DNA of 64,000 nt. Source: Exiguobacterium artemiae 255-15 (GTDB taxonomy: Bacteria > Bacillota > Bacilli > Exiguobacteriales > Exiguobacteriaceae). The translations under genes and the position numbers were made by a program. The notes beneath the pieces are model-generated. The model saw only the letters and a list, made by a program, of their open reading frames with translations, did no database searches and had not been told where the DNA came from. The stretch spans positions 2,940,001 to 3,004,000 of the forward strand of contig NC_010556.1 in NCBI RefSeq assembly GCF_000019905.1, in the 5' to 3' direction. Positions 1 through 64,000 of the stretch are shown one piece after another; the first letter of the stretch is position 1; every line of letters starts with the position of its first letter.

Positions 1-1047
1 GAAGATAAAGAATACCTTGCAACCGGTTATTTTGGCAAGCAGGAAAAAGGGATCGGTTGGTTACTGTCGACTGATGAACTGCAGGACATTGATGAAACTT
101 TCTTCAAAGAAAAAATCGAGGCTGCCCTCGATCGTCGAAATGATTTTTTTGAGAATGATTTAATTGATACGTTCCGTGTGTTCAACGGTTCAGGAGACGG
201 AATCGGCGGTCTGACGATCGATTGTTTTGATCACCATTATCTGATTACGTTTGAAAACGAAGGTATCTACTCGTTTAAAGCCGATATCGTATCGGCGCTC
301 GAATCACTTATCCATTTTAAGAGCATTTATGAAAAACGGGCTTTCCAGATCGATGGACAACCGGTCAAAGGTGACGATTTCTTAGCCGGTGAACGCGGTG
401 ATTTCCCGGAAGTCTTGCAGGAAAACGGAATCCCTCTGCTGTATCATCTCGATGCCGGCATGCGCACCGGTCTTGATATTCAGCAGCGTGAACTCCGTTC
501 CGTCGTCAAAGAACATGCTGCAGACCGGCGTGTCCTGAATCTGTTTTCTGACACCGGTACGTTAACAGCGGCTGCCCTGCTCGGTGGTGCAACCGAGACG
601 ACAAGCGTCGATTTCTCGACACGAAGCCGCAACAAAACGATCGAACAACTTGAATTGCATCAGCTGGATGCAACGACACAGACGATTCTTGTACAGGACG
701 CGTTTGACTATATCGATCAAGCCGATAAGAAAACACGCTTTGATTTCGTCATCGTGCATCCGCCGACATTCGTCAAAACACAAGCCCGTCATTTCCGGGC
801 GGAAGTCGATTTACCTGCTTTGATTCAACAAACGATCCACATGACACATCGCGGCGGTTTATTGCTGATTACGACAGACTGTCCCTTATTCGACCAAGCC
901 CGCTTTATGAAGATGGTCGATCAAGCATTTAAAAAGCTACGTCAAACGTATGAAATCGTTTGGGAAAGTACTCCTTTAGAAGACTTCCCGGAACATACTT
1001 CTTTAAAAGAAACAGCTTCAAAATCCGTCTTAGTCCGTCGTAAATAA
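1..1047 (+). CDS. Class I SAM-dependent rRNA methyltransferase, RlmI/YwbD-like (5' end cut by window edge)
   Basis: The frame is open from the first base, so the gene begins outside the window and 348 residues are visible. An internal GTG at 178 is not the start. A SAM-binding core is seen in VLNLFSDTGTLTAAALLGGA, where LNLFSDTG corresponds to the usual LNLFSYTG of the RlmI/YwbD family. VHPPTFVK corresponds to the DPPxF catalytic loop, here with H in place of D. The upstream part (GxFNGSGDGIGGLTID) matches the linker after the PUA domain. Members are close to 390-400 aa and modify 23S rRNA cytosine or act on related targets. The VHPP variant makes the exact target uncertain. Confidence 0.85.
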   Translation, partial: EDKEYLATGYFGKQEKGIGWLLSTDELQDIDETFFKEKIEAALDRRNDFFENDLIDTFRVFNGSGDGIGGLTIDCFDHHYLITFENEGIYSFKADIVSALESLIHFKSIYEKRAFQIDGQPVKGDDFLAGERGDFPEVLQENGIPLLYHLDAGMRTGLDIQQRELRSVVKEHAADRRVLNLFSDTGTLTAAALLGGATETTSVDFSTRSRNKTIEQLELHQLDATTQTILVQDAFDYIDQADKKTRFDFVIVHPPTFVKTQARHFRAEVDLPALIQQTIHMTHRGGLLLITTDCPLFDQARFMKMVDQAFKKLRQTYEIVWESTPLEDFPEHTSLKETASKSVLVRRK

Positions 1048-1061
1048 GCATATGATTCATG

Positions 1062-1099
1062 ATTCTGCTGATGAAAAAACCATCAGCAGAATTTTTTTT
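1062..1099 (+). terminator. Intrinsic terminator after the rRNA methyltransferase
   Basis: A perfect 12-bp stem (ATTCTGCTGATG / CATCAGCAGAAT) is followed by a run of T. It lies 15 nt after the stop codon. Confidence 0.9.
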
Positions 1100-1140
1100 G
1101 GATTAAAAGGAAAAGTAAAATGAATATCGAATCATTATTC

Positions 1141-2136
1141 TTAGGAAAAATCAGTTACGATGCTGATTTTTCCAAAATGTGACCGCTGATCAAAGGTTTG
1201 ATAGGCCGCATTCAATGCATCAAGCTGACGCGGCACCTGCTCTTCGATGACAAGATCGATGACTCCATCCGCGACGAGTTGTGCGACTTCCGCCAGATGC
1301 TGCTGTTGACGTACCATTTCTTCCTTTTTCCCTTTCAGTAATGGAAGAGCAACAAAGACGGCTTCGAGCGTCAGTGCTTTACTGTGCATCGGTGTCAAAT
1401 CCTGTGTCGTCCGGGTGGCGATTGAAATAATTTTCCCGCGTTCCTTCGCAAGGATGAACGACTCCTGCAAATGATCTCCGCCGACGGTATCAACGATGAC
1501 ATCGAATCCATCATGACCGAGACGCGCTAATAATTGTTCGGCTGATTCATCCCGGTACCGGTGCGGACGAATACCGTGTTGTTCTAACCACGTTGCTTTC
1601 TCATCATTTGAAGCACTCGCTGTCACGTCACATCCATAATGTTTAGCCAGTTGTCCGACAAGGTGTCCGACTCCACCCGTTCCACCTGCTACATATAATC
1701 GCATACCGGATTGAACAGCTGCCCGTTCCTTCAACACTTCCATCGCTGTCAGACTGATGACCGGCAGACAACCTGCTGCAGCAATATCTAGATTCTCCGG
1801 TCTGAGTACAGCCATCTGTTCAGGAACCAGCATTTCCTCCGCTAGTGCGCCGGACCGGTTGCCGAGTCCACCGCCAAATGCGATGACGTGATCGCCGACG
1901 GAAAAAGACGTCACACTCTCTCCGATTTCAATGATTTTCCCCGTAACATCGCCCTGGAGAATTCCAGTTGACGGAGCTGCTGCCACATGACCAAAAAACA
2001 TTTTTGTGTCCAGTGGATTTAGGCTCGTACCCTCCACTTTAATCTTTAAATCGTAGTTCCCCGTTTGATTAAGTGTGACGTCTCTTTCTGTTAGTGCAGC
2101 GTCTTTTCCGTACTGTTCGACGACATAAGCTTTCAT
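1141..2136 (-). CDS. Zinc-independent quinone oxidoreductase (MDR superfamily)
   Basis: 331 aa. The order of motifs is that of the medium-chain dehydrogenase/reductase superfamily: a GroES-like N-terminal half, then a Rossmann half with a dinucleotide-binding AGGTGGVGHLVGQLA near residue 150. The zinc-binding Cys/His set of alcohol dehydrogenases is not seen, which points to the NADPH:quinone reductase branch. The start chosen is the ATG at 2136, placed 6 nt after AAAGGGGGA; a TTG 21 nt further upstream would put the ribosome site inside the gene. The gene is divergent from pepT and probably monocistronic. The substrate cannot be read from the sequence. Confidence 0.85.
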   Translation of the reverse strand: MKAYVVEQYGKDAALTERDVTLNQTGNYDLKIKVEGTSLNPLDTKMFFGHVAAAPSTGILQGDVTGKIIEIGESVTSFSVGDHVIAFGGGLGNRSGALAEEMLVPEQMAVLRPENLDIAAAGCLPVISLTAMEVLKERAAVQSGMRLYVAGGTGGVGHLVGQLAKHYGCDVTASASNDEKATWLEQHGIRPHRYRDESAEQLLARLGHDGFDVIVDTVGGDHLQESFILAKERGKIISIATRTTQDLTPMHSKALTLEAVFVALPLLKGKKEEMVRQQQHLAEVAQLVADGVIDLVIEEQVPRQLDALNAAYQTFDQRSHFGKISIVTDFS

Positions 2137-2243
2137 AAAAAATCCCCCTTTTTTCAAATCAGTTTATCCTGTTTCAGAATACTCTAACATTCGTACTTCA
2201 TGCTATGATGAAGCTACCTTAACTCAGAAAGGACGTTTTTTCT

Positions 2244-3479
2244 TTGAAACATGATTTGATTCGTCGTTTGACTACATATGCGAAAATCGATACACAGTCT
2301 GACTACGCAAGTACGACCGTTCCGACAACAGACGGACAATGGACGCTCGCTCGTCTGCTTGTTGACGAACTGAAGGAAATTGGCATGAGTGATGTGACCG
2401 TTGATGCAAACGGATATGTCATGGCGACTCTTCCTGCCAATACCGATGCGGATATTCCGACAATCGGATTTTTAGCCCACTTGGATACGGCAACTGATTT
2501 CACGGGAACAAACGTCAATCCGCAAATCGTCGAAGCTTATGATGGAGAAGACTTGGTCCTCAATGCGACACTTCCTGTCATCCTGTCACCAAAGGATTTC
2601 CCAGCACTTAAAAACTACGTCGGACATACGTTGATGACAACAGATGGTACGACATTACTCGGTGCAGATAATAAGGCCGGCATCGCTGAAATCATGACAG
2701 CGATGCATCACCTTATCACCCATCCGGAAATCAAACACGGCCGGATTCGTGTCGCCTTCACACCGGATGAAGAAATCGGGCGCGGCCCGCATCATTTTGA
2801 CGTCGCTGCTTTTGATGCAAAATTCGCCTATACGGTCGATGGAGGTCCGCTCGGTGAACTCGAGTATGAGAGTTTTAATGCCGCTGCTGCCGAAATCATT
2901 TTCCATGGCACGAACGTCCACCCGGGTACGGCAAAAGATAAGATGGTCAATTCGCAAAAACACGCGATGGCTTTCCAGAACCGGTTGCCGGGCGACGAAG
3001 CCCCTGAATTCACGGATGGATTCGAAGGATTCTACCACTTGATTTCGTTTGAAGGTTCGGTCGAAAAAACGACGGTCCAGTACATCATCCGTGATTTTGA
3101 CCGTTCTAAATTCGAAGCCCGGAAACACTTCCTGACAGCTTTGGTCGAAGAATGGAACAAGAAATACGGGGCAGGCAGTGTCGAAATCAAACTAAATGAT
3201 CAATACTACAACATGCGTGAAAAAATCGAACCACACATGGAAATCGTTGATATCGCCCATGCGGCGATGGAATCACGTGGTGTCACACCAATCATCAAAC
3301 CAATTCGTGGCGGGACGGACGGTTCGCAACTGTCGTACATGGGACTCCCGACACCGAATATCTTCACCGGTGGCGAAAATTACCACGGAAAGTTTGAGTT
3401 CATCTCTGTTGATAATATGGTGAAGGCAACGGAAGTCGTTGTGGCAATTGCTGAACGATTCGCTCAGTCAGCTAAATAA
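2244..3479 (+). CDS. pepT: Peptidase T (tripeptide aminopeptidase, M20B)
   Basis: 411 aa, the normal length of PepT. Zinc ligands are visible in FLAHLDTA, in [11 protein letters not shown], in DEEIGRG and in the late [10 protein letters not shown]. The dimerisation-domain stretch around [15 protein letters not shown] is also typical. The enzyme releases the N-terminal residue of tripeptides in the cytoplasm. The start is TTG at 2244, about 10 nt after AGAAAGGA; there is no better ATG. A terminator follows directly, so the gene stands alone. Confidence 0.95.
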
Positions 3480-3493
3480 GACGGTATAACGAA

Positions 3494-3527
3494 AGCAGAT
3501 TCTCGACATGAGAATCTGCTTTTTTTC
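3494..3527 (+). terminator. Intrinsic terminator after pepT
   Basis: AGCAGATTCTC and GAGAATCTGCT form a perfect stem around a short loop, followed by seven T. Confidence 0.9.
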
Positions 3528-3581
3528 ATGGTCTATATGGTTTCTCTAGACGATAGATACGCGTTCTGAAACCAAATGGAT

Positions 3582-4454
3582 TTACTTTTCTTCTGTTGTT
3601 GTTTGCTGATCCGGAATCGGTAGTTGAACCATGCTGCCGGATCCGCTGACGAGTGGTGATTTTCCATCCCACTTCTTGACGGCTTCGTACTGAATCATCT
3701 CTTCCGTCAACGTTTTTTGTAGTTCTTTTTGCGCTTTCGCGAGACCCTGCGCTTCAATGAGTCGGGCATCCGCTGCTCCCTTTGCTTCTACGCGCAATCG
3801 TTCTGCTTCTGCTTTCGCAATCGCAAGATCTGTCTTCTTTTTATCCAGCTCTTGTGACGCTTTGACACGCGCATCAATCGCTTCCTGGGTTTTCGCATCC
3901 GGTTTCGGTGCTCCAAGTGCCACGTCTTCGATGATGAAACCAATCTTTTTCACATCTTCGGCAAACTGTGTCTGAATACTCGTCGAGACATTTCCAGACT
4001 GTTCCCCGAATAACTCAAGGACGGTGACTTTCGAAATCTGTTCACGGGACGCATCATAAAGGCGTTGTTTTAAGTAACCGGCTGCAATCTCATCAATTTC
4101 AATCGGACCAAACTTATTAAAGACTTCCGTCACCTGATCCGGTGAAACCGAAAAACTGTACGTAAAGTCGACGACGATGTTTTTCCCGTCCTTTGTTGCG
4201 AGTGTCATGTTGTCGAGCGATTTCGTCTGTGTCCGGATCGGATATTCAGTGACACGTGTGATCGGCGAAACGATATGCCAGCCTTGCGACAGGGTCTCGT
4301 CCTGGACACCGCTTGACGGTTTATAGACGACCCCGACCTGTCCGGGTTCAATTTGTTCGACGATGAATGGTGTCATCGCAAGCAGGGCGACGACGATCAC
4401 ACCTGCGATGATCATCGACGGCCTGATACGTTTTTTCGGTTTGATTTCTCTCAT
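3582..4454 (-). CDS. SPFH/band 7 (prohibitin-like) membrane protein
   Basis: 290 aa. Residues 13-33 form a single N-terminal membrane anchor (IIAGVIVVALLAMTPFIV). A band 7 domain follows (EPGQVGVVYKPSSGVQ... to about residue 190). A long charged helix rich in K/E/A at about 200-260 is the usual oligomerising coiled coil. The C-terminus is hydrophilic. Prohibitin-type proteins form ring or cage scaffolds on the membrane and often modulate proteases; which role applies here is unknown. The ATG overlaps the stop of a 34-codon gene upstream (ATGA), so the two are translationally coupled. Confidence 0.85.
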   Translation of the reverse strand: MREIKPKKRIRPSMIIAGVIVVALLAMTPFIVEQIEPGQVGVVYKPSSGVQDETLSQGWHIVSPITRVTEYPIRTQTKSLDNMTLATKDGKNIVVDFTYSFSVSPDQVTEVFNKFGPIEIDEIAAGYLKQRLYDASREQISKVTVLELFGEQSGNVSTSIQTQFAEDVKKIGFIIEDVALGAPKPDAKTQEAIDARVKASQELDKKKTDLAIAKAEAERLRVEAKGAADARLIEAQGLAKAQKELQKTLTEEMIQYEAVKKWDGKSPLVSGSGSMVQLPIPDQQTTTEEK

Positions 4455-4555
4455 TTTGAGTCTCCTTTATCAATTTTATCTTGGATATACTTATACAGTT
4501 CAATGGCCAGCAAGACGATCAGTGCAAAAAATAACAACGTAAAAAGTGTTGCCAC
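4451..4555 (-). CDS. 34-residue single-pass membrane microprotein coupled to the SPFH gene
   Basis: A GTG start at 4555 follows GAAGGAGGAGGA by about 6 nt, one of the strongest ribosome sites in the window. The product is a hydrophobic segment (ATLFTLLFFALIVLLAI) followed by a charged tail (YKYIQDKIDKGDSK). The TGA stop overlaps the ATG of the SPFH gene by the ATGA arrangement. The shape is one membrane helix with a basic-acidic cytoplasmic tail. I do not recognise the family. Position and coupling suggest a subunit or regulator of the SPFH assembly. It is below the length cut-off of most gene finders. Confidence 0.7.
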   Translation of the reverse strand: MATLFTLLFFALIVLLAIELYKYIQDKIDKGDSK

Positions 4556-4755
4556 GCCGTCCTCCTCCTTCATGAATGTTGTACCTACTCTTACGCTTCA
4601 GATTGGAAAATGTTTCATTTTGTTTAAAACCACGGTTGCTAAATTGTGCAATCCGGTCTAAGATGTAAAGAACTTTGTCCTTGAAACGAAGCGTATCATT
4701 TTGTGGTACACTCGTAACAGCACATCACACACTAGAAACGAGGGTTCATCTCTAT

Positions 4756-6381
4756 ATGATTACAGTACAAAACGTCGGTCTCCGCTTTGCGGACCGTAAA
4801 TTATTCGAAGACGTCAACATCAAGTTCACACCGGGCAACTGCTACGGTCTCATCGGTGCAAACGGTGCCGGTAAATCAACATTCCTTAAAATTCTTGCCG
4901 GTGATATCGAAGCCCAACAAGGAGACGTCATCATCACGCCGGGCGAACGCCTTGGTGTCCTTCGCCAAAACCACTATGAATATGAAGAGTTCCAAGTCAT
5001 CGAAACTGTCATGATGGGTCATAAGCGCCTTTATGAAGTCATGAAAGAAAAAGATGCTATCTATATGAAAGAAAACTTCTCGGACGAAGACGGCATGCGT
5101 GCTGCCGAGCTCGAAGGTGAGTTCGCAGAAATGAACGGATGGGAAGCGGAGTCGGAAGCGGCAATGCTTTTACAAGGTCTCGGCATTAAAGAGAATCTGC
5201 ATACGAAAACAATGGCTGAACTGACAGGCGGAGAGAAAGTTAAAGTCCTGCTTGCCCAAGCCTTGTTTGGTAAACCAGACATTCTGTTGCTTGATGAGCC
5301 TACCAACGGTCTTGATTTGAAAGCCGTTAAATGGCTTGAAGAATTCTTGATCGGGTTTGAAAATACGGTCATCGTCATTTCCCACGACCGTCACTTCCTC
5401 AACAACGTTTGTACGCATATGGCCGATCTCGATTACGGGAAAATCCAACTGTATATTGGAAACTATGATTTCTGGTACGAATCAAGTCAGCTTGCTTCAC
5501 GTATGGCAGGCGACCAAAACAAGAAAAAAGAAGAAAAAATCAAAGAACTTCAAGCCTTCATCGCCCGTTTCAGCTCGAACGCTTCCAAAGCGAAACAGGC
5601 GACATCACGGAAAAAGTTGCTTGATAAAATTACACTCGACGACATCCGTCCGTCGTCACGCCGTTATCCGTTCGTCGGCTTCACACCGGAACGTGAAATC
5701 GGAAACGATCTGTTGATCGTCGACGGCATTTCGAAAACAATCGATGGTGTCAAAGTCCTTGATAATGTCCGTTTCTCGTTAAACAAAACGGATAAAGCCG
5801 TCTTTATCAGCCAAAATGACATCGCGATCACGACACTCTTCAAAATTCTGATGGGTGAGATGGAAGCGGACAGCGGAACATTCAAATGGGGCGTCACGAC
5901 GTCACAATCTTATCTGCCAAAAGATAACTCCGCTTTCTTCGAAGGTTCGGACAAAACGATTCTCGATTGGTTGCGCCAGTATTCGCCGGCTGACGAGAGC
6001 GATACGTTCCTCCGTGGTTTCCTCGGCCGGATGCTCTTCTCCGGTGAAGAAGTCATGAAAAAAGCGTCTGTCTTATCCGGGGGAGAAAAAGTCCGTTGCA
6101 TGTTATCAAAAGCGATGCTCAGCGGCTCAAACGTTCTTGTCCTCGACGATCCGACGAACCACTTGGATCTCGAATCGATCACGGCACTCAACGATGGTTT
6201 GATCGCTTACAAAGGCGCGATGCTCTTCAGTTCGCATGACCATCAGTTCGTTGAAACGATTGCAAACCGGATCATCGAATTGACACCAAACGGTATCGTC
6301 GATAAAGAAACGACATACGATGAATACCTCAACAACGAGTCTGTTCAACAACAATTGTCTACGTTGTACGCAACAAACTAA
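4756..6381 (+). CDS. ABC-F family ATPase (YkpA/YbiT type)
   Basis: 541 aa with two nucleotide-binding domains and no membrane segments. Domain 1 is complete: Walker A GANGAGKST near residue 36, signature LTGGEKVKVLLAQALF, Walker B LLDEPTNGLD. A linker rich in K/R (residues 250-300) precedes domain 2. Domain 2 keeps LSGGEKVRCMLSKA and LDDPTNHLD, but its Walker A position reads SQNDIAITT and lacks the glycines and the lysine. ABC-F proteins act on ribosomes (translation factors or antibiotic protection). The ATG at 4756 begins the conserved MITVQNVGL and follows GAAACGAGGG; an in-frame start further upstream has no ribosome site. Confidence 0.9.
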   Translation: MITVQNVGLRFADRKLFEDVNIKFTPGNCYGLIGANGAGKSTFLKILAGDIEAQQGDVIITPGERLGVLRQNHYEYEEFQVIETVMMGHKRLYEVMKEKDAIYMKENFSDEDGMRAAELEGEFAEMNGWEAESEAAMLLQGLGIKENLHTKTMAELTGGEKVKVLLAQALFGKPDILLLDEPTNGLDLKAVKWLEEFLIGFENTVIVISHDRHFLNNVCTHMADLDYGKIQLYIGNYDFWYESSQLASRMAGDQNKKKEEKIKELQAFIARFSSNASKAKQATSRKKLLDKITLDDIRPSSRRYPFVGFTPEREIGNDLLIVDGISKTIDGVKVLDNVRFSLNKTDKAVFISQNDIAITTLFKILMGEMEADSGTFKWGVTTSQSYLPKDNSAFFEGSDKTILDWLRQYSPADESDTFLRGFLGRMLFSGEEVMKKASVLSGGEKVRCMLSKAMLSGSNVLVLDDPTNHLDLESITALNDGLIAYKGAMLFSSHDHQFVETIANRIIELTPNGIVDKETTYDEYLNNESVQQQLSTLYATN

Positions 6382-6392
6382 TGCAGTCTACA

Positions 6393-6427
6393 AGAGACCT
6401 GTCCTAACGGATTGGGTCTCTTTTTTT
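6393..6427 (+). terminator. Intrinsic terminator after the ABC-F gene
   Basis: AGAGACC and GGTCTCT form a stem, followed by a run of eight T. Confidence 0.8.
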
Positions 6428-6467
6428 GTACACTGAAGGTATGAATTGGAACAGAGGAGGAAATCAT

Positions 6468-6866
6468 GTGCGTCACCGTGCCTGCGCAGCTTTGATTAAG
6501 AACAATCAGATTTTGATGGTCCGTCTTGAGACAAACGATCGAAGTTTCTGGACATTACCCGGAGGGGGGCTCGAGGAAAATGAACCCTTCGAACAAGCGG
6601 TCATTCGGGAGGTGCAAGAGGAAGTGAATCTCGCCATCCGCATCATCAAACCTCTTTACTCAGAAACTCACGCAAACGGACAAGAGATCTGCTTTTTAGT
6701 CAGACAGATTGATTCACGCGAACCGATTTTAGGATATGATCCAGAACGTTTAGAGGGAAATCAAGTTCTGACCGGAGTGAGATGGACGCCACTTTCGGAG
6801 ATGACCGCCGATCGACAAGTCGCAAAAATTTTAACGGCTTCGGGATATGACATACTCTTTTTGTAA
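6468..6866 (+). CDS. Nudix hydrolase
   Basis: 132 aa. The Nudix box is present at about residues 38-60: GGLEENEPFEQAVIREVQEE, with N where the final G of the consensus usually is. The REVQEE core needed for metal binding is intact. The family cleaves nucleoside diphosphates linked to another moiety; the substrate is unknown. The GTG start at 6468 lies 7 nt after GAGGAGG, and the protein from there begins VRHRACAALI, the usual Nudix N-terminal strand. The upstream extension would contain the ribosome site. Confidence 0.85.
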   Translation: MRHRACAALIKNNQILMVRLETNDRSFWTLPGGGLEENEPFEQAVIREVQEEVNLAIRIIKPLYSETHANGQEICFLVRQIDSREPILGYDPERLEGNQVLTGVRWTPLSEMTADRQVAKILTASGYDILFL

Positions 6867-6877
6867 AACCAAACGAA

Positions 6878-6905
6878 AGGCATCTGCTCCAGTCGAGTAG
6901 ATGCC
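6878..6905. terminator. Inverted repeat between convergent genes, weak terminator
   Basis: GGCATCT and AGATGCC form a 7-bp stem around 14 nt. It sits between two convergent genes and lacks a good T run on either side, so terminator activity is only suggested by position. Confidence 0.4.
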
Positions 6906-6913
6906 ATTATTGA

Positions 6914-7372
6914 TCATGTACGCAGTTGACTTGCCTCTTCTTCCACACGTCGGAGTAATTCTTGCACGATTTTTTCCGTTTCCCGTTCGCCTCCGAGTGA
7001 CAGCAGGCTTCGTCCGACGAAATTCGCCCCTTCGTTTTTCCCCGTATAAATCAGCTGACAACTTTTTTCGTCGAGCCGCTTCAACGTAAAGGTCATCTCG
7101 AGTTTAAAGATTTTGGCAAGCGTAAAACCAATCGTATTTTGTTTGAAATCCGGTTGATTTGTATAGGCAAGATCCGTCACGATATATGTCTCGAGGCGAT
7201 TCCCTTGCATATACGTTTGCCGGTATGTCGAACCGACGACACCCGGTTTCCGTTCGATCACCTCGTGCTGGACGACACCTGGAATCAGGCGTTGTAACCG
7301 ATCGCGATCAAAGATATGCCAGGCTTCCTCGATTGGAACATCCAGTCGCTTTTCTTCATGCCACGTTACCAT
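6914..7372 (-). CDS. SRPBCC (START-like) family protein
   Basis: 152 aa. The pattern of an N-terminal strand (WHEEKRLDVPIEEAWHIF), a central antiparallel sheet and a long C-terminal helix (EKIVQELLRRVEEEASQL) fits the polyketide cyclase/START-like SRPBCC fold, which binds hydrophobic ligands. No catalytic residues can be assigned. The ATG at 7372 follows GGGAGGTG by 6 nt; longer frames upstream run through the preceding terminator. Transcribed alone. Confidence 0.7.
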   Translation of the reverse strand: MVTWHEEKRLDVPIEEAWHIFDRDRLQRLIPGVVQHEVIERKPGVVGSTYRQTYMQGNRLETYIVTDLAYTNQPDFKQNTIGFTLAKIFKLEMTFTLKRLDEKSCQLIYTGKNEGANFVGRSLLSLGGERETEKIVQELLRRVEEEASQLRT

Positions 7373-7392
7373 CCGAACACCTCCCTTTACTG

Positions 7393-7448
7393 AAAAATAC
7401 CCTGATGCGTGCAGTTCTAACTTCAGACTGCACACATGCAGGGTATTT
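7393..7448 (-). terminator. Intrinsic terminator of the S-box operon
   Basis: On the minus strand AAATACCCTG plus TGCAGT pair with ACTGCA plus CAGGGTATTT around an 11-nt loop. The stem is about 20 bp with small interruptions and is followed by T5. It ends the 7475-9477 operon. Confidence 0.85.
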
Positions 7449-7474
7449 GGCCTATTTTAATCGGTCCGTGATGA

Positions 7475-8422
7475 TTATTTTACGGTCTGACGTTCGAGGG
7501 CCGCACCAAGGAACTTCGCCAGTTCGAGCATTCCGAACTTACCGGCGGCCGCTTCCGCATCCGAGTTGTAGTTCGTATTCGTGTTGACGTCATACGTATA
7601 AATCGTTCCATCCGCATCCTTGATGAACTCGATGCCGGCGACGGCAATCTGATTCGCTTGTAGGAATGCTTCGTACTTTTGAATGATTGGATCATCAAAT
7701 CCGTCAACGACTTTAAATTTCATCGGTGTTTGCGGTGCTTCTTCCCCGACCGGGCAGAATAAGTCATCGATCACACACGCATCCGCCGGGCACAGTTCAA
7801 AGCCTTCTGATGTATCAACTTGGACAGCGTAAACGAATTTTCCACCGACGAATTCACAGCGTGTGATGTATGGCTCCGGTGCCTGGATATATTCTTGAAT
7901 CAGCGTGATTCCGTCGACCGGTTCGTCAAACGTCGGACCGTCAAGATACGTCTCGAGTGCTTCAATCGAGTGGAACAACTGGACGCCGAGCCCTTTTCCG
8001 GCACGGTTGTGTTTTGTGATGAACGAAGATACGCCGATATTTTTCGCCGCTTCAACAATTTGATCACGTCCGACGGCAGCCGTCGTTTTCGGAACCCGGA
8101 TACCGGCTTTTCGAAGAGCCGTATACTGATTGATTTTACTGACTTCCAGTCGCAACGCACGTGTTCCGTTGAAGACCGTCCGGTCGTGTTCCTCGAGCCA
8201 CGAGAGCACCCCTTCCGTCAGTTCCGGCGCGTAGCGGTGCCCGCGCGTATGCGAAGACGCACTCATCCGGCTGTAGAAGACGCCTTCTGGCGGGATTTCA
8301 TCAAGCGGTACCTGTCCTTCATCGAGATGCCACTGTTCATACGGCAACTCCAGTTCCTCGAGTCGTTTAATTAAATGGTCCGTCCATTCCTGGTTTTCGT
8401 GTAAGATATGAATTTTTGTCAT
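7475..8422 (-). CDS. ATP-grasp (RimK-like) ligase in an S-box operon
   Basis: 315 aa. The ATP-grasp layout is visible: FITKHNRAGKGLGVQLF (ATP-binding lysine and glycine-rich loop) near residue 135, IQEYI near 180, and the metal-binding end AGIEFI...YTYDVNTNTNYN near 265-290. It resembles RimK/alpha-L-glutamate ligases, which join a carboxylate to an amine. The true substrate is unknown. Its ATG overlaps the stop of the flavin monooxygenase gene (ATGA), and both lie behind a SAM riboswitch, so a role in sulfur metabolism is likely by context. I know of no standard sulfur pathway with this pair. Confidence 0.8.
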   Translation of the reverse strand: MTKIHILHENQEWTDHLIKRLEELELPYEQWHLDEGQVPLDEIPPEGVFYSRMSASSHTRGHRYAPELTEGVLSWLEEHDRTVFNGTRALRLEVSKINQYTALRKAGIRVPKTTAAVGRDQIVEAAKNIGVSSFITKHNRAGKGLGVQLFHSIEALETYLDGPTFDEPVDGITLIQEYIQAPEPYITRCEFVGGKFVYAVQVDTSEGFELCPADACVIDDLFCPVGEEAPQTPMKFKVVDGFDDPIIQKYEAFLQANQIAVAGIEFIKDADGTIYTYDVNTNTNYNSDAEAAAGKFGMLELAKFLGAALERQTVK

Positions 8423-9477
8423 TTGGTTTGACCTACCTTTCGTTTTTCTTCGACAAGCGGCATGACGTCGCGCGCGAAGCGTTCCATTTCTTCCAGTTGC
8501 GGTGAGAATTGAAGGAGCAACAGAGTAACGCCGACGTCTTCAAAGGCAAGAATCCGTTCGGCAATCTGTTCCGGTGTCCCAATTAAATCAGGACGAAGTC
8601 CGCGGTTTGAGACCGAATAGTCATTCCGCTTTACCTGTTGTTCGAGTTGTGATTTGCTGACGAAATCGTCGTATCCGGCGTACCCGGCACCATCTTCCTT
8701 GACGTCCGTAATCCGTTGCCACTCTTGCACCGCCTCTTCTTCCGTATCGCGGCAGATGATATAAGCAGCCAGTCCAAAACTTTCAAGCGGCGGTTGCCCT
8801 GTCGCTTGTCGGCGCGCCTTCATATCCTCAATCTTAACGGACACTTCTTCCACTGTTCCGCCGTGCATGACATAAGCGTCACAATGATTGACGATGGTTT
8901 GTTTGCCGGCTTCACTTTCTCCACCTGCATACAATTTGATACCCGGGCGTTGCACCGGTTTTGGATGCAGTTGTGTCTTCTCAAGCGTATAGTAGTTGCC
9001 GTCAAAGCTGTACGGGGAAGCGTCTGCCCATAATCCTTTCATGATCGTGACAAACTCTTCCGTCCGTGCGTAGCGTTCGTCGTGGGCCGTGAAGATCCCG
9101 TTGTACTGCCGGGCTTCTTCTTCCCACCAGGCCGAGACGACGTTTAACGTAAAGCGTCCGTTGCTGAGCTGATCGATGTTTGCTGCCATCTTCGCGGTCG
9201 TCGCCGGATTATGGAATCCCGGACGGACGGCTGTCATGATTTCCAGACGCTCCGTCGTTGCGGCAATCGCCGCTGCTGTCGTCCAGGCTTCGAGACTTGG
9301 TGCTTCAAGCCCTTTGATGTCATTTAAGTTTAATTCCGCAATCAGTGTCGTCGAAAACCCGATTCGTTCTGCCGTTTGCGCGACCTGTTTCGCATAGTCG
9401 AACGTCGCCGGCATCTGTTCGTCTTCGACATTTCGTAACCATCCGCCAAAAATCGGTAACCAAAATCCATACTCCAT
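8419..9477 (-). CDS. LLM-class flavin-dependent monooxygenase, SfnG/SsuD-like
   Basis: 352 aa, a luciferase-like TIM barrel. Recognisable parts are the N-terminal EYGFWLPIFGGW, GFSTTLIAE, NVVSAWWEEEARQYNG (substrate/FMN region), the short signature YAGGESEAGK and the late LIGTPEQIAERI. These resemble FMNH2-dependent dimethylsulfone and alkanesulfonate monooxygenases, which free sulfite or sulfinate from organosulfur compounds. The start follows GGGGGA by 9 nt. A SAM riboswitch plus terminator lies immediately upstream, so expression should rise when methionine/SAM is low, which supports sulfur scavenging. No flavin reductase gene is adjacent. Confidence 0.85.
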   Translation of the reverse strand: MEYGFWLPIFGGWLRNVEDEQMPATFDYAKQVAQTAERIGFSTTLIAELNLNDIKGLEAPSLEAWTTAAAIAATTERLEIMTAVRPGFHNPATTAKMAANIDQLSNGRFTLNVVSAWWEEEARQYNGIFTAHDERYARTEEFVTIMKGLWADASPYSFDGNYYTLEKTQLHPKPVQRPGIKLYAGGESEAGKQTIVNHCDAYVMHGGTVEEVSVKIEDMKARRQATGQPPLESFGLAAYIICRDTEEEAVQEWQRITDVKEDGAGYAGYDDFVSKSQLEQQVKRNDYSVSNRGLRPDLIGTPEQIAERILAFEDVGVTLLLLQFSPQLEEMERFARDVMPLVEEKRKVGQTK

Positions 9478-9498
9478 CCGTTATGTCCCCCTTATAAA

Positions 9499-9533
9499 AA
9501 AATCGCGCTTCTCGAAAATCGAAAAGAGCGACG
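9499..9533 (-). terminator. Riboswitch-linked terminator
   Basis: On the minus strand TCGCTCTTTTCGA pairs with TCGAGAAGCGCGA (one wobble, one mismatch) and is followed by seven T, just before the ribosome site of the monooxygenase gene. This is the expression platform of the SAM riboswitch. Confidence 0.9.
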
Positions 9534-9550
9534 GATTGATCATGTCTGCT

Positions 9551-9652
9551 CTTATCTTCAAAGGAAAAATTCCTTTTAGGAAGTAGCACCTTCCGCTACG
9601 CGCGGGGTTGCTGAAGTGTCTTCGGGCCGTTCCCTCGACTTCTCTTGATAAG
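9551..9652 (-). promoter_or_regulatory. SAM riboswitch (S-box, SAM-I)
   Basis: On the minus strand the S-box core is clear: P1 arm CTTATCAAGAGAAG, then GAGGGA-CGGCCCGA, CAGCAACC, GGTGCTA-TTCC and the closing GATAAG. It sits about 75 nt before the monooxygenase start and is followed by a terminator. In SAM-I switches bound SAM favours the terminator, so the operon should be on when SAM is scarce. A possible promoter (TTTACT, 16 nt, GATAAT) lies just upstream at about 9660-9690. Confidence 0.93.
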
Positions 9653-9720
9653 AATTATTGGAATTATCGTACACTTTTTAGCAGAGTAAAGCAACCATTA
9701 AACCTTGTTTTCCAATCGGA

Positions 9721-9752
9721 ATTAAAAAAGGACGAGAGCTTGGCTCCCATCC
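9721..9752 (-). terminator. Terminator of the DUF975-like gene
   Basis: On the minus strand GGATGGGAGC and GCTCTCGTCC pair imperfectly around CAA, followed by six T. Confidence 0.65.
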
Positions 9753-9762
9753 TCTTCTCACA

Positions 9763-10401
9763 TTAATATGGTGCTACAAACGTTGATTGTTCACCAGGTG
9801 CTTCTTCTCCGCGGATCCGGTCGTAGAATTTCGCAAGCGTGACGCTGAAATAAGGTCCGACCCATAAGAAGGCGATTCCGATTGTAATTAAACCAAGCAG
9901 GAACCAGCCGATGAATGAAAGAACAAGCATGAAGGCTTCCATCTTATGTCCATCCATCATTTGACGTGACCGGGTGATTGCTTCCAATACACCAATCGAA
10001 GGTTCATCCCGCAAAATGTAGTAAGTCAACATATACGAAAATGATTTGATAATGGCCGGTACAACCAATAACAATGCCCATAGGAACAAGAATATAAATT
10101 GGACGATTGAAAGCAGGACGACTTTTATGAAATATTTATAGGGCTCAAATAAATCACTGATTTTTGTTTGTTCTCCCCGTGCGATAGAAAGTGAGAACCA
10201 GACCCATCCTGCACTAAGTGGGATTAATAAGACCGTTGCAATCAATCCGAGGAAGTCAATCGTTTGGAAAGGTTCGTCATAATCAGACGACAGCAGTTCC
10301 GGAATGACTTGCAGAATTGCGAATAATAAAAACATCAAGACCGTAAAGCCCCAACGACCGCTTAATGCTTCCTTTGCTGATTTTTTTAATTGTGATGACA
10401 T
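9763..10401 (-). CDS. DUF975-family integral membrane protein
   Basis: 212 aa. The N-terminal SSQLKKSAKEALSGRWGF followed by several hydrophobic segments matches the DUF975 family, whose members start with K..A...L.G.W. Five to six membrane helices can be counted (residues 20-45, 60-80, 105-135, 160-195). Function is unknown in the family. The ATG at 10401 lies 9 nt after AGGAGG; an earlier in-frame start would place that site inside the protein. Located between its own terminator and the DUF2325 gene. Confidence 0.8.
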   Translation of the reverse strand: MSSQLKKSAKEALSGRWGFTVLMFLLFAILQVIPELLSSDYDEPFQTIDFLGLIATVLLIPLSAGWVWFSLSIARGEQTKISDLFEPYKYFIKVVLLSIVQFIFLFLWALLLVVPAIIKSFSYMLTYYILRDEPSIGVLEAITRSRQMMDGHKMEAFMLVLSFIGWFLLGLITIGIAFLWVGPYFSVTLAKFYDRIRGEEAPGEQSTFVAPY

Positions 10402-10471
10402 AAATAAGATCCTCCTCAAAATAAGTTCTATCTCTATTTACGGCTAATTAGGAGAGGAGTTTCATCTTTTT

Positions 10472-11740
10472 TCAGGATTTTCCTGTTTTCAACTGATTTA
10501 AGCGGGCTTTTTCAAGTTGGCGCTGGCATGCCGTATACAAAGAACGCCGCCCATCCAGTCGTTCCATCGCAAACGGGATGTCATGTTTTTTCGCCTGGGC
10601 GATGACGTGTGCAGAAGCCGCATGGGATACCCGGCTTGTCACGACGACGATCGCATCGGTCTCTTTGGCAAGACTGGCGATTTTCTTCGCAGATTGAGCG
10701 TCACCCGACAGATGAATCAGTTCGATTCCAGTTTTTTCGAAAAACGTCCGGTAGACCGGAGCTTGCTTTTCATTTCCGACAATGACGAGCCGCATGCCTT
10801 CGAACGATGCAAAATCGAGCGGTTCCTTATCAACGAAGTCGATCGGTTGTCCCGGTACCGACGTAGTTACAAGCGGTGTCAACGATTCGGATTTCTTTTC
10901 ACGAATCCGGCGTATTTTCCGTTCCTGTTTGATTTTTGCCTTGCGTTTCATTTGTTTCAGATAGCGTTCCGGCCTTTTCTTGACGGTTGCCCCTTCAGTC
11001 GTTTGAACTGCCGACGTCACCGGTTTTGACGCATCGTTTGAAACATCCAACAGCTGTACCGCCGGCTCTTCGTATTGAAACGGATATTTCCAGGCAATCG
11101 TCAGTGTTTCCGGATGCCCTTTCCACATGACGAGATCAACGAGCTGGCCTTCTTTCAAATGGAAAAAGCGCATATCGTCAACCGGTGTTGCATAGTAAAA
11201 GGGTTTCCCTGTCTCATCCGTTAACGGACCCTCGATTGTCGATTCGATGATGCCATGGTTCTTGACGATACATTTTTCAAAAACGATTCGTTCCGCCAAA
11301 GGCTTCATCCGGTCAGTCGCAACAACAGCCAGTACTTCGAGTGTCGTCCGGCGGGTATCCTGATGCATGATTTGAACACGGATTTCCATTCCATGTTCAA
11401 GGTTCCATTGCCGGATTTCACTTTCAGAAATATGGCTGTTCGGCCATTCCCGTACGGAACCACCCTTCAGCTCACGGACAAACGTATACGCGTAACGCGG
11501 TTTGAGGACAGAGCTGATCTGTACCGGAGGAACAATCGGTTGGTCGACGGTCACGTCTTCGTCCGGTTCGCTCCGGACGATATCGGGCTTTACAGCCGGC
11601 GTATAATAACGCGATAGTTGAACCCATTCGTCAATTCCCCGAATTTCTTCGAGCAGTAAATCCCATTCCTCCACCGTTTCGACAATATTCATTTTACCGG
11701 CAATCAATGTTTTCGCCTGCTCTACGATTTGTTGCATCAT
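10472..11740 (-). CDS. DUF2325-domain protein of unknown function
   Basis: 422 aa, soluble. The last ~100 residues (from about 315) match the DUF2325 pattern: LVIVGNEKQAPVYRTFFEKT, then a short acidic/serine patch, TDAIVVVTSRVSHAASAHVI and KKHDIPFAMERL, a Rossmann-like half domain. The middle holds a very basic stretch (KKRPERYLKQMKRKAKIKQ... near 275-295), possibly nucleic-acid binding. The N-terminal 250 residues are not recognised. The ATG at 11740 is 9 nt after AAAGGGG; the TTG at 11749 abuts that site and is less likely. No role can be assigned. Confidence 0.7.
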   Translation of the reverse strand: MMQQIVEQAKTLIAGKMNIVETVEEWDLLLEEIRGIDEWVQLSRYYTPAVKPDIVRSEPDEDVTVDQPIVPPVQISSVLKPRYAYTFVRELKGGSVREWPNSHISESEIRQWNLEHGMEIRVQIMHQDTRRTTLEVLAVVATDRMKPLAERIVFEKCIVKNHGIIESTIEGPLTDETGKPFYYATPVDDMRFFHLKEGQLVDLVMWKGHPETLTIAWKYPFQYEEPAVQLLDVSNDASKPVTSAVQTTEGATVKKRPERYLKQMKRKAKIKQERKIRRIREKKSESLTPLVTTSVPGQPIDFVDKEPLDFASFEGMRLVIVGNEKQAPVYRTFFEKTGIELIHLSGDAQSAKKIASLAKETDAIVVVTSRVSHAASAHVIAQAKKHDIPFAMERLDGRRSLYTACQRQLEKARLNQLKTGKS

Positions 11741-11830
11741 CTTCGACAACCCCTTTGCTTTTTTTCCAATATAGCAAGGGGCTGTCGGTTAGGTTGCTCA
11801 AAAAAAGACCAGGTTATTTTTTGTATATGG

Positions 11831-12610
11831 TTAGGATTTTATTTCGATTGAAGGATCACCGAGCCGGTATTTTTCGACGGAGACAATCAGAATCGTGATG
11901 ATGACAAGTAAAAACCAGGACGATAACTTCCCGAAGTCGACCAGTTCCCATCCATCCTGCTGATTCGGATACACCCATCCTTTAAAAAAGGTCACGATGT
12001 TTTCCGCCAGCCAGATGAACCAGGCAATCAATCCAAACGAGAGGGTAAGCGGCATCCGGTAGACCGTTTCATCCAGGCGGAAATAGACCCAGGACTTATA
12101 AAAGACGAGAGCAACAAGTCCCATCAAAATCCAACGGAAATCAAACAACCAATGATGGGTAAAAAAATTCGCGTACACGAGCAGACCGGTCGCTAGAGCA
12201 AACAGAGGCCGGGGAAACTGTGTGATGCGGAGATCAAACCGGCGGAAGGCCTGACAGATGTAACTGGCGACGCTCGCGTACATGAAACCGGCATAAAGCG
12301 GCACACCCAACACCTTACTGAAAGCATCTTCCGGATAACTCCAGGATCCGAATTGGACTTTGAATAACTCCAGTCCGAGTCCGATCACATGAAAAATCAA
12401 AATCAGCTTAAACTCTTCTTTCGTTTCATAACGCGTGACGAGTAAGACGATTTGAACGATGAGGCACCAGATCAATAGCAAATCGTAACGGGCAATCGGT
12501 TCCGCCGGTAGATAACGGGATGCAGCAAGTGCCAGGAAAATCGCGACCGGAAACACACAACAGATGGCCTCAAGATATGTAAAACGAAAAAAATGGCGGA
12601 TTTTTTGCAT
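11831..12610 (-). CDS. DUF817-family integral membrane protein
   Basis: 259 aa with about eight hydrophobic segments. Family-like stretches are FKVQFGSWSYPE, GVPLYAGFMYASVASY, FFTHHWLFDFRW and WLAENIVTFFKGWVYPNQQ, which I recall from DUF817 (YoaT-like) proteins. The function of the family is unknown. The start follows AAAAAGGAGGT closely. It may be cotranscribed with the DUF2325 gene (91 nt apart with no convincing terminator). Confidence 0.8.
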   Translation of the reverse strand: MQKIRHFFRFTYLEAICCVFPVAIFLALAASRYLPAEPIARYDLLLIWCLIVQIVLLVTRYETKEEFKLILIFHVIGLGLELFKVQFGSWSYPEDAFSKVLGVPLYAGFMYASVASYICQAFRRFDLRITQFPRPLFALATGLLVYANFFTHHWLFDFRWILMGLVALVFYKSWVYFRLDETVYRMPLTLSFGLIAWFIWLAENIVTFFKGWVYPNQQDGWELVDFGKLSSWFLLVIITILIVSVEKYRLGDPSIEIKS

Positions 12611-12747
12611 GGACGGACCTCCTTTTTATTAGTATACGGATCAGAAGAACGGATTCCCTCCATCTCAAGATGGAAAATATCGGATTCGCTTTAGTTTCTT
12701 TCCTCAAACATGGTACAGTTAATGAATCAATTTTATTTTGAAGCGAG

Positions 12748-13434
12748 GTGTCTCTCATCTATGAAGCAGACCATTCAAACGTCTTGGCTGTTCCGTTCCG
12801 TTCCGTTCTGAAATGGGCATTATTCTTATTCGGTCTTTTTTTACTCGCTGTCGGTTCATCAATGATGATCACGGCACAACTCGGCGTCTCGACTTGGGAC
12901 GTTCTTCACCTTGGTCTGCAAAATAAAACGCCGTTTTCCGTCGGGACGATTATCCTTCTCGTCGGTCTGTTGTTGGTGTTCGTCAAATACTTGCTCGACC
13001 GGATTACACCGCAGGTCGGCACACTCGTCAACGCGATTTTTGTCGGCGTGTTCATGAATCTGGTTCTCGGTTCAGGCCTCCTGCCCTCCTTTTCTTCTCT
13101 GTGGCAGAATACACTGTGGCTGATTGCCGGTATCTTCATCATCGGGATGGGCGCGGGACTGTATGTTGCTGTCGGGTACGGCGCTGGACCACGGGACGGA
13201 CTGACACTGACGCTCGCCGAGCGGTTCGGTACGTCCATCCGGATGATGCGGACATTCATGGAAATCACCGCTTGCGGTATCGGTTGGCTGCTCGGGGGAC
13301 CCGTGTTCTTCGGAACGATTTTATCGATTTTCCTGATTGGTCCGTTCCTGCAGTTTTGGTTGGGACATTTCCGCCGGATGATTGCAGCGATTGATGCCGG
13401 TACGATTCCCCGCAAGCAACAAAAAATTAGTTAA
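12748..13434 (+). CDS. YczE-like membrane protein with a repeat-disrupted start
   Basis: About 228 aa in the frame as given, with five to six membrane segments. LGVSTWDVLHLGL and GYGAGPRDGLTLTLAERF are typical of the YczE/YyaS group. The reading frame has only a poor GTG at 12748, which is itself part of the sequence GCGAGGTG that looks like a ribosome site. The ATG at 12761 is correctly spaced from that site but runs out of frame and stops at 12809. Between them, 12790-12809 holds three GTTCC units plus GTTCT. With one unit fewer the ATG reads straight into the membrane protein (MKQTIQTSWLFRSVLKWALF). See findings. Confidence 0.75.
   Translation: MSLIYEADHSNVLAVPFRSVLKWALFLFGLFLLAVGSSMMITAQLGVSTWDVLHLGLQNKTPFSVGTIILLVGLLLVFVKYLLDRITPQVGTLVNAIFVGVFMNLVLGSGLLPSFSSLWQNTLWLIAGIFIIGMGAGLYVAVGYGAGPRDGLTLTLAERFGTSIRMMRTFMEITACGIGWLLGGPVFFGTILSIFLIGPFLQFWLGHFRRMIAAIDAGTIPRKQQKIS
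12790..12809 (+). repeat. Pentanucleotide tandem repeat (GTTCC)3-GTTCT inside the start of a gene
   Basis: Three perfect GTTCC units and one GTTCT follow each other. A change by one unit shifts the frame by 5 nt and decides whether the ATG at 12761 or only the GTG at 12748 is in frame with the YczE-like protein. Confidence 0.9.
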
Positions 13435-13446
13435 GTCGTCTGACTC

Positions 13447-13479
13447 GATACCATTTCACCTGAAATGGTATCTTTTTTT
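13447..13479 (+). terminator. Intrinsic terminator after the YczE-like gene
   Basis: GATACCATTTCA and TGAAATGGTATC form a 12-bp perfect stem, followed by seven T. Confidence 0.92.
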
Positions 13480-13583
13480 GTGGATGAAGCATATTAGTTG
13501 CGGCATGAAAGCAGACACGTTATATTCGTTTACATATCAATCTTTGATACGTCAAGGATTTTTCGAACGAAGGGAAGGATGTG

Positions 13584-14039
13584 ATGAACTTGAGTATTTC
13601 CTGTACTGAAAAAGGACGACTGATTTATGCGCTCGTCTCCGTCAATAAGACGATTGCTCAAAAATTCGATCTCTGTACGGACGGCTTCAGCCAAACCCGG
13701 ATGGACTTATTAGCGCAACTCGAGGTCGACACGACCATCAGTCAAAAAGAGTTGCAACAACGCGTCAATGTTGATAATGCAGCCGTGACACGACATTTAA
13801 AACACCTGGAAACGAAGGGCATGATTGAACGTGTCCGTTCCGCAACCGATAACCGTGTCATTCTCGTTTCGTTGACGGCAGAAGGCGCCACACGAATCAC
13901 CCGGTTACGTCAGCAAAAAGATGAATTCCTTGAACAACTGCTTGAAGGATTCACGGCAGACGAACAGCACCAGCTGACACAAATGATTCAACGGATAGAA
14001 ACAAATGCCCTTACCTTACCTAAAACAACTGTTACTTAA
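13584..14039 (+). CDS. MarR-family transcriptional regulator
   Basis: 151 aa. A winged helix-turn-helix is visible: ISQKELQQRVNVDNAAVTRHLKHLETKGMIERV and the wing ATDNRVILVSLTAEG. The start is the ATG at 13584 (or the GTG three bases earlier), right after AGGGAAGGA. It lies 15 nt before the first nitroreductase gene, so it probably belongs to one operon with both nitroreductases and controls it. MarR proteins of this type often sense oxidants or phenolic compounds; the ligand here is not known. Confidence 0.88.
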   Translation: MNLSISCTEKGRLIYALVSVNKTIAQKFDLCTDGFSQTRMDLLAQLEVDTTISQKELQQRVNVDNAAVTRHLKHLETKGMIERVRSATDNRVILVSLTAEGATRITRLRQQKDEFLEQLLEGFTADEQHQLTQMIQRIETNALTLPKTTVT

Positions 14040-14054
14040 AAAGGAGACTTTCAA

Positions 14055-14690
14055 ATGACTACACAAACTGCAACTGATTTTATGGAGATCGTTAAAGGAC
14101 GCCGCTCGATCCGCAACTACGACACAAACGTCAAAATCTCAAAAGAAGAAATGACACAAATTCTTGAAGAAGCGACGCTTGCTCCGTCTTCTGTCAACAT
14201 GCAACCGTGGCGTTTCCTCGTCATCGACAGCGAAGAAGGAAAAGCAACACTCGCCCCGCTCGCTAAATTCAACCAGGTGCAAGTCGAGACATCATCTGCT
14301 GTCATCGCTGTCTTTGGTGACATGAAAGCAATCGATCAACTTGAAAACATCTATGATACAGCCGTTGAAAAAGGACTGATGCCGCAAGAAGTCCGCGATC
14401 GTCAAGTACCTGCTATTCAAGGAATGTATGAAAATGTACCGGCAAGTGCACTGAAAGACAGCATTTTGATCGACTCAGGTCTCGTCTCGATGCAATTGAT
14501 GCTCGTTGCTCGTGCACACGGTTACGATACAAATCCGATTGGCGGTTATGAAAAAGACCAAATCGCTGAAGCGTTCGGCATGGAAAAAGATCGTTACGTA
14601 CCGGTTATGCTTCTTTCAATCGGGAAAGCCGTCGACGCTGGTTATCCGTCAGTTCGTCTGCCGATCAACGATATCGCAGACTGGAAATAA
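14055..14690 (+). CDS. Nitroreductase family protein, copy 1
   Basis: 211 aa. FMN-binding RRSIRNYD near residue 16 and APSSVNMQPWRFLVID near 45 are the classical nitroreductase motifs; GYDTNPIGGYEKDQI carries the C-terminal FMN contact. The family reduces nitro compounds and quinones with NAD(P)H. The protein resembles B. subtilis YodC-type enzymes. Cotranscribed with the MarR gene in front and with a second copy 55 nt downstream that is about 90% identical. Confidence 0.9.
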   Translation: MTTQTATDFMEIVKGRRSIRNYDTNVKISKEEMTQILEEATLAPSSVNMQPWRFLVIDSEEGKATLAPLAKFNQVQVETSSAVIAVFGDMKAIDQLENIYDTAVEKGLMPQEVRDRQVPAIQGMYENVPASALKDSILIDSGLVSMQLMLVARAHGYDTNPIGGYEKDQIAEAFGMEKDRYVPVMLLSIGKAVDAGYPSVRLPINDIADWK

Positions 14691-14745
14691 GCAGTACCCG
14701 TATCCATCCAAAAAATAGAGAACAAAGAAAAGGGAGATTATTACT

Positions 14746-15381
14746 ATGACAACTCAAACAACTACAGACTTTATGGAAATCGTTAAAGGACGCCGCTCGA
14801 TCCGCAACTATGACACAAACGTTAAAATCTCAAAAGAAGAAATGACACAAATTCTTGAAGAAGCAACACTTGCTCCATCTTCGGTCAACATGCAACCGTG
14901 GCGTTTCCTCGTCATCGACAGTGCAGAAGGAAAAGCGACGCTTGCTCCACTCGCTAAATTCAACCAGGTGCAAGTCGAGACATCATCTGCTGTCATCGCC
15001 GTCTTCGGAGACATGAATGCTGTCGACAGCATCGAAACAATCTACGACATGGCTGTTGAAAAAGGATTAATGCCGCAAGAAGTCCGCGATCGCCAAGTAC
15101 CTGCCATCAAAGGCTTCTACAGCCCGGAAGATACGGATACGCTTCGTGACAGCATCTTGATCGACTCAGGTCTCGTCTCGATGCAATTGATGCTCGTCGC
15201 CCGTGCCCACGGTTACGATACAAACCCGATCGGCGGCTACGAAAAAGATCAAATCGCTGAAGCTTTCGGTATGGATAAAGACCGTTACCTTCCTGTCATG
15301 CTCCTTTCTATCGGGAAAGCAGTTGACGCCGGGTACCCATCTGTTCGTCTGCCGATCAACGACATCACAGACTGGAAATAA
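14746..15381 (+). CDS. Nitroreductase family protein, copy 2
   Basis: 211 aa, identical in length to the gene before it and differing at about 21 positions by my count. Most differences cluster in two patches: around residues 96-106 and 120-135 (near ENVPASALK versus SPEDTDTLR). Those patches may shape substrate access. Motifs are the same as in copy 1. It has its own ribosome site (AAAGGGAG). A strong terminator closes the operon. The pair is a recent tandem duplication or is kept alike by gene conversion. Confidence 0.9.
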   Translation: MTTQTTTDFMEIVKGRRSIRNYDTNVKISKEEMTQILEEATLAPSSVNMQPWRFLVIDSAEGKATLAPLAKFNQVQVETSSAVIAVFGDMNAVDSIETIYDMAVEKGLMPQEVRDRQVPAIKGFYSPEDTDTLRDSILIDSGLVSMQLMLVARAHGYDTNPIGGYEKDQIAEAFGMDKDRYLPVMLLSIGKAVDAGYPSVRLPINDITDWK

Positions 15382-15394
15382 TCGTTTAAAAGCT

Positions 15395-15426
15395 CCGGAT
15401 TCCTACTTCAGGAATCCGGTTTTTTT
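15395..15426 (+). terminator. Intrinsic terminator of the marR-nitroreductase operon
   Basis: CCGGATTCC and GGAATCCGG form a perfect stem with a 7-nt loop, followed by seven T. Confidence 0.95.
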
Positions 15427-15456
15427 GTATACTGACAAAAAGGAGCTGATCCAACG

Positions 15457-16776
15457 ATGTATGATGTGACGATTATCGGTGCCGGTGTCGCCGGAATCTT
15501 TCTGGCACACGAACTGATGGCACAAGGTCAGACGGTCCTGTTGATCGACGCCGGAAAGTCGCTTGAACAACGGACCAAAAATGAAGCCTATCTCGGCTTT
15601 GGCGGGCTCGGAAAATCGGAAGGAAAATACAACTATTCTGCCGGATTCGGTGGTGAACTCGCTGAGAAGCTGGGAACAGAGACGACGCTTCGTCTGATGC
15701 AACAAGTGGACGATGTCCTTTGCCGTTACGGCGCGGACGAGGCCGGTACCTATTCGACCTCCAATCCAGAGCTAGCAGCTCAGGCGCGTGCTGCCGGTCT
15801 TGATACGATCGAAACGACGGTCCGTCATTTGGGAACCGGATTATCAGAACGTATCTTACAGCGCTTCGAAGCCGCTCTTCAGAAAGAGGTCACCTTTCGT
15901 TACGAGACGCTCATTGAACGGATTGAAAAACAGCCACACGGATTTCAGCTGACAACGGCCCGCGAAACATTTTTAAGTCAGCGCGTCGTCTTCGCAACTG
16001 GGCGTTCCGGTACGGACTGGATGCAGACACAACTGCGAATGCTTGGACTCACTCAAGACAAAACCCGCCTTGATCTCGGGATCCGGATTGAGCTGAAGGA
16101 AACCGCCTTTCGAACGTTGTTACAGGACACGTTTGAAACGAAGCTCGCCTATGCCTCAACCGCCGGAACGGCAGTCACGTACTGTATGAATCCGAAAGGA
16201 CGAATCATCCGCAAGCATCAGGAAGGTCTTGTGATGCCGGACGGTCAGAATTTCCGGGAACAGGCGTCCGGAACGACCAACTTGAACTTTACGCTGTTTT
16301 TACCCCGCTATTTTGCAACACTTGCCGAAGCAAATCAGTTTGCTGCTTCCGTCATCGGACGGATCAATCAGGGAACAGACCGGATTGTCGTGCAACGGCT
16401 TGAGGATTTGCGTGCAGCCTGTCCTACTTCCTCAACTGATCTTGCCGAAAACAAAATCAGACCGACTTTGGAAGCGACTGCCGGCCACCTGATGGAGGAA
16501 GTACCGGAAACCGATATTACCGTTCTGTTGGAATTCCTCAATCGGCTCGAGCTACTTCTCGAAACACCGATTTCTCCCGATACGCTGCTGTACGGGATGG
16601 ACGGAAAGTTTTATGCCCCGGTGCTGTCGACGTCCCGAGTCTTCGAAACAGATATCAATGGGCTCTATGCCATCGGCGATTGCTCCGGCGTGACCCACTC
16701 ATTGTCGCAAGCAGCTGCGAGCGGACTTTATCTCGGACAACACCTGACACAAAAAACAGCCGTCTTAAGAGAATAA
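15457..16776 (+). CDS. FAD-dependent oxidoreductase (COG2509-like)
   Basis: 439 aa. The N-terminal Rossmann motif is VTIIGAGVAGIFLAHELMAQG, followed by LIDAGKS. The C-terminal FAD motif is INGLYAIGDCSGVTHSLSQAA. AYLGFGGLGKSEGKYNY and the overall layout resemble the uncharacterised FAD-dependent dehydrogenases grouped in COG2509. The substrate is unknown. The ribosome site AAAAAGGAG precedes the ATG by 9 nt. Its last codons form half of a hairpin that serves as terminator for dbpA on the other strand. Confidence 0.8.
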   Translation: MYDVTIIGAGVAGIFLAHELMAQGQTVLLIDAGKSLEQRTKNEAYLGFGGLGKSEGKYNYSAGFGGELAEKLGTETTLRLMQQVDDVLCRYGADEAGTYSTSNPELAAQARAAGLDTIETTVRHLGTGLSERILQRFEAALQKEVTFRYETLIERIEKQPHGFQLTTARETFLSQRVVFATGRSGTDWMQTQLRMLGLTQDKTRLDLGIRIELKETAFRTLLQDTFETKLAYASTAGTAVTYCMNPKGRIIRKHQEGLVMPDGQNFREQASGTTNLNFTLFLPRYFATLAEANQFAASVIGRINQGTDRIVVQRLEDLRAACPTSSTDLAENKIRPTLEATAGHLMEEVPETDITVLLEFLNRLELLLETPISPDTLLYGMDGKFYAPVLSTSRVFETDINGLYAIGDCSGVTHSLSQAAASGLYLGQHLTQKTAVLRE

Positions 16777-16794
16777 GATCTCTTAAGACGGCTG
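16751..16794 (-). terminator. Terminator of dbpA embedded in the 3' end of the opposite gene
   Basis: GCCGTCTTAAGAGA and TCTCTTAAGACGGC form a perfect 14-bp stem. On the minus strand it is followed by six T (16751-16756). The left arm lies inside the coding region of the FAD enzyme. Confidence 0.88.
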
Positions 16795-16801
16795 CTTGCG
16801 C

Positions 16802-18247
16802 TTATTTTTTAAACGCTTCGTATACTTTCAGCTGTTTGCCTTTAACTTTTGTTGTCTTCATCGCCCGCAGGACGAGCGGACCTTTTCCGTTCAGGATTTC
16901 CACGTACGTGACCGTATCCTGAATCGTGATGATTCCGATATCCTGCGCAGTCATGCCTTCGATTTTCGCAATCGTTCCGACGAAATCAACGGCACGCAGT
17001 TTCTTTTTCTTGCCGCCGTTAAAGTACAGTTTCATGATATCGGCGTTGAGCTGCTCCGTTTTTGAAGCCCGGACATCAGCTGTCGTGATTTTCTCTTCAA
17101 ATGCATCAGCTGTCCGGATCAGTTCCCGTTCAGTCGGTGCTTGGCGTCTTTCGATGGCCTCACCGCGGTACTGTTCGACTTCACGGAGACGACGCATATC
17201 CGACTCCGTCACCAAACTGATAGCTTTTCCGAGTGCTCCGGCACGTCCTGTCCGACCTGTCCGGTGGACGTAACTTTCTTTTTCAACCGGCATATCGTAT
17301 TGGATGACGTGTGTGATGTTTTCAATATCAATCCCGCGGGCTGCGACGTCCGTCGCGACGAGATAACGGAACTCACCGGCCCGGAAGGCTTTCATGACGG
17401 CGAGACGCTCGTCCTGTTCCATTCCACCGTGAATTTTTTCAACCGGATAATCCATCGATGCCAGTCCTTGGGCGACGAAATCAACATGTTCTTTTGTCCG
17501 GCAGAAAATCATGCACCGGTCCGGGTTTTCAACGACAGTAACGTCTTTGAGGACAGCAAACTTCGTTTTATCCGTGACCTTGATATAGCTGTGTTCGATT
17601 TCTGCGATTTCCGTTGCCTTCGTCGTGATTTCAACTTGTTTCGGTGACTGCATGTAACGGTCGCTCAACTGATGAATATCTTGCGGGAACGTCGCTGAGA
17701 ACAGCATCGTCGTCCGTTGTTTCGGCAATTGTTTTAAAATCGTATCCACTTGATCGAGGAAGCCCATGTTGAGCATCTCGTCCGCCTCGTCAAGAACCAG
17801 GTATTTCACTTTTTCAAGTGATAACGTGCCGCGCTCCAAGTGATCGAGCACACGACCCGGTGTCCCGACGACGATATGTGTCTTCTGTTTCAGTTCTGCG
17901 ACTTGTCCGCGGAATGGTTGTTTCCCAAACACAGCTGTCGCTTTGATTCGTTTATAACGACCGATGTTCATGACATCTTCCGTGACTTGCAGGGCCAGCT
18001 CACGCGTTGGTGTTAAAATTAACGCCTGGGGTTTGTTTTCTTCCCACTCAACGAGTTCGCAAAGGGGAATTCCGAACGATGCCGTCTTCCCGCTGCCGGT
18101 CCGTGATTTGACGATGATATCTTTTTCCGATAAAGCGACCGGAATGACTGCTTGTTGGACATCGGTCGGCGTATGATAACCGAGCTGTTCAATCGCTTCT
18201 AGAATCGGCGTACTGAGTTGAAAATCAGTGAATGGTTTTTTAGACAT
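16802..18247 (-). CDS. dbpA: ATP-dependent RNA helicase DbpA (YxiN type)
   Basis: 481 aa. The DEAD-box motifs are all present: Q motif, [49 protein letters not shown] and [12 protein letters not shown]-terminal RNA-binding domain (from about 400: [20 protein letters not shown]...[15 protein letters not shown]) is the DbpA/YxiN domain that binds hairpin 92 of 23S rRNA. The protein acts in late 50S assembly. Alone between terminators; starts after ATGAGGTATTCTT. Confidence 0.93.
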
Positions 18248-18343
18248 AAGAATACCTCATTTATTTTTATAGTTTATGTTTAAGTTGGATTTGTTAATCA
18301 GACGTGACCTCTCATTATGCGCTACTTTCAACAGAACGTCAAA

Positions 18344-18373
18344 AGAGCTTCCCGTCAGAGTGACGGGAAGCTC
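18344..18373 (-). terminator. Intrinsic terminator after rlmN
   Basis: On the minus strand GAGCTTCCCGTCA and TGACGGGAAGCTC form a 13-bp perfect stem with a short loop, followed by TTTT. Confidence 0.85.
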
Positions 18374-18380
18374 CACTTGC

Positions 18381-19454
18381 TTATTTTGCTGCGACTGTAT
18401 CTTTTTTGATTTGTTTACTACGGAGCTGACCACATGCAGCATCGATATCCGTACCGTGCTCAAGACGGACACCACAGTTCAGACCGTTCTTTTTCAATGT
18501 GTCGTAGAACGTTGAAATGTCTTCCGACGTACTGCGTTGGTATTGACCGTGCTCGTCGACCGGGTTGTACGGAATCAAGTTGACGTACGTCAAATGACGT
18601 TTGTCTTCGAACAATTTCGCAAGCTCGATCGCTTGGGCTTTTTGGTCGTTGACGCCACGCAAGAGAATGTACTCGATCGTGATTTTCCGGTTCGTCGTCT
18701 TGACGTAGTAATCGATGGCAGGCATCAATTTCTCGAGCGGAATCGCACGGTTGATTTTCATGATTTGTGTCCGGAGTTCGTTGTTTGGCGCGTGTAATGA
18801 AATCGCCAAGTTAACTTGGAGTTTTAAATCTGCGAATTTGTAGATTTTGTCTGCGAGTCCACTTGTCGATACCGTGATGTGACGCGCACCGATTGCAAGA
18901 CCGTTATGATCCTTGATGACGTTCAGGAAATCGACCATGTTGTCGAAGTTATCAAACGGCTCACCGATACCCATGACGACGACGTGGCTGACACGCTCTT
19001 CTTTACCGACAGCATCGAGGTGATGCTGAACGTTCATGATTTGCTCGACGATTTCTCCAGCAGAGAGATCACGGCTCTTCTTAATCAAGCCACTTGCGCA
19101 GAAGCTACAGCCGATGTTACAGCCGACTTGCGTCGTGACACAGACAGACAGACCGTACTTATGACGCATCAGAACCGTTTCGATCAGGCTGCCGTCATAT
19201 AATTTGAAGAGGAACTTGATCGTTCCGTCTGCTGATTCTTGTTTAACGGCTTGCGTCATTGAATCAATCGCAAAACTCTGATCTAACAACTCAAGGCAAT
19301 CCTTGTTGACATTCGTCATTTCTGCGAAAGTAGTGACACGTTTACGATACAACCAATCCCAGACTTGTTTTGCTCGGAACGGTTTGTGACCTTGATGCGA
19401 TAACCATTCAGTCATCTGCTCAAGTGTTAATCCATAAATGGATGGTTTATTCAT
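18381..19454 (-). CDS. rlmN: 23S rRNA/tRNA adenine-C2 methyltransferase RlmN
   Basis: 357 aa, usual length. The radical-SAM cluster is CNIGCSFC in [22 protein letters not shown] and SLHAPNN follow. The second catalytic cysteine is in the C-terminal [12 protein letters not shown]. The enzyme methylates A2503 of 23S rRNA and A37 of some tRNAs. The start is the ATG at 19454, 8 nt after GAGGT; a longer frame lacks a ribosome site. Upstream there are 144 nt with no recognised motif. Confidence 0.95.
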
Positions 19455-19598
19455 TAGTGAGACCTCATTTCTTTTTCCAGAACTATAACATTCCTTTATC
19501 TTAGTAAAAATCAGCCGCTTACGCAACGTTCAAATCCTAAATGTTCACTTTCTGTAAATTTTCACGTTCACTTTGGCTTGTTTTTTGGTCTAGTCGTG

Positions 19599-20405
19599 TC
19601 AAATCGACAAACTGCGCTTACGGAAACTGACAAAGGCACCGAGATGGAATAACAAACTGATACTCGCCAGCAGCAGGAGATGCAAAAAGAAGTGGTGGGT
19701 TCCTTCCAATAGTTGTTGGGTGTTGAACAAACTGAAAATCGATCCGTAACGCATCCATTCCGTTTTTTCGCTGAGACCGGAGCCGATCGTCAGGACGATT
19801 GACAGCACAAGCACACCGCCGGCAATCGAAAAGGCGCGTCGTTCATCATCAAATAGCGTCGCAATGCATAAGGTAAATCCACCGATCGCATACAGCAAGA
19901 ACAGCGCGTTTACTTGAAAGCGGACGAGCGTCATCCCGTCAATCGAAACTCCGGAAACAAACCAGTCGGCCATCAATAAAACGAAGGTATTACATACTAC
20001 CAGGCATGTACTGGCAAGAAACATGACAATCATCGCCGATGCTGTATATTGATGACGCGTAATCGGAGCTGCCAAGTATAAAATCAGTTCACCGTTATCA
20101 ATCGGCCGTGCCAGTAAACGCGCAGCAAGTGACAATAAAAATAAAGACGCGATGATTTGAAAAATCAGCCCATAATAATTGCCGCCCAGTAAATCAAGCA
20201 CATTATCAAAACCGGTGATCTTATCGTACTGGAAAGCTTTCAAGACTTCCGGCGGCAGTGCCTGCAGTTTCGCTTCGAGTAACCCCGTCTTCATCATCGA
20301 CGGATAAAGTGCCGCAAGCATCAAGAGATACAGACTTGTCCCGACCGCATAAGCTGTGATCGGTTTGCCGTTATGCTTGAGCAAAGACCAAACGATCGTC
20401 ATCAT
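19599..20405 (-). CDS. ABC-2 type exporter permease
   Basis: 268 aa with six hydrophobic segments (residues 20-40, 75-98, 115-150, 165-182, 190-212, 238-260) in the ABC-2 arrangement. The gene overlaps the ATPase gene in front by ATGA, so the two form one transporter. Cargo is not deducible. The C-terminus ends in a short basic tail (FRKRSLSI). Confidence 0.8.
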   Translation of the reverse strand: MMTIVWSLLKHNGKPITAYAVGTSLYLLMLAALYPSMMKTGLLEAKLQALPPEVLKAFQYDKITGFDNVLDLLGGNYYGLIFQIIASLFLLSLAARLLARPIDNGELILYLAAPITRHQYTASAMIVMFLASTCLVVCNTFVLLMADWFVSGVSIDGMTLVRFQVNALFLLYAIGGFTLCIATLFDDERRAFSIAGGVLVLSIVLTIGSGLSEKTEWMRYGSIFSLFNTQQLLEGTHHFFLHLLLLASISLLFHLGAFVSFRKRSLSI

Positions 20406-21283
20406 GATGGTTCCTCCTCACTATAATAATGTAAGAAGACGTGTTCCAAATCATCTGCTGAAGTTTGAATCGCCCGGACATCGTATTCGGTCAACAGACG
20501 AATGATTTGATTTAATGTCCGTTCGTTGCTCGTAAAAAAGGAAACATGATTCTGAAACCGTTGACTTCCGATCTGAAGCGCAAACTGTTCAGCTTGTGCT
20601 TCGAGCCCAAATTCAATCGTGTACTGTTTTCGGCTCGACCGGACCAATTCATGAATGTCTGCTTCGATGATGATCCGTCCTTCTTTAATCAGCGCTGCCC
20701 GGTCACACGATTTTTCCATCTCCGGAAAATGGTGTGAACTCATTAAAATCGCTTTTCCGCGCTGCCGTTCCTTGTCGACCAGACTTAAAAAGCGTTCCTG
20801 CATCAACGGATCAAGTCCGCTCGTCGGTTCATCGAGCAGATAAACGGGAGCATCCTTCATGAAACAGCCGACCAATGCCAATTTTTGCTTCATCCCTTTC
20901 GACATCTTCCGGATTTTCGTTTTCGTTTCAAAAGGAAACTGCTCGAGTAACTCCGACTGACGTTCCGGTTTGCTTTGATGGAGTTGTTGCATCAAATGCA
21001 GGACCTGTTCGCCTGTAAAATCACCCGGCAAATTAATCTCCCCCGGTAAATAGCCGACAATTCGTTTTACATCCTGTGATTGGTTCCAACAGTCATATCC
21101 ACCGATGGTCGCATGACCGGAATCTGCTTGAATCAGGCCCATCAATTGACGGATTGCCGTTGATTTCCCGGCTCCGTTCGGTCCGATAAAACCAAACACC
21201 ATACCCGGTTCGACCGTGAAACTGACATCAAATAAACCTCGTTTCGGCGCAAATTCTTTCGTCACGTGCTGTAAATGAATCAT
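20402..21283 (-). CDS. ABC transporter ATP-binding protein
   Basis: 293 aa. Walker A GPNGAGKST near residue 37, signature RKMSKGMKQKLALV, Walker B VYLLDEPTSGLDP and the H-loop MSSHHF are intact. The long C-terminal part (about 210-293) resembles DUF4162-type extensions of exporters. It is paired with the permease downstream. It belongs to the group that also includes bacitracin/lantibiotic and Na+ exporters; no neighbour points to a cargo. Confidence 0.9.
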   Translation of the reverse strand: MIHLQHVTKEFAPKRGLFDVSFTVEPGMVFGFIGPNGAGKSTAIRQLMGLIQADSGHATIGGYDCWNQSQDVKRIVGYLPGEINLPGDFTGEQVLHLMQQLHQSKPERQSELLEQFPFETKTKIRKMSKGMKQKLALVGCFMKDAPVYLLDEPTSGLDPLMQERFLSLVDKERQRGKAILMSSHHFPEMEKSCDRAALIKEGRIIIEADIHELVRSSRKQYTIEFGLEAQAEQFALQIGSQRFQNHVSFFTSNERTLNQIIRLLTEYDVRAIQTSADDLEHVFLHYYSEEEPS

Positions 21284-21323
21284 CCGAATCGCCTCACTTT
21301 TTGGGGTGCTTGCCGTTAGTACC

Positions 21324-21956
21324 TTATACCCGTTTTGGTACTTCTTGGGACAGATTCACCCGATAAATCACGAATCGTTCGTCATGATTTTTTTCAAAAA
21401 GTTCTTTCAGACGGACTTCTTCCACCTGTTCAAAAATCGTTTGATTCTCTAAATAATATCGGTATTCGTCTGCCGGGTAATAGAGAATCAAATCCACCGG
21501 ACGCGGATGCCGTTCAACGGATGCTAAGATTTGATCAACGACCTTCATAAAGATCTGGACGGAAAACGGATTAAAAAAGTAACATTTCGTGACATCATCT
21601 GGAATCGGATAGGCTTCCGCATACGTATGTTCAAAACGGATACTTCCCCGCCGTCTCTTCATCTTTTTCATGTAGGTGACTTGATTCATAAGGGCATCTT
21701 CATAAAATTGTCCGTTCATCTCAACACCGATGACGGAACAATCAAACCGGTCATGCAGATAAAAGTTCAACCGGCCTTTTCCGCATCCAAAATCAATTAC
21801 CGTATCCGTATAATCGAATGGATAGACAGCACACAATTCCTCTAGCGCCGCATAAGGTGTCGGTTCATACCGGTTGTAATGGCTGAACGCATTGTAAAGG
21901 TGCTGAATATCAATCGTCTCGATGCGTAACCGTTCTTCGTACTCTTTTTCATTCAT
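21324..21956 (-). CDS. Class I SAM-dependent methyltransferase
   Basis: 210 aa. The SAM motif VIDFGCGKGRLNFYL near residue 54 is followed by VIGVEMN (acidic residue for ribose) and a post-II region TKCYFFNPFSVQ. NPFS could be the NPPF-like catalytic loop. The target is unknown. The start follows GAAAGAAGGAA. Its 3' end lies 40 nt before the ABC ATPase start, so readthrough is possible. Confidence 0.8.
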   Translation of the reverse strand: MNEKEYEERLRIETIDIQHLYNAFSHYNRYEPTPYAALEELCAVYPFDYTDTVIDFGCGKGRLNFYLHDRFDCSVIGVEMNGQFYEDALMNQVTYMKKMKRRRGSIRFEHTYAEAYPIPDDVTKCYFFNPFSVQIFMKVVDQILASVERHPRPVDLILYYPADEYRYYLENQTIFEQVEEVRLKELFEKNHDERFVIYRVNLSQEVPKRV

Positions 21957-22040
21957 ATTTGATTCCTTCTTTCAAGCATTGTTGGTTTCATCGTACTATA
22001 CTATGGATGTACGCATTTCATTCTAAAGGGGGACTATCCA

Positions 22041-22373
22041 ATGATCGTCGTTACGAATCGGATTAAAGTCAAAAAAGGAATGGCAGCAGCACTCGCACCA
22101 CGTTTCACTCGTCCAAGTGGTCTTGATACGATGGAGGGGTTTGTCCGTGTCGAGGTTCTCTTGACGCAAGGACTCGACGAACATGATGAAATGAACGTCA
22201 ACATGTACTGGGAAGACATGAAGCATTTTGAAGCTTGGCGCAACAGCGATGACTTTAAAGCTTCTCACAAACGTCCGGAACAAAAAGACGGTAAACAAGA
22301 GGAATCACCGATGCTCGGCAGTGAAATCATCACGTATGAAGTAGCTTCTGTCAAAGAACGCACTTCTTCATAA
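22041..22373 (+). CDS. IsdG-family heme-degrading monooxygenase
   Basis: 110 aa, a single ABM (ferredoxin-like) domain. The family's catalytic triad is in place: Asn6 (MIVVTN), Trp66 (FEAWRNS) and His76 (FKASH). IsdG enzymes open heme to release iron in the cytoplasm. No heme uptake genes are nearby. The ribosome site AAAGGGGGA is 8 nt from the ATG. A terminator follows, so the gene is monocistronic; no Fur box was recognised upstream. Confidence 0.88.
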   Translation: MIVVTNRIKVKKGMAAALAPRFTRPSGLDTMEGFVRVEVLLTQGLDEHDEMNVNMYWEDMKHFEAWRNSDDFKASHKRPEQKDGKQEESPMLGSEIITYEVASVKERTSS

Positions 22374-22388
22374 CTCATTTTAGAACAG

Positions 22389-22420
22389 CCTTGCCTCCAA
22401 TTTGGTCGCAAGGTTTTTTT
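22389..22420 (+). terminator. Intrinsic terminator after the IsdG-like gene
   Basis: CCTTGC and GCAAGG form a short stem around a 13-nt loop, followed by seven T. Confidence 0.8.
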
Positions 22421-22521
22421 AAACCTTAAGAGACCCCTTACTATATTGATATGGGTTGAAATTGTATATAATACCATTATTTGTTATCATAGGTCCAATA
22501 CAGAAAGAGAGAGGACTTATC

Positions 22522-23262
22522 ATGCTGAATTCATTATCGATTTTTGAACAGGCCATCCGGGCCTTACCGATTGATCGATCCTTGACGCGCCAGGACTTGT
22601 TCATAGACGGTTTCCTATTACAACAGGAGCAGGAATTATCCGTTTACTATTCACCGATCGGAGAATATATCAATCGCTCTGCCAAAATAGTCTTCATTGG
22701 TATCACACCAGGATTTGAACAGATGCGGCTTGCTTATGAAGAAGCGGCTGATGCCTTCCACCATGGTGCCACAATCGAAGAAACATCAAAACTCGTCAAA
22801 TACAGTGCCAGTTTCGCCGGTCCCATGCGGCGTAATTTGACAGCGATGTTAGATGAACTTGAACTACATCGTCTGCTGAATATTGCTTCAACCGCCACGT
22901 TATTTCATACAAATCAGGAACTGTTGCACACCACTTCAATTCTGAGACATCCTGTTTTTTACCGGGATAAAAACTATACGGGACATCAACCAAAAATTGA
23001 CCGGACACCGCTGTTGCAACATTACGCTTATGAGCATTTTGCGGCGGAATTAAATCAGTTACCCGACCCTGTCATTTTGGTCCCGTTCGGACGCGTCGTC
23101 GAATCGACGGTCCGGACATTGCTTCATCAGGGACGAATCAAAAAACATACTGTTTTGTTCGGTTTCCCCCATCCTTCCGGAGCAAACGGACATCGGAAGC
23201 GACAGTTTGAAGAAAATAAAGACTATTTGATGAAGCAATTGAATTCTTATTTCAATACCTAA
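22522..23262 (+). CDS. Uracil-DNA-glycosylase-superfamily-like protein
   Basis: 246 aa. Two stretches recall the uracil-DNA glycosylase fold: VFIGITPGFEQMRLA (motif 1, GxxPG type) near residue 58 and FPHPSGANGHR (motif 3, HPS loop) near residue 216. ILVPFGRVVESTV between them fits the central strand. I do not know a named family for this protein, and activity on uracil is not proven. The ATG at 22522 follows AGAGAGAGGA; a longer frame has no ribosome site. Confidence 0.6.
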   Translation: MLNSLSIFEQAIRALPIDRSLTRQDLFIDGFLLQQEQELSVYYSPIGEYINRSAKIVFIGITPGFEQMRLAYEEAADAFHHGATIEETSKLVKYSASFAGPMRRNLTAMLDELELHRLLNIASTATLFHTNQELLHTTSILRHPVFYRDKNYTGHQPKIDRTPLLQHYAYEHFAAELNQLPDPVILVPFGRVVESTVRTLLHQGRIKKHTVLFGFPHPSGANGHRKRQFEENKDYLMKQLNSYFNT

Positions 23263-23329
23263 CAAACATCCTTAATTTTTTTTTGGAATGCGATAAAATT
23301 TTATTATGAAAAGAATATGACTATTTTAT

Positions 23330-23512
23330 CGATGAGGTAGAGGCGCGGTCTTGATTAGTATTTGGTCTGAGGATGACAACAAAGACGATCGAAGAAAGGT
23401 GAGACCGCCGAAGCATCGTCATGTGTCAGACATGACGATGCTGGTCGAACCGGGAAAGACCCGTTCGATTGCCATACGCGTATTGTATGGAGCACTCCAA
23501 TTCGGCTAAGAA
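23330..23512 (+). promoter_or_regulatory. Lysine riboswitch (L-box)
   Basis: Hallmarks of the lysine riboswitch are in order: GAGGTAGAGGCGCG at the P1/P2 junction, an AGTA loop-E-like part, GGTGAGACCGCCGAAGC, a P3 stem GCATCGTCATG/CATGACGATGC followed by TGG, and ATTGTATGGAGCACT. A terminator follows at once. It precedes an NhaC-type transporter, the LysW situation described for Gram-positives. Lysine should repress. Confidence 0.93.
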
Positions 23513-23523
23513 AGACGCATCCA

Positions 23524-23566
23524 GCAAGGGTGTCGGCTTTGTTGCCGGTGCCCTTGCTTTTTTCTG
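23524..23566 (+). terminator. Terminator of the lysine riboswitch
   Basis: GCAAGGGTGTCGGC and GCCGGTGCCCTTGC pair around a TTTGTT loop (one mismatch), followed by six T. This is the expression platform. Confidence 0.92.
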
Positions 23567-23610
23567 TGCAACGGGTCTCATCTTCTAAAAAAGGAGGAGA
23601 AACCACAACC

Positions 23611-25194
23611 ATGGTCAATTATTCAGATTCTATCGTCGCACTCGTACCAGCACTTGTCGCCATCGTTTTAGCGATCGTTACACGCAAAGTCGTCATCTCA
23701 CTCGGTGTCGGGATTTTGATTGGTGCCTTGCTGCTTCACAGCTTCAATCCCTTGGATACTGCAGTTTATCTCGGGAAAAACATCTTCAGCCTGTTTTGGG
23801 CAGACGGTGCGTTAAATGAATGGAATGTCTTATTACTTGTTTTCTTACTATTACTCGGTGTCTTATCGACACTGATTCAAACATCCGGCGGTGCCCATGC
23901 CTTCGGTGAATGGGCGACGACGCATGTCAAGACGGCACGTGGTGCAAGACTCGCTGCTTTCGGGTTAGGGATTTTGATTTTCATCGATGATTACTTCAAC
24001 AGTCTTGCTGTCGGAAACGTCAGTCGTCCGTTAACGGACCGTCGTGGCGTCTCACGTGCGAAGCTGGCGTATATCATCGACTCGACCGCTGCACCGGTCT
24101 GTGTCATCAGTCCGTTGTCAAGTTGGGGTGCCTTCATCATCTCAATCATTGCCGGTATTTTAACGACGCATTCGATTACGGATTACTCGGCGTTCAGTGC
24201 CTTCATGATGATTGTGCCATTGAACTTTTATGCTATCTTTGCTTTGTTACTGACGCTCTACATTGCCTATACGGGAATTGCTGTCGGACCGATGCGGACG
24301 CACGAGTTGCGGGCTTTACAAGGCGAATTGTTTGATTCCAACAAAGGGACACCGATGGGAATGGCGGAAGAAGTCAAGGAGCACGATGGCGGGAAAGTCC
24401 GCGACCTGGTTGTTCCGATTATCGTCCTAGTCATCGCGACTGTCACAGCACTCCTTTGGACAGGTGCTCAGGCACTTGCGGCTGACGACCGTCCCTTTAC
24501 ATTGATTGGCGCTTTTGAAGCGACGGACGTGACACGTTCTCTTGTTTCCGGTGTCGTCATCAGTTTAATCGTTGCGTTCCTGATGCTGATCGGTCGAAAA
24601 ATTCCGGCACGCGATTACCGTATCAGCATCTGGGCAGGGCTAAAATCGATGTGGCCCGCTGTCGTCATTCTGTTATTTGCCTGGACGATCATCGCAGTTA
24701 TCGGCGATATGAAAACCGGGGATTATTTAGCCAGTTTCGTCAGCAAATCGATTCCTGCTTCTTACCTGCCGTTCTTATTGTTCTTGATTGCCAGTGTCAT
24801 GGCGTTCTCCACCGGAACGAGCTGGGGAACGTTCGGGATCATGTTACCGATCGGAGCCGATTTGATCATGGCAGTTGATCCAAGTCTATTGTTACCGACA
24901 CTTGCAGCTGTTCTTGCCGGATCCGTTTTCGGTGACCACTGTTCACCGATTTCCGATACGACGATTCTCAGCTCGACCGGTGCCGGTTCACATCATATTG
25001 ACCATGTCACGACACAGCTACCGTATGCGTTGATCGGCGCAGCAGTATCCGCTGTCGGTTACCTCATTCTTGGTGTCACCGGTTCATCCGTATTCGGCTT
25101 CCTCGGTGCACTCGTCGCCTTCGTGATTTTCCTCGTCATGTTGAATGTTCTGTCACGCCGCGGTGAAGTGCCGTCGCAACTTCGCTCGGAGTAA
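23611..25194 (+). CDS. NhaC-family antiporter, predicted lysine transporter (LysW type)
   Basis: 527 aa with about 12 membrane helices. IFIDDYFNSLAVGNVSRPLTD, ISPLSSWGAF, STGTSWGTFGIM and FGDHCSPISDTTILSSTGAG are the conserved intramembrane motifs of NhaC Na+/H+ antiporters. Because the gene is led by a lysine riboswitch, it most likely moves lysine rather than only sodium; the family member in this setting has been named LysW on comparative grounds. The ATG at 23611 lies 11 nt after AAGGAGGA. Confidence 0.88.
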   Translation: MVNYSDSIVALVPALVAIVLAIVTRKVVISLGVGILIGALLLHSFNPLDTAVYLGKNIFSLFWADGALNEWNVLLLVFLLLLGVLSTLIQTSGGAHAFGEWATTHVKTARGARLAAFGLGILIFIDDYFNSLAVGNVSRPLTDRRGVSRAKLAYIIDSTAAPVCVISPLSSWGAFIISIIAGILTTHSITDYSAFSAFMMIVPLNFYAIFALLLTLYIAYTGIAVGPMRTHELRALQGELFDSNKGTPMGMAEEVKEHDGGKVRDLVVPIIVLVIATVTALLWTGAQALAADDRPFTLIGAFEATDVTRSLVSGVVISLIVAFLMLIGRKIPARDYRISIWAGLKSMWPAVVILLFAWTIIAVIGDMKTGDYLASFVSKSIPASYLPFLLFLIASVMAFSTGTSWGTFGIMLPIGADLIMAVDPSLLLPTLAAVLAGSVFGDHCSPISDTTILSSTGAGSHHIDHVTTQLPYALIGAAVSAVGYLILGVTGSSVFGFLGALVAFVIFLVMLNVLSRRGEVPSQLRSE

Positions 25195-25214
25195 GACGAA
25201 GTAAACAAGCCATC

Positions 25215-25255
25215 CAAAAAAGCCGGACCTGATGAATTCATCGGGTCCGGCTTTC
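25215..25255. terminator. Bidirectional terminator between lysW-like gene and htpG
   Basis: AAAGCCGGACC and GGTCCGGCTTT form a long stem; T-rich sequence lies on both sides. The two genes converge here. Confidence 0.88.
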
Positions 25256-25274
25256 TTTATACGATCTTCTTATG

Positions 25275-27140
25275 TCAGATCATCAAGGCGCAGACTTCAT
25301 TTGCAAAGGCAACCGGATCTTCAATCGGTAATCCTTCCATCAACAACGCCTGTTGATACATCAGCTTCGTGTACCGTTCAAATTTCGGACGGTCTTCCGC
25401 ATACGCTGTCTCAATCGCCCGGAAGACATCATGCGACGTGTTCAACTCCAGGATTTTGACCGCTGCGACATCCTGATTATTCGGCATCGCCTTCAGGATT
25501 TTTTCCATTTCGATCGATACCGCCCCATCCGTCGCAAAGCAGACCGGATGCGACTTTAAGCGGGTCGAGGCTTTGACTTCTTTAACATGCCCCGCGAGTA
25601 CTTCCTGCATCGCTTTAAACATCTCGGCTTGTGTCTCTGTCGTTTCTGCCTGCTCTGTCTGTTCGATTCCGAGATCACTGCTCGTGACGGACTTAAATTC
25701 TTTTCCGTCATAGTTGAGGAGCATTTGAATCGCAAACTCATCGATTTCTTCCGTGAAGTACAGGATATCAAATCCTTTGTCTTTGACAAGCTCGGATTGC
25801 GGCAGTTTATCCAACCGGTCCGTGCTTTCGCCCGATGCGTAATAGATATACTTCTGTTCTTCCGGCATCGCGGCGACGTATTCAGCGAGCGTCACCAGCT
25901 TTTTCTCCTTCGCTGAATGGAACAGAACAAGATCTTTCACCGTATCTTTTTGCATGCCGTAGTCGTTGTAGATACCAAACTTCAGCTGACGACCGAACGC
26001 TTGATAAAACGTCTCGTATTTTTCACGGTCATCACGCAGCAACGCTTCGAGTTGTGTCTTGATTTTGCTTTGGATGTTCTTCGCAATCAATTTCAACTGC
26101 CGGTCGTGTTGCAACATTTCACGCGAAATATTGAGCGATAAGTCTTCCGAATCGACCATTCCTTTGACGAAGCTGAAGTGATCCGGTAAGAGATCGCTGC
26201 ATTTTTCCATGATCAAGACGCCGTTCGCATACAGTTCGAGTCCTTTCTCGAACTCTTTCGAATAATAATCAAATGACGGTTGCTCCGGAATAAATAAAAT
26301 GGACTGATAACGGACGGCTCCGTCGGCACTGATATGAATGTGTTTAATCGGTGCGTCAAATCCGTAGCGTTTTTCCTGGTAGAAGTTGCGGTAATCTTCA
26401 TCCGTCAGCTCCCGTTTGTTCTTGCGCCAGATCGGGACCATACTGTTGACCGTCTTCATGACTGTCACTGACTCTGTTTCATCCGATCCTTCGACCGGAC
26501 GCTGTTCCGTCTCCTCCATCTCAATCGGATAGCGGATGAAGTCGGAGTATTTCTTGATGATGCTCCGGAGACGGTACGGTTCTAAGTATTCATCGTAGTT
26601 CTCGTCCTCTTCGTTTGCTTTGATGTGAAGGGTGATGTCGGTTCCGACCATCTCTTTTTCGACCTCTTCAATCGTATAGCCGTCGACACCATGCGACTCC
26701 CACTTGTAGGCGACGTCACTGCCGAACGGTTTCGTCACGACCGTCACCGTATCTGCGACCATAAAGGCGGAATAAAAACCGACACCGAACTGCCCGATGA
26801 TGTCATGGCCGTCTTTTGACTCATTTTCCGCTTTAAAAGCGAGCGATCCGCTTTTGGCAATCGTTCCGAGGTTTTCTTCGAGCTCGTCTTTTGTCATCCC
26901 GATTCCCGTATCGCGCAAAATCAGCTGACGTGTTTCTTTATTCGGTTCAATCGTAATTTTATAGGCATCCTTGTCGAACGTGATCGTCTCGTCCGTCAAC
27001 GCTTTATAATAAATCTTATCCATGGCGTCACTGGCATTCGAAATCAACTCACGTAAAAAAATTTCCTTATGCGTGTAGATGGAATGAATCATCATTTCGA
27101 GCAATCGTTTCGATTCGGCTTTAAATTGTTTCGTTTCCAT
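25275..27140 (-). CDS. htpG: Chaperone protein HtpG (Hsp90)
   Basis: 621 aa, full length. The GHKL ATP site is visible: [37 protein letters not shown]. The middle domain has NISREMLQ and the C-terminal domain ends in a hydrophobic stretch without an MEEVD tail, as in bacteria. The start follows AACAGGAGG. A perfect CIRCE operator and a consensus sigma-A promoter lie directly upstream, so HrcA should repress it. Confidence 0.97.
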
Positions 27141-27162
27141 TTTCGATACCTCCTGTTTGTTT

Positions 27163-27189
27163 TTAGCACTCTATCAACAAGAGTGCTAA
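27163..27189 (-). promoter_or_regulatory. CIRCE operator (HrcA site) of htpG
   Basis: TTAGCACTC, 9 nt, GAGTGCTAA: a perfect match to the CIRCE consensus arms with the standard spacing. It lies 23 nt before the htpG start codon and downstream of the promoter, in the transcribed leader. Confidence 0.95.
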
Positions 27190-27198
27190 TTCATTTCC

Positions 27199-27227
27199 AT
27201 TATTACGGATACGAAAACGACTGTCAA
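27199..27227 (-). promoter_or_regulatory. Sigma-A promoter of htpG
   Basis: On the minus strand TTGACA (27222-27227) and AATAAT (27199-27204) are separated by 17 nt. The -35 box overlaps the stop codon of the upstream gene. Confidence 0.85.
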
Positions 27228-28096
27228 TCCTCTGCCTCATAGAATGCCTCGAGTTTTTCGCGGACATGTTGTCCGATCTCCCGCAGCCCGTTCGCCGAGC
27301 CGTACGACCCATGACTCCGCCCATTTTCATCGACACGGCTACCGAGACCAAGGAATTGTTCGCCCGGTTTAAAATGAAGTCCGATGACAGGCAAATCAAG
27401 TCCAACCGAATACCCGAATTCAACGACGGCATCCGGATAATCGGGTAAAGGAACGGGATCTTCCCAGACGGTACTTGAATCCAGTTTCTGAAACCGGTCC
27501 GTATGTTCCCGACCGAGTAAAATGATGCCGTGCAGAGAAAACAACGGCAGTAGTTTCATGAAAAAGGTTTGTCCAAAAACGGTTTGCTCCAGTTCCTGCC
27601 GCATCGAAATCGTCCCCATGTACCGTTTCGTCGGAAGCGGGAAAAAATCGGTATGGATGACAGACTGGAGAGAGGAATCGTACAGCGACGCCCCCAGTCC
27701 GTTTAAGAATCCTTCCAGTTTTCCACCCTGCTCCTTCCCGAACCAGGTTTTGTAGACATCTTTTTGTTTAAAGTAGTCATTAAACTTACTGATGCTTTGT
27801 TCCAGATTGTCGTCAGTCAGATATGTCTCTAAAGACATGTCCGGCTCCAGTAAAAAGAACGGTCCGGTCGAATCAAAACGCAAAGTACCGTCTTTGGTTA
27901 AAAACTGTCCGGCGGACGGATTCGTCGCGACCGTCAGCCAGCTTTTTTTCGCCGCATCACCAAACCATAAGACCGGCGTCGTTCCCTCAATCAGTTCCTC
28001 TTTCATCCGTCCATTCTTCAACTCGATCTGATGCTGAACGGCTTCGGTTAAGAGTTTTTTTGCTGCTTTCCGTTGTTCTGATGTCAGCGTTCTCAT
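27224..28096 (-). CDS. Conserved protein of unknown function, possibly UDG-like fold
   Basis: 290 aa, soluble. LTVATNPSAGQFL near residue 55 resembles the first motif of the uracil-DNA-glycosylase superfamily (hydrophobic strand then NPS), and HTDFFPLPTKR and HGIILLGREHTDRF could be later strands. No HPS-type third motif is evident, although a HFKPGEQFLG loop occurs at about 245. I do not recognise a named family. The ribosome site GAAAGGA abuts the ATG at 28096, so a slightly different start is possible. Confidence 0.6.
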   Translation of the reverse strand: MRTLTSEQRKAAKKLLTEAVQHQIELKNGRMKEELIEGTTPVLWFGDAAKKSWLTVATNPSAGQFLTKDGTLRFDSTGPFFLLEPDMSLETYLTDDNLEQSISKFNDYFKQKDVYKTWFGKEQGGKLEGFLNGLGASLYDSSLQSVIHTDFFPLPTKRYMGTISMRQELEQTVFGQTFFMKLLPLFSLHGIILLGREHTDRFQKLDSSTVWEDPVPLPDYPDAVVEFGYSVGLDLPVIGLHFKPGEQFLGLGSRVDENGRSHGSYGSANGLREIGQHVREKLEAFYEAED

Positions 28097-28242
28097 TCCT
28101 TTCGTGTTGCGCTTTCTTGTTTGAGTTGTTCCCGTTCCTTAAAAACGTTAGACAGTTCGATGGGTTTAGCCCGATTGATGCAGGGAATGATTCGTAAGGT
28201 AAGCTACACCATCGGATATTATTTTTTAGGAGGAGATTTTTG

Positions 28243-29064
28243 ATGAAACGACTTGAAAACAAAGTGGCCGTCATTACCGGCTCAGCGACAGGAATCGGGC
28301 AGGCAACGGCACTTGTCTTTGCCGAGCAGGGAGCGACAGTCGTCTGCGCGGACGTCGAGCTTGAAAAAGCACAAGTAACGGTTGAAAAAATTAAAGAAGC
28401 CGGCGGGAAAGCAGAGGCTGTTCATGTCGATGTCTCACAAGTAGACAGCGTGAAGCAACTCGCAGACCATTTACAATCTACATATGGAACGGTTGATGTT
28501 CTGTTCAACAATGCCGGGATTGATCAACAGGGCGGGAAGGTGCATGAATATCCGATCGAACTGTTTGATCAAATCATCGCCGTCGATTTACGCGGAACGT
28601 TCTTAACGAGTAAATTCGTCATTCCATTGATGCTGAAGAACGGCGGATCAATCATCAATACGTCATCGATGTCGGGACGTGCAGCCGACTTGAACCGTTC
28701 CGGCTACAATGCCGCGAAAGGCGGCATTGCCAACTTTACACGGGCGATGGCGATTGATTATGCCCGCGACGGTATCCGCGTCAATTCGCTTTCACCGGGG
28801 ACGATTGAAACACCGCTCATCGATACACTTGTTGGCGGAAAAGAAGAAGAACAAGGCAAACAGTTCCGCGACGCCAACGCCTGGATCACACCGCTCGGCC
28901 GGCTCGGAAAACCGCGTGAGATGGCGACGGTCGCCCTGTTCCTGGCGTCAGATGACAGCTCTTACGTCACCGGCGAAGACATCACAGCCGACGGCGGAAT
29001 CATGGCATACACATGGCCGGGCGAAATGTTAATCGACGACAAATGGAAAACAGAGGCTGAATAA
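28243..29064 (+). CDS. SDR-family oxidoreductase
   Basis: 273 aa. Classical short-chain dehydrogenase motifs: TGSATGIG for cofactor, DVE after strand 2 (acidic, so NAD(H) preference is likely), NNAG, catalytic Ser in INTSSMSG and YNAAK. SPGTIETP and the C-terminal ITADGG are standard. The C-terminus has a short extension (AYTWPGEMLIDDKW...). The substrate is unknown. The ATG at 28243 is 7 nt after AGGAGGAG. Confidence 0.92.
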   Translation: MKRLENKVAVITGSATGIGQATALVFAEQGATVVCADVELEKAQVTVEKIKEAGGKAEAVHVDVSQVDSVKQLADHLQSTYGTVDVLFNNAGIDQQGGKVHEYPIELFDQIIAVDLRGTFLTSKFVIPLMLKNGGSIINTSSMSGRAADLNRSGYNAAKGGIANFTRAMAIDYARDGIRVNSLSPGTIETPLIDTLVGGKEEEQGKQFRDANAWITPLGRLGKPREMATVALFLASDDSSYVTGEDITADGGIMAYTWPGEMLIDDKWKTEAE

Positions 29065-29084
29065 ACGGCTTCGGTTTTCTGTTC

Positions 29085-29117
29085 AGCACGGTTCCTGATT
29101 CAGGAATCGTGTTTTTT
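29085..29117 (+). terminator. Intrinsic terminator after the SDR gene
   Basis: CACGGTTCCTG and CAGGAATCGTG pair (one wobble) around ATT, followed by seven T. Confidence 0.9.
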
Positions 29118-29234
29118 TGTTCATTTTCAAACGATTGAAGTTTAAGAAATTCAGTTCTTTTAAATATTTTGGGTATTCGTTCACCTCACGCAACTGCCTG
29201 GAAACGGGAACAGGACCATAAAGGAGGAGAAATT

Positions 29235-30392
29235 ATGCTTACAGAACCGATTACTTATTTGCAACGCTGTTTACAAATTCCAAGTACCAATCCACTCGAC
29301 GGGGAAGAGAACGTCGCAACCTATATCTATGAGTTGCTGACCTCTCACGGTATCAAGACAGACTGGATTGAAGTCTCTCCGAAACGGATTTGTCTTGTCG
29401 CCACAATCGAGGCCGGTGCTGCGGCCGTTCATCCGAAAACAATCGGCTTCTCCGGTCACCTCGATACGGTACCGGTCAAAATCAGTGAATGGACAAAAGA
29501 TCCGTTCGGCGGTGCAATCGAGGACGGACGGATCTACGGACGCGGTGCTTCTGACATGAAGTCCGGTGTGATGGCGATGGTCAGTACAATGATCGAATTG
29601 AATCAACGTGATGACTTACCGAACCGTCTGAAATTACTGATTACATCGGATGAAGAAAACGGGATGACCGGAGCCCGTCATTTAACGGCACGTGGTGACG
29701 CCGATGATTTAGACGCTCTGTTGATTACGGAACCGACAAGCGGTTTTCTCGGCTATTCACAAAAAGGGGTCGTCGGCGTCGAAATATCCTGCGTCGGAAA
29801 AAGTGCACACAGCTCTTCACCACAGCTTGGTAAAAACGCCATCGATGATTTGTATCGTGTCATCCGCGAAATCAAATCCGACCGGTTTACGATGACCGAT
29901 CAACGTCACCCGGATCTTGGTCCGGTCGTCGCTTCCATCACGTCAATCACAGGCGGTGAAGGTCCGAACGTCATTCCGAGCCGGGCTGCGTTTTATATGG
30001 ACATCCGGACGATTCCGGGATTCGGACGGGAGCAGGTCTTACAGGCACTGGAAGAAGTCAACCAACGTCTGCGTCAACAGGACGATACTTTCTCGATGAA
30101 GGTGACAGTCATTAAAGACATTCCGTCCTGCGAAACGGAACGTGATGATCCGTTCTTACAGATTGTCGCGGATACGATGGAATTCATCCGGCAGCAGCCG
30201 ACAAAACGCGTCGCGATTCCGGGTGGGACAGACGGTGCCATGTTCAGCCCGGCGGCCCGGAACTTCCCGATTGCGGTCGCTTCGTTCCACGATTTCCGGC
30301 TGGCGCATCAAATTGATGAGTCGATTCCCCTGTCGGAATATGCGGAAACGATTGAGTTGTGTATGCGTCTTGCGCTCCACTCCTATTCCTGA
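29235..30392 (+). CDS. M20-family metallopeptidase (ArgE/DapE-like)
   Basis: 385 aa. Zinc and catalytic motifs: SGHLDTVPV near residue 73, YGRGASDMKSGVMAM, TSDEENGMTG, and late GGTDGAMF. The inserted dimerisation domain with KSAHSSSPQLGKNAI is typical. ArgE/DapE/carboxypeptidase members cleave amide bonds of small peptides or acylated amino acids; the substrate cannot be chosen. The ATG at 29235 lies 7 nt after AAAGGAGGAG. The 170 nt upstream hold a terminator and an AT-rich stretch with no clear operator. Confidence 0.87.
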   Translation: MLTEPITYLQRCLQIPSTNPLDGEENVATYIYELLTSHGIKTDWIEVSPKRICLVATIEAGAAAVHPKTIGFSGHLDTVPVKISEWTKDPFGGAIEDGRIYGRGASDMKSGVMAMVSTMIELNQRDDLPNRLKLLITSDEENGMTGARHLTARGDADDLDALLITEPTSGFLGYSQKGVVGVEISCVGKSAHSSSPQLGKNAIDDLYRVIREIKSDRFTMTDQRHPDLGPVVASITSITGGEGPNVIPSRAAFYMDIRTIPGFGREQVLQALEEVNQRLRQQDDTFSMKVTVIKDIPSCETERDDPFLQIVADTMEFIRQQPTKRVAIPGGTDGAMFSPAARNFPIAVASFHDFRLAHQIDESIPLSEYAETIELCMRLALHSYS

Positions 30393-30394
30393 AA

Positions 30395-30434
30395 AAATCC
30401 TCCATCTGTTCCCGGACAGATGGAGGATTTCTAC
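30395..30434. terminator. Bidirectional terminator between convergent genes
   Basis: AAATCCTCCATCTGT and ACAGATGGAGGATTT form a 15-bp perfect stem with a 6-nt loop, A-rich before and T-rich after. Confidence 0.9.
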
Positions 30435-30787
30435 ATATAAACGCCGATCGAAGCCAGGGCCTGTCCGACATAACTTTGATCAGACGCCAGAACGTGTGCC
30501 CCTTCACCGGCAAGACTCCATTTAATCCGGACGTGCCCCAGACGGTCGTATATCAGCTCCAAGGTAAAGTCTCCTTTTTCGAACGAGACGATTCCCGGAA
30601 ACTGTCCATGTACCTTAAGAAATTCATGGGCAAACCGGTCATACTCCGGAAAGCTTACCGTCATCTGATGTACTTTTTCCGCTTGATACCAGACGTCGAT
30701 TTTCAGCGCAGCGCGTGCCGGGTCGACTTCGACGATGTGCCACGCCAACGTTTCGTTATATCCTGTAAACGGGATAATATGTTTCAA
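30431..30787 (-). CDS. Small conserved-looking protein of unknown function
   Basis: 118 aa. The chosen start is TTG at 30787, 7 nt after GAGGTG, giving KHIIPFTGYNETLAWHI...; the longer frame would read through the divergent promoter and the ribosome site of the next gene. The composition is that of a beta-rich soluble protein (alternating hydrophobic residues in ALKIDVWYQAEKVHQMTVSF). No motif is recognised. Confidence 0.6.
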   Translation of the reverse strand: MKHIIPFTGYNETLAWHIVEVDPARAALKIDVWYQAEKVHQMTVSFPEYDRFAHEFLKVHGQFPGIVSFEKGDFTLELIYDRLGHVRIKWSLAGEGAHVLASDQSYVGQALASIGVYM

Positions 30788-30882
30788 CGAAATCACCTCT
30801 TTTTGAATGAATGCCTGCCAGACAGGGAATGGTTTTATATCGAATCCGGTATAGTTTGTCCTCTTACGAAAGGAGACTTCCG

Positions 30883-31305
30883 ATGAGTACATCACAAAAG
30901 ACGTTGCCAACAGATCAGAGTGTTGATGCCTTTTTAAGTCAGATTACACCTGTCACGAAACGAACGGACTGCGAACAGTTACGCCAGATTTTCGAAGAAA
31001 TGACGGGGCAACCGGCCGTCATGTGGGGAGAAAACATCGTCGGATGCGGACATTACCATTACCATTATGCGTCCGGTCACGAAGGCGAATCGTTTCTCGT
31101 CGGGTTTTCGCCGCGCAAGACGAATATCAGCCTTTATCTTGCGACTGGTATTGAGCGGGACCAGTACCTCGCGCGCCTCGGCAAACACACGAGCGGTAAA
31201 AGCTGCATCTCTATCACTAAATTAGCAGATGTCGACCTGCTTGTCTTAAGAGAACTGATTGTCCATTCGGTCGCTTTTCTCGAAACAACCTATCCGAAAT
31301 ACTAA
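30883..31305 (+). CDS. DUF1801-domain protein
   Basis: 140 aa. The sequence KRTDCEQLRQIFEEMTGQP, then VGCGHYHYHYASGHEG, FLVGFSPRKTNISLY and GKSCISITKLADVD, follows the DUF1801 (YdhG-like) family along its whole length. Structures of the family are of a small alpha/beta fold and its role is unknown. The ATG at 30883 is 8 nt after AAAGGAG. Divergent from the preceding small gene. Confidence 0.82.
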   Translation: MSTSQKTLPTDQSVDAFLSQITPVTKRTDCEQLRQIFEEMTGQPAVMWGENIVGCGHYHYHYASGHEGESFLVGFSPRKTNISLYLATGIERDQYLARLGKHTSGKSCISITKLADVDLLVLRELIVHSVAFLETTYPKY

Positions 31306-31314
31306 GCTCCCCAA

Positions 31315-31358
31315 AAAAACGTCCCTGCTTCCGCTGATTTGGCGAAAGAAAGGACGTT
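31315..31358. terminator. Imperfect terminator between convergent genes
   Basis: AAACGTCC and GGACGTTT frame a 26-nt interval with A-rich and T-rich flanks. It probably serves both convergent genes. Confidence 0.6.
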
Positions 31359-31375
31359 TCGTTTACTGTTTCAAT

Positions 31376-32614
31376 TTAATGCCCGCTATCTGCTGTGTCG
31401 ATATGACGAATATGTTTGAGATTAACCCCGATGATGACGACAGACAGTAAGACGAACGCACTGCCGACATAAAACGGCAAGTTAGCATTGTAGATTTCAG
31501 CCAATTTACCGGCCATGAATGGCGCGATGGCTGCCCCGAGAAAACGTAAGAAACTGTATGCAGCGGATGCTGTCGAACGTTCGACCGGTGCTGCATCCAT
31601 GACGGCTGTCGTAATCAAGGTGTTGTTATTCCCGAGAACTGCCCCGGCAAGAATGACACAGACGATGACGACAGCTGGTGTTTCCGTAAAGATCCCCATT
31701 AACAATAACAAGACAGCAAACAGGAGAAGCATCAGTACCATTGCTTTAATTGTGCCGAGCCATTGTTTTAATTTTGGTGCTGTTAACACGGATGTCAACG
31801 CAAGCAACATTCCCCAACCGAGGAAGACGAAACCGAGTCCTTTTGCCGGTAATTTCATGACGAACGGTGCATAGGCCATGATCGTGAAGAATCCGACGTT
31901 ATATAAGGCGGCGACGATTCCGAGCGTCAGTAAAGACCGGTGTTTCATGGCCTGGAACGGCGCAATCAACGAAATCTTTTTCGCCGGTGTTGCGGTTGCG
32001 ACCGGTTTCGGCATCAGGAATAACAAGACGAGGAACGCGATGACCATGATCGTCGCAACACCCATGAAAGGTGCGCGCCATGTGATTGAACCGAGTGTTC
32101 CGCCGAGCAGTGGACCGATTGAAATCCCGAGACCGACTGCTGCTTCATATAAGATGATTGCTTTCGCCGTTCCGCCGGATGACAGCGAGACGATTGCTGC
32201 AAGTGCTGTTGCAACGAACAGTGCATTCCCGAGTCCCCAACCACCGCGTAACGCGACGAGTGTCCAGATGCTGTCGGCTTGTGATGCAAAACCGGCAACC
32301 GTAGCGATGACGGCAATCCCGAGCATCAGTGTTCCTTTTTGACCGATCCGCGAAGAAATCGCACCGGTGATCAGCATCGCAAACGCCATGACGGCGTTAT
32401 AGCTTGTAAATAAGAGTGTGACTTCACTTTTGGAAGCTTCGAGGTTTTCAGCAATCGTCGGTAAAACCGGATTGACGAGCCCCATTCCCATGAATGCCGT
32501 GATACTGGCAAAAAATACGGCCCAAACAGCAATCGGTTGATGCAGCAAACCGTGTTTACTTTCCGCTAAGACTGTTTCAGGCGCAAGTGTTGTTGTTTTT
32601 TCAGCAAGAGTCAT
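31376..32614 (-). CDS. MFS efflux transporter
   Basis: 412 aa with 12 predicted helices. TGAISSRIGQKGTLMLG is the loop 2-3 motif of the major facilitator superfamily, and LYEAAVGLGISIGPLLGG is the motif C of drug:H+ antiporters. The first helix follows GLLHQPIAVWAVFFASITAF. Downstream of a CBS-domain gene by 15 nt and divergent from a MarR regulator, which suggests inducible efflux of a toxic compound. Confidence 0.88.
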   Translation of the reverse strand: MTLAEKTTTLAPETVLAESKHGLLHQPIAVWAVFFASITAFMGMGLVNPVLPTIAENLEASKSEVTLLFTSYNAVMAFAMLITGAISSRIGQKGTLMLGIAVIATVAGFASQADSIWTLVALRGGWGLGNALFVATALAAIVSLSSGGTAKAIILYEAAVGLGISIGPLLGGTLGSITWRAPFMGVATIMVIAFLVLLFLMPKPVATATPAKKISLIAPFQAMKHRSLLTLGIVAALYNVGFFTIMAYAPFVMKLPAKGLGFVFLGWGMLLALTSVLTAPKLKQWLGTIKAMVLMLLLFAVLLLLMGIFTETPAVVIVCVILAGAVLGNNNTLITTAVMDAAPVERSTASAAYSFLRFLGAAIAPFMAGKLAEIYNANLPFYVGSAFVLLSVVIIGVNLKHIRHIDTADSGH

Positions 32615-32629
32615 ATAAATCCTTCTTTC

Positions 32630-33085
32630 TTAAATAAACTGTTTAAAGGAGTGACGGATGACGTCACCGCGACTGATGATTCCGACGAGCTTTCCGTCTT
32701 TGAGAATCGGTAATTTTTTAATTCGTTTTGCGCCGAGTGTCGCCGCAATTTCTTCCATTTCCGTTTCTGTCGTAGCCGTCACGACTTTCCGGCGTGCCAT
32801 CTCCATGACCGGTCGCGTCAAGATGTGACGGACCCGTTCTTCGTAATTTTCGTCATCACCTTTGATGACATCGACGTACAAAAACGTATCGACAATGATG
32901 TCTTTATGTTTGCCGATGGCCCGCATGATATCGCCGTCGCTGATATAGCCGACGACTTCCTGCTCTCCGTTGACGACCGGAACCCCACTGATACCGGACG
33001 TGATAAAACGTTCAACCACCGTGCGGATCGTATCCTGTTCGTTGACGGTAATGACTGTTTCTTTCATCGATTGATAAGCTTTCAT
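32630..33085 (-). CDS. Two-CBS-domain protein
   Basis: 151 aa, two CBS motifs. The first is VNEQDTIRTVVERFITSGISGVPVVNG...VGYISDGDIMRAI. The second is VVTATTETEMEEIAATLGAKRIKKLPI...VGIISRGDVIR. CBS pairs bind adenine nucleotides and usually regulate an attached enzyme or transporter; here the domain stands alone and is the first gene of an operon with an MFS transporter. Whether it senses energy state or c-di-AMP for the transporter is open. Confidence 0.88.
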   Translation of the reverse strand: MKAYQSMKETVITVNEQDTIRTVVERFITSGISGVPVVNGEQEVVGYISDGDIMRAIGKHKDIIVDTFLYVDVIKGDDENYEERVRHILTRPVMEMARRKVVTATTETEMEEIAATLGAKRIKKLPILKDGKLVGIISRGDVIRHSFKQFI

Positions 33086-33157
33086 CGGAATTCTCCTTCA
33101 TCAGATGCTGTAATTAAAAGATGTAATTAAAATAAGTTCATAACAATAAGTTTCACG

Positions 33158-33208
33158 ATACAATTAAATAATATTTATGATTGTATAATACAACTATAAC
33201 CTTGTCAA
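33158..33208 (-). promoter_or_regulatory. Promoter and palindromic operator of the CBS-MFS operon
   Basis: On the minus strand TTGACA (33203-33208), 17 nt, TACAAT (33180-33185) is a near-consensus promoter. ATACAAT (33158-33164) and ATTGTAT (33180-33186) form an inverted repeat with a 15-nt spacer, the right arm covering the -10 box. Such a site fits a repressor, most simply the MarR protein encoded divergently at 33285. Confidence 0.75.
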
Positions 33209-33284
33209 GAAGCCTGCCTTTGATTGACAGAGGACAGCTCGTGCGTAATGATGAGGGCAATGAATGCTAATGAGAGGTGACAAC

Positions 33285-33707
33285 ATGTCGAATAAATCCC
33301 TGGAAACAATCGAACTGGAACTGGCGATTCTCATTCGCCGTTTAACGACGGCAACGGCGGATAATCGGAACTTGGACCGTGCTTCCTACCTGCTTTTGCG
33401 CCAGTTATTACATTCTGGCCAAGTCGGTGTCAAAACCCTTGCCCGTGAGTTACAACTTGATGTCTCGACCGTCAGCCGGCAAGCTGCTGCGCTCGATCAG
33501 AAAAAATTAGTCGAAAAAATAAAAGACCCGACAGACGGCCGTGCCTTCTTTTACAACATCACCGATTACGGTCAACAGGAGCTCGAGATTTACCGGACAG
33601 CCCGTCTGACGAGCATCGAACGGTTGTTAACCAACTGGCCGGATGAGGATACCGAGTCATTTGGCCGACTGCTAAAACAGTTTAATCAGGCATTACGGGA
33701 ACGGTGA
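33285..33707 (+). CDS. MarR-family transcriptional regulator
   Basis: 140 aa. Winged helix: GVKTLARELQLDVSTVSRQAAALDQKKLVEKI and wing DPTDGRAFFYNITDYGQ. The ATG at 33285 follows GAGAGGTG; an earlier in-frame ATG has no ribosome site. It faces the CBS-MFS operon and shares the 200-nt AT-rich intergenic region with it, so it is the likely repressor of that operon and perhaps of itself. Confidence 0.88.
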   Translation: MSNKSLETIELELAILIRRLTTATADNRNLDRASYLLLRQLLHSGQVGVKTLARELQLDVSTVSRQAAALDQKKLVEKIKDPTDGRAFFYNITDYGQQELEIYRTARLTSIERLLTNWPDEDTESFGRLLKQFNQALRER

Positions 33708-33730
33708 GTTTCTGATCATCATACCTATAA

Positions 33731-33775
33731 AAAAGATAGAGAGAGGGACGCTAAGATCCTTCTCTCTATCTTTTG
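33731..33775. terminator. Bidirectional terminator between convergent genes
   Basis: AAAAGATAGAGAGAGG and CCTTCTCTCTATCTTTT pair along about 15 bp with an A tract before and a T tract after. Confidence 0.85.
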
Positions 33776-33850
33776 TGATACAAATTTTAAAATGCGAACT
33801 ATTTAATATCCGTCTTTTAAGATTTCTGCCTAATAGAACTCCAATCTTAA

Positions 33851-34570
33851 TTAAAGTAAGGATTTAAATATTCTCGATTTAAAATTAATAAAACTATTTC
33901 CATGATAACCGTAGTACATAAGGTGTCGGCAACTAAATATCTCCGCTTCTTCTCCAGTTGGATATACAAATTTTATAGTGCTTTCTTTTTCTAATAAGCG
34001 AATGGATTTTTTCTTAAGAGCACTGAGCTCAGAATTAGAAATTACAATATTTTTCCCCAGCAAAATATTCAACAAGTACAGAAGACTCGCTTTACTATAA
34101 ACAATAAGTACTTTAGGGCGATCAATCAGTAGTAATTCATAAAATAACGATTCGGCTTGTTGAATGACTTGTGGAAATTTTCGCTCGTAATACTTTAATT
34201 CTTTTAAGTTACGCGTCGGATATGGAATAACGTTTGTTTCTAAAACATTCAACCCGCTCCTATTACGAAGTTCTTCGGAAAAACTCGTAATTCCTAAACG
34301 TGTTCTTGAAGGATTTCCTCCCTTACTCCTGACATATGAATACATTTCTATATATTTCTCAGGACAACTTAAGGCCTCCATATAACAATCCAATGGATAT
34401 TGTTGAACTGAGATTGGTGTTGCAGGATTGATACCCATTAAATAAATATCAAAGTTCCTTTCACTTTTGGGTCGTGGTGTAAACGGTCGATAAAATACAT
34501 TTCGTGTGTCAACTCTATGAGGCGCGACACCTTGTAACAGTTTTTCAATTTGTTTAACTCGCTGATTCAC
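33851..34570 (-). CDS. AT-rich UDG-superfamily-like protein, probable horizontal import
   Basis: 239 aa. IYLMGINPATPISVQQYPLD near residue 42 looks like motif 1 (GINP) of the uracil-DNA-glycosylase superfamily, and CRHLMYYGYHGNSF near 213 sits where the HPS-type loop would be, though without the HPS sequence. VLETNVIPYPTRN is a middle strand. Base composition is clearly richer in A+T than in the neighbours on both sides and the codon choice is different, which suggests recent transfer. The start is GTG at 34570 after GAGGGGAAG. Function unknown. Confidence 0.65.
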   Translation of the reverse strand: MNQRVKQIEKLLQGVAPHRVDTRNVFYRPFTPRPKSERNFDIYLMGINPATPISVQQYPLDCYMEALSCPEKYIEMYSYVRSKGGNPSRTRLGITSFSEELRNRSGLNVLETNVIPYPTRNLKELKYYERKFPQVIQQAESLFYELLLIDRPKVLIVYSKASLLYLLNILLGKNIVISNSELSALKKKSIRLLEKESTIKFVYPTGEEAEIFSCRHLMYYGYHGNSFINFKSRIFKSLL

Positions 34571-34637
34571 TTTTTCTTCCCCTCACTTTACCAGTCTAGA
34601 CATTCTAGCTAGTCAGCAAGTTTTCCTTCTCTATTCA

Positions 34638-35570
34638 TTATTGTGCATGTACTATCTTCCTAATTTCTCCGATCTGCTCCGGTGTCGTCCGACAACATCC
34701 GCCGATTAACCGGGCACCTGCGGCATACCATTCCGGAGCAATGTCTTCAAACGCTGTACGCACTGTTTCACCGGACCAGGTCTTGCTGACCGGATCATAC
34801 TGCTCACCGGAATTCGGATAGACGATAATCGGGACATCGGTCAGTTGTTTTAATGTCGTGATGAACTCTGTCGCAATCGATGCCGGAAAACAGTTCGCGC
34901 CGATCGCCGCCAGTTGCGGATGATCTCCTAACGCTTCGATACATTCACTCAACGGTGTTCCTTCACTGATGTGTGTTGCGTCACGCAGGGAAAAGGCAAG
35001 CCAGGCCGATTGTTCCGGAAACTCCTCGAGCAGCCGGAACAGCATTTTCGCTTCCTGCAAGGAGGGAATCGTCTCAAATGCCAACACGTCCGCCCCTGCC
35101 GCGATTAACGCTTCCAGACGAGGACGGTGGAAAGCTTCAAGTTGCGCATCGTCGACTCCGTAATGACCGATGTATTCGGATCCGTCCGAGAGATAGGCAC
35201 CGTAAGGACCAATCGATCCCGCAATCAAAGCGTGATCCGCTGCCGGTCCGGTTTCCGCACGTGCCTGCTGTGCCAGATAGACCGTTTGTTTCATCAGCTC
35301 GATCGCTTCCTCTTCTTTAATCCCCCGGCTGCTGAAGCCGGCGACACTCGCTTGGTAGCTGGACGTGATGGCGCAATCCGCCCCGATTTTAAAATAATTC
35401 GCATGGACGCGGTGAATCTGTTCCGGTTCTTCAAGCAGTACCCGGGCCGACCAAAGCGGATCATCGAGATTTCTCCCATGGCGTTCAAGTTCCGTCGCCA
35501 GTGCTCCGTCCAATAAAATATAGGGTTTTTCTTTTAACAGTTGTTCAACTGGATTGTTGTTCTTTGACAT
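34638..35570 (-). CDS. mmuM: Homocysteine S-methyltransferase
   Basis: 310 aa. Zinc-binding cysteines are visible in IGANCFP near residue 218 and in [12 protein letters not shown] near the C-terminus, with the N-terminal [14 protein letters not shown] typical of MmuM. It transfers the methyl group of S-methylmethionine to homocysteine, giving two methionines. The ATG at 35570 lies inside the end of the permease gene (26-nt overlap), showing a tight operon behind an S-box. Confidence 0.93.
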
Positions 35571-36945
35571 CTTCCACACTCCGTTTCCATGATGTTTTTG
35601 TCAGATGATGAACGATGTAACAGACCGCGATAAACGGAACCCCGAAATAGAGGGCGACCCGTTGCGTCGGATCAAAGGCGATTCCGATCAATGAAGCCAA
35701 ACACATTAAAAACGACAGAATCGGTACAAACAGATACCAGGGCGTCCGGTAAACCAAATCGTTTAGATCATGCCCCTCTTGCAGATAGCGCTTGCGGAAC
35801 ATGAACTGTGAGGCGCTGATACTCATCCAGACAACGACGACTGCCAGTCCCGAGATCGAGACAAGCGCAATGTAGACGGAACCCGGTGCATAGACGCTGG
35901 AGAACAGGGCAAGCAGACCACCGAGCATACTGAAGAGAACGGCACGTGTCGGCACTCCGCTCGCATTTAATTTAGAAAAGTACGGCGTAATCATCCGTTG
36001 ATCGGATAAAGACCACAACATCCGTGATGCGGCGTACAGACCCGAGTTCGCTGCTGACAAAATCGCGGTCAGAATGACGAAGTTCATGATGTCTGCTGCA
36101 AACGGAAGACCGATCCGTTCAAACACAGCAACGAATGGACTTTCAAGCACTCCTTTTGAATCATTTGGTAACAGAATCGCAAGAACAATGATCGTCCCGA
36201 CAAAAAATAAGACGAGCCGGAAGACTGTTGTTCGAATGGCGAGAGGAACCGTCCGTTTCGGATCGACCGCCTCACCTGCTGCAATCCCGATTAACTCTGT
36301 TCCGGAATAGGCAAAGTTAACGGCAAGCATCGTCATCAAGATCGCGAACGCTCCGTTCGGAAACAGGCCCCCCTCCGTCAACGGAGCGAGAAGCGGTGCT
36401 TGTGAGCCGTCCGCGAGGGGCAAGAATCCGACGATTGCTGCTGTTCCTAAGACGATGAACACTAAAATCGTCAGCACCTTGACGGCAGAAAACCAAAATT
36501 CAACTTCCGCGAACAAGCGGACCGTCAAGACATTGATGCCTAAAATCATGACGACGAATAAAGCACTGAACAGCCAGACCGGAACATCCGTAAACCAGCG
36601 TTGCATCAATAAACCGGCTGCCGTAAATTCCGAACCGAGCGCGACCGTCCAAGTCAGCCAGTAAAGCCAGGCGACGGTATAGCCTGTTCCGGATCCAATA
36701 TATTTCGTCGCGTAGCTGTGAAAGGCACCCGTCTCCGGCATATGTACCGCCAGCTCCCCTAGACAAAGCATTACCAGATAAATCGCCAGCGCTCCGACCA
36801 GGTAAGATAAAATCGTGCCGACCCGACCGGCCTGCTCGAGCGTATAGCCTGTACTTAAAAATAATCCGGTCCCGATGACACCGCCGAGTGACAACATGAC
36901 GATATGCCGGGATTCCATTTTCCGCCGAAACGTTCCTTCTTTCAT
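35545..36945 (-). CDS. mmuP: Amino acid permease, probably S-methylmethionine importer
   Basis: 466 aa with 12 membrane helices. [18 protein letters not shown] and [12 protein letters not shown] mark the APC/amino acid transporter family. SYGTEL-like [15 protein letters not shown] is the conserved second motif. The downstream mmuM and the SAM riboswitch upstream point to uptake of S-methylmethionine. The start follows GGAGG by 4-5 nt. Confidence 0.88.
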
Positions 36946-36980
36946 TACTCCTCCACACTCCTCTTTTTCTCGTTAAACTA

Positions 36981-37012
36981 AAAAAAAAACGCACCCACAT
37001 GCATGGGTGCGT
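36981..37012 (-). terminator. Riboswitch terminator of mmuPM
   Basis: On the minus strand ACGCACCCATGC and GCATGTGGGTGCGT pair (one bulge), followed by ten T. Confidence 0.93.
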
Positions 37013-37032
37013 CGGTCGACAATCAAAGGAAG

Positions 37033-37130
37033 CTTATCGATCGGGTACAACACCCGCAGGAATTAGCACAGTGTCTTTCGACCTGTTGCTGAGGCTTCAA
37101 AGGGCCAGTCCCTCCACCTCTCTGGATAAG
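37033..37130 (-). promoter_or_regulatory. SAM riboswitch (S-box, SAM-I) of mmuPM
   Basis: Minus strand: CTTATCCAGAGAGGTGGAGGGACTGGCCC, then CAGCAACAGG, GGTGTT-like P4 parts, GTGCTAATTCC and a closing GATAAG. This is a near-consensus S-box, followed by a terminator and then the mmuP ribosome site. SAM should switch the operon off. Confidence 0.95.
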
Positions 37131-37146
37131 AATGTAATTTTTCATA

Positions 37147-37187
37147 ACAGTACCAACCCTGTTCTGAATTGTCAACACAATTCAGAA
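37147..37187 (-). promoter_or_regulatory. Promoter of mmuPM with a perfect inverted repeat over the -35 box
   Basis: On the minus strand TTGACA (37170-37175), 17 nt, TACTGT (37147-37152). TTCTGAATTG (37162-37171) and CAATTCAGAA (37178-37187) form a perfect 10-bp inverted repeat with a 6-nt spacer that contains most of the -35 box. This could be an operator in addition to the riboswitch, or a terminator-like hairpin of the upstream gene. Confidence 0.7.
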
Positions 37188-37198
37188 TTTATCATGTA

Positions 37199-37233
37199 AA
37201 AAAAACGCCTTACACCAAAACGGTATAAGACGT
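37199..37233 (-). terminator. Terminator of the pyruvyltransferase-like gene
   Basis: Minus strand: ACGTCTTATACC and GGTGTAAGGCGT pair with wobbles, followed by eight T. Confidence 0.8.
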
Positions 37234-37240
37234 CTGTCGC

Positions 37241-38659
37241 TTATTTCTTCGCAAACAAATCAGCTGTCTTCAATGCCATCCGAACCGCTTTCCGGTTCAA
37301 TGTGCCTTGTTGATGCTTCATTTCTTTTGTTTGACTGTTCAACTTGCCTTGAAGTGATTTGATTTTCTTATCTTTTTCAGCCATTTTCGCTTTATCGCGT
37401 TTTTGAGCTGCCACGATTTTTTGTTCTTCGGCTGGGAAATATGATTCAAAACGTGAAACGGCTTCTTCGATACTGATTCCTGTGATCGGTTTAACGACCG
37501 GAAGCAACTCTGCTTTGGCCATTTCACGATCAAACGGAACGTTCTCCGGATAGTTCGTTTCTTTGTAGATGTGTTCTAGATCATTTGTATTCAGGAATTC
37601 CACGAAGTTATCAAAGTTACGTGCTTGAACACGTGTCGGACTTTGGAAGTCAGCCGACTCAATCACATCCGACAAGCGTGTGCTGTCTGTGATGTCATTT
37701 GCCCAAATGTGTGTCAATTGGTGATAATCCGTTAATTCGCGCATCCGTGCATCTTTCGGAATCAGGATACTTGGCGTTCCGGCAAGTGTTGCCGTGATGT
37801 TACCGTGAAGACGTGCTCCGAAGCTGAAGTCAGCTTCTTTCAAGAAGTTGATCCATGTCTGCGCGTTCAAGAAGAAGCGGACACGGTCGTTCATGTAAGT
37901 CGGATCCGACATCTTGACCGGATAGTTCGTGACGGATAAGTCAGCAATCGGATGTGTTCCTGTGTACGTCAAACGCAACTCTTTCATCCATTGCGGGATG
38001 AAGTAGTGGTTCGGGTACTCTTCCATTCCGCGTGTGATGAAGTTAAGGACGTTTTGCGGTGCAAGACGTGACGAGTTGACACCGATCATTGAATCTTTTG
38101 TGATATTCGTTTCACGAATTTTCAAATCACGACCAAACGCATACATCGATGGGCAACCGATGACTTTGTGATCGATTCCTTCGCGGAAACCAAGACGCGT
38201 CAAATATTTTGATGTGATTTCGCCGCGAAGTCCAAGCATGCTTGAGCGCTCAAGAACTGCGCTGACAAACGCTTTAACGTCTTCATCAAATGAAAAACCG
38301 TCGTTTAAATTCGCTTCAAACGGTGCGCGTAAACCGACACCGATGACGACGACCGGAATCTTTAGTTTTTTAATCAATTTTGTATATTTACGAAGTGTCG
38401 GGACGAATTCTTTACGGAATGCATCAGCGAGTGGAATGACATATAAATCGAAGTTCGCATTGATTTCATCTGCACGCTCTTCTTCATAGTAGTAGTAATC
38501 CGGTGTGATCGTCGTGCCCTCTGTCATCAAGGTGCGGAAAATACTGTATTGATAAATCAGGTTTCCGACGTTCCCTCCGATTGAGTTATGCTTCATCAAA
38601 TATTCTGCGTCGAACTGTTCAAACGGTGTCATACCCGCACGGATAATAATACGTTTCAT
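37241..38659 (-). CDS. Polysaccharide pyruvyl transferase family protein
   Basis: 472 aa. The GxNxGNxLIYQYSIF start (NSIGGNVGNLIYQY near residue 27), VVVIGVGLRAPFE, LGLRGEITSKYL and SFGARLHGNITATLAGTPSILI are the diagnostic motifs of PF04230 (CsaB/WcaK-like). These enzymes add ketal pyruvate to cell wall or exopolysaccharide sugars. A lysine/glutamate-rich coiled coil follows at about 410-450. The ATG at 38659 is 9 nt after AGAGGGGAA. It stands alone, away from polysaccharide genes. Upstream, TTGACT, 18 nt, TATCCT may be its promoter (about 38730-38760). Confidence 0.85.
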   Translation of the reverse strand: MKRIIIRAGMTPFEQFDAEYLMKHNSIGGNVGNLIYQYSIFRTLMTEGTTITPDYYYYEEERADEINANFDLYVIPLADAFRKEFVPTLRKYTKLIKKLKIPVVVIGVGLRAPFEANLNDGFSFDEDVKAFVSAVLERSSMLGLRGEITSKYLTRLGFREGIDHKVIGCPSMYAFGRDLKIRETNITKDSMIGVNSSRLAPQNVLNFITRGMEEYPNHYFIPQWMKELRLTYTGTHPIADLSVTNYPVKMSDPTYMNDRVRFFLNAQTWINFLKEADFSFGARLHGNITATLAGTPSILIPKDARMRELTDYHQLTHIWANDITDSTRLSDVIESADFQSPTRVQARNFDNFVEFLNTNDLEHIYKETNYPENVPFDREMAKAELLPVVKPITGISIEEAVSRFESYFPAEEQKIVAAQKRDKAKMAEKDKKIKSLQGKLNSQTKEMKHQQGTLNRKAVRMALKTADLFAKK

Positions 38660-38858
38660 GTAAAATAATTCCCCTCTCACTTCTGTTTTCATTTAAAAAA
38701 TATAAAATATATTTTGCTTTTTTAACCATCTTGTCTTTTCAAGGATAGTTGAATGCAATTCAGCAAGTCAACGAATAGCTGAAAATTACACATTATTGTG
38801 GATTATGAAAAATATAGGCTCAATACAAACTAAAAAATGTTCCCTATATAACAACTAG

Positions 38859-39767
38859 TTAAACATCTTTTCTCGACATACGATAAATTTTGAGATTTGC
38901 ATAAATCGCCGGCAACATCACTTGCGTCGCTTCATCTTTCGAAAGAAGTGTGCCGAACAAATGAGCTGACTCGACTTCATTACCTTTCTCCATGTCACGT
39001 TGTAAGGACGACTTCATCGTTTCATCCATTTGTGCGATCTGTTGCTGTTGAATCTGTTCAATCCCATCACTGAACACAGCACCTTGGCGTTCCATCGCTT
39101 CTTTGGCTTCCGTTGCCAGGCGGCGGATCATCATCATTCCTTCTTCCTGCGAACGAATCGGACCGATTGCTGAACGGAAAAGCGACGTCACACCGGAAAA
39201 CGTCGTGATGAACAGATACTTATTCCACATATCGCGGGTAATCGTATCTGAATAGTTGATCGGAGCCGCTGTTCCGGTCAAATGCTGTTTCAATTCTTCC
39301 AAGCGGTCTGTCCGCGTTCCCGGCAATGGACCAAATAACAGATGGTGGGACGGACTCGTCTGTACGATGTGTCCTTTTCCATCAAGCGTTGATTCGATGA
39401 AACAGAGTCCGCCCAGCACACGTTCCGCTCCGAAGTGTTGCTCCAGTTGCTTTAAATGGGCCATTCCGTTTAGCAACGGCAAAATATATGTATCGGTTGC
39501 GACGAACGGTTCGATGTCCTCTAACACCTGCTCCAGATGATAGGCCTTGGTCGATAAAAGAATGACATCAAACGTTCCTTTTTCTCCGGTCCGGATCAGA
39601 CGCGGAGAACAGGTAATATCTCCATGCAGACTCTTGACCTGAAGTCCCGCACGCAATTCCTCAAACCGGCGTTCACGGACTAAAAATGTGACGTCTTCCC
39701 CTTTTTCCGCCAATCGTGCCCCGAAATAACCACCGACGGCACCGGCACCGACTACTAAAATTTTCAT
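38859..39767 (-). CDS. panE: 2-dehydropantoate 2-reductase (PanE/ApbA family)
   Basis: 302 aa. The Rossmann motif is ILVVGAGAVGGYFGARLAEKG, and VILLSTKAYHLEQVL carries the conserved Lys; DMWNKYLFITTFSGVTSLFR is the substrate-binding helix. The enzyme makes pantoate for pantothenate and CoA with NADPH. Paralogues exist in many genomes, so PanE itself is likely but not certain. The start follows GGAGGGATAAA. Divergent from gntR. Confidence 0.87.
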   Translation of the reverse strand: MKILVVGAGAVGGYFGARLAEKGEDVTFLVRERRFEELRAGLQVKSLHGDITCSPRLIRTGEKGTFDVILLSTKAYHLEQVLEDIEPFVATDTYILPLLNGMAHLKQLEQHFGAERVLGGLCFIESTLDGKGHIVQTSPSHHLLFGPLPGTRTDRLEELKQHLTGTAAPINYSDTITRDMWNKYLFITTFSGVTSLFRSAIGPIRSQEEGMMMIRRLATEAKEAMERQGAVFSDGIEQIQQQQIAQMDETMKSSLQRDMEKGNEVESAHLFGTLLSKDEATQVMLPAIYANLKIYRMSRKDV

Positions 39768-39868
39768 TTTATCCCTCCATCTGACTGATGTCTTCCGATC
39801 TGTTCTACGCTTTCGTTCTCTAGCCTATCGCATCGAAAAGCCGTAATTTTGATAAAGATGACAATTTA

Positions 39869-39906
39869 ATTAAAGCGCTTGCATTTTAGTTTTCCTCGTT
39901 TATACT
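39869..39906 (+). promoter_or_regulatory. Promoter and cre-like site of the gnt operon
   Basis: ATTAAAGCGCTTGCA (39869-39883) fits the CcpA cre consensus except for one position. It overlaps the -35 box TTGCAT (39879-39884); the -10 box TATACT is at 39901-39906, 16 nt away. Catabolite repression of gluconate use is expected. Confidence 0.7.
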
Positions 39907-39920
39907 ACTTGTATACAAGT
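39907..39920 (+). promoter_or_regulatory. GntR operator
   Basis: ACTTGTATACAAGT is a perfect 14-bp palindrome and agrees with the core of the B. subtilis gnt operator. It directly follows the -10 box of the gnt promoter, 30 nt before the gntR start, so GntR would block initiation. Confidence 0.85.
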
Positions 39921-39949
39921 ATACTTATTCGACAAAGAGGGTGTTTTTT

Positions 39950-40666
39950 ATGTCTGATCTTTTATACCCGATTAAATGGTTATCAAAAGCATCCGCCGGT
40001 GATCGTGTCGCCCATGAACTGCGGATGCGGATCATTTCCGGCAAGATCGAGAGCGGTACCGTCCTATCCGAAAACAAACTGGCTGCTGATTTTTCCGTCA
40101 GCCGGTCTCCTGTCCGGGATGCCCTGAAAGTATTGGCGTCAGAACGGATTATCCGGTTGGAACGGATGGGTGCCGTCGTCGTCGGGCTGTCCAAAAAAGA
40201 CATTCAGGAAATTTATGACGTCCGACTGTTAATCGAAACGTTCGTTTTTGAACGGATCGTCAAGATGGATCGTCAAGATCTGGTCCGTGAACTGAGCAAA
40301 GTTCTCGAGATGATGAAGATTGCCATCAAGTATAAGGATGCGGATGAATTTTCGTATCAAGACGTCCTGTTTCACGAAACGATCATCCGGTCGATTGATC
40401 ACGGATATGTCAGCATGATGTGGCAGAATCTCAAGCCCGTCATGGAAAGCTTCATCTTATTGTCGATGCGTCAGCGTCTCGATGAGGACATCGAAGATTT
40501 CGAGCGGATTCTCGAGAACCATGCCCTCTACATCGAAGCGATTGAGACCGGCGACCGCAAACGAATGATTGCCTCGCTGCATCAGAATTTTGATGATGTG
40601 CAGGAAGTCGAAGATTTATGGAAATCGCAACAACTGATGACGAAGGGAGTCGAACCACATGACTGA
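39950..40666 (+). CDS. gntR: Gluconate operon repressor GntR (FadR-type)
   Basis: 238 aa. N-terminal winged helix of the GntR family (VAHELRMRIISGKIESGTVL, then SRSPVRDALKVLASERII) and a C-terminal all-helical FCD-type ligand domain (IYDVRLLIETFVFERI..., ALYIEAIETGDRKRMIA). The ATG at 39950 follows AAAGAGGGTG; the longer frame has no ribosome site. It is the first gene of gntRKPZ, in the B. subtilis order, and its stop overlaps the gntK start by 8 nt. Gluconate is the inducer in the known system. Confidence 0.94.
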   Translation: MSDLLYPIKWLSKASAGDRVAHELRMRIISGKIESGTVLSENKLAADFSVSRSPVRDALKVLASERIIRLERMGAVVVGLSKKDIQEIYDVRLLIETFVFERIVKMDRQDLVRELSKVLEMMKIAIKYKDADEFSYQDVLFHETIIRSIDHGYVSMMWQNLKPVMESFILLSMRQRLDEDIEDFERILENHALYIEAIETGDRKRMIASLHQNFDDVQEVEDLWKSQQLMTKGVEPHD

Positions 40667-42200
40667 ACACATGTTAGGGATTGATATTGGGACGACGAGC
40701 ACCAAAGCCGTACTCTTTACGACAAAAGGAGAAGTCGTCGGACAAACGAACGTCGGCTATCCGCTCCACACGCCGAATCGCTCGACGGCGGAGCAGGATC
40801 CGGAAGAGATCTTCCATGCCGTGCTCGAAAGCATCCGGTTGATGACGAAACAACATCCGACCGAGCAACCGAAGTTCGTCGCCTTCAGCAGTGCGATGCA
40901 CAGCTTGATTGCGATAGATGAACACGATCAACCGTTGACCGCCTGCATCACGTGGGCCGACAGCCGGAGCGAAGTCTGGTCGAACCGGATCAAGGAACAG
41001 TACGGTTACTCGATTTATCACCGCACCGGAACTCCGGTTCACCCGATGTCGCCGCTCAGCAAGATTTGTTGGCTCGTCGAAGAGCATCCGGACATTGCGG
41101 CACGGACGAAAAAATATATCGGGATCAAGGAATTTGTTTTCCACCGTCTGTTCGGACAATATGTCATCGACCATTCTCTCGCTTCAGCGACCGGTTTATT
41201 CAACATCCATGATCTCGACTGGGATGCGGAAGCGTTACAGGTCGCAGGCATCGATGCAACCAAATTGTCGCGACCGGTTTCGACGACAACGTCCTTTACC
41301 GATTTAGCACCGGAATACGCCAAACAAATTGGCCTAGATCCTTCTACACCGTTCCTGATCGGGGCAAGCGACGGCGTCCTGTCGAATCTCGGGGTTAACG
41401 CGATCCGGAAAGGCGAAATCGCCATTACGATCGGAACGAGCGGCGCAATCCGGACGATCATCGACCGTCCGCAAACGGATGAAAAAGGCCGGATCTTCTG
41501 TTACGCCTTAACCGAGAACCATTGGGTCATCGGTGGACCGGTCAATAACGGCGGCATGGTCTTACGCTGGATTCGTGACGAACTGGCCTCGGCGGAAGTC
41601 GAGACCGCGAAACGTCTTGGTATTGATCCATATGCCGTCCTGACGAAAATCGCCGAACGCGTCCGTCCGGGATCAGACGGTTTACTGTTCCACCCGTATT
41701 TGTCAGGCGAACGGGCTCCGCTTTGGAATCCGGATGTCAGTGGTTCGTTCTTCGGATTGACGCTGTCGCATAAAAAAGAACATATGATTCGGGCCGCCCT
41801 GGAAGGTGTCATTTATAACTTGTACACTGTCTTCCTGGCGTTAATCGAATGTATGGATGGTCCGGTCACACGGATTCAGGCAACCGGGGGGTTTGCCCGT
41901 TCTGAAGTGTGGCGTCAAATGATGGCAGATATCTTCGAGTCGGAAGTCGTCATTCCGGAAAGTTTTGAAAGTTCATGTCTTGGAGCCTGTATTCTCGGAT
42001 TGTATGCGACAGGGGAAGTCGATTCGTTCGAGGTGGCAGCAGACATGATCGGCGATACACATCGCCATGTGCCAAATGAGGAAGCAATGCACGAATACCG
42101 TCAGTTACTGCCGATCTTCATCAGTTTGGCACGTGTCCTGGAAACGGATTATCGACGCATCGCTACGTATCAACGGGGTCTGATTCAAAAAGAAATTTAA
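40659..42200 (+). CDS. gntK: Gluconokinase (FGGY family)
   Basis: 513 aa. The FGGY-kinase ATPase pattern is MLGIDIGTTSTKAVLF at the N-terminus, SGAIRTIIDRP in the middle and IQATGGFARSEVWRQMMADIF near the C-terminus. The usual gluconokinase GxxSDGVLSNLGVNA is present. It phosphorylates gluconate to 6-phosphogluconate. Overlaps gntR and lies 23 nt before gntP. Confidence 0.95.
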   Translation: MTEHMLGIDIGTTSTKAVLFTTKGEVVGQTNVGYPLHTPNRSTAEQDPEEIFHAVLESIRLMTKQHPTEQPKFVAFSSAMHSLIAIDEHDQPLTACITWADSRSEVWSNRIKEQYGYSIYHRTGTPVHPMSPLSKICWLVEEHPDIAARTKKYIGIKEFVFHRLFGQYVIDHSLASATGLFNIHDLDWDAEALQVAGIDATKLSRPVSTTTSFTDLAPEYAKQIGLDPSTPFLIGASDGVLSNLGVNAIRKGEIAITIGTSGAIRTIIDRPQTDEKGRIFCYALTENHWVIGGPVNNGGMVLRWIRDELASAEVETAKRLGIDPYAVLTKIAERVRPGSDGLLFHPYLSGERAPLWNPDVSGSFFGLTLSHKKEHMIRAALEGVIYNLYTVFLALIECMDGPVTRIQATGGFARSEVWRQMMADIFESEVVIPESFESSCLGACILGLYATGEVDSFEVAADMIGDTHRHVPNEEAMHEYRQLLPIFISLARVLETDYRRIATYQRGLIQKEI

Positions 42201-42223
42201 TTTAAGTTTTTGGGGGAAGTCAC

Positions 42224-43570
42224 ATGCCATTAGTCATTGTTGCTATCGGGATTATTCTGTTACTCGTTTTAATTATGGGGTTAAAATTAAACACGTTCGT
42301 TTCTTTAATCATCGTCTCGTTCGTCGTCGCTTTACTGCTTGGAATGCCGCTTGATCAAATCGTCACGACGATTGAAGCCGGTCTCGGCGGCACGCTTGGT
42401 CACCTCGCCTTAATCTTCGGACTTGGTGCCATGCTCGGGAAATTGATTGCCGATGCAGGCGGTGCGCAACGGATCGCGATGACGCTTGTCGCGAAGTTTG
42501 GGGAAAAGAACATCCAATGGGCTGTCGTTGTCGCCTCATTCATCATCGGGATTGCGTTATTCTTTGAAGTCGGCTTGGTGTTGTTGATTCCAATCGTCTT
42601 CGCCATCTCACGTCAGTTACGCGTCTCGATCTTGTATCTCGGGATTCCGATGGTTGCTGCCCTTTCCGTCACACACGGCTTTCTTCCGCCTCACCCGGGC
42701 CCGACCGTTATTGCCGGAGAATACGGAGCTGACCTTGGTCAAGTTCTCTTATACGGCTTTATTGTAGCCGTACCGACCGTCATCATCGCCGGTCCGATCT
42801 TTACGAAAATCGCGAAACGAATCGTTCCGGATTCATTCAAGAAAACCGGCAACATCGCTTCACTCGGGGAACAAAAAGAATTTAATCTCGACGAGACACC
42901 AGGATTCGGTATCAGTGTCTTCACAGCGATGCTGCCTGTCCTCCTGATGTCGATCGCGACGATTTTAACGTTATTGCAAAAAACGCTTGGTTGGGAAAGT
43001 AACAGTGTTTTATCTGCCGTTCAATTCATCGGAAACGCATCGACGGCGATGCTGATTTCCTTGCTTTTCGCTATCTACACGATGGGACTGGCGCGTCAGA
43101 TTCCCATTAAAACCGTCATGGATTCTTGTACGACGGCCATCACACAAATCGGAATGATGCTACTGATCATCGGCGGCGGCGGTGCCTTTAAGCAGGTCCT
43201 GATTGACGGTGGTGTCGGTAAATTCGTCGCTCAGATGTTTGAAGATACGACATTATCACCGATTTTACTGGCGTGGATCATCGCAGCCATCTTACGGATT
43301 TCACTTGGTTCGGCAACCGTCGCTTCACTGACGACAGCCGGTCTCGTCATTCCGTTGCTCGGTCAATCGGATGTCAATCTGGCGCTCGTCGTTCTCGCAA
43401 CAGGAGCCGGCAGTTTGATCGCTTCACACGTCAACGACGCCGGATTCTGGATGTTTAAAGAGTATTTCGGATTAACCATGAAAGAAACTTTTGCGACGTG
43501 GACCTTGCTTGAGACAATCATTTCCGTCTTCGGACTTGGATTCGTCCTTCTGCTCAGTCTCGTCGTCTAA
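42224..43570 (+). CDS. gntP: Gluconate permease GntP
   Basis: 448 aa with about 12-14 membrane helices. [40 protein letters not shown] and [21 protein letters not shown] are characteristic of the GntP family of gluconate:H+ symporters. The start follows a GGGGGAAG site. Cotranscribed with gntK and gntZ. Confidence 0.95.
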
Positions 43571-43589
43571 AAAAAGGAGTCGATCTTAT

Positions 43590-44990
43590 ATGCTACATTC
43601 AATCGGAGTCATCGGGCTCGGTGTCATGGGGCGCAACATCGCCTTGAACATGGCAAGCCGTCAGGAAGACGTCGCTGTCTATAACTACACACGTGATTTA
43701 ACGGATGACTTAATGGCACATAACGAAGGATTGCCGGTTCATCCTTATTACGAGGTGGCTGATTTTGTTCAATCCCTAGCCCGTCCTCGAAAAATTTTCG
43801 TCATGGTCACGGCGGGAAGTGCAATTGATTCAGTCATCGAGTCACTGATTCCACACCTCGAAACAGGCGACATCATCATGGACGGTGGAAACTCGCATTT
43901 CCATGATACGGAACGCCGTTTCGATCAGTTGCAACAACACGGAATCGAATACATCGGTGTCGGTGTCTCCGGCGGTGAAGTCGGTGCACGGACCGGCCCT
44001 GCCATCATGCCGGGCGGTACAAAAGAAGCCTACGAACAAGTCGCGCCGATTTTGACGAAGATTGCGGCACAAGTGAACGGTGATCCATGTTGCGTCTACA
44101 TCGGACCAAAAGGTGCCGGCCATTTCGTCAAGATGGTCCATAACGGGATCGAATACGCCGACATGCAGCTGATCGCGGAAGCGTACAGTTTTCTCCGGGT
44201 CCGTCTCGGCCTTGACGTGGAAGAAATCGCGGATGTCTTCGCGTCTTGGAATGAAGGCGAGCTGAAAAGTTATCTGATCGAGATTACAGCCGATATTCTC
44301 CGCAAAAAGGATGATGAAACCGGTCTTCCGTTGATCGATGTCATCTTGGACCAAGCCGGTCAAAAAGGGACAGGAAAATGGACAAGCATGCAATCGATTG
44401 ATAACGGGATTGCTTCGTCCATCATTACAGAAGCCCTTTTCGCCCGCTATCTCTCAGCCGTCAAAGAAGAACGTGTCGCAGCAGCTACCGTCCTCGGTGG
44501 ACCGGAAGCCCGCGAGACGCTCGACAAAGACGTTTGGATCGAACGGATCCGCCAAGCCCTTTACATGGGGAAAATCGCCGCATACGCGCAAGGGTTCACA
44601 CAGTACCGGACGTCATCCGAACTATACGACTGGAACTTACGTCTTGAAGAAATCGCCTTGATTTTCCGCGGCGGCTGCATCATCCGTGCTGATTTCCTCA
44701 ATGTCATCAGTGAGGCGTTTGCGAAAGACGAGTCGCTTGCGAACTTAATGCTTGCACCGTACTTCGCGGACAAGGTGCAAGATTATCAAACAGCACTGCG
44801 TCAGGTGGTCGCTGAAAGTTCATTATCCGGACTCGCTGCTCCGTGTCTCAGCACATCGCTGACGTATTACGACAGCTACCGGACGGCTAATTCCAACGCT
44901 AACATCCTGCAAGCCCAACGTGATTATTTCGGCGCCCATACGTATGCCCGGACCGATCGCGAAGGAACGTTCCATACGGAATGGCAATAA
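43590..44990 (+). CDS. gntZ: 6-phosphogluconate dehydrogenase (decarboxylating)
   Basis: 466 aa, standard length. GVIGLGVMGRNIALNMA is the NADP site; DGGNSHFHDTERR and GVSGGEVGARTGPAIMPGG are substrate loops; KMVHNGIEYADMQLIAEAYS carries the catalytic lysine. It converts 6-phosphogluconate to ribulose 5-phosphate. The ATG at 43590 is 10 nt after AAAAAGGAG; the longer frame overlaps gntP. Last gene of the operon. Confidence 0.95.
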   Translation: MLHSIGVIGLGVMGRNIALNMASRQEDVAVYNYTRDLTDDLMAHNEGLPVHPYYEVADFVQSLARPRKIFVMVTAGSAIDSVIESLIPHLETGDIIMDGGNSHFHDTERRFDQLQQHGIEYIGVGVSGGEVGARTGPAIMPGGTKEAYEQVAPILTKIAAQVNGDPCCVYIGPKGAGHFVKMVHNGIEYADMQLIAEAYSFLRVRLGLDVEEIADVFASWNEGELKSYLIEITADILRKKDDETGLPLIDVILDQAGQKGTGKWTSMQSIDNGIASSIITEALFARYLSAVKEERVAAATVLGGPEARETLDKDVWIERIRQALYMGKIAAYAQGFTQYRTSSELYDWNLRLEEIALIFRGGCIIRADFLNVISEAFAKDESLANLMLAPYFADKVQDYQTALRQVVAESSLSGLAAPCLSTSLTYYDSYRTANSNANILQAQRDYFGAHTYARTDREGTFHTEWQ

Positions 44991-44999
44991 CTTATACAG

Positions 45000-45044
45000 C
45001 TCCTATTTCCTGTTTCATTTAGGGAAATAGGAGTTCTTTTTTTG
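45000..45044 (+). terminator. Intrinsic terminator of the gnt operon
   Basis: CTCCTATTTCC and GGAAATAGGAG form an 11-bp stem around a 12-nt loop, followed by a T-rich run. Confidence 0.9.
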
Positions 45045-45086
45045 TTCACACTTTGTTTATCAGAATAGGAAATTGCAGGTTATACC

Positions 45087-45139
45087 TTGACAAAACAGAG
45101 CGGTTATATGAAATTAGTATTAGATTAGAATTATTCTAG
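45087..45139 (+). promoter_or_regulatory. Promoter region of ahpCF with a PerR-like box
   Basis: TTAGAATTATTCTAG (45125-45139) is a palindrome matching the PerR box TTATAATNATTATAA at 12 of 15 positions with symmetric changes. A TTGACA lies at 45087-45092, but I see no well-spaced -10 box, so the exact promoter is open. Peroxide induction of ahpCF through PerR is standard in Bacillales. Confidence 0.6.
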
Positions 45140-45210
45140 TGTGATAGATACAGTTTTTTCTTTCTACTAGAACAGATTCTTAAATAGAACCCAACAGGAG
45201 GATTTTTATC

Positions 45211-45774
45211 ATGTCTTTAATCGGAAGTGAAGTAAAACCATTCAGTGCATCAGCATTCCACAACGGAGAGTTCGTCGATCTTACAGATGCCAACCTTCGT
45301 GGAAAATGGAGTGTCGTTTGTTTCTACCCAGCAGACTTTACATTCGTTTGCCCGACTGAGCTCGAAGATCTTCAAAACCAATACGCAACACTCAAAGCGC
45401 TTGACGTTGAAGTTTACTCGGTTTCAACAGATACGCACTTTACACATAAAGCATGGCACGAAACTTCAGAAACAATCGGTAAAATCGAGTACGTCATGAT
45501 TGGTGACCCGTCACACGTCATCTCACGTAACTTCGAAGTCTTAAACGAGCAAGACGGACTTGCAGACCGCGGGACGTTCATCATCGATCCAGACGGTGTC
45601 ATCCAAACAGTTGAAATCAACGCTGGCGGAATCGGCCGTGACGCAAGCACACTCGTCAACAAAATCAAAGCAGCACAATACGTACGCAACAACCCAGGCG
45701 AAGTTTGCCCAGCGAAATGGGAAGAAGGTTCTGCAACACTTACACCGAGCCTTGACCTCGTCGGAAAAATTTAA
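45211..45774 (+). CDS. ahpC: Alkyl hydroperoxide reductase C (typical 2-Cys peroxiredoxin)
   Basis: 187 aa. The peroxidatic cysteine is in [13 protein letters not shown] near residue 47 and the resolving cysteine in GEVCPAKW near residue 166. AhpC reduces organic peroxides and H2O2 and is recycled by AhpF, encoded 14 nt downstream. AT-optimised codons suggest high expression. The ribosome site is AGGAGG. Confidence 0.97.
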
Positions 45775-45788
45775 GGAGCGGATTTGAG

Positions 45789-47318
45789 ATGGCTTTAGCA
45801 GCAGATATTAAAGCACAACTCGCTCAATACCTCGATTTATTGGAAGGAGATCTTGTCCTCGCGGTCAGCGCCGGGACAGACTCCGTTTCTCTTGAGATGA
45901 GCGAGCTCGTCGAAGAAATCGCGAGCATGTCAACACGCATCAGCATCGAACAGGCTGCCTTGCCGCGGACACCAAGCTTCAGCGTCAACCGTGTCGGGGA
46001 AGAGAGCGGCATTACATTTGCCGGGATTCCACTCGGTCACGAGTTCACGTCCCTCGTCTTGGCGTTACTCCAAGTCAGCGGTCGCGCGCCGAAAATCGAC
46101 GCCGCACTGATCGAACAGATCAAAGGTATCAAAGAAACGTATCATTTCGAATCGTACATCAGTCTCAGCTGCCACAACTGTCCGGATGTCGTTCAAGCCC
46201 TAAACGTCATGAGTGTCCTGAACCCGAACATCAGCCACACGATGATTGACGGCGGTGCCTTTAAACAGGAAGTCGAAGCAAAAGAAATCATGGCTGTCCC
46301 GACTGTCTTCGTCAACGGCGAAGCATTCGGAAACGGTCGGATGTCGCTCGAAGAGATTCTTGCGAAACTCGGCACAGGTGTCGATGCTTCAGACTTCGCG
46401 GATAAAGACCCGTACGACGTTCTTGTCGTCGGTGGCGGTCCTGCCGGTGCCAGTGCTGCGATTTATGCCGCACGTAAAGGCATCCGGACAGGAATCGTCG
46501 CAGAACGCTTTGGCGGTCAGGTCATGGATACGATGAGCATCGAGAACTTCATCAGCATGAAGTATACGGAAGGTCCGAAACTCGTGGCGAGTCTTGAAGA
46601 ACACGTCAAAGAGTACGGGATCGATGTCATGAACCTTCAACGGGCGACACGTCTTGAGAAAAAAGACCTCGTTGAGCTGGAGCTTGAAAACGGTGCGGTC
46701 TTGAAAACAAAGAGTTTGATTCTCTCAACAGGAGCACGCTGGCGCAACATCGGTGTGCCGGGCGAACTTGAATTCAAGAATAAAGGGGTTGCGTACTGTC
46801 CTCACTGTGACGGTCCACTCTTCGAAGGAAAACGTGTCGCTGTCATCGGCGGCGGGAATTCCGGTGTCGAAGCGGCCATCGATCTTGCCGGTCTTGTCAA
46901 ACATGTGACGGTGCTTGAATTTGCACCGGAACTGAAAGCGGACGCGGTCTTACAAGACCGTCTCGCGAGTCTTCCGAACGTCACGGTCGTTGCCAACGCC
47001 CAAACGAAAGAAATCACGGGTACGGATAAAGTGAACGGCATCACGTATGTCGAACGCGAAACAGGTGCTGAGCACCATGTCGAGCTCGAAGGTGTTTTCG
47101 TCCAGATTGGTCTTGTGCCAAACACAGACTGGCTCGGCGAAACTATCGAACGCAACAAGTTCGGTGAAATCCTTGTTGACCGTCATGGCGCAACGAACAT
47201 CCCGGGTGTCTTTGCAGCCGGCGACTGTACGGACAGTGCTTACAAACAGATCATCATCTCGATGGGATCAGGTGCTACTGCAGCACTCGGTGCCTTCGAT
47301 TATATGATTCGGAACTGA
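45789..47318 (+). CDS. ahpF: Alkyl hydroperoxide reductase F (NADH:peroxiredoxin reductase)
   Basis: 509 aa. Two N-terminal thioredoxin folds with the active dithiol in SLSCHNCPDVVQAL near residue 128, then a thioredoxin-reductase-like module: GGGPAGASAAIYAARKG for FAD, YCPHCDGPLFEGK for the redox cysteines, VIGGGNSGVEAA for NADH, and the C-terminal GVFAAGDCTD. It passes electrons from NADH to AhpC. Confidence 0.97.
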   Translation: MALAADIKAQLAQYLDLLEGDLVLAVSAGTDSVSLEMSELVEEIASMSTRISIEQAALPRTPSFSVNRVGEESGITFAGIPLGHEFTSLVLALLQVSGRAPKIDAALIEQIKGIKETYHFESYISLSCHNCPDVVQALNVMSVLNPNISHTMIDGGAFKQEVEAKEIMAVPTVFVNGEAFGNGRMSLEEILAKLGTGVDASDFADKDPYDVLVVGGGPAGASAAIYAARKGIRTGIVAERFGGQVMDTMSIENFISMKYTEGPKLVASLEEHVKEYGIDVMNLQRATRLEKKDLVELELENGAVLKTKSLILSTGARWRNIGVPGELEFKNKGVAYCPHCDGPLFEGKRVAVIGGGNSGVEAAIDLAGLVKHVTVLEFAPELKADAVLQDRLASLPNVTVVANAQTKEITGTDKVNGITYVERETGAEHHVELEGVFVQIGLVPNTDWLGETIERNKFGEILVDRHGATNIPGVFAAGDCTDSAYKQIIISMGSGATAALGAFDYMIRN

Positions 47319-47326
47319 TCATGGAA

Positions 47327-47354
47327 ACGTCTTGCTTCGGCAAGGCGTTTTTTT
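47327..47354 (+). terminator. Intrinsic terminator of ahpCF
   Basis: AACGTCTTGC and GCAAGGCGTT pair (one wobble) around a TTCG tetraloop, followed by eight T. Confidence 0.9.
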
Positions 47355-47392
47355 TGAGTTGAAGATGAGACGTGCGTTATAAAAGATGATTC

Positions 47393-47450
47393 TTCCCGTG
47401 CTTTTCTCGGGCAGGCGAGACCCGGGTTTTTCCCGTAGAAGTCACGGGAA
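47393..47450 (+). other. GC-rich structured element with alternative hairpins, no known class
   Basis: TTCCCGTG (47393-47400) can pair with CACGGGAA (47443-47450), enclosing a hairpin CTCGGG/CCCGGG (47406-47426). The same right arm can instead pair locally: TTCCCGT (47430-47436) with ACGGGAA (47444-47450). It lies after the ahpCF terminator and 70 nt before the promoter of the ECF gene, so it is not simply that gene's leader unless a further promoter exists. It matches no riboswitch I know. Strand is uncertain. Confidence 0.45.
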
Positions 47451-47521
47451 ATCCTCTTTTAAGTCGATGCTTTAATTAGTAAAGATTCAGATTCGAACTG
47501 ACCCCTATAAATTGTTCAAAA

Positions 47522-47578
47522 TTGACACTTTCAGCTAGTCCAGCTATCTGATAGATTGAGAGTATTCAAAATCTATCA
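47522..47578 (+). promoter_or_regulatory. Promoter of the ECF gene with an inverted repeat at the start site
   Basis: TTGACA (47522-47527), 17 nt, TATCTG (47545-47550). TGATAGATT (47549-47557) and AATCTATCA (47570-47578) form a perfect 9-bp inverted repeat with a 12-nt spacer over the expected start of transcription. It may be an operator or a 5' stem of the mRNA. Confidence 0.6.
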
Positions 47579-47595
47579 TAAAGAAGGTCTGACAC

Positions 47596-48138
47596 ATGCA
47601 AAAAGCAGCACCGTATTCAAGCACTCGTACCCGGCAACTCGTCATCACTTCAATGTCGATTGCACTTGTTTTTGTTGCTACATTTTTCATTAATATTAAA
47701 TTGCCGATCGCGGCAAACGGTGGACTCGTCCATATGGGTACAGCGATGCTGTTCCTGATCGCAATTCTCTTCGGACCCCGGACAGCAATGATTGCCGGTG
47801 CAGTTGGGATGGGACTTTTCGATATCATGTCTGGTTGGGCACTTTGGGCGCCTTTCTCCTTTGTCGGTCGCGGTTTACAAGGATTCATCGTCGGTTGGAT
47901 TGCTTGGACATATGGACGTAACGGAACAAAGCCCGGTGTCAATCTGCTTGCTATGATTGCATCGGTTCCCGCCATGCTCGCTGTCTATTATATCTGCGAA
48001 GGGATTTTGTACAGTAACTGGGTAGCTCCAGCATTATCGATTCCAGGTAACATCACACAAAACGTCGTCGGAATTCTTGTCGCGATTCCAGTCGGGATTG
48101 CCCTAAAGAAAACACGTTTCTTCCGTCAACGAGGCTGA
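47596..48138 (+). CDS. ECF transporter S component
   Basis: 180 aa with five to six membrane helices. RQLVITSMSIALVFVATFF, GGLVHMGTAMLFLIAILFGPRTAMIAGAVGMGLFDIMSGW and FSFVGRGLQGFIVG follow the S-component family around PF07155 (HmpT-like). S components bind a vitamin or its precursor and use a shared energising module encoded elsewhere. The ligand cannot be read. The start follows AAGAAGG. Alone, ended by a terminator. Confidence 0.82.
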   Translation: MQKAAPYSSTRTRQLVITSMSIALVFVATFFINIKLPIAANGGLVHMGTAMLFLIAILFGPRTAMIAGAVGMGLFDIMSGWALWAPFSFVGRGLQGFIVGWIAWTYGRNGTKPGVNLLAMIASVPAMLAVYYICEGILYSNWVAPALSIPGNITQNVVGILVAIPVGIALKKTRFFRQRG

Positions 48139-48151
48139 CTTCACACAAACA

Positions 48152-48190
48152 ACCCCGCTCTCTTCAAGAGAACGGGGTTTTGTTATTTTA
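48152..48190 (+). terminator. Terminator after the ECF gene
   Basis: AACCCCG-TCTC and GAGA-CGGGGTT form a stem with one mismatch and a TTCAA loop, followed by a T-rich stretch. mqo converges from the other side. Confidence 0.88.
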
Positions 48191-48200
48191 TATAATGTGT

Positions 48201-49694
48201 TTAACGAATCGGCTGTGCTTCCGTCAATTCGAGTGTTTTTGTTGTTTCGGCGTGGATTTGATCAAAGAGTTCCGGATTCGCGACGAGTGACGTGCCGTAC
48301 GACGGAATCATTTCTTTGATTTTCGCTTCCCAGCTAGGCAGTTGATCCGGGAAACACTTGGCCAGCACTTCCAGCATGACCGGTACAGCTGTTGAAGCGC
48401 CTGGTGACGCACCGAGCAACGCTGCAACCGAACCGTCTGCCGCACTGACGACTTCCGTTCCGAACTGAAGTGCCCCCTTGCCTTGCGGTGTATCTTTGAT
48501 GACCTGAACCCGTTGTCCGGCAACGACGACATCCCAGTCTTCCGTCTTCGCATTCGGGATGAACTCACGCAGTTCGTTCATCCGTTGTTCCGTCGACAGT
48601 AAGACCTGCTCGATCAAGTACTTCGTCAGTCCCATCTCTTTTGCTCCTGCCGCAAGCATCGTCAAGACATTGTTCGGTTTAACCGATGTGATCAAATCAA
48701 GATTCGATCCGGTTTTGAGGAACTTCGGCGAGAAGCCGGCGAACGGTCCGAATAACAATGACTTTTGACCGTCGATGTAACGTGTATCCAAGTGCGGGAC
48801 AGACATCGGCGGTGCGCCGACTTTGGCTTTCCCGTAGACTTTCGCATGGTGACGCTCGGCGATTTCCGGGTTTTTACAGACGAGGAATAAGCCGCTGACC
48901 GGGAATCCGCCAATCTGTTTCGACTCCGGAATACCTGTTTTTTGAAGTAATGGCAGACTGCCGCCACCACCGCCGATAAAGACGAACTTCGCGGTATGAT
49001 GTTCAATCCGGTTGTCGCGTTCGTTTTTGACTTTGATTTCCCAGCCGCCGTCGACCCGTTTCAAGTCTTCGACACCGTGACCGTAGTTGATTTCGACATC
49101 GAGTTGTTTCAAGTGATCAAACAGAATCCGTGTCAGTGCTCCGAAATTGACGTCCGTTCCCGAATCGATTTTAGTTGCTGCGATCGGCTCCGGTGATGTC
49201 CGGCCTTCCATAATCAATGGAATCCATTCTTTCAGTTGCTCCGGATCTTCCGAAAATTCCATCCCTTTAAACAACGGATTAGCTGATAGCGCTTCCAATC
49301 GTTTTTTCAGGAACGTGACGTTTTCCGCGCCTTCGACCATACTCATATGTGGAATCGGCATGATGAATTCTTTCGGATTCGGCAAGACTTGTTCTTTGAC
49401 GAGGTGCGACCAGAATTGGCGCGACAGCTGGAACTGTTCGTTGACCTTGACTGCCTTGCTGATGTCGATCGTTCCGTCGGCATTTTCCGTCGTATAGTTC
49501 AGTTCGCAAAGTGCTGCGTGACCTGTCCCCGCGTTATTCCATTCATTTGAACTTTCTTCCCCAGCACTCGCTAACTTCTCGAATACTTTAATCTTCATGT
49601 CTGGCGCAAGCTCTTTTAATAAGACCCCTAGTGTTGCGCTCATGACTCCGGCACCAATTAAAATAACATCTGTTTGTTTAGGCATACTGCTCAT
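48201..49694 (-). CDS. mqo: Malate:quinone oxidoreductase
   Basis: 497 aa. [23 protein letters not shown] is the FAD site; [22 protein letters not shown] and [15 protein letters not shown] are diagnostic of MQO. The protein is a membrane-associated flavoenzyme that oxidises malate to oxaloacetate and passes electrons to quinone. The start follows AGGAAGG. A cre-like site is present upstream. Confidence 0.96.
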
Positions 49695-49740
49695 GATATC
49701 CTTCCTATCCCCGTTTGATATTATGGACCTGTCATACCAG

Positions 49741-49755
49741 TTGAAAGCGCTCGTA
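49741..49755 (-). promoter_or_regulatory. cre-like site upstream of mqo
   Basis: TTGAAAGCGCTCGTA matches the cre consensus at all but one fixed position, 47 nt before the mqo start. CcpA control of mqo would fit, but no promoter boxes were clear, so the effect is a guess. Confidence 0.5.
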
Positions 49756-49931
49756 TGACGACAACTTACCTTTCCAGTATAACCCTATCACAGGTCGTTC
49801 ATAAATTAAAATATCGGGTGTTTCCCACTAAAAATAAATCTGCTTTCCCTGAATTGAATACGCACATCCTGAGACATACTTTCAGGGAAAGCGGATATAT
49901 ACTCTTATAGAAGAAAAAGGGGGAACGATTC

Positions 49932-51445
49932 ATGGCGACACGCTGGATTTTCGGCAATCAACTCAGTCACAGCTTACCGCTTCTGACGGAAGCCGATCCG
50001 AAAGAGGACATCATCCTGATGGTCGAAGCAACGTCCCGCTCGACCTGGAAAGCGTATCATAAACAAAAACTGGTGCTGATTTTTTCAGCGATGCGTCATT
50101 TCGCAGACGAACTTCGGGACAAAGGATTTACGGTCGATTACCGGGAAGCGGACTCGTTTGACGAAGCGTGGAAGCAGCACCAAAAGACGTACCAACCGAC
50201 GCATCTCCTGTATACAGCTATCACAGACGAACCGATGCGCCGTGCCCTGCAAAAATTTCAGGATACTCTCGCGAAAACGATCACCGTCGACGTCTGTTCC
50301 GACGTTCCGCTCTTTTTATTGACGCAGGACGAAGCCATCGCACTGCTAGGGGATAAACCGTGGAAGATGGACCGCTTTTACCGGCAGCTCCGAAAACATC
50401 GCCGCTTGTTGATGAACGGAAACAAACCGATTGGAGGAAAATGGTCGTTTGATGCAGAGAATCGAAAGCCGGCGAAGGACGATGTGGATTTTAAAGCACC
50501 GATCCGATTCCGACCGGATCAGATCACGCGTGATGTCATCCACAAAGTCGAGACGACGTTTGCCGATCATCCAGTCAGCTTGAGACGTTCCACTGGCCGG
50601 TCACCCGAACAGAAGCCCAGCGCGCGCTCGCCCGGTTCATTGAAGAACAGCTAGAGACATTCGGCACTTATCAGGATGCGATGCTGACCGGAGAGGATAC
50701 GTTATCGCACTCCTTGCTCTCCTCGTCGATCAATATCGGCTTACTGTCACCGGACGAAGTCATTAAAGCCGCGGCCGCCGCACTGGAAGAACAGAACGCA
50801 CCGCTCAACGCTGTTGAAGGATTCATCCGGCAAATTCTCGGTTGGCGCGAATACATGCGGGCGGTTTATTTAAGTGAAATGCCGGGGTACGAACAGGTCA
50901 ATGTCCTCAAACACAACCGTGACTTGCCGGACTTCTTCTGGGATGGCGAAACAAAGATGACGTGTGTCGCGGAGTCGCTGCGACCTGTCATCGAAACGGC
51001 GCACAATCATCACATCCAGCGGCTGATGGTGCTCGGGAACTTTGCTAATCTGTTTGAGATTTCCCCGCAACAGACAGCAGACTGGTTCAACGAAATGTAT
51101 ATCGATGCCTATGATTGGGTCGTCCTGCCGAATGTCCTTGGCATGGCCTTGCATGCCGACGGTGGTCTCCTGTCGACGAGCCTCGGCGAACTATATCCAT
51201 AAGATGAGCGATTACTGCGGGAACTGTCCCTTTAACCAGAAGGATGCGCTTGGCGACAATGCCTGTCCCTTCAACGCCTTATACTGGGACTTCTCGCCCG
51301 GCACGAGGAACGTTTCGCCGGTAACCAACGGATGTCGATGATGTACCGGCAGTGGGCAAAACGGGATAAAAGCGATCAGCAGGCGATTCGCAAAAAAGCG
51401 ACCTCCTTGAAGAAACAGCTGGCGGATGGCAAATTTCACAGCTGA
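49932..51445 (+). pseudogene. Decayed cryptochrome/photolyase-related gene (COG3046 type)
   Basis: Three frames in order give one protein. Frame A (49932 to about 50570) starts TRWIFGNQLSH and has the nucleotide-binding half. Frame B (about 50579 to 51178) has FIRQILGWREYMRAVY and FNEMYIDAYDWVVLPNVLGMA. Frame C/D holds YIHKMSDYCGNCPF...CPFNALYWDF, whose cysteines bind the iron-sulfur cluster. A 1-nt loss lies at 50571-50578, a short deletion (about 11 nt) at 51179-51185 removes the usual KPY segment, and another 1-nt loss is at about 51293. Read across them, it ends at 51445. The intact protein is close to 500 aa and repairs UV lesions, with FAD and an Fe-S cluster. Confidence 0.85.
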
Positions 51446-51460
51446 GTATCGTCTCAACAA

Positions 51461-51507
51461 ATAAGACCCGGTTCCCTGCCTTACTTGGCGGGGAATCGGG
51501 TCTTTGT
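51461..51507. terminator. Bidirectional terminator between the photolyase remnant and the permease
   Basis: AAGACCCG-TTCCC-GCC and GGC-GGGAA-CGGGTCTT pair with two interruptions around TTACTT. Confidence 0.85.
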
Positions 51508-51523
51508 TTATTTCCTTGATGCA

Positions 51524-52891
51524 TTACGCACTGTGACGCTCTGCTTTTTGATGTTTTTTCGTCCGCAGCTGATACAGGATAAACAATCCGATGAACCAGA
51601 CCGGTGTCAGGAGCAAGGCCGGACGTGTTTCGTCCGCGACGAGCATGACGATTAAAATCAGTGTAAACAGACCGAGCACGAGGTAGTTGACGAACGGTGT
51701 CAACGGCGCTTTGAATGTTGAGGCGGCATGCAATTCCGGCTGTGTTTTCTTGTATTTCAAGTGACAGACGAGAATGACACCCCAGACCCAAATGAAACAG
51801 ATTGCACTGATCGTTGTGACGATGCTGAACGCTTGTCCCGGAAGTAATTTACTCAACAGAGCCCCACCCGAGACGACCAGCGTCGAGACGAACAACGCAT
51901 TCGCCGGCACATGATTTTTATTGAGCTTTGAAAATGATTGAGGTGCCTGTTTTTGATTCCCGAGATTATAGAGAATCCGGCTCGTTGAGAACATTCCGCT
52001 GTTACAAGCAGATGCGGCTGATGTCAGAACGACGAAGTTGATGATTCCGGCCGCGACCGGAATCCCGATCAGACTAAACGTTTTGACGAACGGGCTTTCC
52101 GTTGCGTTCAGTCCGGTCCACGGATTGATCATCAAGAGGACAAGCAAGGCACCGACGTAGAAGAACAAAATCCGTAGCGGAATTTTATTGATTGCGGACG
52201 GAATGTTCTTTTTCGGATCAGCCGTTTCGGCGGCCGAGACACCGACCAGTTCCACTCCGACATAAGCGAAGACGACCATTTGGAACGACAACAGGAATCC
52301 GGTGACACCGTTCGGGAACATCCCGCCGTGCTGCCACAAGTTCTTGACCGTGACCGGTCCTGCATCCGTATTAAAGCCGATCACGAGCAAGACGATTCCG
52401 ACACCGATCAAAGCCAAAATCGTGACGACTTTGATCAAGGCGAACCAAAACTCGAGTTCTCCAAACAGTTTGACCGTCAGGAGATTAAAGCCGAGTAAGA
52501 TCAACAGGGCGATAACGGCCGGAATCCATTGCGGGATATCAAACCAGTATTTGACGTAAACACCAACGGCGATCACGTCGGCCATCGCTGTCATGATCCA
52601 GCAGAACCAATACGTCCAGCCGGTTACGAACGCGGCGCGCGGTCCGAGATAATCTTCCGCGATATCCGTCAGGGACTGATAACCGGCTTTTGACAACAGT
52701 AACTCTCCGAGTGCCCGCATGACGAAGAAAATCGCAATCCCGACAAGCAGATAAGCAAATACGATTGACGGTCCCGCCAACTGAATCGCTTTCCCAGACC
52801 CTAAAAACAACCCTGTTCCAATCGTTCCACCAATCGCAATCAATTGGACATGACGATTCGATAAATCCCGCTTTAATCCTTGCTGTTCCAA
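51524..52891 (-). CDS. Amino acid permease under glycine control (CycA/AapA-like)
   Basis: 455 aa with 12 membrane helices. RDLSNRHVQLIAIGGTIGTGLFLGSG is the family start and FAYVGVELVGVSAAETADPKKNIP the conserved loop. This is the group that includes CycA/AapA (glycine, alanine, D-serine, D-alanine). A glycine riboswitch upstream makes glycine or alanine the most likely substrate. Ribosome site AAGGAGGAG. Confidence 0.87.
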   Translation of the reverse strand: MEQQGLKRDLSNRHVQLIAIGGTIGTGLFLGSGKAIQLAGPSIVFAYLLVGIAIFFVMRALGELLLSKAGYQSLTDIAEDYLGPRAAFVTGWTYWFCWIMTAMADVIAVGVYVKYWFDIPQWIPAVIALLILLGFNLLTVKLFGELEFWFALIKVVTILALIGVGIVLLVIGFNTDAGPVTVKNLWQHGGMFPNGVTGFLLSFQMVVFAYVGVELVGVSAAETADPKKNIPSAINKIPLRILFFYVGALLVLLMINPWTGLNATESPFVKTFSLIGIPVAAGIINFVVLTSAASACNSGMFSTSRILYNLGNQKQAPQSFSKLNKNHVPANALFVSTLVVSGGALLSKLLPGQAFSIVTTISAICFIWVWGVILVCHLKYKKTQPELHAASTFKAPLTPFVNYLVLGLFTLILIVMLVADETRPALLLTPVWFIGLFILYQLRTKKHQKAERHSA

Positions 52892-52954
52892 ACCTGAACT
52901 CCTCCTTTGATGATCTCTCTGTTTTCCCCCGGTCAGACTGTTCTGTCAGTCCAA

Positions 52955-52986
52955 CAAAAAAAGAGACTGGACGGGTGTCCAATCTC
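52955..52986 (-). terminator. Riboswitch-linked terminator of the permease
   Basis: On the minus strand GAGATTGG and CCAGTCTC pair (with wobbles) around ACACCCGT, followed by seven T. Confidence 0.85.
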
Positions 52987-53054
52987 AAAAAAATCATCAG
53001 AATAACAAATAATCATTTTCCGGTCGGCAAAGCCAACACAAAAAATAAAGATTT

Positions 53055-53163
53055 AGTACTCTTCTGTCCTTTTGCCTGAGATTGTGAACCCTTCGGCGCC
53101 GTTTACACGGTCTCTCCAGAAGCTGCTCCTGCCATAGTGTGACCCATGACAATCATAGCTTTC
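53055..53163 (-). promoter_or_regulatory. Glycine riboswitch, apparently a single aptamer
   Basis: On the minus strand TCTGGAGAGACCG, GGCGCCGAAGG and CTCAGGCAAAAGGACAGA are the core sequences of one glycine aptamer (53061-53120). The 40 nt before it form a stem (AGCTATGATTGTCATGG... ) rather than a second aptamer, which fits the singlet type with a ghost aptamer. A terminator lies 70 nt downstream. Confidence 0.92.
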
Positions 53164-53211
53164 TCTTTTTATTCGGTTACTGAGGTGACATAATCACCTG
53201 AATTGTTTCTA

Positions 53212-53240
53212 ATACTAGTAATCTTATGATTGTTTGTCAA
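53212..53240 (-). promoter_or_regulatory. Sigma-A promoter of the glycine-riboswitch permease
   Basis: TTGACA (53235-53240), 17 nt, TAGTAT (53212-53217) on the minus strand, about 45 nt before the aptamer. Confidence 0.8.
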
Positions 53241-53347
53241 CCGTTTTATTTTATTTTTTCATTTCTTCTTTCATAACGTGAAACAGGACTTTGCGTACGT
53301 TTTCCAGAAGTCTCCTACAAAGACTACAGCAGGAGGAGGAACTGATC

Positions 53348-53902
53348 GTGAAGACATATTATGTCATCCGCCATTGCGAAGCAACCGGACAAGCACATGA
53401 TGCTCCGTTGACGAAACAAGGTTACAAACAAGCAGACGCACTCACCGGTTTTTTCAAAACCATCCCAGTCGACCGGATTTTATCCAGTCCGTTCCGCCGG
53501 GCACAGGAAACGATTTTACCTGTCGCCGCTCTCCAGGATTGTCCGGTTGAAATCGAGGATCAGCTCCAAGAACGAATCCTCAGCACCTCGCCATTAAGCG
53601 ATTGGTGTTCCGCTTTACAAGAAACGTTCGTCGATTTCGATCTCCGCTTTCCCGGCGGTGAATCGAGTCGTGAAGTGATGGAGCGGATGACGTCTGTTCT
53701 GAAAGAAGCATCGTTGCATCCGGCCCGTCATACGGTGCTTGTGACACATGGAAACGCAATGGCTTTATTGTTGCACACCATCGATTCAACCTTTGGCTAC
53801 GATGACTGGCAGCAATTGCAGAACCCTGATGTGTACCGTCTCGTTCAGACTGCCGACGGGATGACCTGTGAACAGATGACGCTTCATCAAACCAAAACGT
53901 AA
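53348..53902 (+). CDS. Histidine phosphatase (phosphoglycerate mutase-like)
   Basis: 184 aa. The phosphatase motif is YYVIRHCEATGQ (RHC in place of the more common RHG); SSPFRRAQETI, FPGGESSREVMERM and VTHGNAMALLL hold the remaining catalytic residues. The substrate may be a phosphorylated sugar or a nucleotide-related compound; it cannot be told. The start is GTG at 53348, 7 nt after AGGAGGAGG. Confidence 0.85.
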   Translation: MKTYYVIRHCEATGQAHDAPLTKQGYKQADALTGFFKTIPVDRILSSPFRRAQETILPVAALQDCPVEIEDQLQERILSTSPLSDWCSALQETFVDFDLRFPGGESSREVMERMTSVLKEASLHPARHTVLVTHGNAMALLLHTIDSTFGYDDWQQLQNPDVYRLVQTADGMTCEQMTLHQTKT

Positions 53903-54141
53903 ACAAGTGACAGACATTTTTTCAAGTATTCGATAAACGCATACAATTACTTTTGATCTATTCTTTTAACTTATGGAAAACATAAGAATTATCTATTTTA
54001 CTTCCCCTTCGAACTCGACTACATTTAACGAATTGATAACAAAGTGAAGTAGTTCGAATCCCTGTCAGACAGGGATTTATCTTAAGAAAAGAAGGCGTAC
54101 ATTAGTCTACACAATCTAATCATGCACGAAAAGGGTATTTG
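53903..54141. other. Gene-free stretch with no recognised element
   Basis: AT-rich 239 bp between the phosphatase gene and the MFS remnant. A small perfect stem (CCCTGTC/GACAGGG, 54060-54074) is present. No tRNA, known riboswitch or clear promoter is seen. It could hold the lost promoter and start of the MFS gene. Confidence 0.6.
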
Positions 54142-54565
54142 ATGATGGCCGTTCTCTGGTTCGCTTATGCGACGTTCACCATGAATTGGGTCGCCGGGTC
54201 TTCCTTGACACCACAGATCACGGTCCATTTTTTCGATGACCGGACCGTCAATCCGTTGATTTCGCAACTCGTCAACTATTCGATTACGACGGCACGTGTC
54301 TTCGCGAACATCTTGGCGGCACTCATCCTGATGAAGCTCGGACCAAAAAAAAGCACCGATGCTGGCCCTGTTGTGCCTGATGATGTCAATCATCGCCACC
54401 TATCTTCTAAACTACTGGGCGTATACGGCAGCCCGGATGATCATCGGACTTGGGGGCTCGATGGTCGTCGTTTTCCTCAGCTGTTCGACGTACCTGATCT
54501 TTAGTTTCTTTTTACCGGAAACCAAACCGAAACAATCGGTTCCGGCTTCGAAAAAAACAGCCTGA
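54142..54565 (+). pseudogene. Decayed MFS transporter gene
   Basis: The 5' part reads MMAVLWFAYATFTMNWVAGSS..., then FANILAALILMKLGPKK, as in the first helices of an MFS (CynX/NimT-like) carrier. After the A8 tract (54346-54353) the frame is lost. The next frame continues APMLALLCLMMSIIATYL and ARMIIGLGGSMVVVFL. It then joins, by an internal deletion of the middle helices, to a C-terminal tail (SCSTYLIFSFFLPETKPKQ) that ends at 54565. No ribosome site or signal of function remains. Confidence 0.75.
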
Positions 54566-54567
54566 TT

Positions 54568-54614
54568 GCAAACGATCCCCAGTGTCGCACGCGACCTGGG
54601 GATCGTTTATTTTT
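54568..54614. terminator. Bidirectional terminator between the MFS remnant and the Nudix gene
   Basis: AACGATCCCCAG and CTGGGGATCGTT form a 12-bp perfect stem around an interior loop, with T-rich sequence on both sides. Confidence 0.88.
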
Positions 54615-55125
54615 GGTGGGCGCCGTATTGATAGCGCAGTATGAATAACAACCGGATCAACGGTTCATGGTACGAAATGAACGTTCCTTCCCGTATGCCG
54701 GCAATGATGTCGTCTTCCGTCGCCCACTTGACGGCTTGGACTTCTTCTTCCTGTAACGTCAGTGTCGCCAAATCAACGTCTGTTTCGATTAAGTAATAGT
54801 CGTCAAACCCGACCTCAAACGGAACCGTCAACTGTGGACGCCGTCCGGCGAACGACAGGGACAATCCGAGTTCCTCAAACAATTCACGTTCCGCCGCTGT
54901 TTGACTCGTATCGCCTGCTGTCGCACTGCCGCCGACGCTGAGATCCCACATGTTCGGCCAGCCCTCTTTGAACGGCTGACGGTGCTGAATCAACATCTGT
55001 CCCTGTTTGTTGAACAAGCAGATGTGGACAGTAAGATGGTAATCGCCATCTTTTAATTCTGTTCCACGCGGCCAGGTCCGTCCTGTTTTCTCGCGGTCTG
55101 CCGTATAAATATCCCATCGTTCCAT
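54607..55125 (-). CDS. Nudix hydrolase (IDI/YfcD-like)
   Basis: 172 aa. HLTVHICLFNKQGQMLIQHR and SVGGSATAGDTSQTAAERELFEELGL (Nudix box near residues 65-87, with the GxE... REL-EELG) match the YfcD/isopentenyl-diphosphate-isomerase-like Nudix branch, often annotated as NUDIX domain or IPP isomerase type. Whether it acts on IPP is doubtful. Its ATG touches the stop of the upstream gene, so they form an operon with the two LURP-one-like genes. Confidence 0.85.
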   Translation of the reverse strand: MERWDIYTADREKTGRTWPRGTELKDGDYHLTVHICLFNKQGQMLIQHRQPFKEGWPNMWDLSVGGSATAGDTSQTAAERELFEELGLSLSFAGRRPQLTVPFEVGFDDYYLIETDVDLATLTLQEEEVQAVKWATEDDIIAGIREGTFISYHEPLIRLLFILRYQYGAHQK

Positions 55126-55635
55126 TTACTTCTTCCCCCCTGCCCAATTGTCCGCAAACAGCGTCGCGACAGTTTTGTCTGCTTTCGCCCGATCGAGTCC
55201 GAGGACGACACTTAAAAACAGTGTCTCCGCCGCCTCATCAAACAGTGTCAGTTCGTACTGTTTTCCGAAACGGACCCACCGTCTTTTGCCTTGCCCGATT
55301 TTATTTCCCTGATACGTGACACTAAACGTCATCGTCGCCCAGTTGATGTCGATTTGCAGGTCCCGACTGTCAATCCGATAATCCGCAAACATCAAAAATC
55401 CTGTTTTTTGAATGGTCGCAACGACACGCCCGTCGACTTCCACAAGGATATGCGGCAACATGCTGAATGTCTGTTTCGTTACGCGGCCGACCTCGGCTTC
55501 TTCCTGTACGAGTTGCCAGTTTTTCTGCATTTGCAACAACTGTCCGGTCACTTCATGCGTGACGTGTCCGGCTTCGTCTTGGATTGTAAAACGTCGTTTC
55601 AACTCCATCGTCTGCTTCATCAAAAGTGATTTCAT
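55126..55635 (-). CDS. LURP-one-related (YxjI-like) protein 1
   Basis: 169 aa. The repeating strand pattern LKRRFTIQDEAGHVTHEVTGQLLQMQKNWQLV... and VEVDGRVVATIQKTGFLMFADYRI... fits the LURP-one-related (LOR/DUF567) barrel, whose bacterial example is YxjI. It has two domains of strands around a central hydrophobic helix in tubby-like fashion; the role in bacteria is unknown. Ribosome site GGAGAG. Paralogue of the next gene. Confidence 0.75.
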   Translation of the reverse strand: MKSLLMKQTMELKRRFTIQDEAGHVTHEVTGQLLQMQKNWQLVQEEAEVGRVTKQTFSMLPHILVEVDGRVVATIQKTGFLMFADYRIDSRDLQIDINWATMTFSVTYQGNKIGQGKRRWVRFGKQYELTLFDEAAETLFLSVVLGLDRAKADKTVATLFADNWAGGKK

Positions 55636-55652
55636 GCTTCTCTCCTGTTCTG

Positions 55653-56138
55653 TTAAGATGATGCGTTTGCCGCATCATCTGCCTTCACACAATCAATTGC
55701 AACGACGAGTGCAATCAGAATCGTCTCCATCGCGGCATCGATTACCTGAATTTCATAGCTGTCGCCAAACGACAACCACTTTTTCTCAACCTGTCCAACG
55801 ACTTCCCCTTGCCGCTTGACCTGGAAATCCATGTCCCACCAGTTTCCGTCAATCTCGATTCCGGCTGCGTCAATCGTATAACGGGCTTTGAACAACGAAA
55901 ATTCCTTTTCAATCGTCATCGTTTGTCCATCAACCTCAACAAAAAACTTCGGTCGGAGACTGAGCGTTTTTTTCGTGATCGTTGCAATTTCTTTCCCGTC
56001 CGTCGTCGTAATCGAAAACGACTTCGGAATTTTCATGAAGCTGCCTTCGACGAGATACTGATCCTGCTCCTGTTCATTCTTGATCGAAAAACGGCCTCGT
56101 AAACTGAGTGCTTTTTGTTTCATGTACAGTGTATGCAT
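55653..56138 (-). CDS. LURP-one-related (YxjI-like) protein 2
   Basis: 161 aa. Same layout as the previous gene: LSLRGRFSIKNEQEQDQYLVEGSFMKIPKSFSI and VEVDGQTMTIEKEFSLFKARYTI. It is weakly similar to it and probably arose by an old duplication. Function unknown. The two genes and the Nudix gene are 0-17 nt apart. Starts at ATG 56138; a weak ribosome site (AAAGGA) is present. Confidence 0.75.
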   Translation of the reverse strand: MHTLYMKQKALSLRGRFSIKNEQEQDQYLVEGSFMKIPKSFSITTTDGKEIATITKKTLSLRPKFFVEVDGQTMTIEKEFSLFKARYTIDAAGIEIDGNWWDMDFQVKRQGEVVGQVEKKWLSFGDSYEIQVIDAAMETILIALVVAIDCVKADDAANASS

Positions 56139-56362
56139 GGAGAACTCATCCTTTCCTGGCGACTGTGTTACACCTATTACGACATAACCGGACTAAAAGA
56201 TTCATTTCTGCTTTCCTTTATGTGGTTTCGCCAAACGGCTTCAACATTCCCGCCTGCAAAGCTTGTCTCCTTGCACTTTTTGTCCAATACGCTTAAAGTA
56301 TATAGTTGATGAAATTTTAATTGAGCAAAACGAATTACCTTAAGGAAAGGGTTTTATATACG

Positions 56363-57358
56363 ATGAAAAACAACTTTTGGCAGGACCTGCCACGACCATT
56401 TTTTGTACTTGCTCCAATGGAAGATGTCACGGACGTCGTCTTCCGTCACGTCGTCGCGAAAGCGGCACGTCCGGATGTCTTCTTCACTGAATTTACGAAT
56501 ACGGAAAGTTACTGTCATCCAAAAGGCAAACAGAGTGTCCGCGGACGCCTTGAGTTCACGGAAGATGAACAGCCGATGGTCGCCCATATTTGGGGCGACA
56601 AACCGGAATATTTCCGTGAAATGAGTATCGGGATGGCGGAAATGGGCTTTAAGGGAATCGACATCAACATGGGTTGCCCGGTTCAGAACGTCGCCGTCAA
56701 CGGAAAGGGATCGGGACTGATCAACCGCCCCGACGTCGCCGCTGAACTGATTCAAGCAGCGAAAGCCGGCGGTCTGCCGGTCAGCGTCAAGACACGCCTC
56801 GGTTATTCCAAAGTCGAAGAATGGCATGACTGGTTACGCCACATTCTTGAACAGGACATCGCCAACCTGTCGATTCACCTGCGGACGCGTAAAGAAATGA
56901 GTGCGGTCCCGGCCCATTTCGAACTGATTCCGGAAATCAAGAAGCTCCGCGATGAAGTGGCACCACAGACACTCTTGACGATCAACGGCGACATCAACGA
57001 CCGTCAACACGGTCTTGAACTCGTCGAGCAGTACGGTGTCGACGGTGTCATGATCGGACGCGGGATTTTCCATAACCCGTTCGCGTTCGAAGTTGAAAAG
57101 AAAGACCATTCGAGCGAAGAATTACTGGATCTGTTGCGTCTGCAACTCGACTTACATGATCAGTATTCATCTGAATTCGAACCGCGTCTTTTCAAACCGC
57201 TCCGCCGGTTCTTCAAGATTTATGTCCGCGGTTTCCGCGGGGCGAGCGAATTACGCGCCCGTCTGATGGATACGAATTCAACGGACGATGTTCGTGCTTT
57301 GCTTGACGAATTCGTCGAACAAGAAGGCATTCACGCTGTTAATTCGTTTTCGATTTAA
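56363..57358 (+). CDS. tRNA-dihydrouridine synthase
   Basis: 331 aa. [16 protein letters not shown] is the FMN-barrel start, [10 protein letters not shown] holds the catalytic cysteine, and [17 protein letters not shown] and [15 protein letters not shown] are the later FMN motifs of Dus enzymes (usually NADPH-driven reduction of uridine in the tRNA D-loop). The ATG at 56363 follows AAGGAAAGG; the longer frame lacks such a site. Dus paralogues are not distinguishable here. Confidence 0.93.
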
Positions 57359-57375
57359 AGATTTGAATTGAACAT

Positions 57376-57410
57376 GCAAAAGAGCAAGGCATCGCGCCTT
57401 GCTCTTTTCT
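57376..57410. terminator. Bidirectional terminator after dus
   Basis: AAAGAGCAAGG and CCTTGCTCTTT form an 11-bp perfect stem with a 7-nt loop, followed by T-rich sequence. Confidence 0.9.
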
Positions 57411-57416
57411 TTGTCG

Positions 57417-57941
57417 TTAGTTGGATTCCGCTTCAAGTCGAATCTTTAAACAGGTGAATTCAAACGGTGTATCGCATGTCAATCGCTCCAAACGCCGTTT
57501 TCCGACGCGCCGGTCGAGCAACGCAAAACCGCGGATGAAGGCATGGGGATGCGTCAACGCCTCTTCAATCGCGAGCGTCGGATACAGCAACAAATCCTTT
57601 TGTACGTCGTAACTGGCATGCCATCCCTCTTCCTCCAACTCACGTTCAATCTGCTCATATAATACACGTGATGTGTTGAACCAATCCGATTGAAAAATCT
57701 CCAGTGTAATTCGCTCCGGTTTTTCCGGCAAGCGCTTCTTCGCCAACGCATAACGACGGTCCGCTTCGAACGTAAACCGCAAATCCTCCGCCCGGAAAAT
57801 TTCTTCCCCGTCCAGTGTCATCCAGACTCGGGCTTCGCCGTCATGAAAATGCCGGTCAACTGTGGCATACAAATCGAGACGCGGTCGAAGTGACGGCGCG
57901 ACGAACGATAATATCTGCTTTTTCATTTTTGAGAATTGCAT
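57417..57941 (-). CDS. SF0329-like protein of unknown function
   Basis: 174 aa, soluble, charged. The start FSKMKKQILSFVAPSLRPRLDLYAT and the later WMTLDGEEIF recall the SF0329 family, in which W/FSKLKKQ...L...SLKGR...VDGEEIF is typical; I am not fully certain. The C-terminal half contains short basic stretches and no enzyme motif. Ribosome site AAAGGAGGA, 4 nt from the ATG. Confidence 0.6.
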   Translation of the reverse strand: MQFSKMKKQILSFVAPSLRPRLDLYATVDRHFHDGEARVWMTLDGEEIFRAEDLRFTFEADRRYALAKKRLPEKPERITLEIFQSDWFNTSRVLYEQIERELEEEGWHASYDVQKDLLLYPTLAIEEALTHPHAFIRGFALLDRRVGKRRLERLTCDTPFEFTCLKIRLEAESN

Positions 57942-57962
57942 CGGGTCCTCCTTTAAAACGCG

Positions 57963-57996
57963 TTAAACACCAGGCAGCAACTGACTGCCTGGTGTT
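57963..57996 (-). terminator. Terminator of the GH3-esterase operon
   Basis: AAACACCAGGCAG and CTGCCTGGTGTTT form a 13-bp perfect stem with a short loop; the T run after it is short on the minus strand. Confidence 0.75.
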
Positions 57997-58001
57997 TAAG
58001 T

Positions 58002-60776
58002 TTACCCGTTTTTCATATGGAACGATTCCGTTAACGTAAAGGTGATGTTTTTGAGCTCAAGCCCGCCAAGTGCAAAATACAGCTTGAAGTAGTTGTGTGG
58101 ATTAAAGACAAAGACATCTTTTGTCTGCGTCACCCATTCGCCGTTTGTTCCGTTAAACGTAAACGTCGCGACCGGCATGTTGTTCGCAAACAATGTCACC
58201 GGCATCTGCGCGAGTTCCCCGGCATACGACCGGGCTTCAAACATGACGTGGTACATCCCGGTTTCTTCCGCCGTCACGGCGAAGACATGACTGCTTCCGG
58301 TCGACGTGTCGAGTTCGTCGAAGACAATCGGAACGCCGCTCTGGAGTTGCTGATGCGTTACGGCCTGTTCGTTCAGATCATCCGTTTCTTCCGGTAATCC
58401 GGTGACGTCGACTGTTGATTCCTGACCAAGTGTCCGCTCCATGACCGGTGACCGCAGGATGAACTGACAGATATTCGCCGCACTCCGTAACAATTCCGCC
58501 CGTGTCAACGTCCCGTCTGCAAGCGACGACAGCGTATCATCCTCAAACGGATTCGCACCCGGTTCTCCGACGACCATGTAGAGATCGTTTTGCGAACGGA
58601 CCATCGTCGCCGTCTGTTGCCGGTTGGCTTCCGTTTCTTCGGTATTGATTTTCGCCCACCAGTCGGTCATGACGACACCGTCAAAGCCCCACTCATCACG
58701 GAGAATCCGGGTGTTCTGATCATACAGGCCGGCGGTCCACAGACCATTGACGGCACCGTATGTCGTCATGATCGCATATGCCTGTCCCCGTTTGACGGCA
58801 TGTTCAAATCCTTTTAAATAAATCTCCCGCAAGGCCCGCTCCGAGACGATCGAATCGAGATCATGGCGATGGAATTCCTGGTTATTGGCACTTAAATGCT
58901 TCAGCGTTCCAGTCACCCCGACCCGGTGCATCCCGTCGAGCTGGGCGACAGCCATCATCCCCGTCAGATGCGGATCTTCCGAGAAGTACTCGAAGTTCCG
59001 ACCGTTGAGCGGATGATGATGGATGTTCATCCCCGGTCCAAGCAACGTATCGATGCCGTTTTTCCGGAGTTCGAGCCCAGTCATCTCAAATAAGTCCGCC
59101 ACCAACTCGACGTTGAACGTCGACGCGACAAGCGTTCCGTTCGGTAGTGAGAAGGCTTTAGTTCCGATATCCATCCGGATTCCGGACGGACCGTCGGCAC
59201 AGCAGGCCGCCGGAATCCCGAATGCCGTCAGCCGGTCGGTCACACCGCCAAAAGCAGCCGCTGTTCCCGGTGTGACGCGCGGTGAGTTCATCCCTTCGCC
59301 GCGGACGATCGCTGCCAGATCCTCATCCGTCAATTGATCGAGGAACACGTCGAGGGACGTCTTCTCTTCATAGACATCCTTCAGTGTCAGACCTTGATCT
59401 TCCGAATACGTGCGTGCTGCCGGTCGTTCGGCGAGACGGCGGGCTTCCGGATCGATTGTCCGCAGCGGTGTCGCTTCGTACGTGACGTCATAACCGGTTT
59501 CCGTCTTGCATGGCTTCAGCCGGTCGAATGCCGTGACCGGAGCCATGTTTTCGCTTAACGTCTCGGTGACACGTAACGTGTCAATCGTTTGTGTCGCCAC
59601 GTGCGCCGCGGTCCGGACGTCCGTGCCGACGTACAGATGATACGCTCCTGCTTCAATGACGTAAGAGGATTTATGCCCCGTCATACCGGCATCATCGTAG
59701 CTCGCGTATTCCGTCAGCGGTACCGTCAACGTTACCGTCTCCTGTTGACCCGGTTCCAGCTGTTGCGTCTTCGCAAAGGCTACGAGTCCGCGTGCCGGAT
59801 TGCCGAGTTGTCCCTGTGGTTTCTCGAGATACACCTGGACGACTTCTTTCCCGCTGCGTGTCCCTGTATTCGTGACGGTGACTGTCAATGTGACCTGTTG
59901 CTCCGTCATGTCGACCCTTTCTGTTACGGCGTCAAACGTCGTATAGGATAAACCAAACCCAAACGGATACAGGACGTCGTCTTTCGCAAACGTCTCGAAG
60001 TAGCGGTACCCGACGTAGATGTCTTCCTTGTAGATCGCCCGGTCTTCGTGACCGAAGTATGGCGTCGACGGATACGCGTCGAGTGAACGGGCAATCGTAT
60101 CCGGCAGTTTCCCGGATGGTGTGACCGCTCCCGTCAAGAGATCGACTAGGGCATTTCCGCCCTCCATCCCGCCTTGCCACGCATACAAAATCGCACTTGG
60201 ATCAAAATCAAGCGCCCACTGCATGTCGATGACATTGCCGACGTTTAACAAGACAACGGTCTTCGGGAACGCCTGTGAGACTTTTTCAATCAAGGTTAAT
60301 TCGACGTCCGTCAGCAGGTAACTGCCCGGGTCTGCCGTATTGTCACGGTCTTCACCGGCCGTCCGACCGATCATGACGATGGCGACATCCGACTGCACCG
60401 CCGCTTGAGCGACGACTTCGTCCGTGACCGGCATTTCCTCTTGCGACCAGGGTTCCGCCGCCCAGCCTTCGCCTTTATCAAATGGATGATCTTTCAGCCA
60501 GACTTCATACACGTCGAGCAACGATTGGTTTACCGTCACATCCGGATGGTCTTGCAACGCTTCGAGCGGACTTGTCACGTGTGTGACGTTCACCATCCCT
60601 CCCGATCCCGTTCCGCTTTTGTAATAGTTGAACTGATTGCGTCCGAACACCGAGACTGTTGTCCCCGCTGACAGCGGCAACGTCTGCTTGTCATTCTTCA
60701 GCAGGACCGCCCCTTCTGCGACCGTCTGTCTCGCCAGTGCCGTATAGGCGTTCCAATCTAATGTATAAGTCGTCAT
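58002..60776 (-). CDS. Glycoside hydrolase family 3 enzyme with inverted domain order
   Basis: 924 aa, no signal peptide. Normally the TIM-barrel precedes the GH3_C domain; here GH3_C comes first. AEGAVLLKNDKQTLPL (residue 18) to SGKLPDTIARSLDAYP (about 225) is GH3_C; a fibronectin-like part follows (TVTVTNTGTRSGKEVVQVYL, about 300); the barrel runs from about 485, with ADGPSGIR, GRNFEYFSEDP, KHLSANNQE and GFDGVVMTDWW, whose Asp is the nucleophile. The last ~125 residues form a beta-sandwich, perhaps carbohydrate-binding. Likely a beta-glucosidase. Followed by terminator; 4 nt after the esterase stop. Confidence 0.88.
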   Translation of the reverse strand: MTTYTLDWNAYTALARQTVAEGAVLLKNDKQTLPLSAGTTVSVFGRNQFNYYKSGTGSGGMVNVTHVTSPLEALQDHPDVTVNQSLLDVYEVWLKDHPFDKGEGWAAEPWSQEEMPVTDEVVAQAAVQSDVAIVMIGRTAGEDRDNTADPGSYLLTDVELTLIEKVSQAFPKTVVLLNVGNVIDMQWALDFDPSAILYAWQGGMEGGNALVDLLTGAVTPSGKLPDTIARSLDAYPSTPYFGHEDRAIYKEDIYVGYRYFETFAKDDVLYPFGFGLSYTTFDAVTERVDMTEQQVTLTVTVTNTGTRSGKEVVQVYLEKPQGQLGNPARGLVAFAKTQQLEPGQQETVTLTVPLTEYASYDDAGMTGHKSSYVIEAGAYHLYVGTDVRTAAHVATQTIDTLRVTETLSENMAPVTAFDRLKPCKTETGYDVTYEATPLRTIDPEARRLAERPAARTYSEDQGLTLKDVYEEKTSLDVFLDQLTDEDLAAIVRGEGMNSPRVTPGTAAAFGGVTDRLTAFGIPAACCADGPSGIRMDIGTKAFSLPNGTLVASTFNVELVADLFEMTGLELRKNGIDTLLGPGMNIHHHPLNGRNFEYFSEDPHLTGMMAVAQLDGMHRVGVTGTLKHLSANNQEFHRHDLDSIVSERALREIYLKGFEHAVKRGQAYAIMTTYGAVNGLWTAGLYDQNTRILRDEWGFDGVVMTDWWAKINTEETEANRQQTATMVRSQNDLYMVVGEPGANPFEDDTLSSLADGTLTRAELLRSAANICQFILRSPVMERTLGQESTVDVTGLPEETDDLNEQAVTHQQLQSGVPIVFDELDTSTGSSHVFAVTAEETGMYHVMFEARSYAGELAQMPVTLFANNMPVATFTFNGTNGEWVTQTKDVFVFNPHNYFKLYFALGGLELKNITFTLTESFHMKNG

Positions 60777-60780
60777 CTGC

Positions 60781-61887
60781 TTATCCCCCTATGGTGTTCG
60801 TATCAGATTTCATTACCGCAAACCGGTTCTGAAGACCGTTTGCAATTTCCGTGATGCAGTCTTCCGCTTGCGGATACTGCCCGAGCTTTTCGATAAAGGC
60901 ATGATCCATGCCGTTGTATTGAATGCGTTTTGTTTTGACGCCTGACCGCGCGAGTTTTCGTCCGTACGCTTCGCCTTCGAGACGAAGATAATCGTATTCC
61001 GCCGTGATGATCAATGCGTCAGGCAGTCCTGTCAACTTGTCGCTGAAGAGCGGAGAGACATGTGGATCCTGGACGTCCGTCGTCCCTTGCAGGTACAACC
61101 GGTTCAACAATCCATCCGAGTCTTCCAGAGCTGTGACGATTCCTTCAAGTAACTCCCGATTCTCGTTCATCTCGTATGCGTCAAGACGCCAGTTGAAATC
61201 ATCCGTCGGCAGAGCCGCGAGATTGACGACCGGATAGAGCAGGACTTGGTACTGGATCATCTCTGTCTGTTGTTCGCGGTCAAGCAGGGCACAGACCGTC
61301 GCTAAGTTCCCGCCGGCACTATCACCGGCTACAGCCAATTGTTCACGGTTAATCCCGAGTTCTTCCCCCTGTTCATAAACCCATTTGACGGCCGTAAAAC
61401 AGTCGTTCAGACCGGCTGGAAATGGATGTTCCGGTGCGAGTCGGTAATCGATCGAAATCACGACGACGTTCGCCCGCTCCGCCAACAACCGGCAAGGATG
61501 TTCAACCGGTTCAAGCGTTCCGCCGAAAAAGCCGCCGCCGTGAAAATAGACAACCGCCGGTAACGGTTCCGTCGACCGGGGACGATAGATCCGCGCCGGG
61601 ATCGGTTGTTCGGCACTTGGAATCATGATGTCTTCCGTCGTGATGTCTGTCGTCGTCAGGTCGGTATTGATCCACCCCATCCCGGCCCGCGCTGCTTCGA
61701 GTGAAAAAGGGCCGACCGGTGAACTGTCCTGCTGTTGCTGCATCATGACTTCCAAGACGCGCGGATCAAGTACGCCGCTTTCCGTCCGGTCCGGTACCGG
61801 CTTGATCACGACTTCAACACCATCCTGCCGTTCACCGGTCTTTTTTTGTGCTAACCGGTCGACCCATTGCTGATAATCCTGTCCCAT
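60781..61887 (-). CDS. Alpha/beta hydrolase, HSL-type esterase
   Basis: 368 aa. VVYFHGGGFFGG is the oxyanion loop, VAGDSAGGNLATV the nucleophile elbow, and ITAEYDYLRLEGEAY and MDHAFIEKLG carry the catalytic Asp and His. These define the hormone-sensitive-lipase branch. No signal peptide. The ATG at 61887 follows AAAGGAGGAA; the longer frame has no such site. It is the first gene of an operon with the GH3 enzyme, so it may remove acetyl groups from the same oligosaccharide. Confidence 0.88.
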   Translation of the reverse strand: MGQDYQQWVDRLAQKKTGERQDGVEVVIKPVPDRTESGVLDPRVLEVMMQQQQDSSPVGPFSLEAARAGMGWINTDLTTTDITTEDIMIPSAEQPIPARIYRPRSTEPLPAVVYFHGGGFFGGTLEPVEHPCRLLAERANVVVISIDYRLAPEHPFPAGLNDCFTAVKWVYEQGEELGINREQLAVAGDSAGGNLATVCALLDREQQTEMIQYQVLLYPVVNLAALPTDDFNWRLDAYEMNENRELLEGIVTALEDSDGLLNRLYLQGTTDVQDPHVSPLFSDKLTGLPDALIITAEYDYLRLEGEAYGRKLARSGVKTKRIQYNGMDHAFIEKLGQYPQAEDCITEIANGLQNRFAVMKSDTNTIGG

Positions 61888-61954
61888 GCTTATTCCTCCT
61901 TTAACCGAATCGTTCACTTGTTTATAAGAAATCATTCATTTGTAAAAATAAGTA

Positions 61955-61985
61955 TCGAAACCGCTTTCGTAAATAATTAAAAAAA
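61955..61985 (-). promoter_or_regulatory. cre-like site near the esterase-GH3 operon
   Basis: TCGAAACCGCTTTCG at about 61953-61967 fits the CcpA cre pattern with two mismatches and is nearly palindromic. It is about 70 nt before the operon start. It is a weak match and no clear promoter boxes were identified. Confidence 0.35.
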
Positions 61986-62076
61986 TGTCCGATATCTCTT
62001 TTTCTTAAAAGATACCGCTTACAAAACCAATCATACGCATCTTTATCCGATTAATCAATCATTCTGGATGATTCAA

Positions 62077-62142
62077 AAAAAGCCACTTGTCTTTCACGTG
62101 TTTTCCTTGTCGGAATGACGTGAAACGAGTGGCTTTTTTAAA
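62077..62142 (-). terminator. Bidirectional terminator after the DUF4317 gene
   Basis: AAAAAGCCACT and AGTGGCTTTTT, with a second stem part TTTCACGT/ACGTGAAA inside, form a long hairpin flanked by A and T tracts. Confidence 0.9.
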
Positions 62143-63339
62143 TTAGCTTAAGATATTTTCTTCTGAAACGAGCGTGAATCCGTCGATGACCGTGTCTTCC
62201 TCGACTTCGATCAACAGACATTGTTTGCCGTTGTAATTGACCTGCTTAATGTACTTCAAGTCTTGAGCACTGACGGAGATATTTGCAACTTTCGTATTGA
62301 TTTTAATCGATTTCGCTTCATAGTTCGGGACGATGTTACTCGCCTTCATTTCGTACGCCGTATCATCGATGACCGTCTTAAAGGCACGTTCGACCTGTTC
62401 CGTACTGACGTCTTCGATGCCGCTCGCTTTTAAGACCCGTTCGACTTCTTTGACGTCCAGCATCGGAGTATCTTCCGGCTCGTCTTCCTTTTCGTCTTCT
62501 ACGACGAGCAAGTGATTGACTTCCTCATAGACACCCGCGAGCGTTTTTGAATCGACTGATTCGCCGATGACCAGTTTGACGATCTCTTCAAATACCGCTT
62601 TGTCTTCTTCCGCCGTCACGATCTGATCACCGTTCAGGACATTTTCGATGAACAGCAGGTCTGGTTTATTCGGTTTGCTTGCTGTGTAAAGGACACGGTT
62701 GACGTCCGCCGCATTGTCCGTGAAGCATGGAAATAAAAAGCCGCCAATTGGTGACGCCAGTTTGATGACCGGATTGATCAGCAGGTTCGACTTGAACTCG
62801 AGATCGACATAGTCGAAGACAAGCGACTGTTTCGGCAGTTCCGTCTGGTTGAGACTGCTGAGAATAAACGGTGTCGTATAGACTTCATCGTTCTTATCCA
62901 CTTCCGTCTCATCCGCCTGACGTTTCGTTGTTTTGTAATACTGTCCCCGGATGAACGTGACGACGATATCGTTTTCGTACTGCACGTCCTGGACCATCTT
63001 CAGCGCGATCTGTTGCATCTGCTCCGTCCAGTCTTCCGTCTCTTCCGTGTACAGCCCTTCGTACAACAGTTGTTGCGTATGTCCGGTCGCGCCTTCTTCC
63101 GGCTGCTGGAACTTGACCTCAAACAGCTTGATGTCGAGTTTCCCGGTCAGGACTTTCTTGAAGTTCGCGAGGAACAGTTCCTGTTGCTCGAGTTCAAGAA
63201 AGGCAAACGGTCGGCTTTCCTCATAGAAGATTTCACTCGTTTCTTTGCGGATATATACATTATAAATTTCGTTGATTTTAAGTAGTTCCGAGTCGACCTT
63301 AAAATGGCGACGGATATCACTGATGTCTTGTTTGTTCAT
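62143..63339 (-). CDS. DUF4317-domain protein
   Basis: 398 aa, soluble, acidic. The start NKQDISDIRRHFKVDSELLKINEIYNVYI and YKTTKRQADETEVDKND..., FPCFTDNAADVNRVLYT..., KINTKVANISVSAQDLKYIKQVNYNGKQCLLIEV agree with the DUF4317 family of Bacillota. Function unknown. The Shine-Dalgarno (CAAGGAG) is about 14 nt from the ATG, a long spacing. Confidence 0.85.
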   Translation of the reverse strand: MNKQDISDIRRHFKVDSELLKINEIYNVYIRKETSEIFYEESRPFAFLELEQQELFLANFKKVLTGKLDIKLFEVKFQQPEEGATGHTQQLLYEGLYTEETEDWTEQMQQIALKMVQDVQYENDIVVTFIRGQYYKTTKRQADETEVDKNDEVYTTPFILSSLNQTELPKQSLVFDYVDLEFKSNLLINPVIKLASPIGGFLFPCFTDNAADVNRVLYTASKPNKPDLLFIENVLNGDQIVTAEEDKAVFEEIVKLVIGESVDSKTLAGVYEEVNHLLVVEDEKEDEPEDTPMLDVKEVERVLKASGIEDVSTEQVERAFKTVIDDTAYEMKASNIVPNYEAKSIKINTKVANISVSAQDLKYIKQVNYNGKQCLLIEVEEDTVIDGFTLVSEENILS

Positions 63340-63382
63340 GGTACGGTCTCAGCTCCTTGGCGTTTGAATTCCTCGTTGCTCC

Positions 63383-63430
63383 TAAAAAAGGAGTGCCTCC
63401 TGTCCAAATCGAACAGAGGTACCCCTTTAC
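63383..63430 (-). terminator. Terminator of the small membrane protein pair
   Basis: On the minus strand AAGGGGTACCTCTGT and ACAGGAGGCACTCCTT pair imperfectly, followed by six T. Confidence 0.7.
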
Positions 63431-63464
63431 TATACAAGATTTGAATCAGATTCGCTGACAGAGT

Positions 63465-63644
63465 TCAATTCTTTGCCCGGGAACTGAATAAATAATGTCG
63501 AATCAGATAACCGACCAGAACAATCAGCAACGCGATGGAAAAGTAGACGATGAAATTTAGCGCGACCGGCAGAAAGATCGACACGACATAAATAATCATC
63601 ACCGTGACGGCGTAGAACAGTAAAAATTGACTGATGGCTTTCAA
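63465..63644 (-). CDS. Small two-helix membrane protein
   Basis: 59 aa with the TTG start at 63644, which follows AAAGGAG by about 7 nt and leaves a 28-nt gap from the preceding gene. KAISQFLLFYAVTVMIIYVVSIFL and FIVYFSIALLIVLVGYLI are two membrane helices; a basic tail (RHYLFSSRAKN) follows. The longer frame from an ATG at 63722 would overlap the upstream gene. No family recognised. Confidence 0.6.
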   Translation of the reverse strand: MKAISQFLLFYAVTVMIIYVVSIFLPVALNFIVYFSIALLIVLVGYLIRHYLFSSRAKN

Positions 63645-63672
63645 CGGACTTCTCCTTTCGATTTGGTTCTTG

Positions 63673-63891
63673 TTACTCCTGTTCGAATGCTCTAAAACTG
63701 TAGGAGTTCGTGATTGGTTCATGGATCACCAATTCGTAGCCAAAACCTCGTTCGTCTGCCTGCTCAACAATGGATTCAATCTGAATCGAGTTGAGATGAC
63801 GTTGAACGAAAACAAGTGTAATGATCATCAAGACGAGCAGTCCTGCTAAAATAAAATTTGGTATAATGGACGTATGTAATCCTTTTTTCAT
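63673..63891 (-). CDS. Small single-pass membrane protein
   Basis: 72 aa. One helix (FILAGLLVLMIITLVFV) with a short basic N-terminus (KKGLHTSIIPN) and a soluble C-terminal part (IESIVEQADERGFGYELVIHEPITN...). The ATG at 63891 is 8 nt after AAGGAG; an earlier ATG has no site. Cotranscribed with the two-helix protein. No family recognised. Confidence 0.6.
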   Translation of the reverse strand: MKKGLHTSIIPNFILAGLLVLMIITLVFVQRHLNSIQIESIVEQADERGFGYELVIHEPITNSYSFRAFEQE

Positions 63892-64000
63892 CCCCTCAGC
63901 TCCTTCCTTCATTCATACGCTTTTTCTTATGTAAAGTTCCAGATTTCCCTATTGTCCTTCTTAAATGACACAGGTTTGATGGAAATTTGTTTAAGAAAAG

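Follow-up and report, generated by a model that had tools for sequence, protein, structure and literature searches.

Why does a reading frame of only 34 codons precede the gene for an SPFH protein in Exiguobacterium artemiae 255-15, and does its product take part in the SPFH assembly? To our knowledge, the function of the majority of bacterial SPFH proteins has yet to be established, and the question bears on which small proteins complete SPFH/prohibitin assemblies. It also concerns a class of short genes that are left unnamed by profile libraries such as Pfam and NCBIfam. The window analyzed here is a stretch of 64,000 nucleotides of contig NC_010556.1. We propose that the 34-aa protein would serve a prohibitin-like SPFH assembly under envelope stress as its obligate transmembrane subunit, a reading to which we give a probability of roughly 0.6.

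Organization of the gene pair

The initial annotation had described a strong ribosome site, a GTG start, a single hydrophobic helix, a charged tail and an ATGA in which the short gene and the SPFH gene overlap, and all of these were confirmed from the sequence (Table 1). The product of the short ORF is (GTG)ATLFTLLFFALIVLLAIELYKYIQDKIDKGDSK. The microprotein and SPFH genes are predicted to form a two-gene operon, which is flanked by pepT (plus strand, ending at 3479) and by a divergent ABC-F gene with a conserved start near 4756. In addition, a GC-rich hairpin with a T run lies at 3490-3522 between the convergent pepT and SPFH genes, and it is probably a terminator common to both.

Table 1. 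Features of the microprotein-SPFH gene pair, in positions of the window
Feature	Position	Strand	Basis
Microprotein gene, 34 codons + stop	4451..4555	-	GTG start, one helix, TGA overlapping SPFH ATG
SPFH / Band_7 protein gene, prohibitin type, 290 aa	3582..4454	-	Pfam PF01145, model, fold matches
Microprotein ribosome site AAGGAGG	4564..4570	-	Sequence; comparable sites in relatives
SPFH ribosome site AAGGAG	4462..4467	-	Sequence; within the microprotein's last codons
Start-stop overlap ATGA of both genes	4451..4454	-	Sequence; present too in L195
Predicted sigma-W-type (ECF) promoter TGAAAC-N16-CGTA	4592..4617	-	36 nt upstream of microprotein start

Coding status of the short gene

A doubt raised with the initial annotation was that the SPFH gene might be conserved and the 34 codons not; this doubt was not borne out. 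We found the microprotein ORF in place in all 19 genomes of the genus (that of the analyzed strain included), and its pN/pS, pooled over five pairs of diverged sequences, was 0.19 in the true frame versus 1.19 and 2.37 in the other two frames. In single pairs, the values ranged from 0.04 to 0.35 for the microprotein and from 0.01 to 0.07 for the SPFH gene. These comparisons indicate that the microprotein is selected at the protein level, less tightly than its SPFH neighbor. The start codon is GTG in 4 of the 19 genus genomes and ATG in the rest (ATG replaces GTG in L004, L005 and L007-L018). A mechanical ORF call had given a 40-aa reading from an ATG at 4573; this reading was rejected, since that ATG is not conserved and the GTG position is an ATG in most genus genomes, so the 34-aa form has the right start.

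Among the other genes of the window, only 2 of 52 have near their start a small ORF that is similarly hydrophobic and has a ribosome site (3 of 53 when the microprotein is counted). One control match is a two-helix ORF of 59 aa with a ribosome site, which ends 125 nt upstream of the gene at 62143-63339 (minus strand).

The structural model of the microprotein is one helix (residues 2-32, pLDDT 92). With the 40-aa reading as query, no Pfam domain matched at E 10 or better; an NfeD domain was likewise found neither in that search nor in six relatives. A match of the same reading to the PhrA_Strep signal peptide (NF040904; E 0.0022, 18.2 of 40 bits) was below the cut-off and was rejected as a match to a hydrophobic N-terminus. 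In the PADLOC search for defence systems, neither the microprotein nor the SPFH protein was matched.

The SPFH protein and membrane topology

The larger gene matched Band_7 (PF01145) with 112.2 bits against a cut-off of 23.6 (E 3.7e-32). Its scores against the NCBIfam equivalogs HflK and HflC were far below the cut-offs (26.1 of 159.4 and 26.7 of 134.4 bits, respectively). The monomer model (pLDDT 78) includes a helix at residues 12-27, the SPFH domain and a long coiled-coil helix. The nearest solved chain by sequence was human prohibitin 8rrh_A (E 1e-7), and the nearest solved fold was human prohibitin 9o9z_A (Z 18.7, rmsd 5.6, 206 residues aligned). With its N-terminal helix followed by an SPFH domain, and with prohibitins as the closest solved structures, the modelled protein is of the prohibitin type.

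In all 40 pairs counted, the C-terminal flank of the microprotein helix had more lysine and arginine than the N-terminal flank; for the SPFH helix, the excess was on the N-terminal flank in 32 of the 40 pairs, with 5 ties. Eight rows (L025, L176, L180, L181, L187, L189, L192 and L232) were omitted from this count. In the microprotein of the analyzed strain (L001), however, the residues that follow the helix carry a net charge of -1. According to the positive-inside rule for membrane topology, the charge bias across the pairs predicts that the SPFH domain lies outside the cytoplasmic membrane and that the microprotein and SPFH helices are antiparallel. Furthermore, several SPFH relatives (e.g. 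L165, P1 and IG49) have lipobox-like ends, which agree with an extracytoplasmic SPFH domain.

Distribution in bacteria

The initial annotation had suggested a search for the same short gene upstream of SPFH genes in Bacillales. A genome scan with an SPFH alignment returned 80 loci, distributed over Exiguobacterium, Paenibacillus and Bacillaceae, and a small one-helix ORF with its stop near the SPFH start was present in 80 of 80 (79 at first, and L061 by a widened rule). This widened ORF rule recovered cases in the same frame or with a weak ribosome site, namely L061, L143, L227, L229 and ten Bacillaceae. The small proteins resemble MKVFIGSIIVILLLGFGVWLMLSPSFKRVGDTAYKLKEKLEED... in Bacillaceae and MPFIGGIILIFILAFILWSLMFPLFNKIGSRILKKYNKFKQEEN... 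in Paenibacillus. In two Paenibacillus loci (L143 and L061), the small ORF is intact and the SPFH N-terminus is out of frame, which suggests a damaged SPFH copy; the genome of L143 has an intact copy about 2 kb away.

A class-wide draw gave 22 further SPFH loci at 190 bits or more, 18 with a small ORF and four (L157, L159, L160 and L163) without. Under 190 bits, L165 and L166 had a small ORF, and L164 had none. Meanwhile, none was accepted at the 23 loci of a distant SPFH clade (L023-L030 and L167-L181). The loosest rule gave hydrophobic ORFs at L025, L176, L180 and L181, which were taken as chance, having no common motif and no overlap; L025 and L180 were set to "no" by hand before the tree was built, and L176 and L181 were kept as "yes" there.

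The small ORFs range from 23 aa (L158) to 101-106 aa (six f10 genomes), with 23-59 aa in most lineages, and their stop positions vary between -56 and +50 nt relative to the start of the SPFH gene. The shortest forms (23-24 aa, in L158 and phage PJN02) are almost all helix. Because the stop position varies so widely and the shortest forms are almost only helix, the helix, and not the junction, appears to be the conserved element.

In the sister genus, the SPFH protein was matched in 0 of 19 genomes, and the microprotein had no significant match in any of the 18 genomes searched (best E 0.318). The distance from pepT to the ABC-F gene is 0.6-2.8 kb there, with other genes between, in all four genomes inspected. 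Thus, the microprotein and SPFH genes were lost or gained together between the sister genera.

Phages and viral contigs

SPFH relatives were found in 694 of 50,697 phage records. Among 13 phage records, a one-helix gene or ORF lies directly upstream of the SPFH gene in AR9, in three Staphylococcus types (MSA6 and vBSP-A2 being counted as one type) and in Bacillus phage PJN02; EFDG1, Erwinia Rouille and Javan349 have no small upstream gene. The PJN02 ORF, of 24 aa and with one helix, lies between gyrA and the SPFH gene (L184, about 1369-1441). The claim in the initial annotation that such genes are missed by annotation stands for this form, which is unannotated, and fails for the forms of about 50 aa, for which the annotations of a B. 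velezensis plasmid and of phage AR9 give a hypothetical or membrane protein.

In viral contigs, a first scan found a small ORF at 16 of 17 related loci. Among the viral contigs, L195 has an ORF of 33 aa with the ATGA overlap seen in Exiguobacterium. Of the 25 distinct SPFH rows that a second scan yielded among L220-L265, 12 had a small ORF and 13 had none. The small ORFs of L227 and L229 were added by the widened rule; those of L232 and L236 are doubtful, and that of L232 is probably due to chance. The longer phage and f10 forms may have an added cytoplasmic coiled coil.

Phylogeny of the SPFH proteins and kinship of the small proteins

The phylogenetic tree included 77 SPFH proteins and was built with a quick method, with long branches flagged; rows shorter than 200 aa and rows more than 85% alike had been left out. 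The label "small ORF present" changed 9 times on the tree, compared with 24.5 times in shuffles. A gram-positive clade (support 82) contained 52 rows, 41 labelled with a small ORF (L232 among them) and 11 without. Some members of the SPFH clade lack the small ORF, namely L157, L159, L160, L163, L164, L186, L208 and a small-siphophage group. The Exiguobacterium microprotein gene immediately precedes an SPFH gene that belongs to this clade, with its stop no more than 60 nt from the SPFH start, which is how we define a small one-helix partner. On this tree, the simplest reading would be a single early origin of the small ORF followed by few losses, chiefly in the small siphophages.

The profiles of the Bacillus and Paenibacillus small proteins matched each other and AR9 above all 2000 architecture-matched decoys, and the Bacillus host forms matched phrog_35614 down to E 6.5e-10. 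These scores indicate that the Bacillus, Paenibacillus and phage AR9 small proteins are sequence homologs. The f17 and f39 forms were borderline against the decoys. The Exiguobacterium microprotein was not above 2000 composition-matched decoys in any direction against the Bacillus and Paenibacillus profiles, and it had no match at E 0.01 or better to phrog_35614, phrog_22697, phrog_3667 or phrog_1130. Its suggested kinship, not demonstrable as homology, therefore rests on position, size, topology and the place of its SPFH neighbor in the tree.

It could be argued from these decoy scores that the Exiguobacterium ORF is unrelated to the other small ORFs and arose independently in the same place. 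We consider this unlikely, because the Exiguobacterium SPFH protein falls inside the ORF-bearing clade and its nearest relative in the tree is the SPFH protein of L195, with that locus's similar short ORF. Even so, if proteins alike in size, place and topology had been gained independently, this would imply a shared need for such a protein.

Promoter and stress response

The sequence TGAAAC-N15-17-CGTA, which we take to be the sigma-W consensus, precedes the operon, and SigW is encoded in the same genome (253.1 bits against a cut-off of 243.1); these two findings place the operon in the predicted sigma-W regulon. There are two such sites in the whole window versus 0.42 expected, and 42 in the genome versus 15 for the reversed control pattern. 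Upstream of the small ORFs, the motif was found in 43 of 122 distinct sequences, versus 0.03 expected. By group, it was present in all 16 upstreams from Exiguobacterium, in 27 of the 47 from Bacillaceae, and in none of 22 Paenibacillus, 6 f10, 1 Paenibacillaceae and 30 other or viral upstreams. This count left out L025, L176, L180, L181, L232, every row that lacked a small ORF, and upstreams of less than 80 nt or identical in their last 60 nt. Since the motif is lacking in the latter groups, the predicted link to envelope stress holds for Exiguobacterium and part of Bacillaceae, and not for the whole family. No sigma-70 promoter for the operon was found on the minus strand.

Elsewhere in the genome, one sigma-W-type site lies 36 nt before sigW, and another lies before an operon leading to the second Band_7 protein of the genome; we infer that they are the sigW autoregulatory promoter and a floT-type promoter. 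Directly upstream of the second Band_7 gene, a sigma-W-type site is followed by an ORF of 83 aa and a hydrophobic ORF of 173 aa (L277, 1501-2329), and this locus is probably an NfeD-FloT operon with an extra small gene. The other site in the window (10439-10464, minus strand) lies 20 nt before an ORF for a multi-helix membrane protein of 218 aa (9763-10419, minus strand, TTG start).

Proposed role of the microprotein

The initial annotation had suggested that the microprotein is a partner or anchor of the SPFH assembly. The first suggestion is well supported on comparative grounds, namely by the pairing of the two genes across divergence, by selection on the protein, and by the joint loss or gain between sister genera. 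An anchor in the simple sense is unlikely, because the SPFH protein has a predicted N-terminal helix of its own. In addition, the forms of 23-24 aa, which consist of almost nothing else than the helix, suggest that the protein acts within the membrane and not through a docking tail.

According to our proposal, both proteins would be made together by co-translation and in similar amounts. The SPFH protein would insert so that its N-terminus is inside the cytoplasmic membrane and its SPFH domain outside, and it would form a ring or cage; the microprotein would insert the opposite way, with its N-terminus out and its charged tail in. The microprotein might then pack on the SPFH helix and complete or stabilize the membrane ring. 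Under envelope stress, such an assembly would serve to confine or shield part of the membrane or the proteins there.

SPFH proteins of the HflK/HflC kind bind FtsH, and small regulatory membrane proteins that act on proteases are known. Moreover, structures of E. coli FtsH-HflKC were among the fold matches of our SPFH protein, and the microprotein, which the initial annotation had named as perhaps a protease modulator, could thus be imagined as an adapter that links the SPFH ring to a membrane protease, for instance FtsH. This role is improbable in view of the lack of a protease gene in the operon and the low HflK and HflC scores, and the shortest forms would leave almost nothing outside the membrane for docking.

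Somewhat harder to credit is a membrane-active microprotein, holin-like or toxin-like, that the SPFH cage confines or neutralizes. Its size and topology would fit, its Kayvirus counterpart MbpV is said to resemble holins, and the MbpV-MbpS pair lies near lysis genes in the phage described in the accessible text of PMC7150955. However, the Exiguobacterium gene belongs to a chromosomal operon, with pepT on one side, the ABC-F gene on the other and a stress-type promoter in front, and it matched neither Pfam nor PADLOC.

It is very unlikely that the small ORF serves for translational coupling or as a leader peptide, with amino acids that are irrelevant, as its ATGA overlap and strong upstream ribosome site might suggest, because selection is seen at the protein level in the true frame only, the helix is kept while the overlap geometry varies widely, the SPFH gene has its own ribosome site, and the mRNA shows no unusual folding (z +1.56) and no Rfam family, as for a riboswitch or other RNA leader, over the cut-off.

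Comparison with known systems

The proposed transmembrane subunit can be compared with several known partners of SPFH proteins. In the SPFH-NfeD operons (FloT-YuaF, QmcA-YbbJ and FloA-NfeD), a gene for a membrane protein also lies directly upstream of the SPFH gene, and the solved QmcA-YbbJ complex was among the fold matches of the SPFH protein. However, the partner described here has only 23-59 aa in most lineages, one helix, and no NfeD or other Pfam domain. NfeD is described, in the accessible parts of PMC13086221 and PMC4756111, as aiding localization or assembly. Human PHB1/PHB2, which are the closest solved structures by sequence and fold, share the order of an N-terminal helix and an SPFH domain. 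They are two SPFH proteins, whereas the present pair, known from genes and a monomer model, consists of one SPFH protein and a microprotein that is not of the SPFH type.

In the Kayvirus MbpV-MbpS pair of Staphylococcus phages, a one-helix protein is encoded directly upstream of the SPFH protein with a start-stop overlap, as in Exiguobacterium, but MbpV has 102 aa and a long charged tail. The accessible text of PMC7150955 discusses the adjacency of mbpV and mbpS and finds MbpV holin-like, and MbpV is not treated there as a general partner of SPFH proteins. In the sigma-W-controlled pspA-ydjGHI operon of B. subtilis, an SPFH protein is likewise accompanied by membrane-protein partners; YdjI has no membrane helix and is recruited by YdjG/YdjH, as far as the available portion of PMC8581546 goes, whereas the SPFH protein here has its own helix.

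The small genes upstream of phage SPFH genes are held in PHROG families listed as function unknown or "membrane protein", namely phrog_35614 (AR9 form), phrog_22697 (Sextaecvirus and Sepunavirus forms), phrog_3667 (Kayvirus form) and phrog_1130 (common to the IG49 and 5400 forms, with members that appear two-helix). In the literature searched, with subscription journals and preprints outside its scope, we found no description of a microprotein that generally accompanies prohibitin-like SPFH proteins as their partner. The pairing of an SPFH gene with a membrane partner encoded upstream is already known from NfeD; a microprotein in this general role would be new. A near-obligate partner of 23-59 residues with a stress promoter, in lab-tractable Bacillus and in phages, offers a concrete target.

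A far more tentative idea, which may well prove wrong, is that gram-positive bacteria and the phages that infect them have in common a mobile two-part prohibitin machine, in which an extracytoplasmic SPFH cage needs an antiparallel one-helix microprotein (down to 23-24 residues). Such a machine might be induced by sigma-W in hosts under envelope attack and might protect or remodel the membrane in phage infection.

In phages of gram-negative hosts, a hydrophobic protein of 67-84 aa that looks two-helix is encoded upstream of the SPFH gene of P1, Rhizobium IG49 and Pseudomonas phage 5400 (L189, L192 and L187, respectively; the P1 genes are named upl/plp), and the SPFH proteins of all three have a lipobox-like N-terminus. 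If these are indeed two-helix versions of the partner upstream of SPFH lipoproteins, a small membrane partner would be a general rule for phage-type prohibitins. In PVP-SE1, a similar two-helix-looking gene lies one gene further upstream of the SPFH gene.
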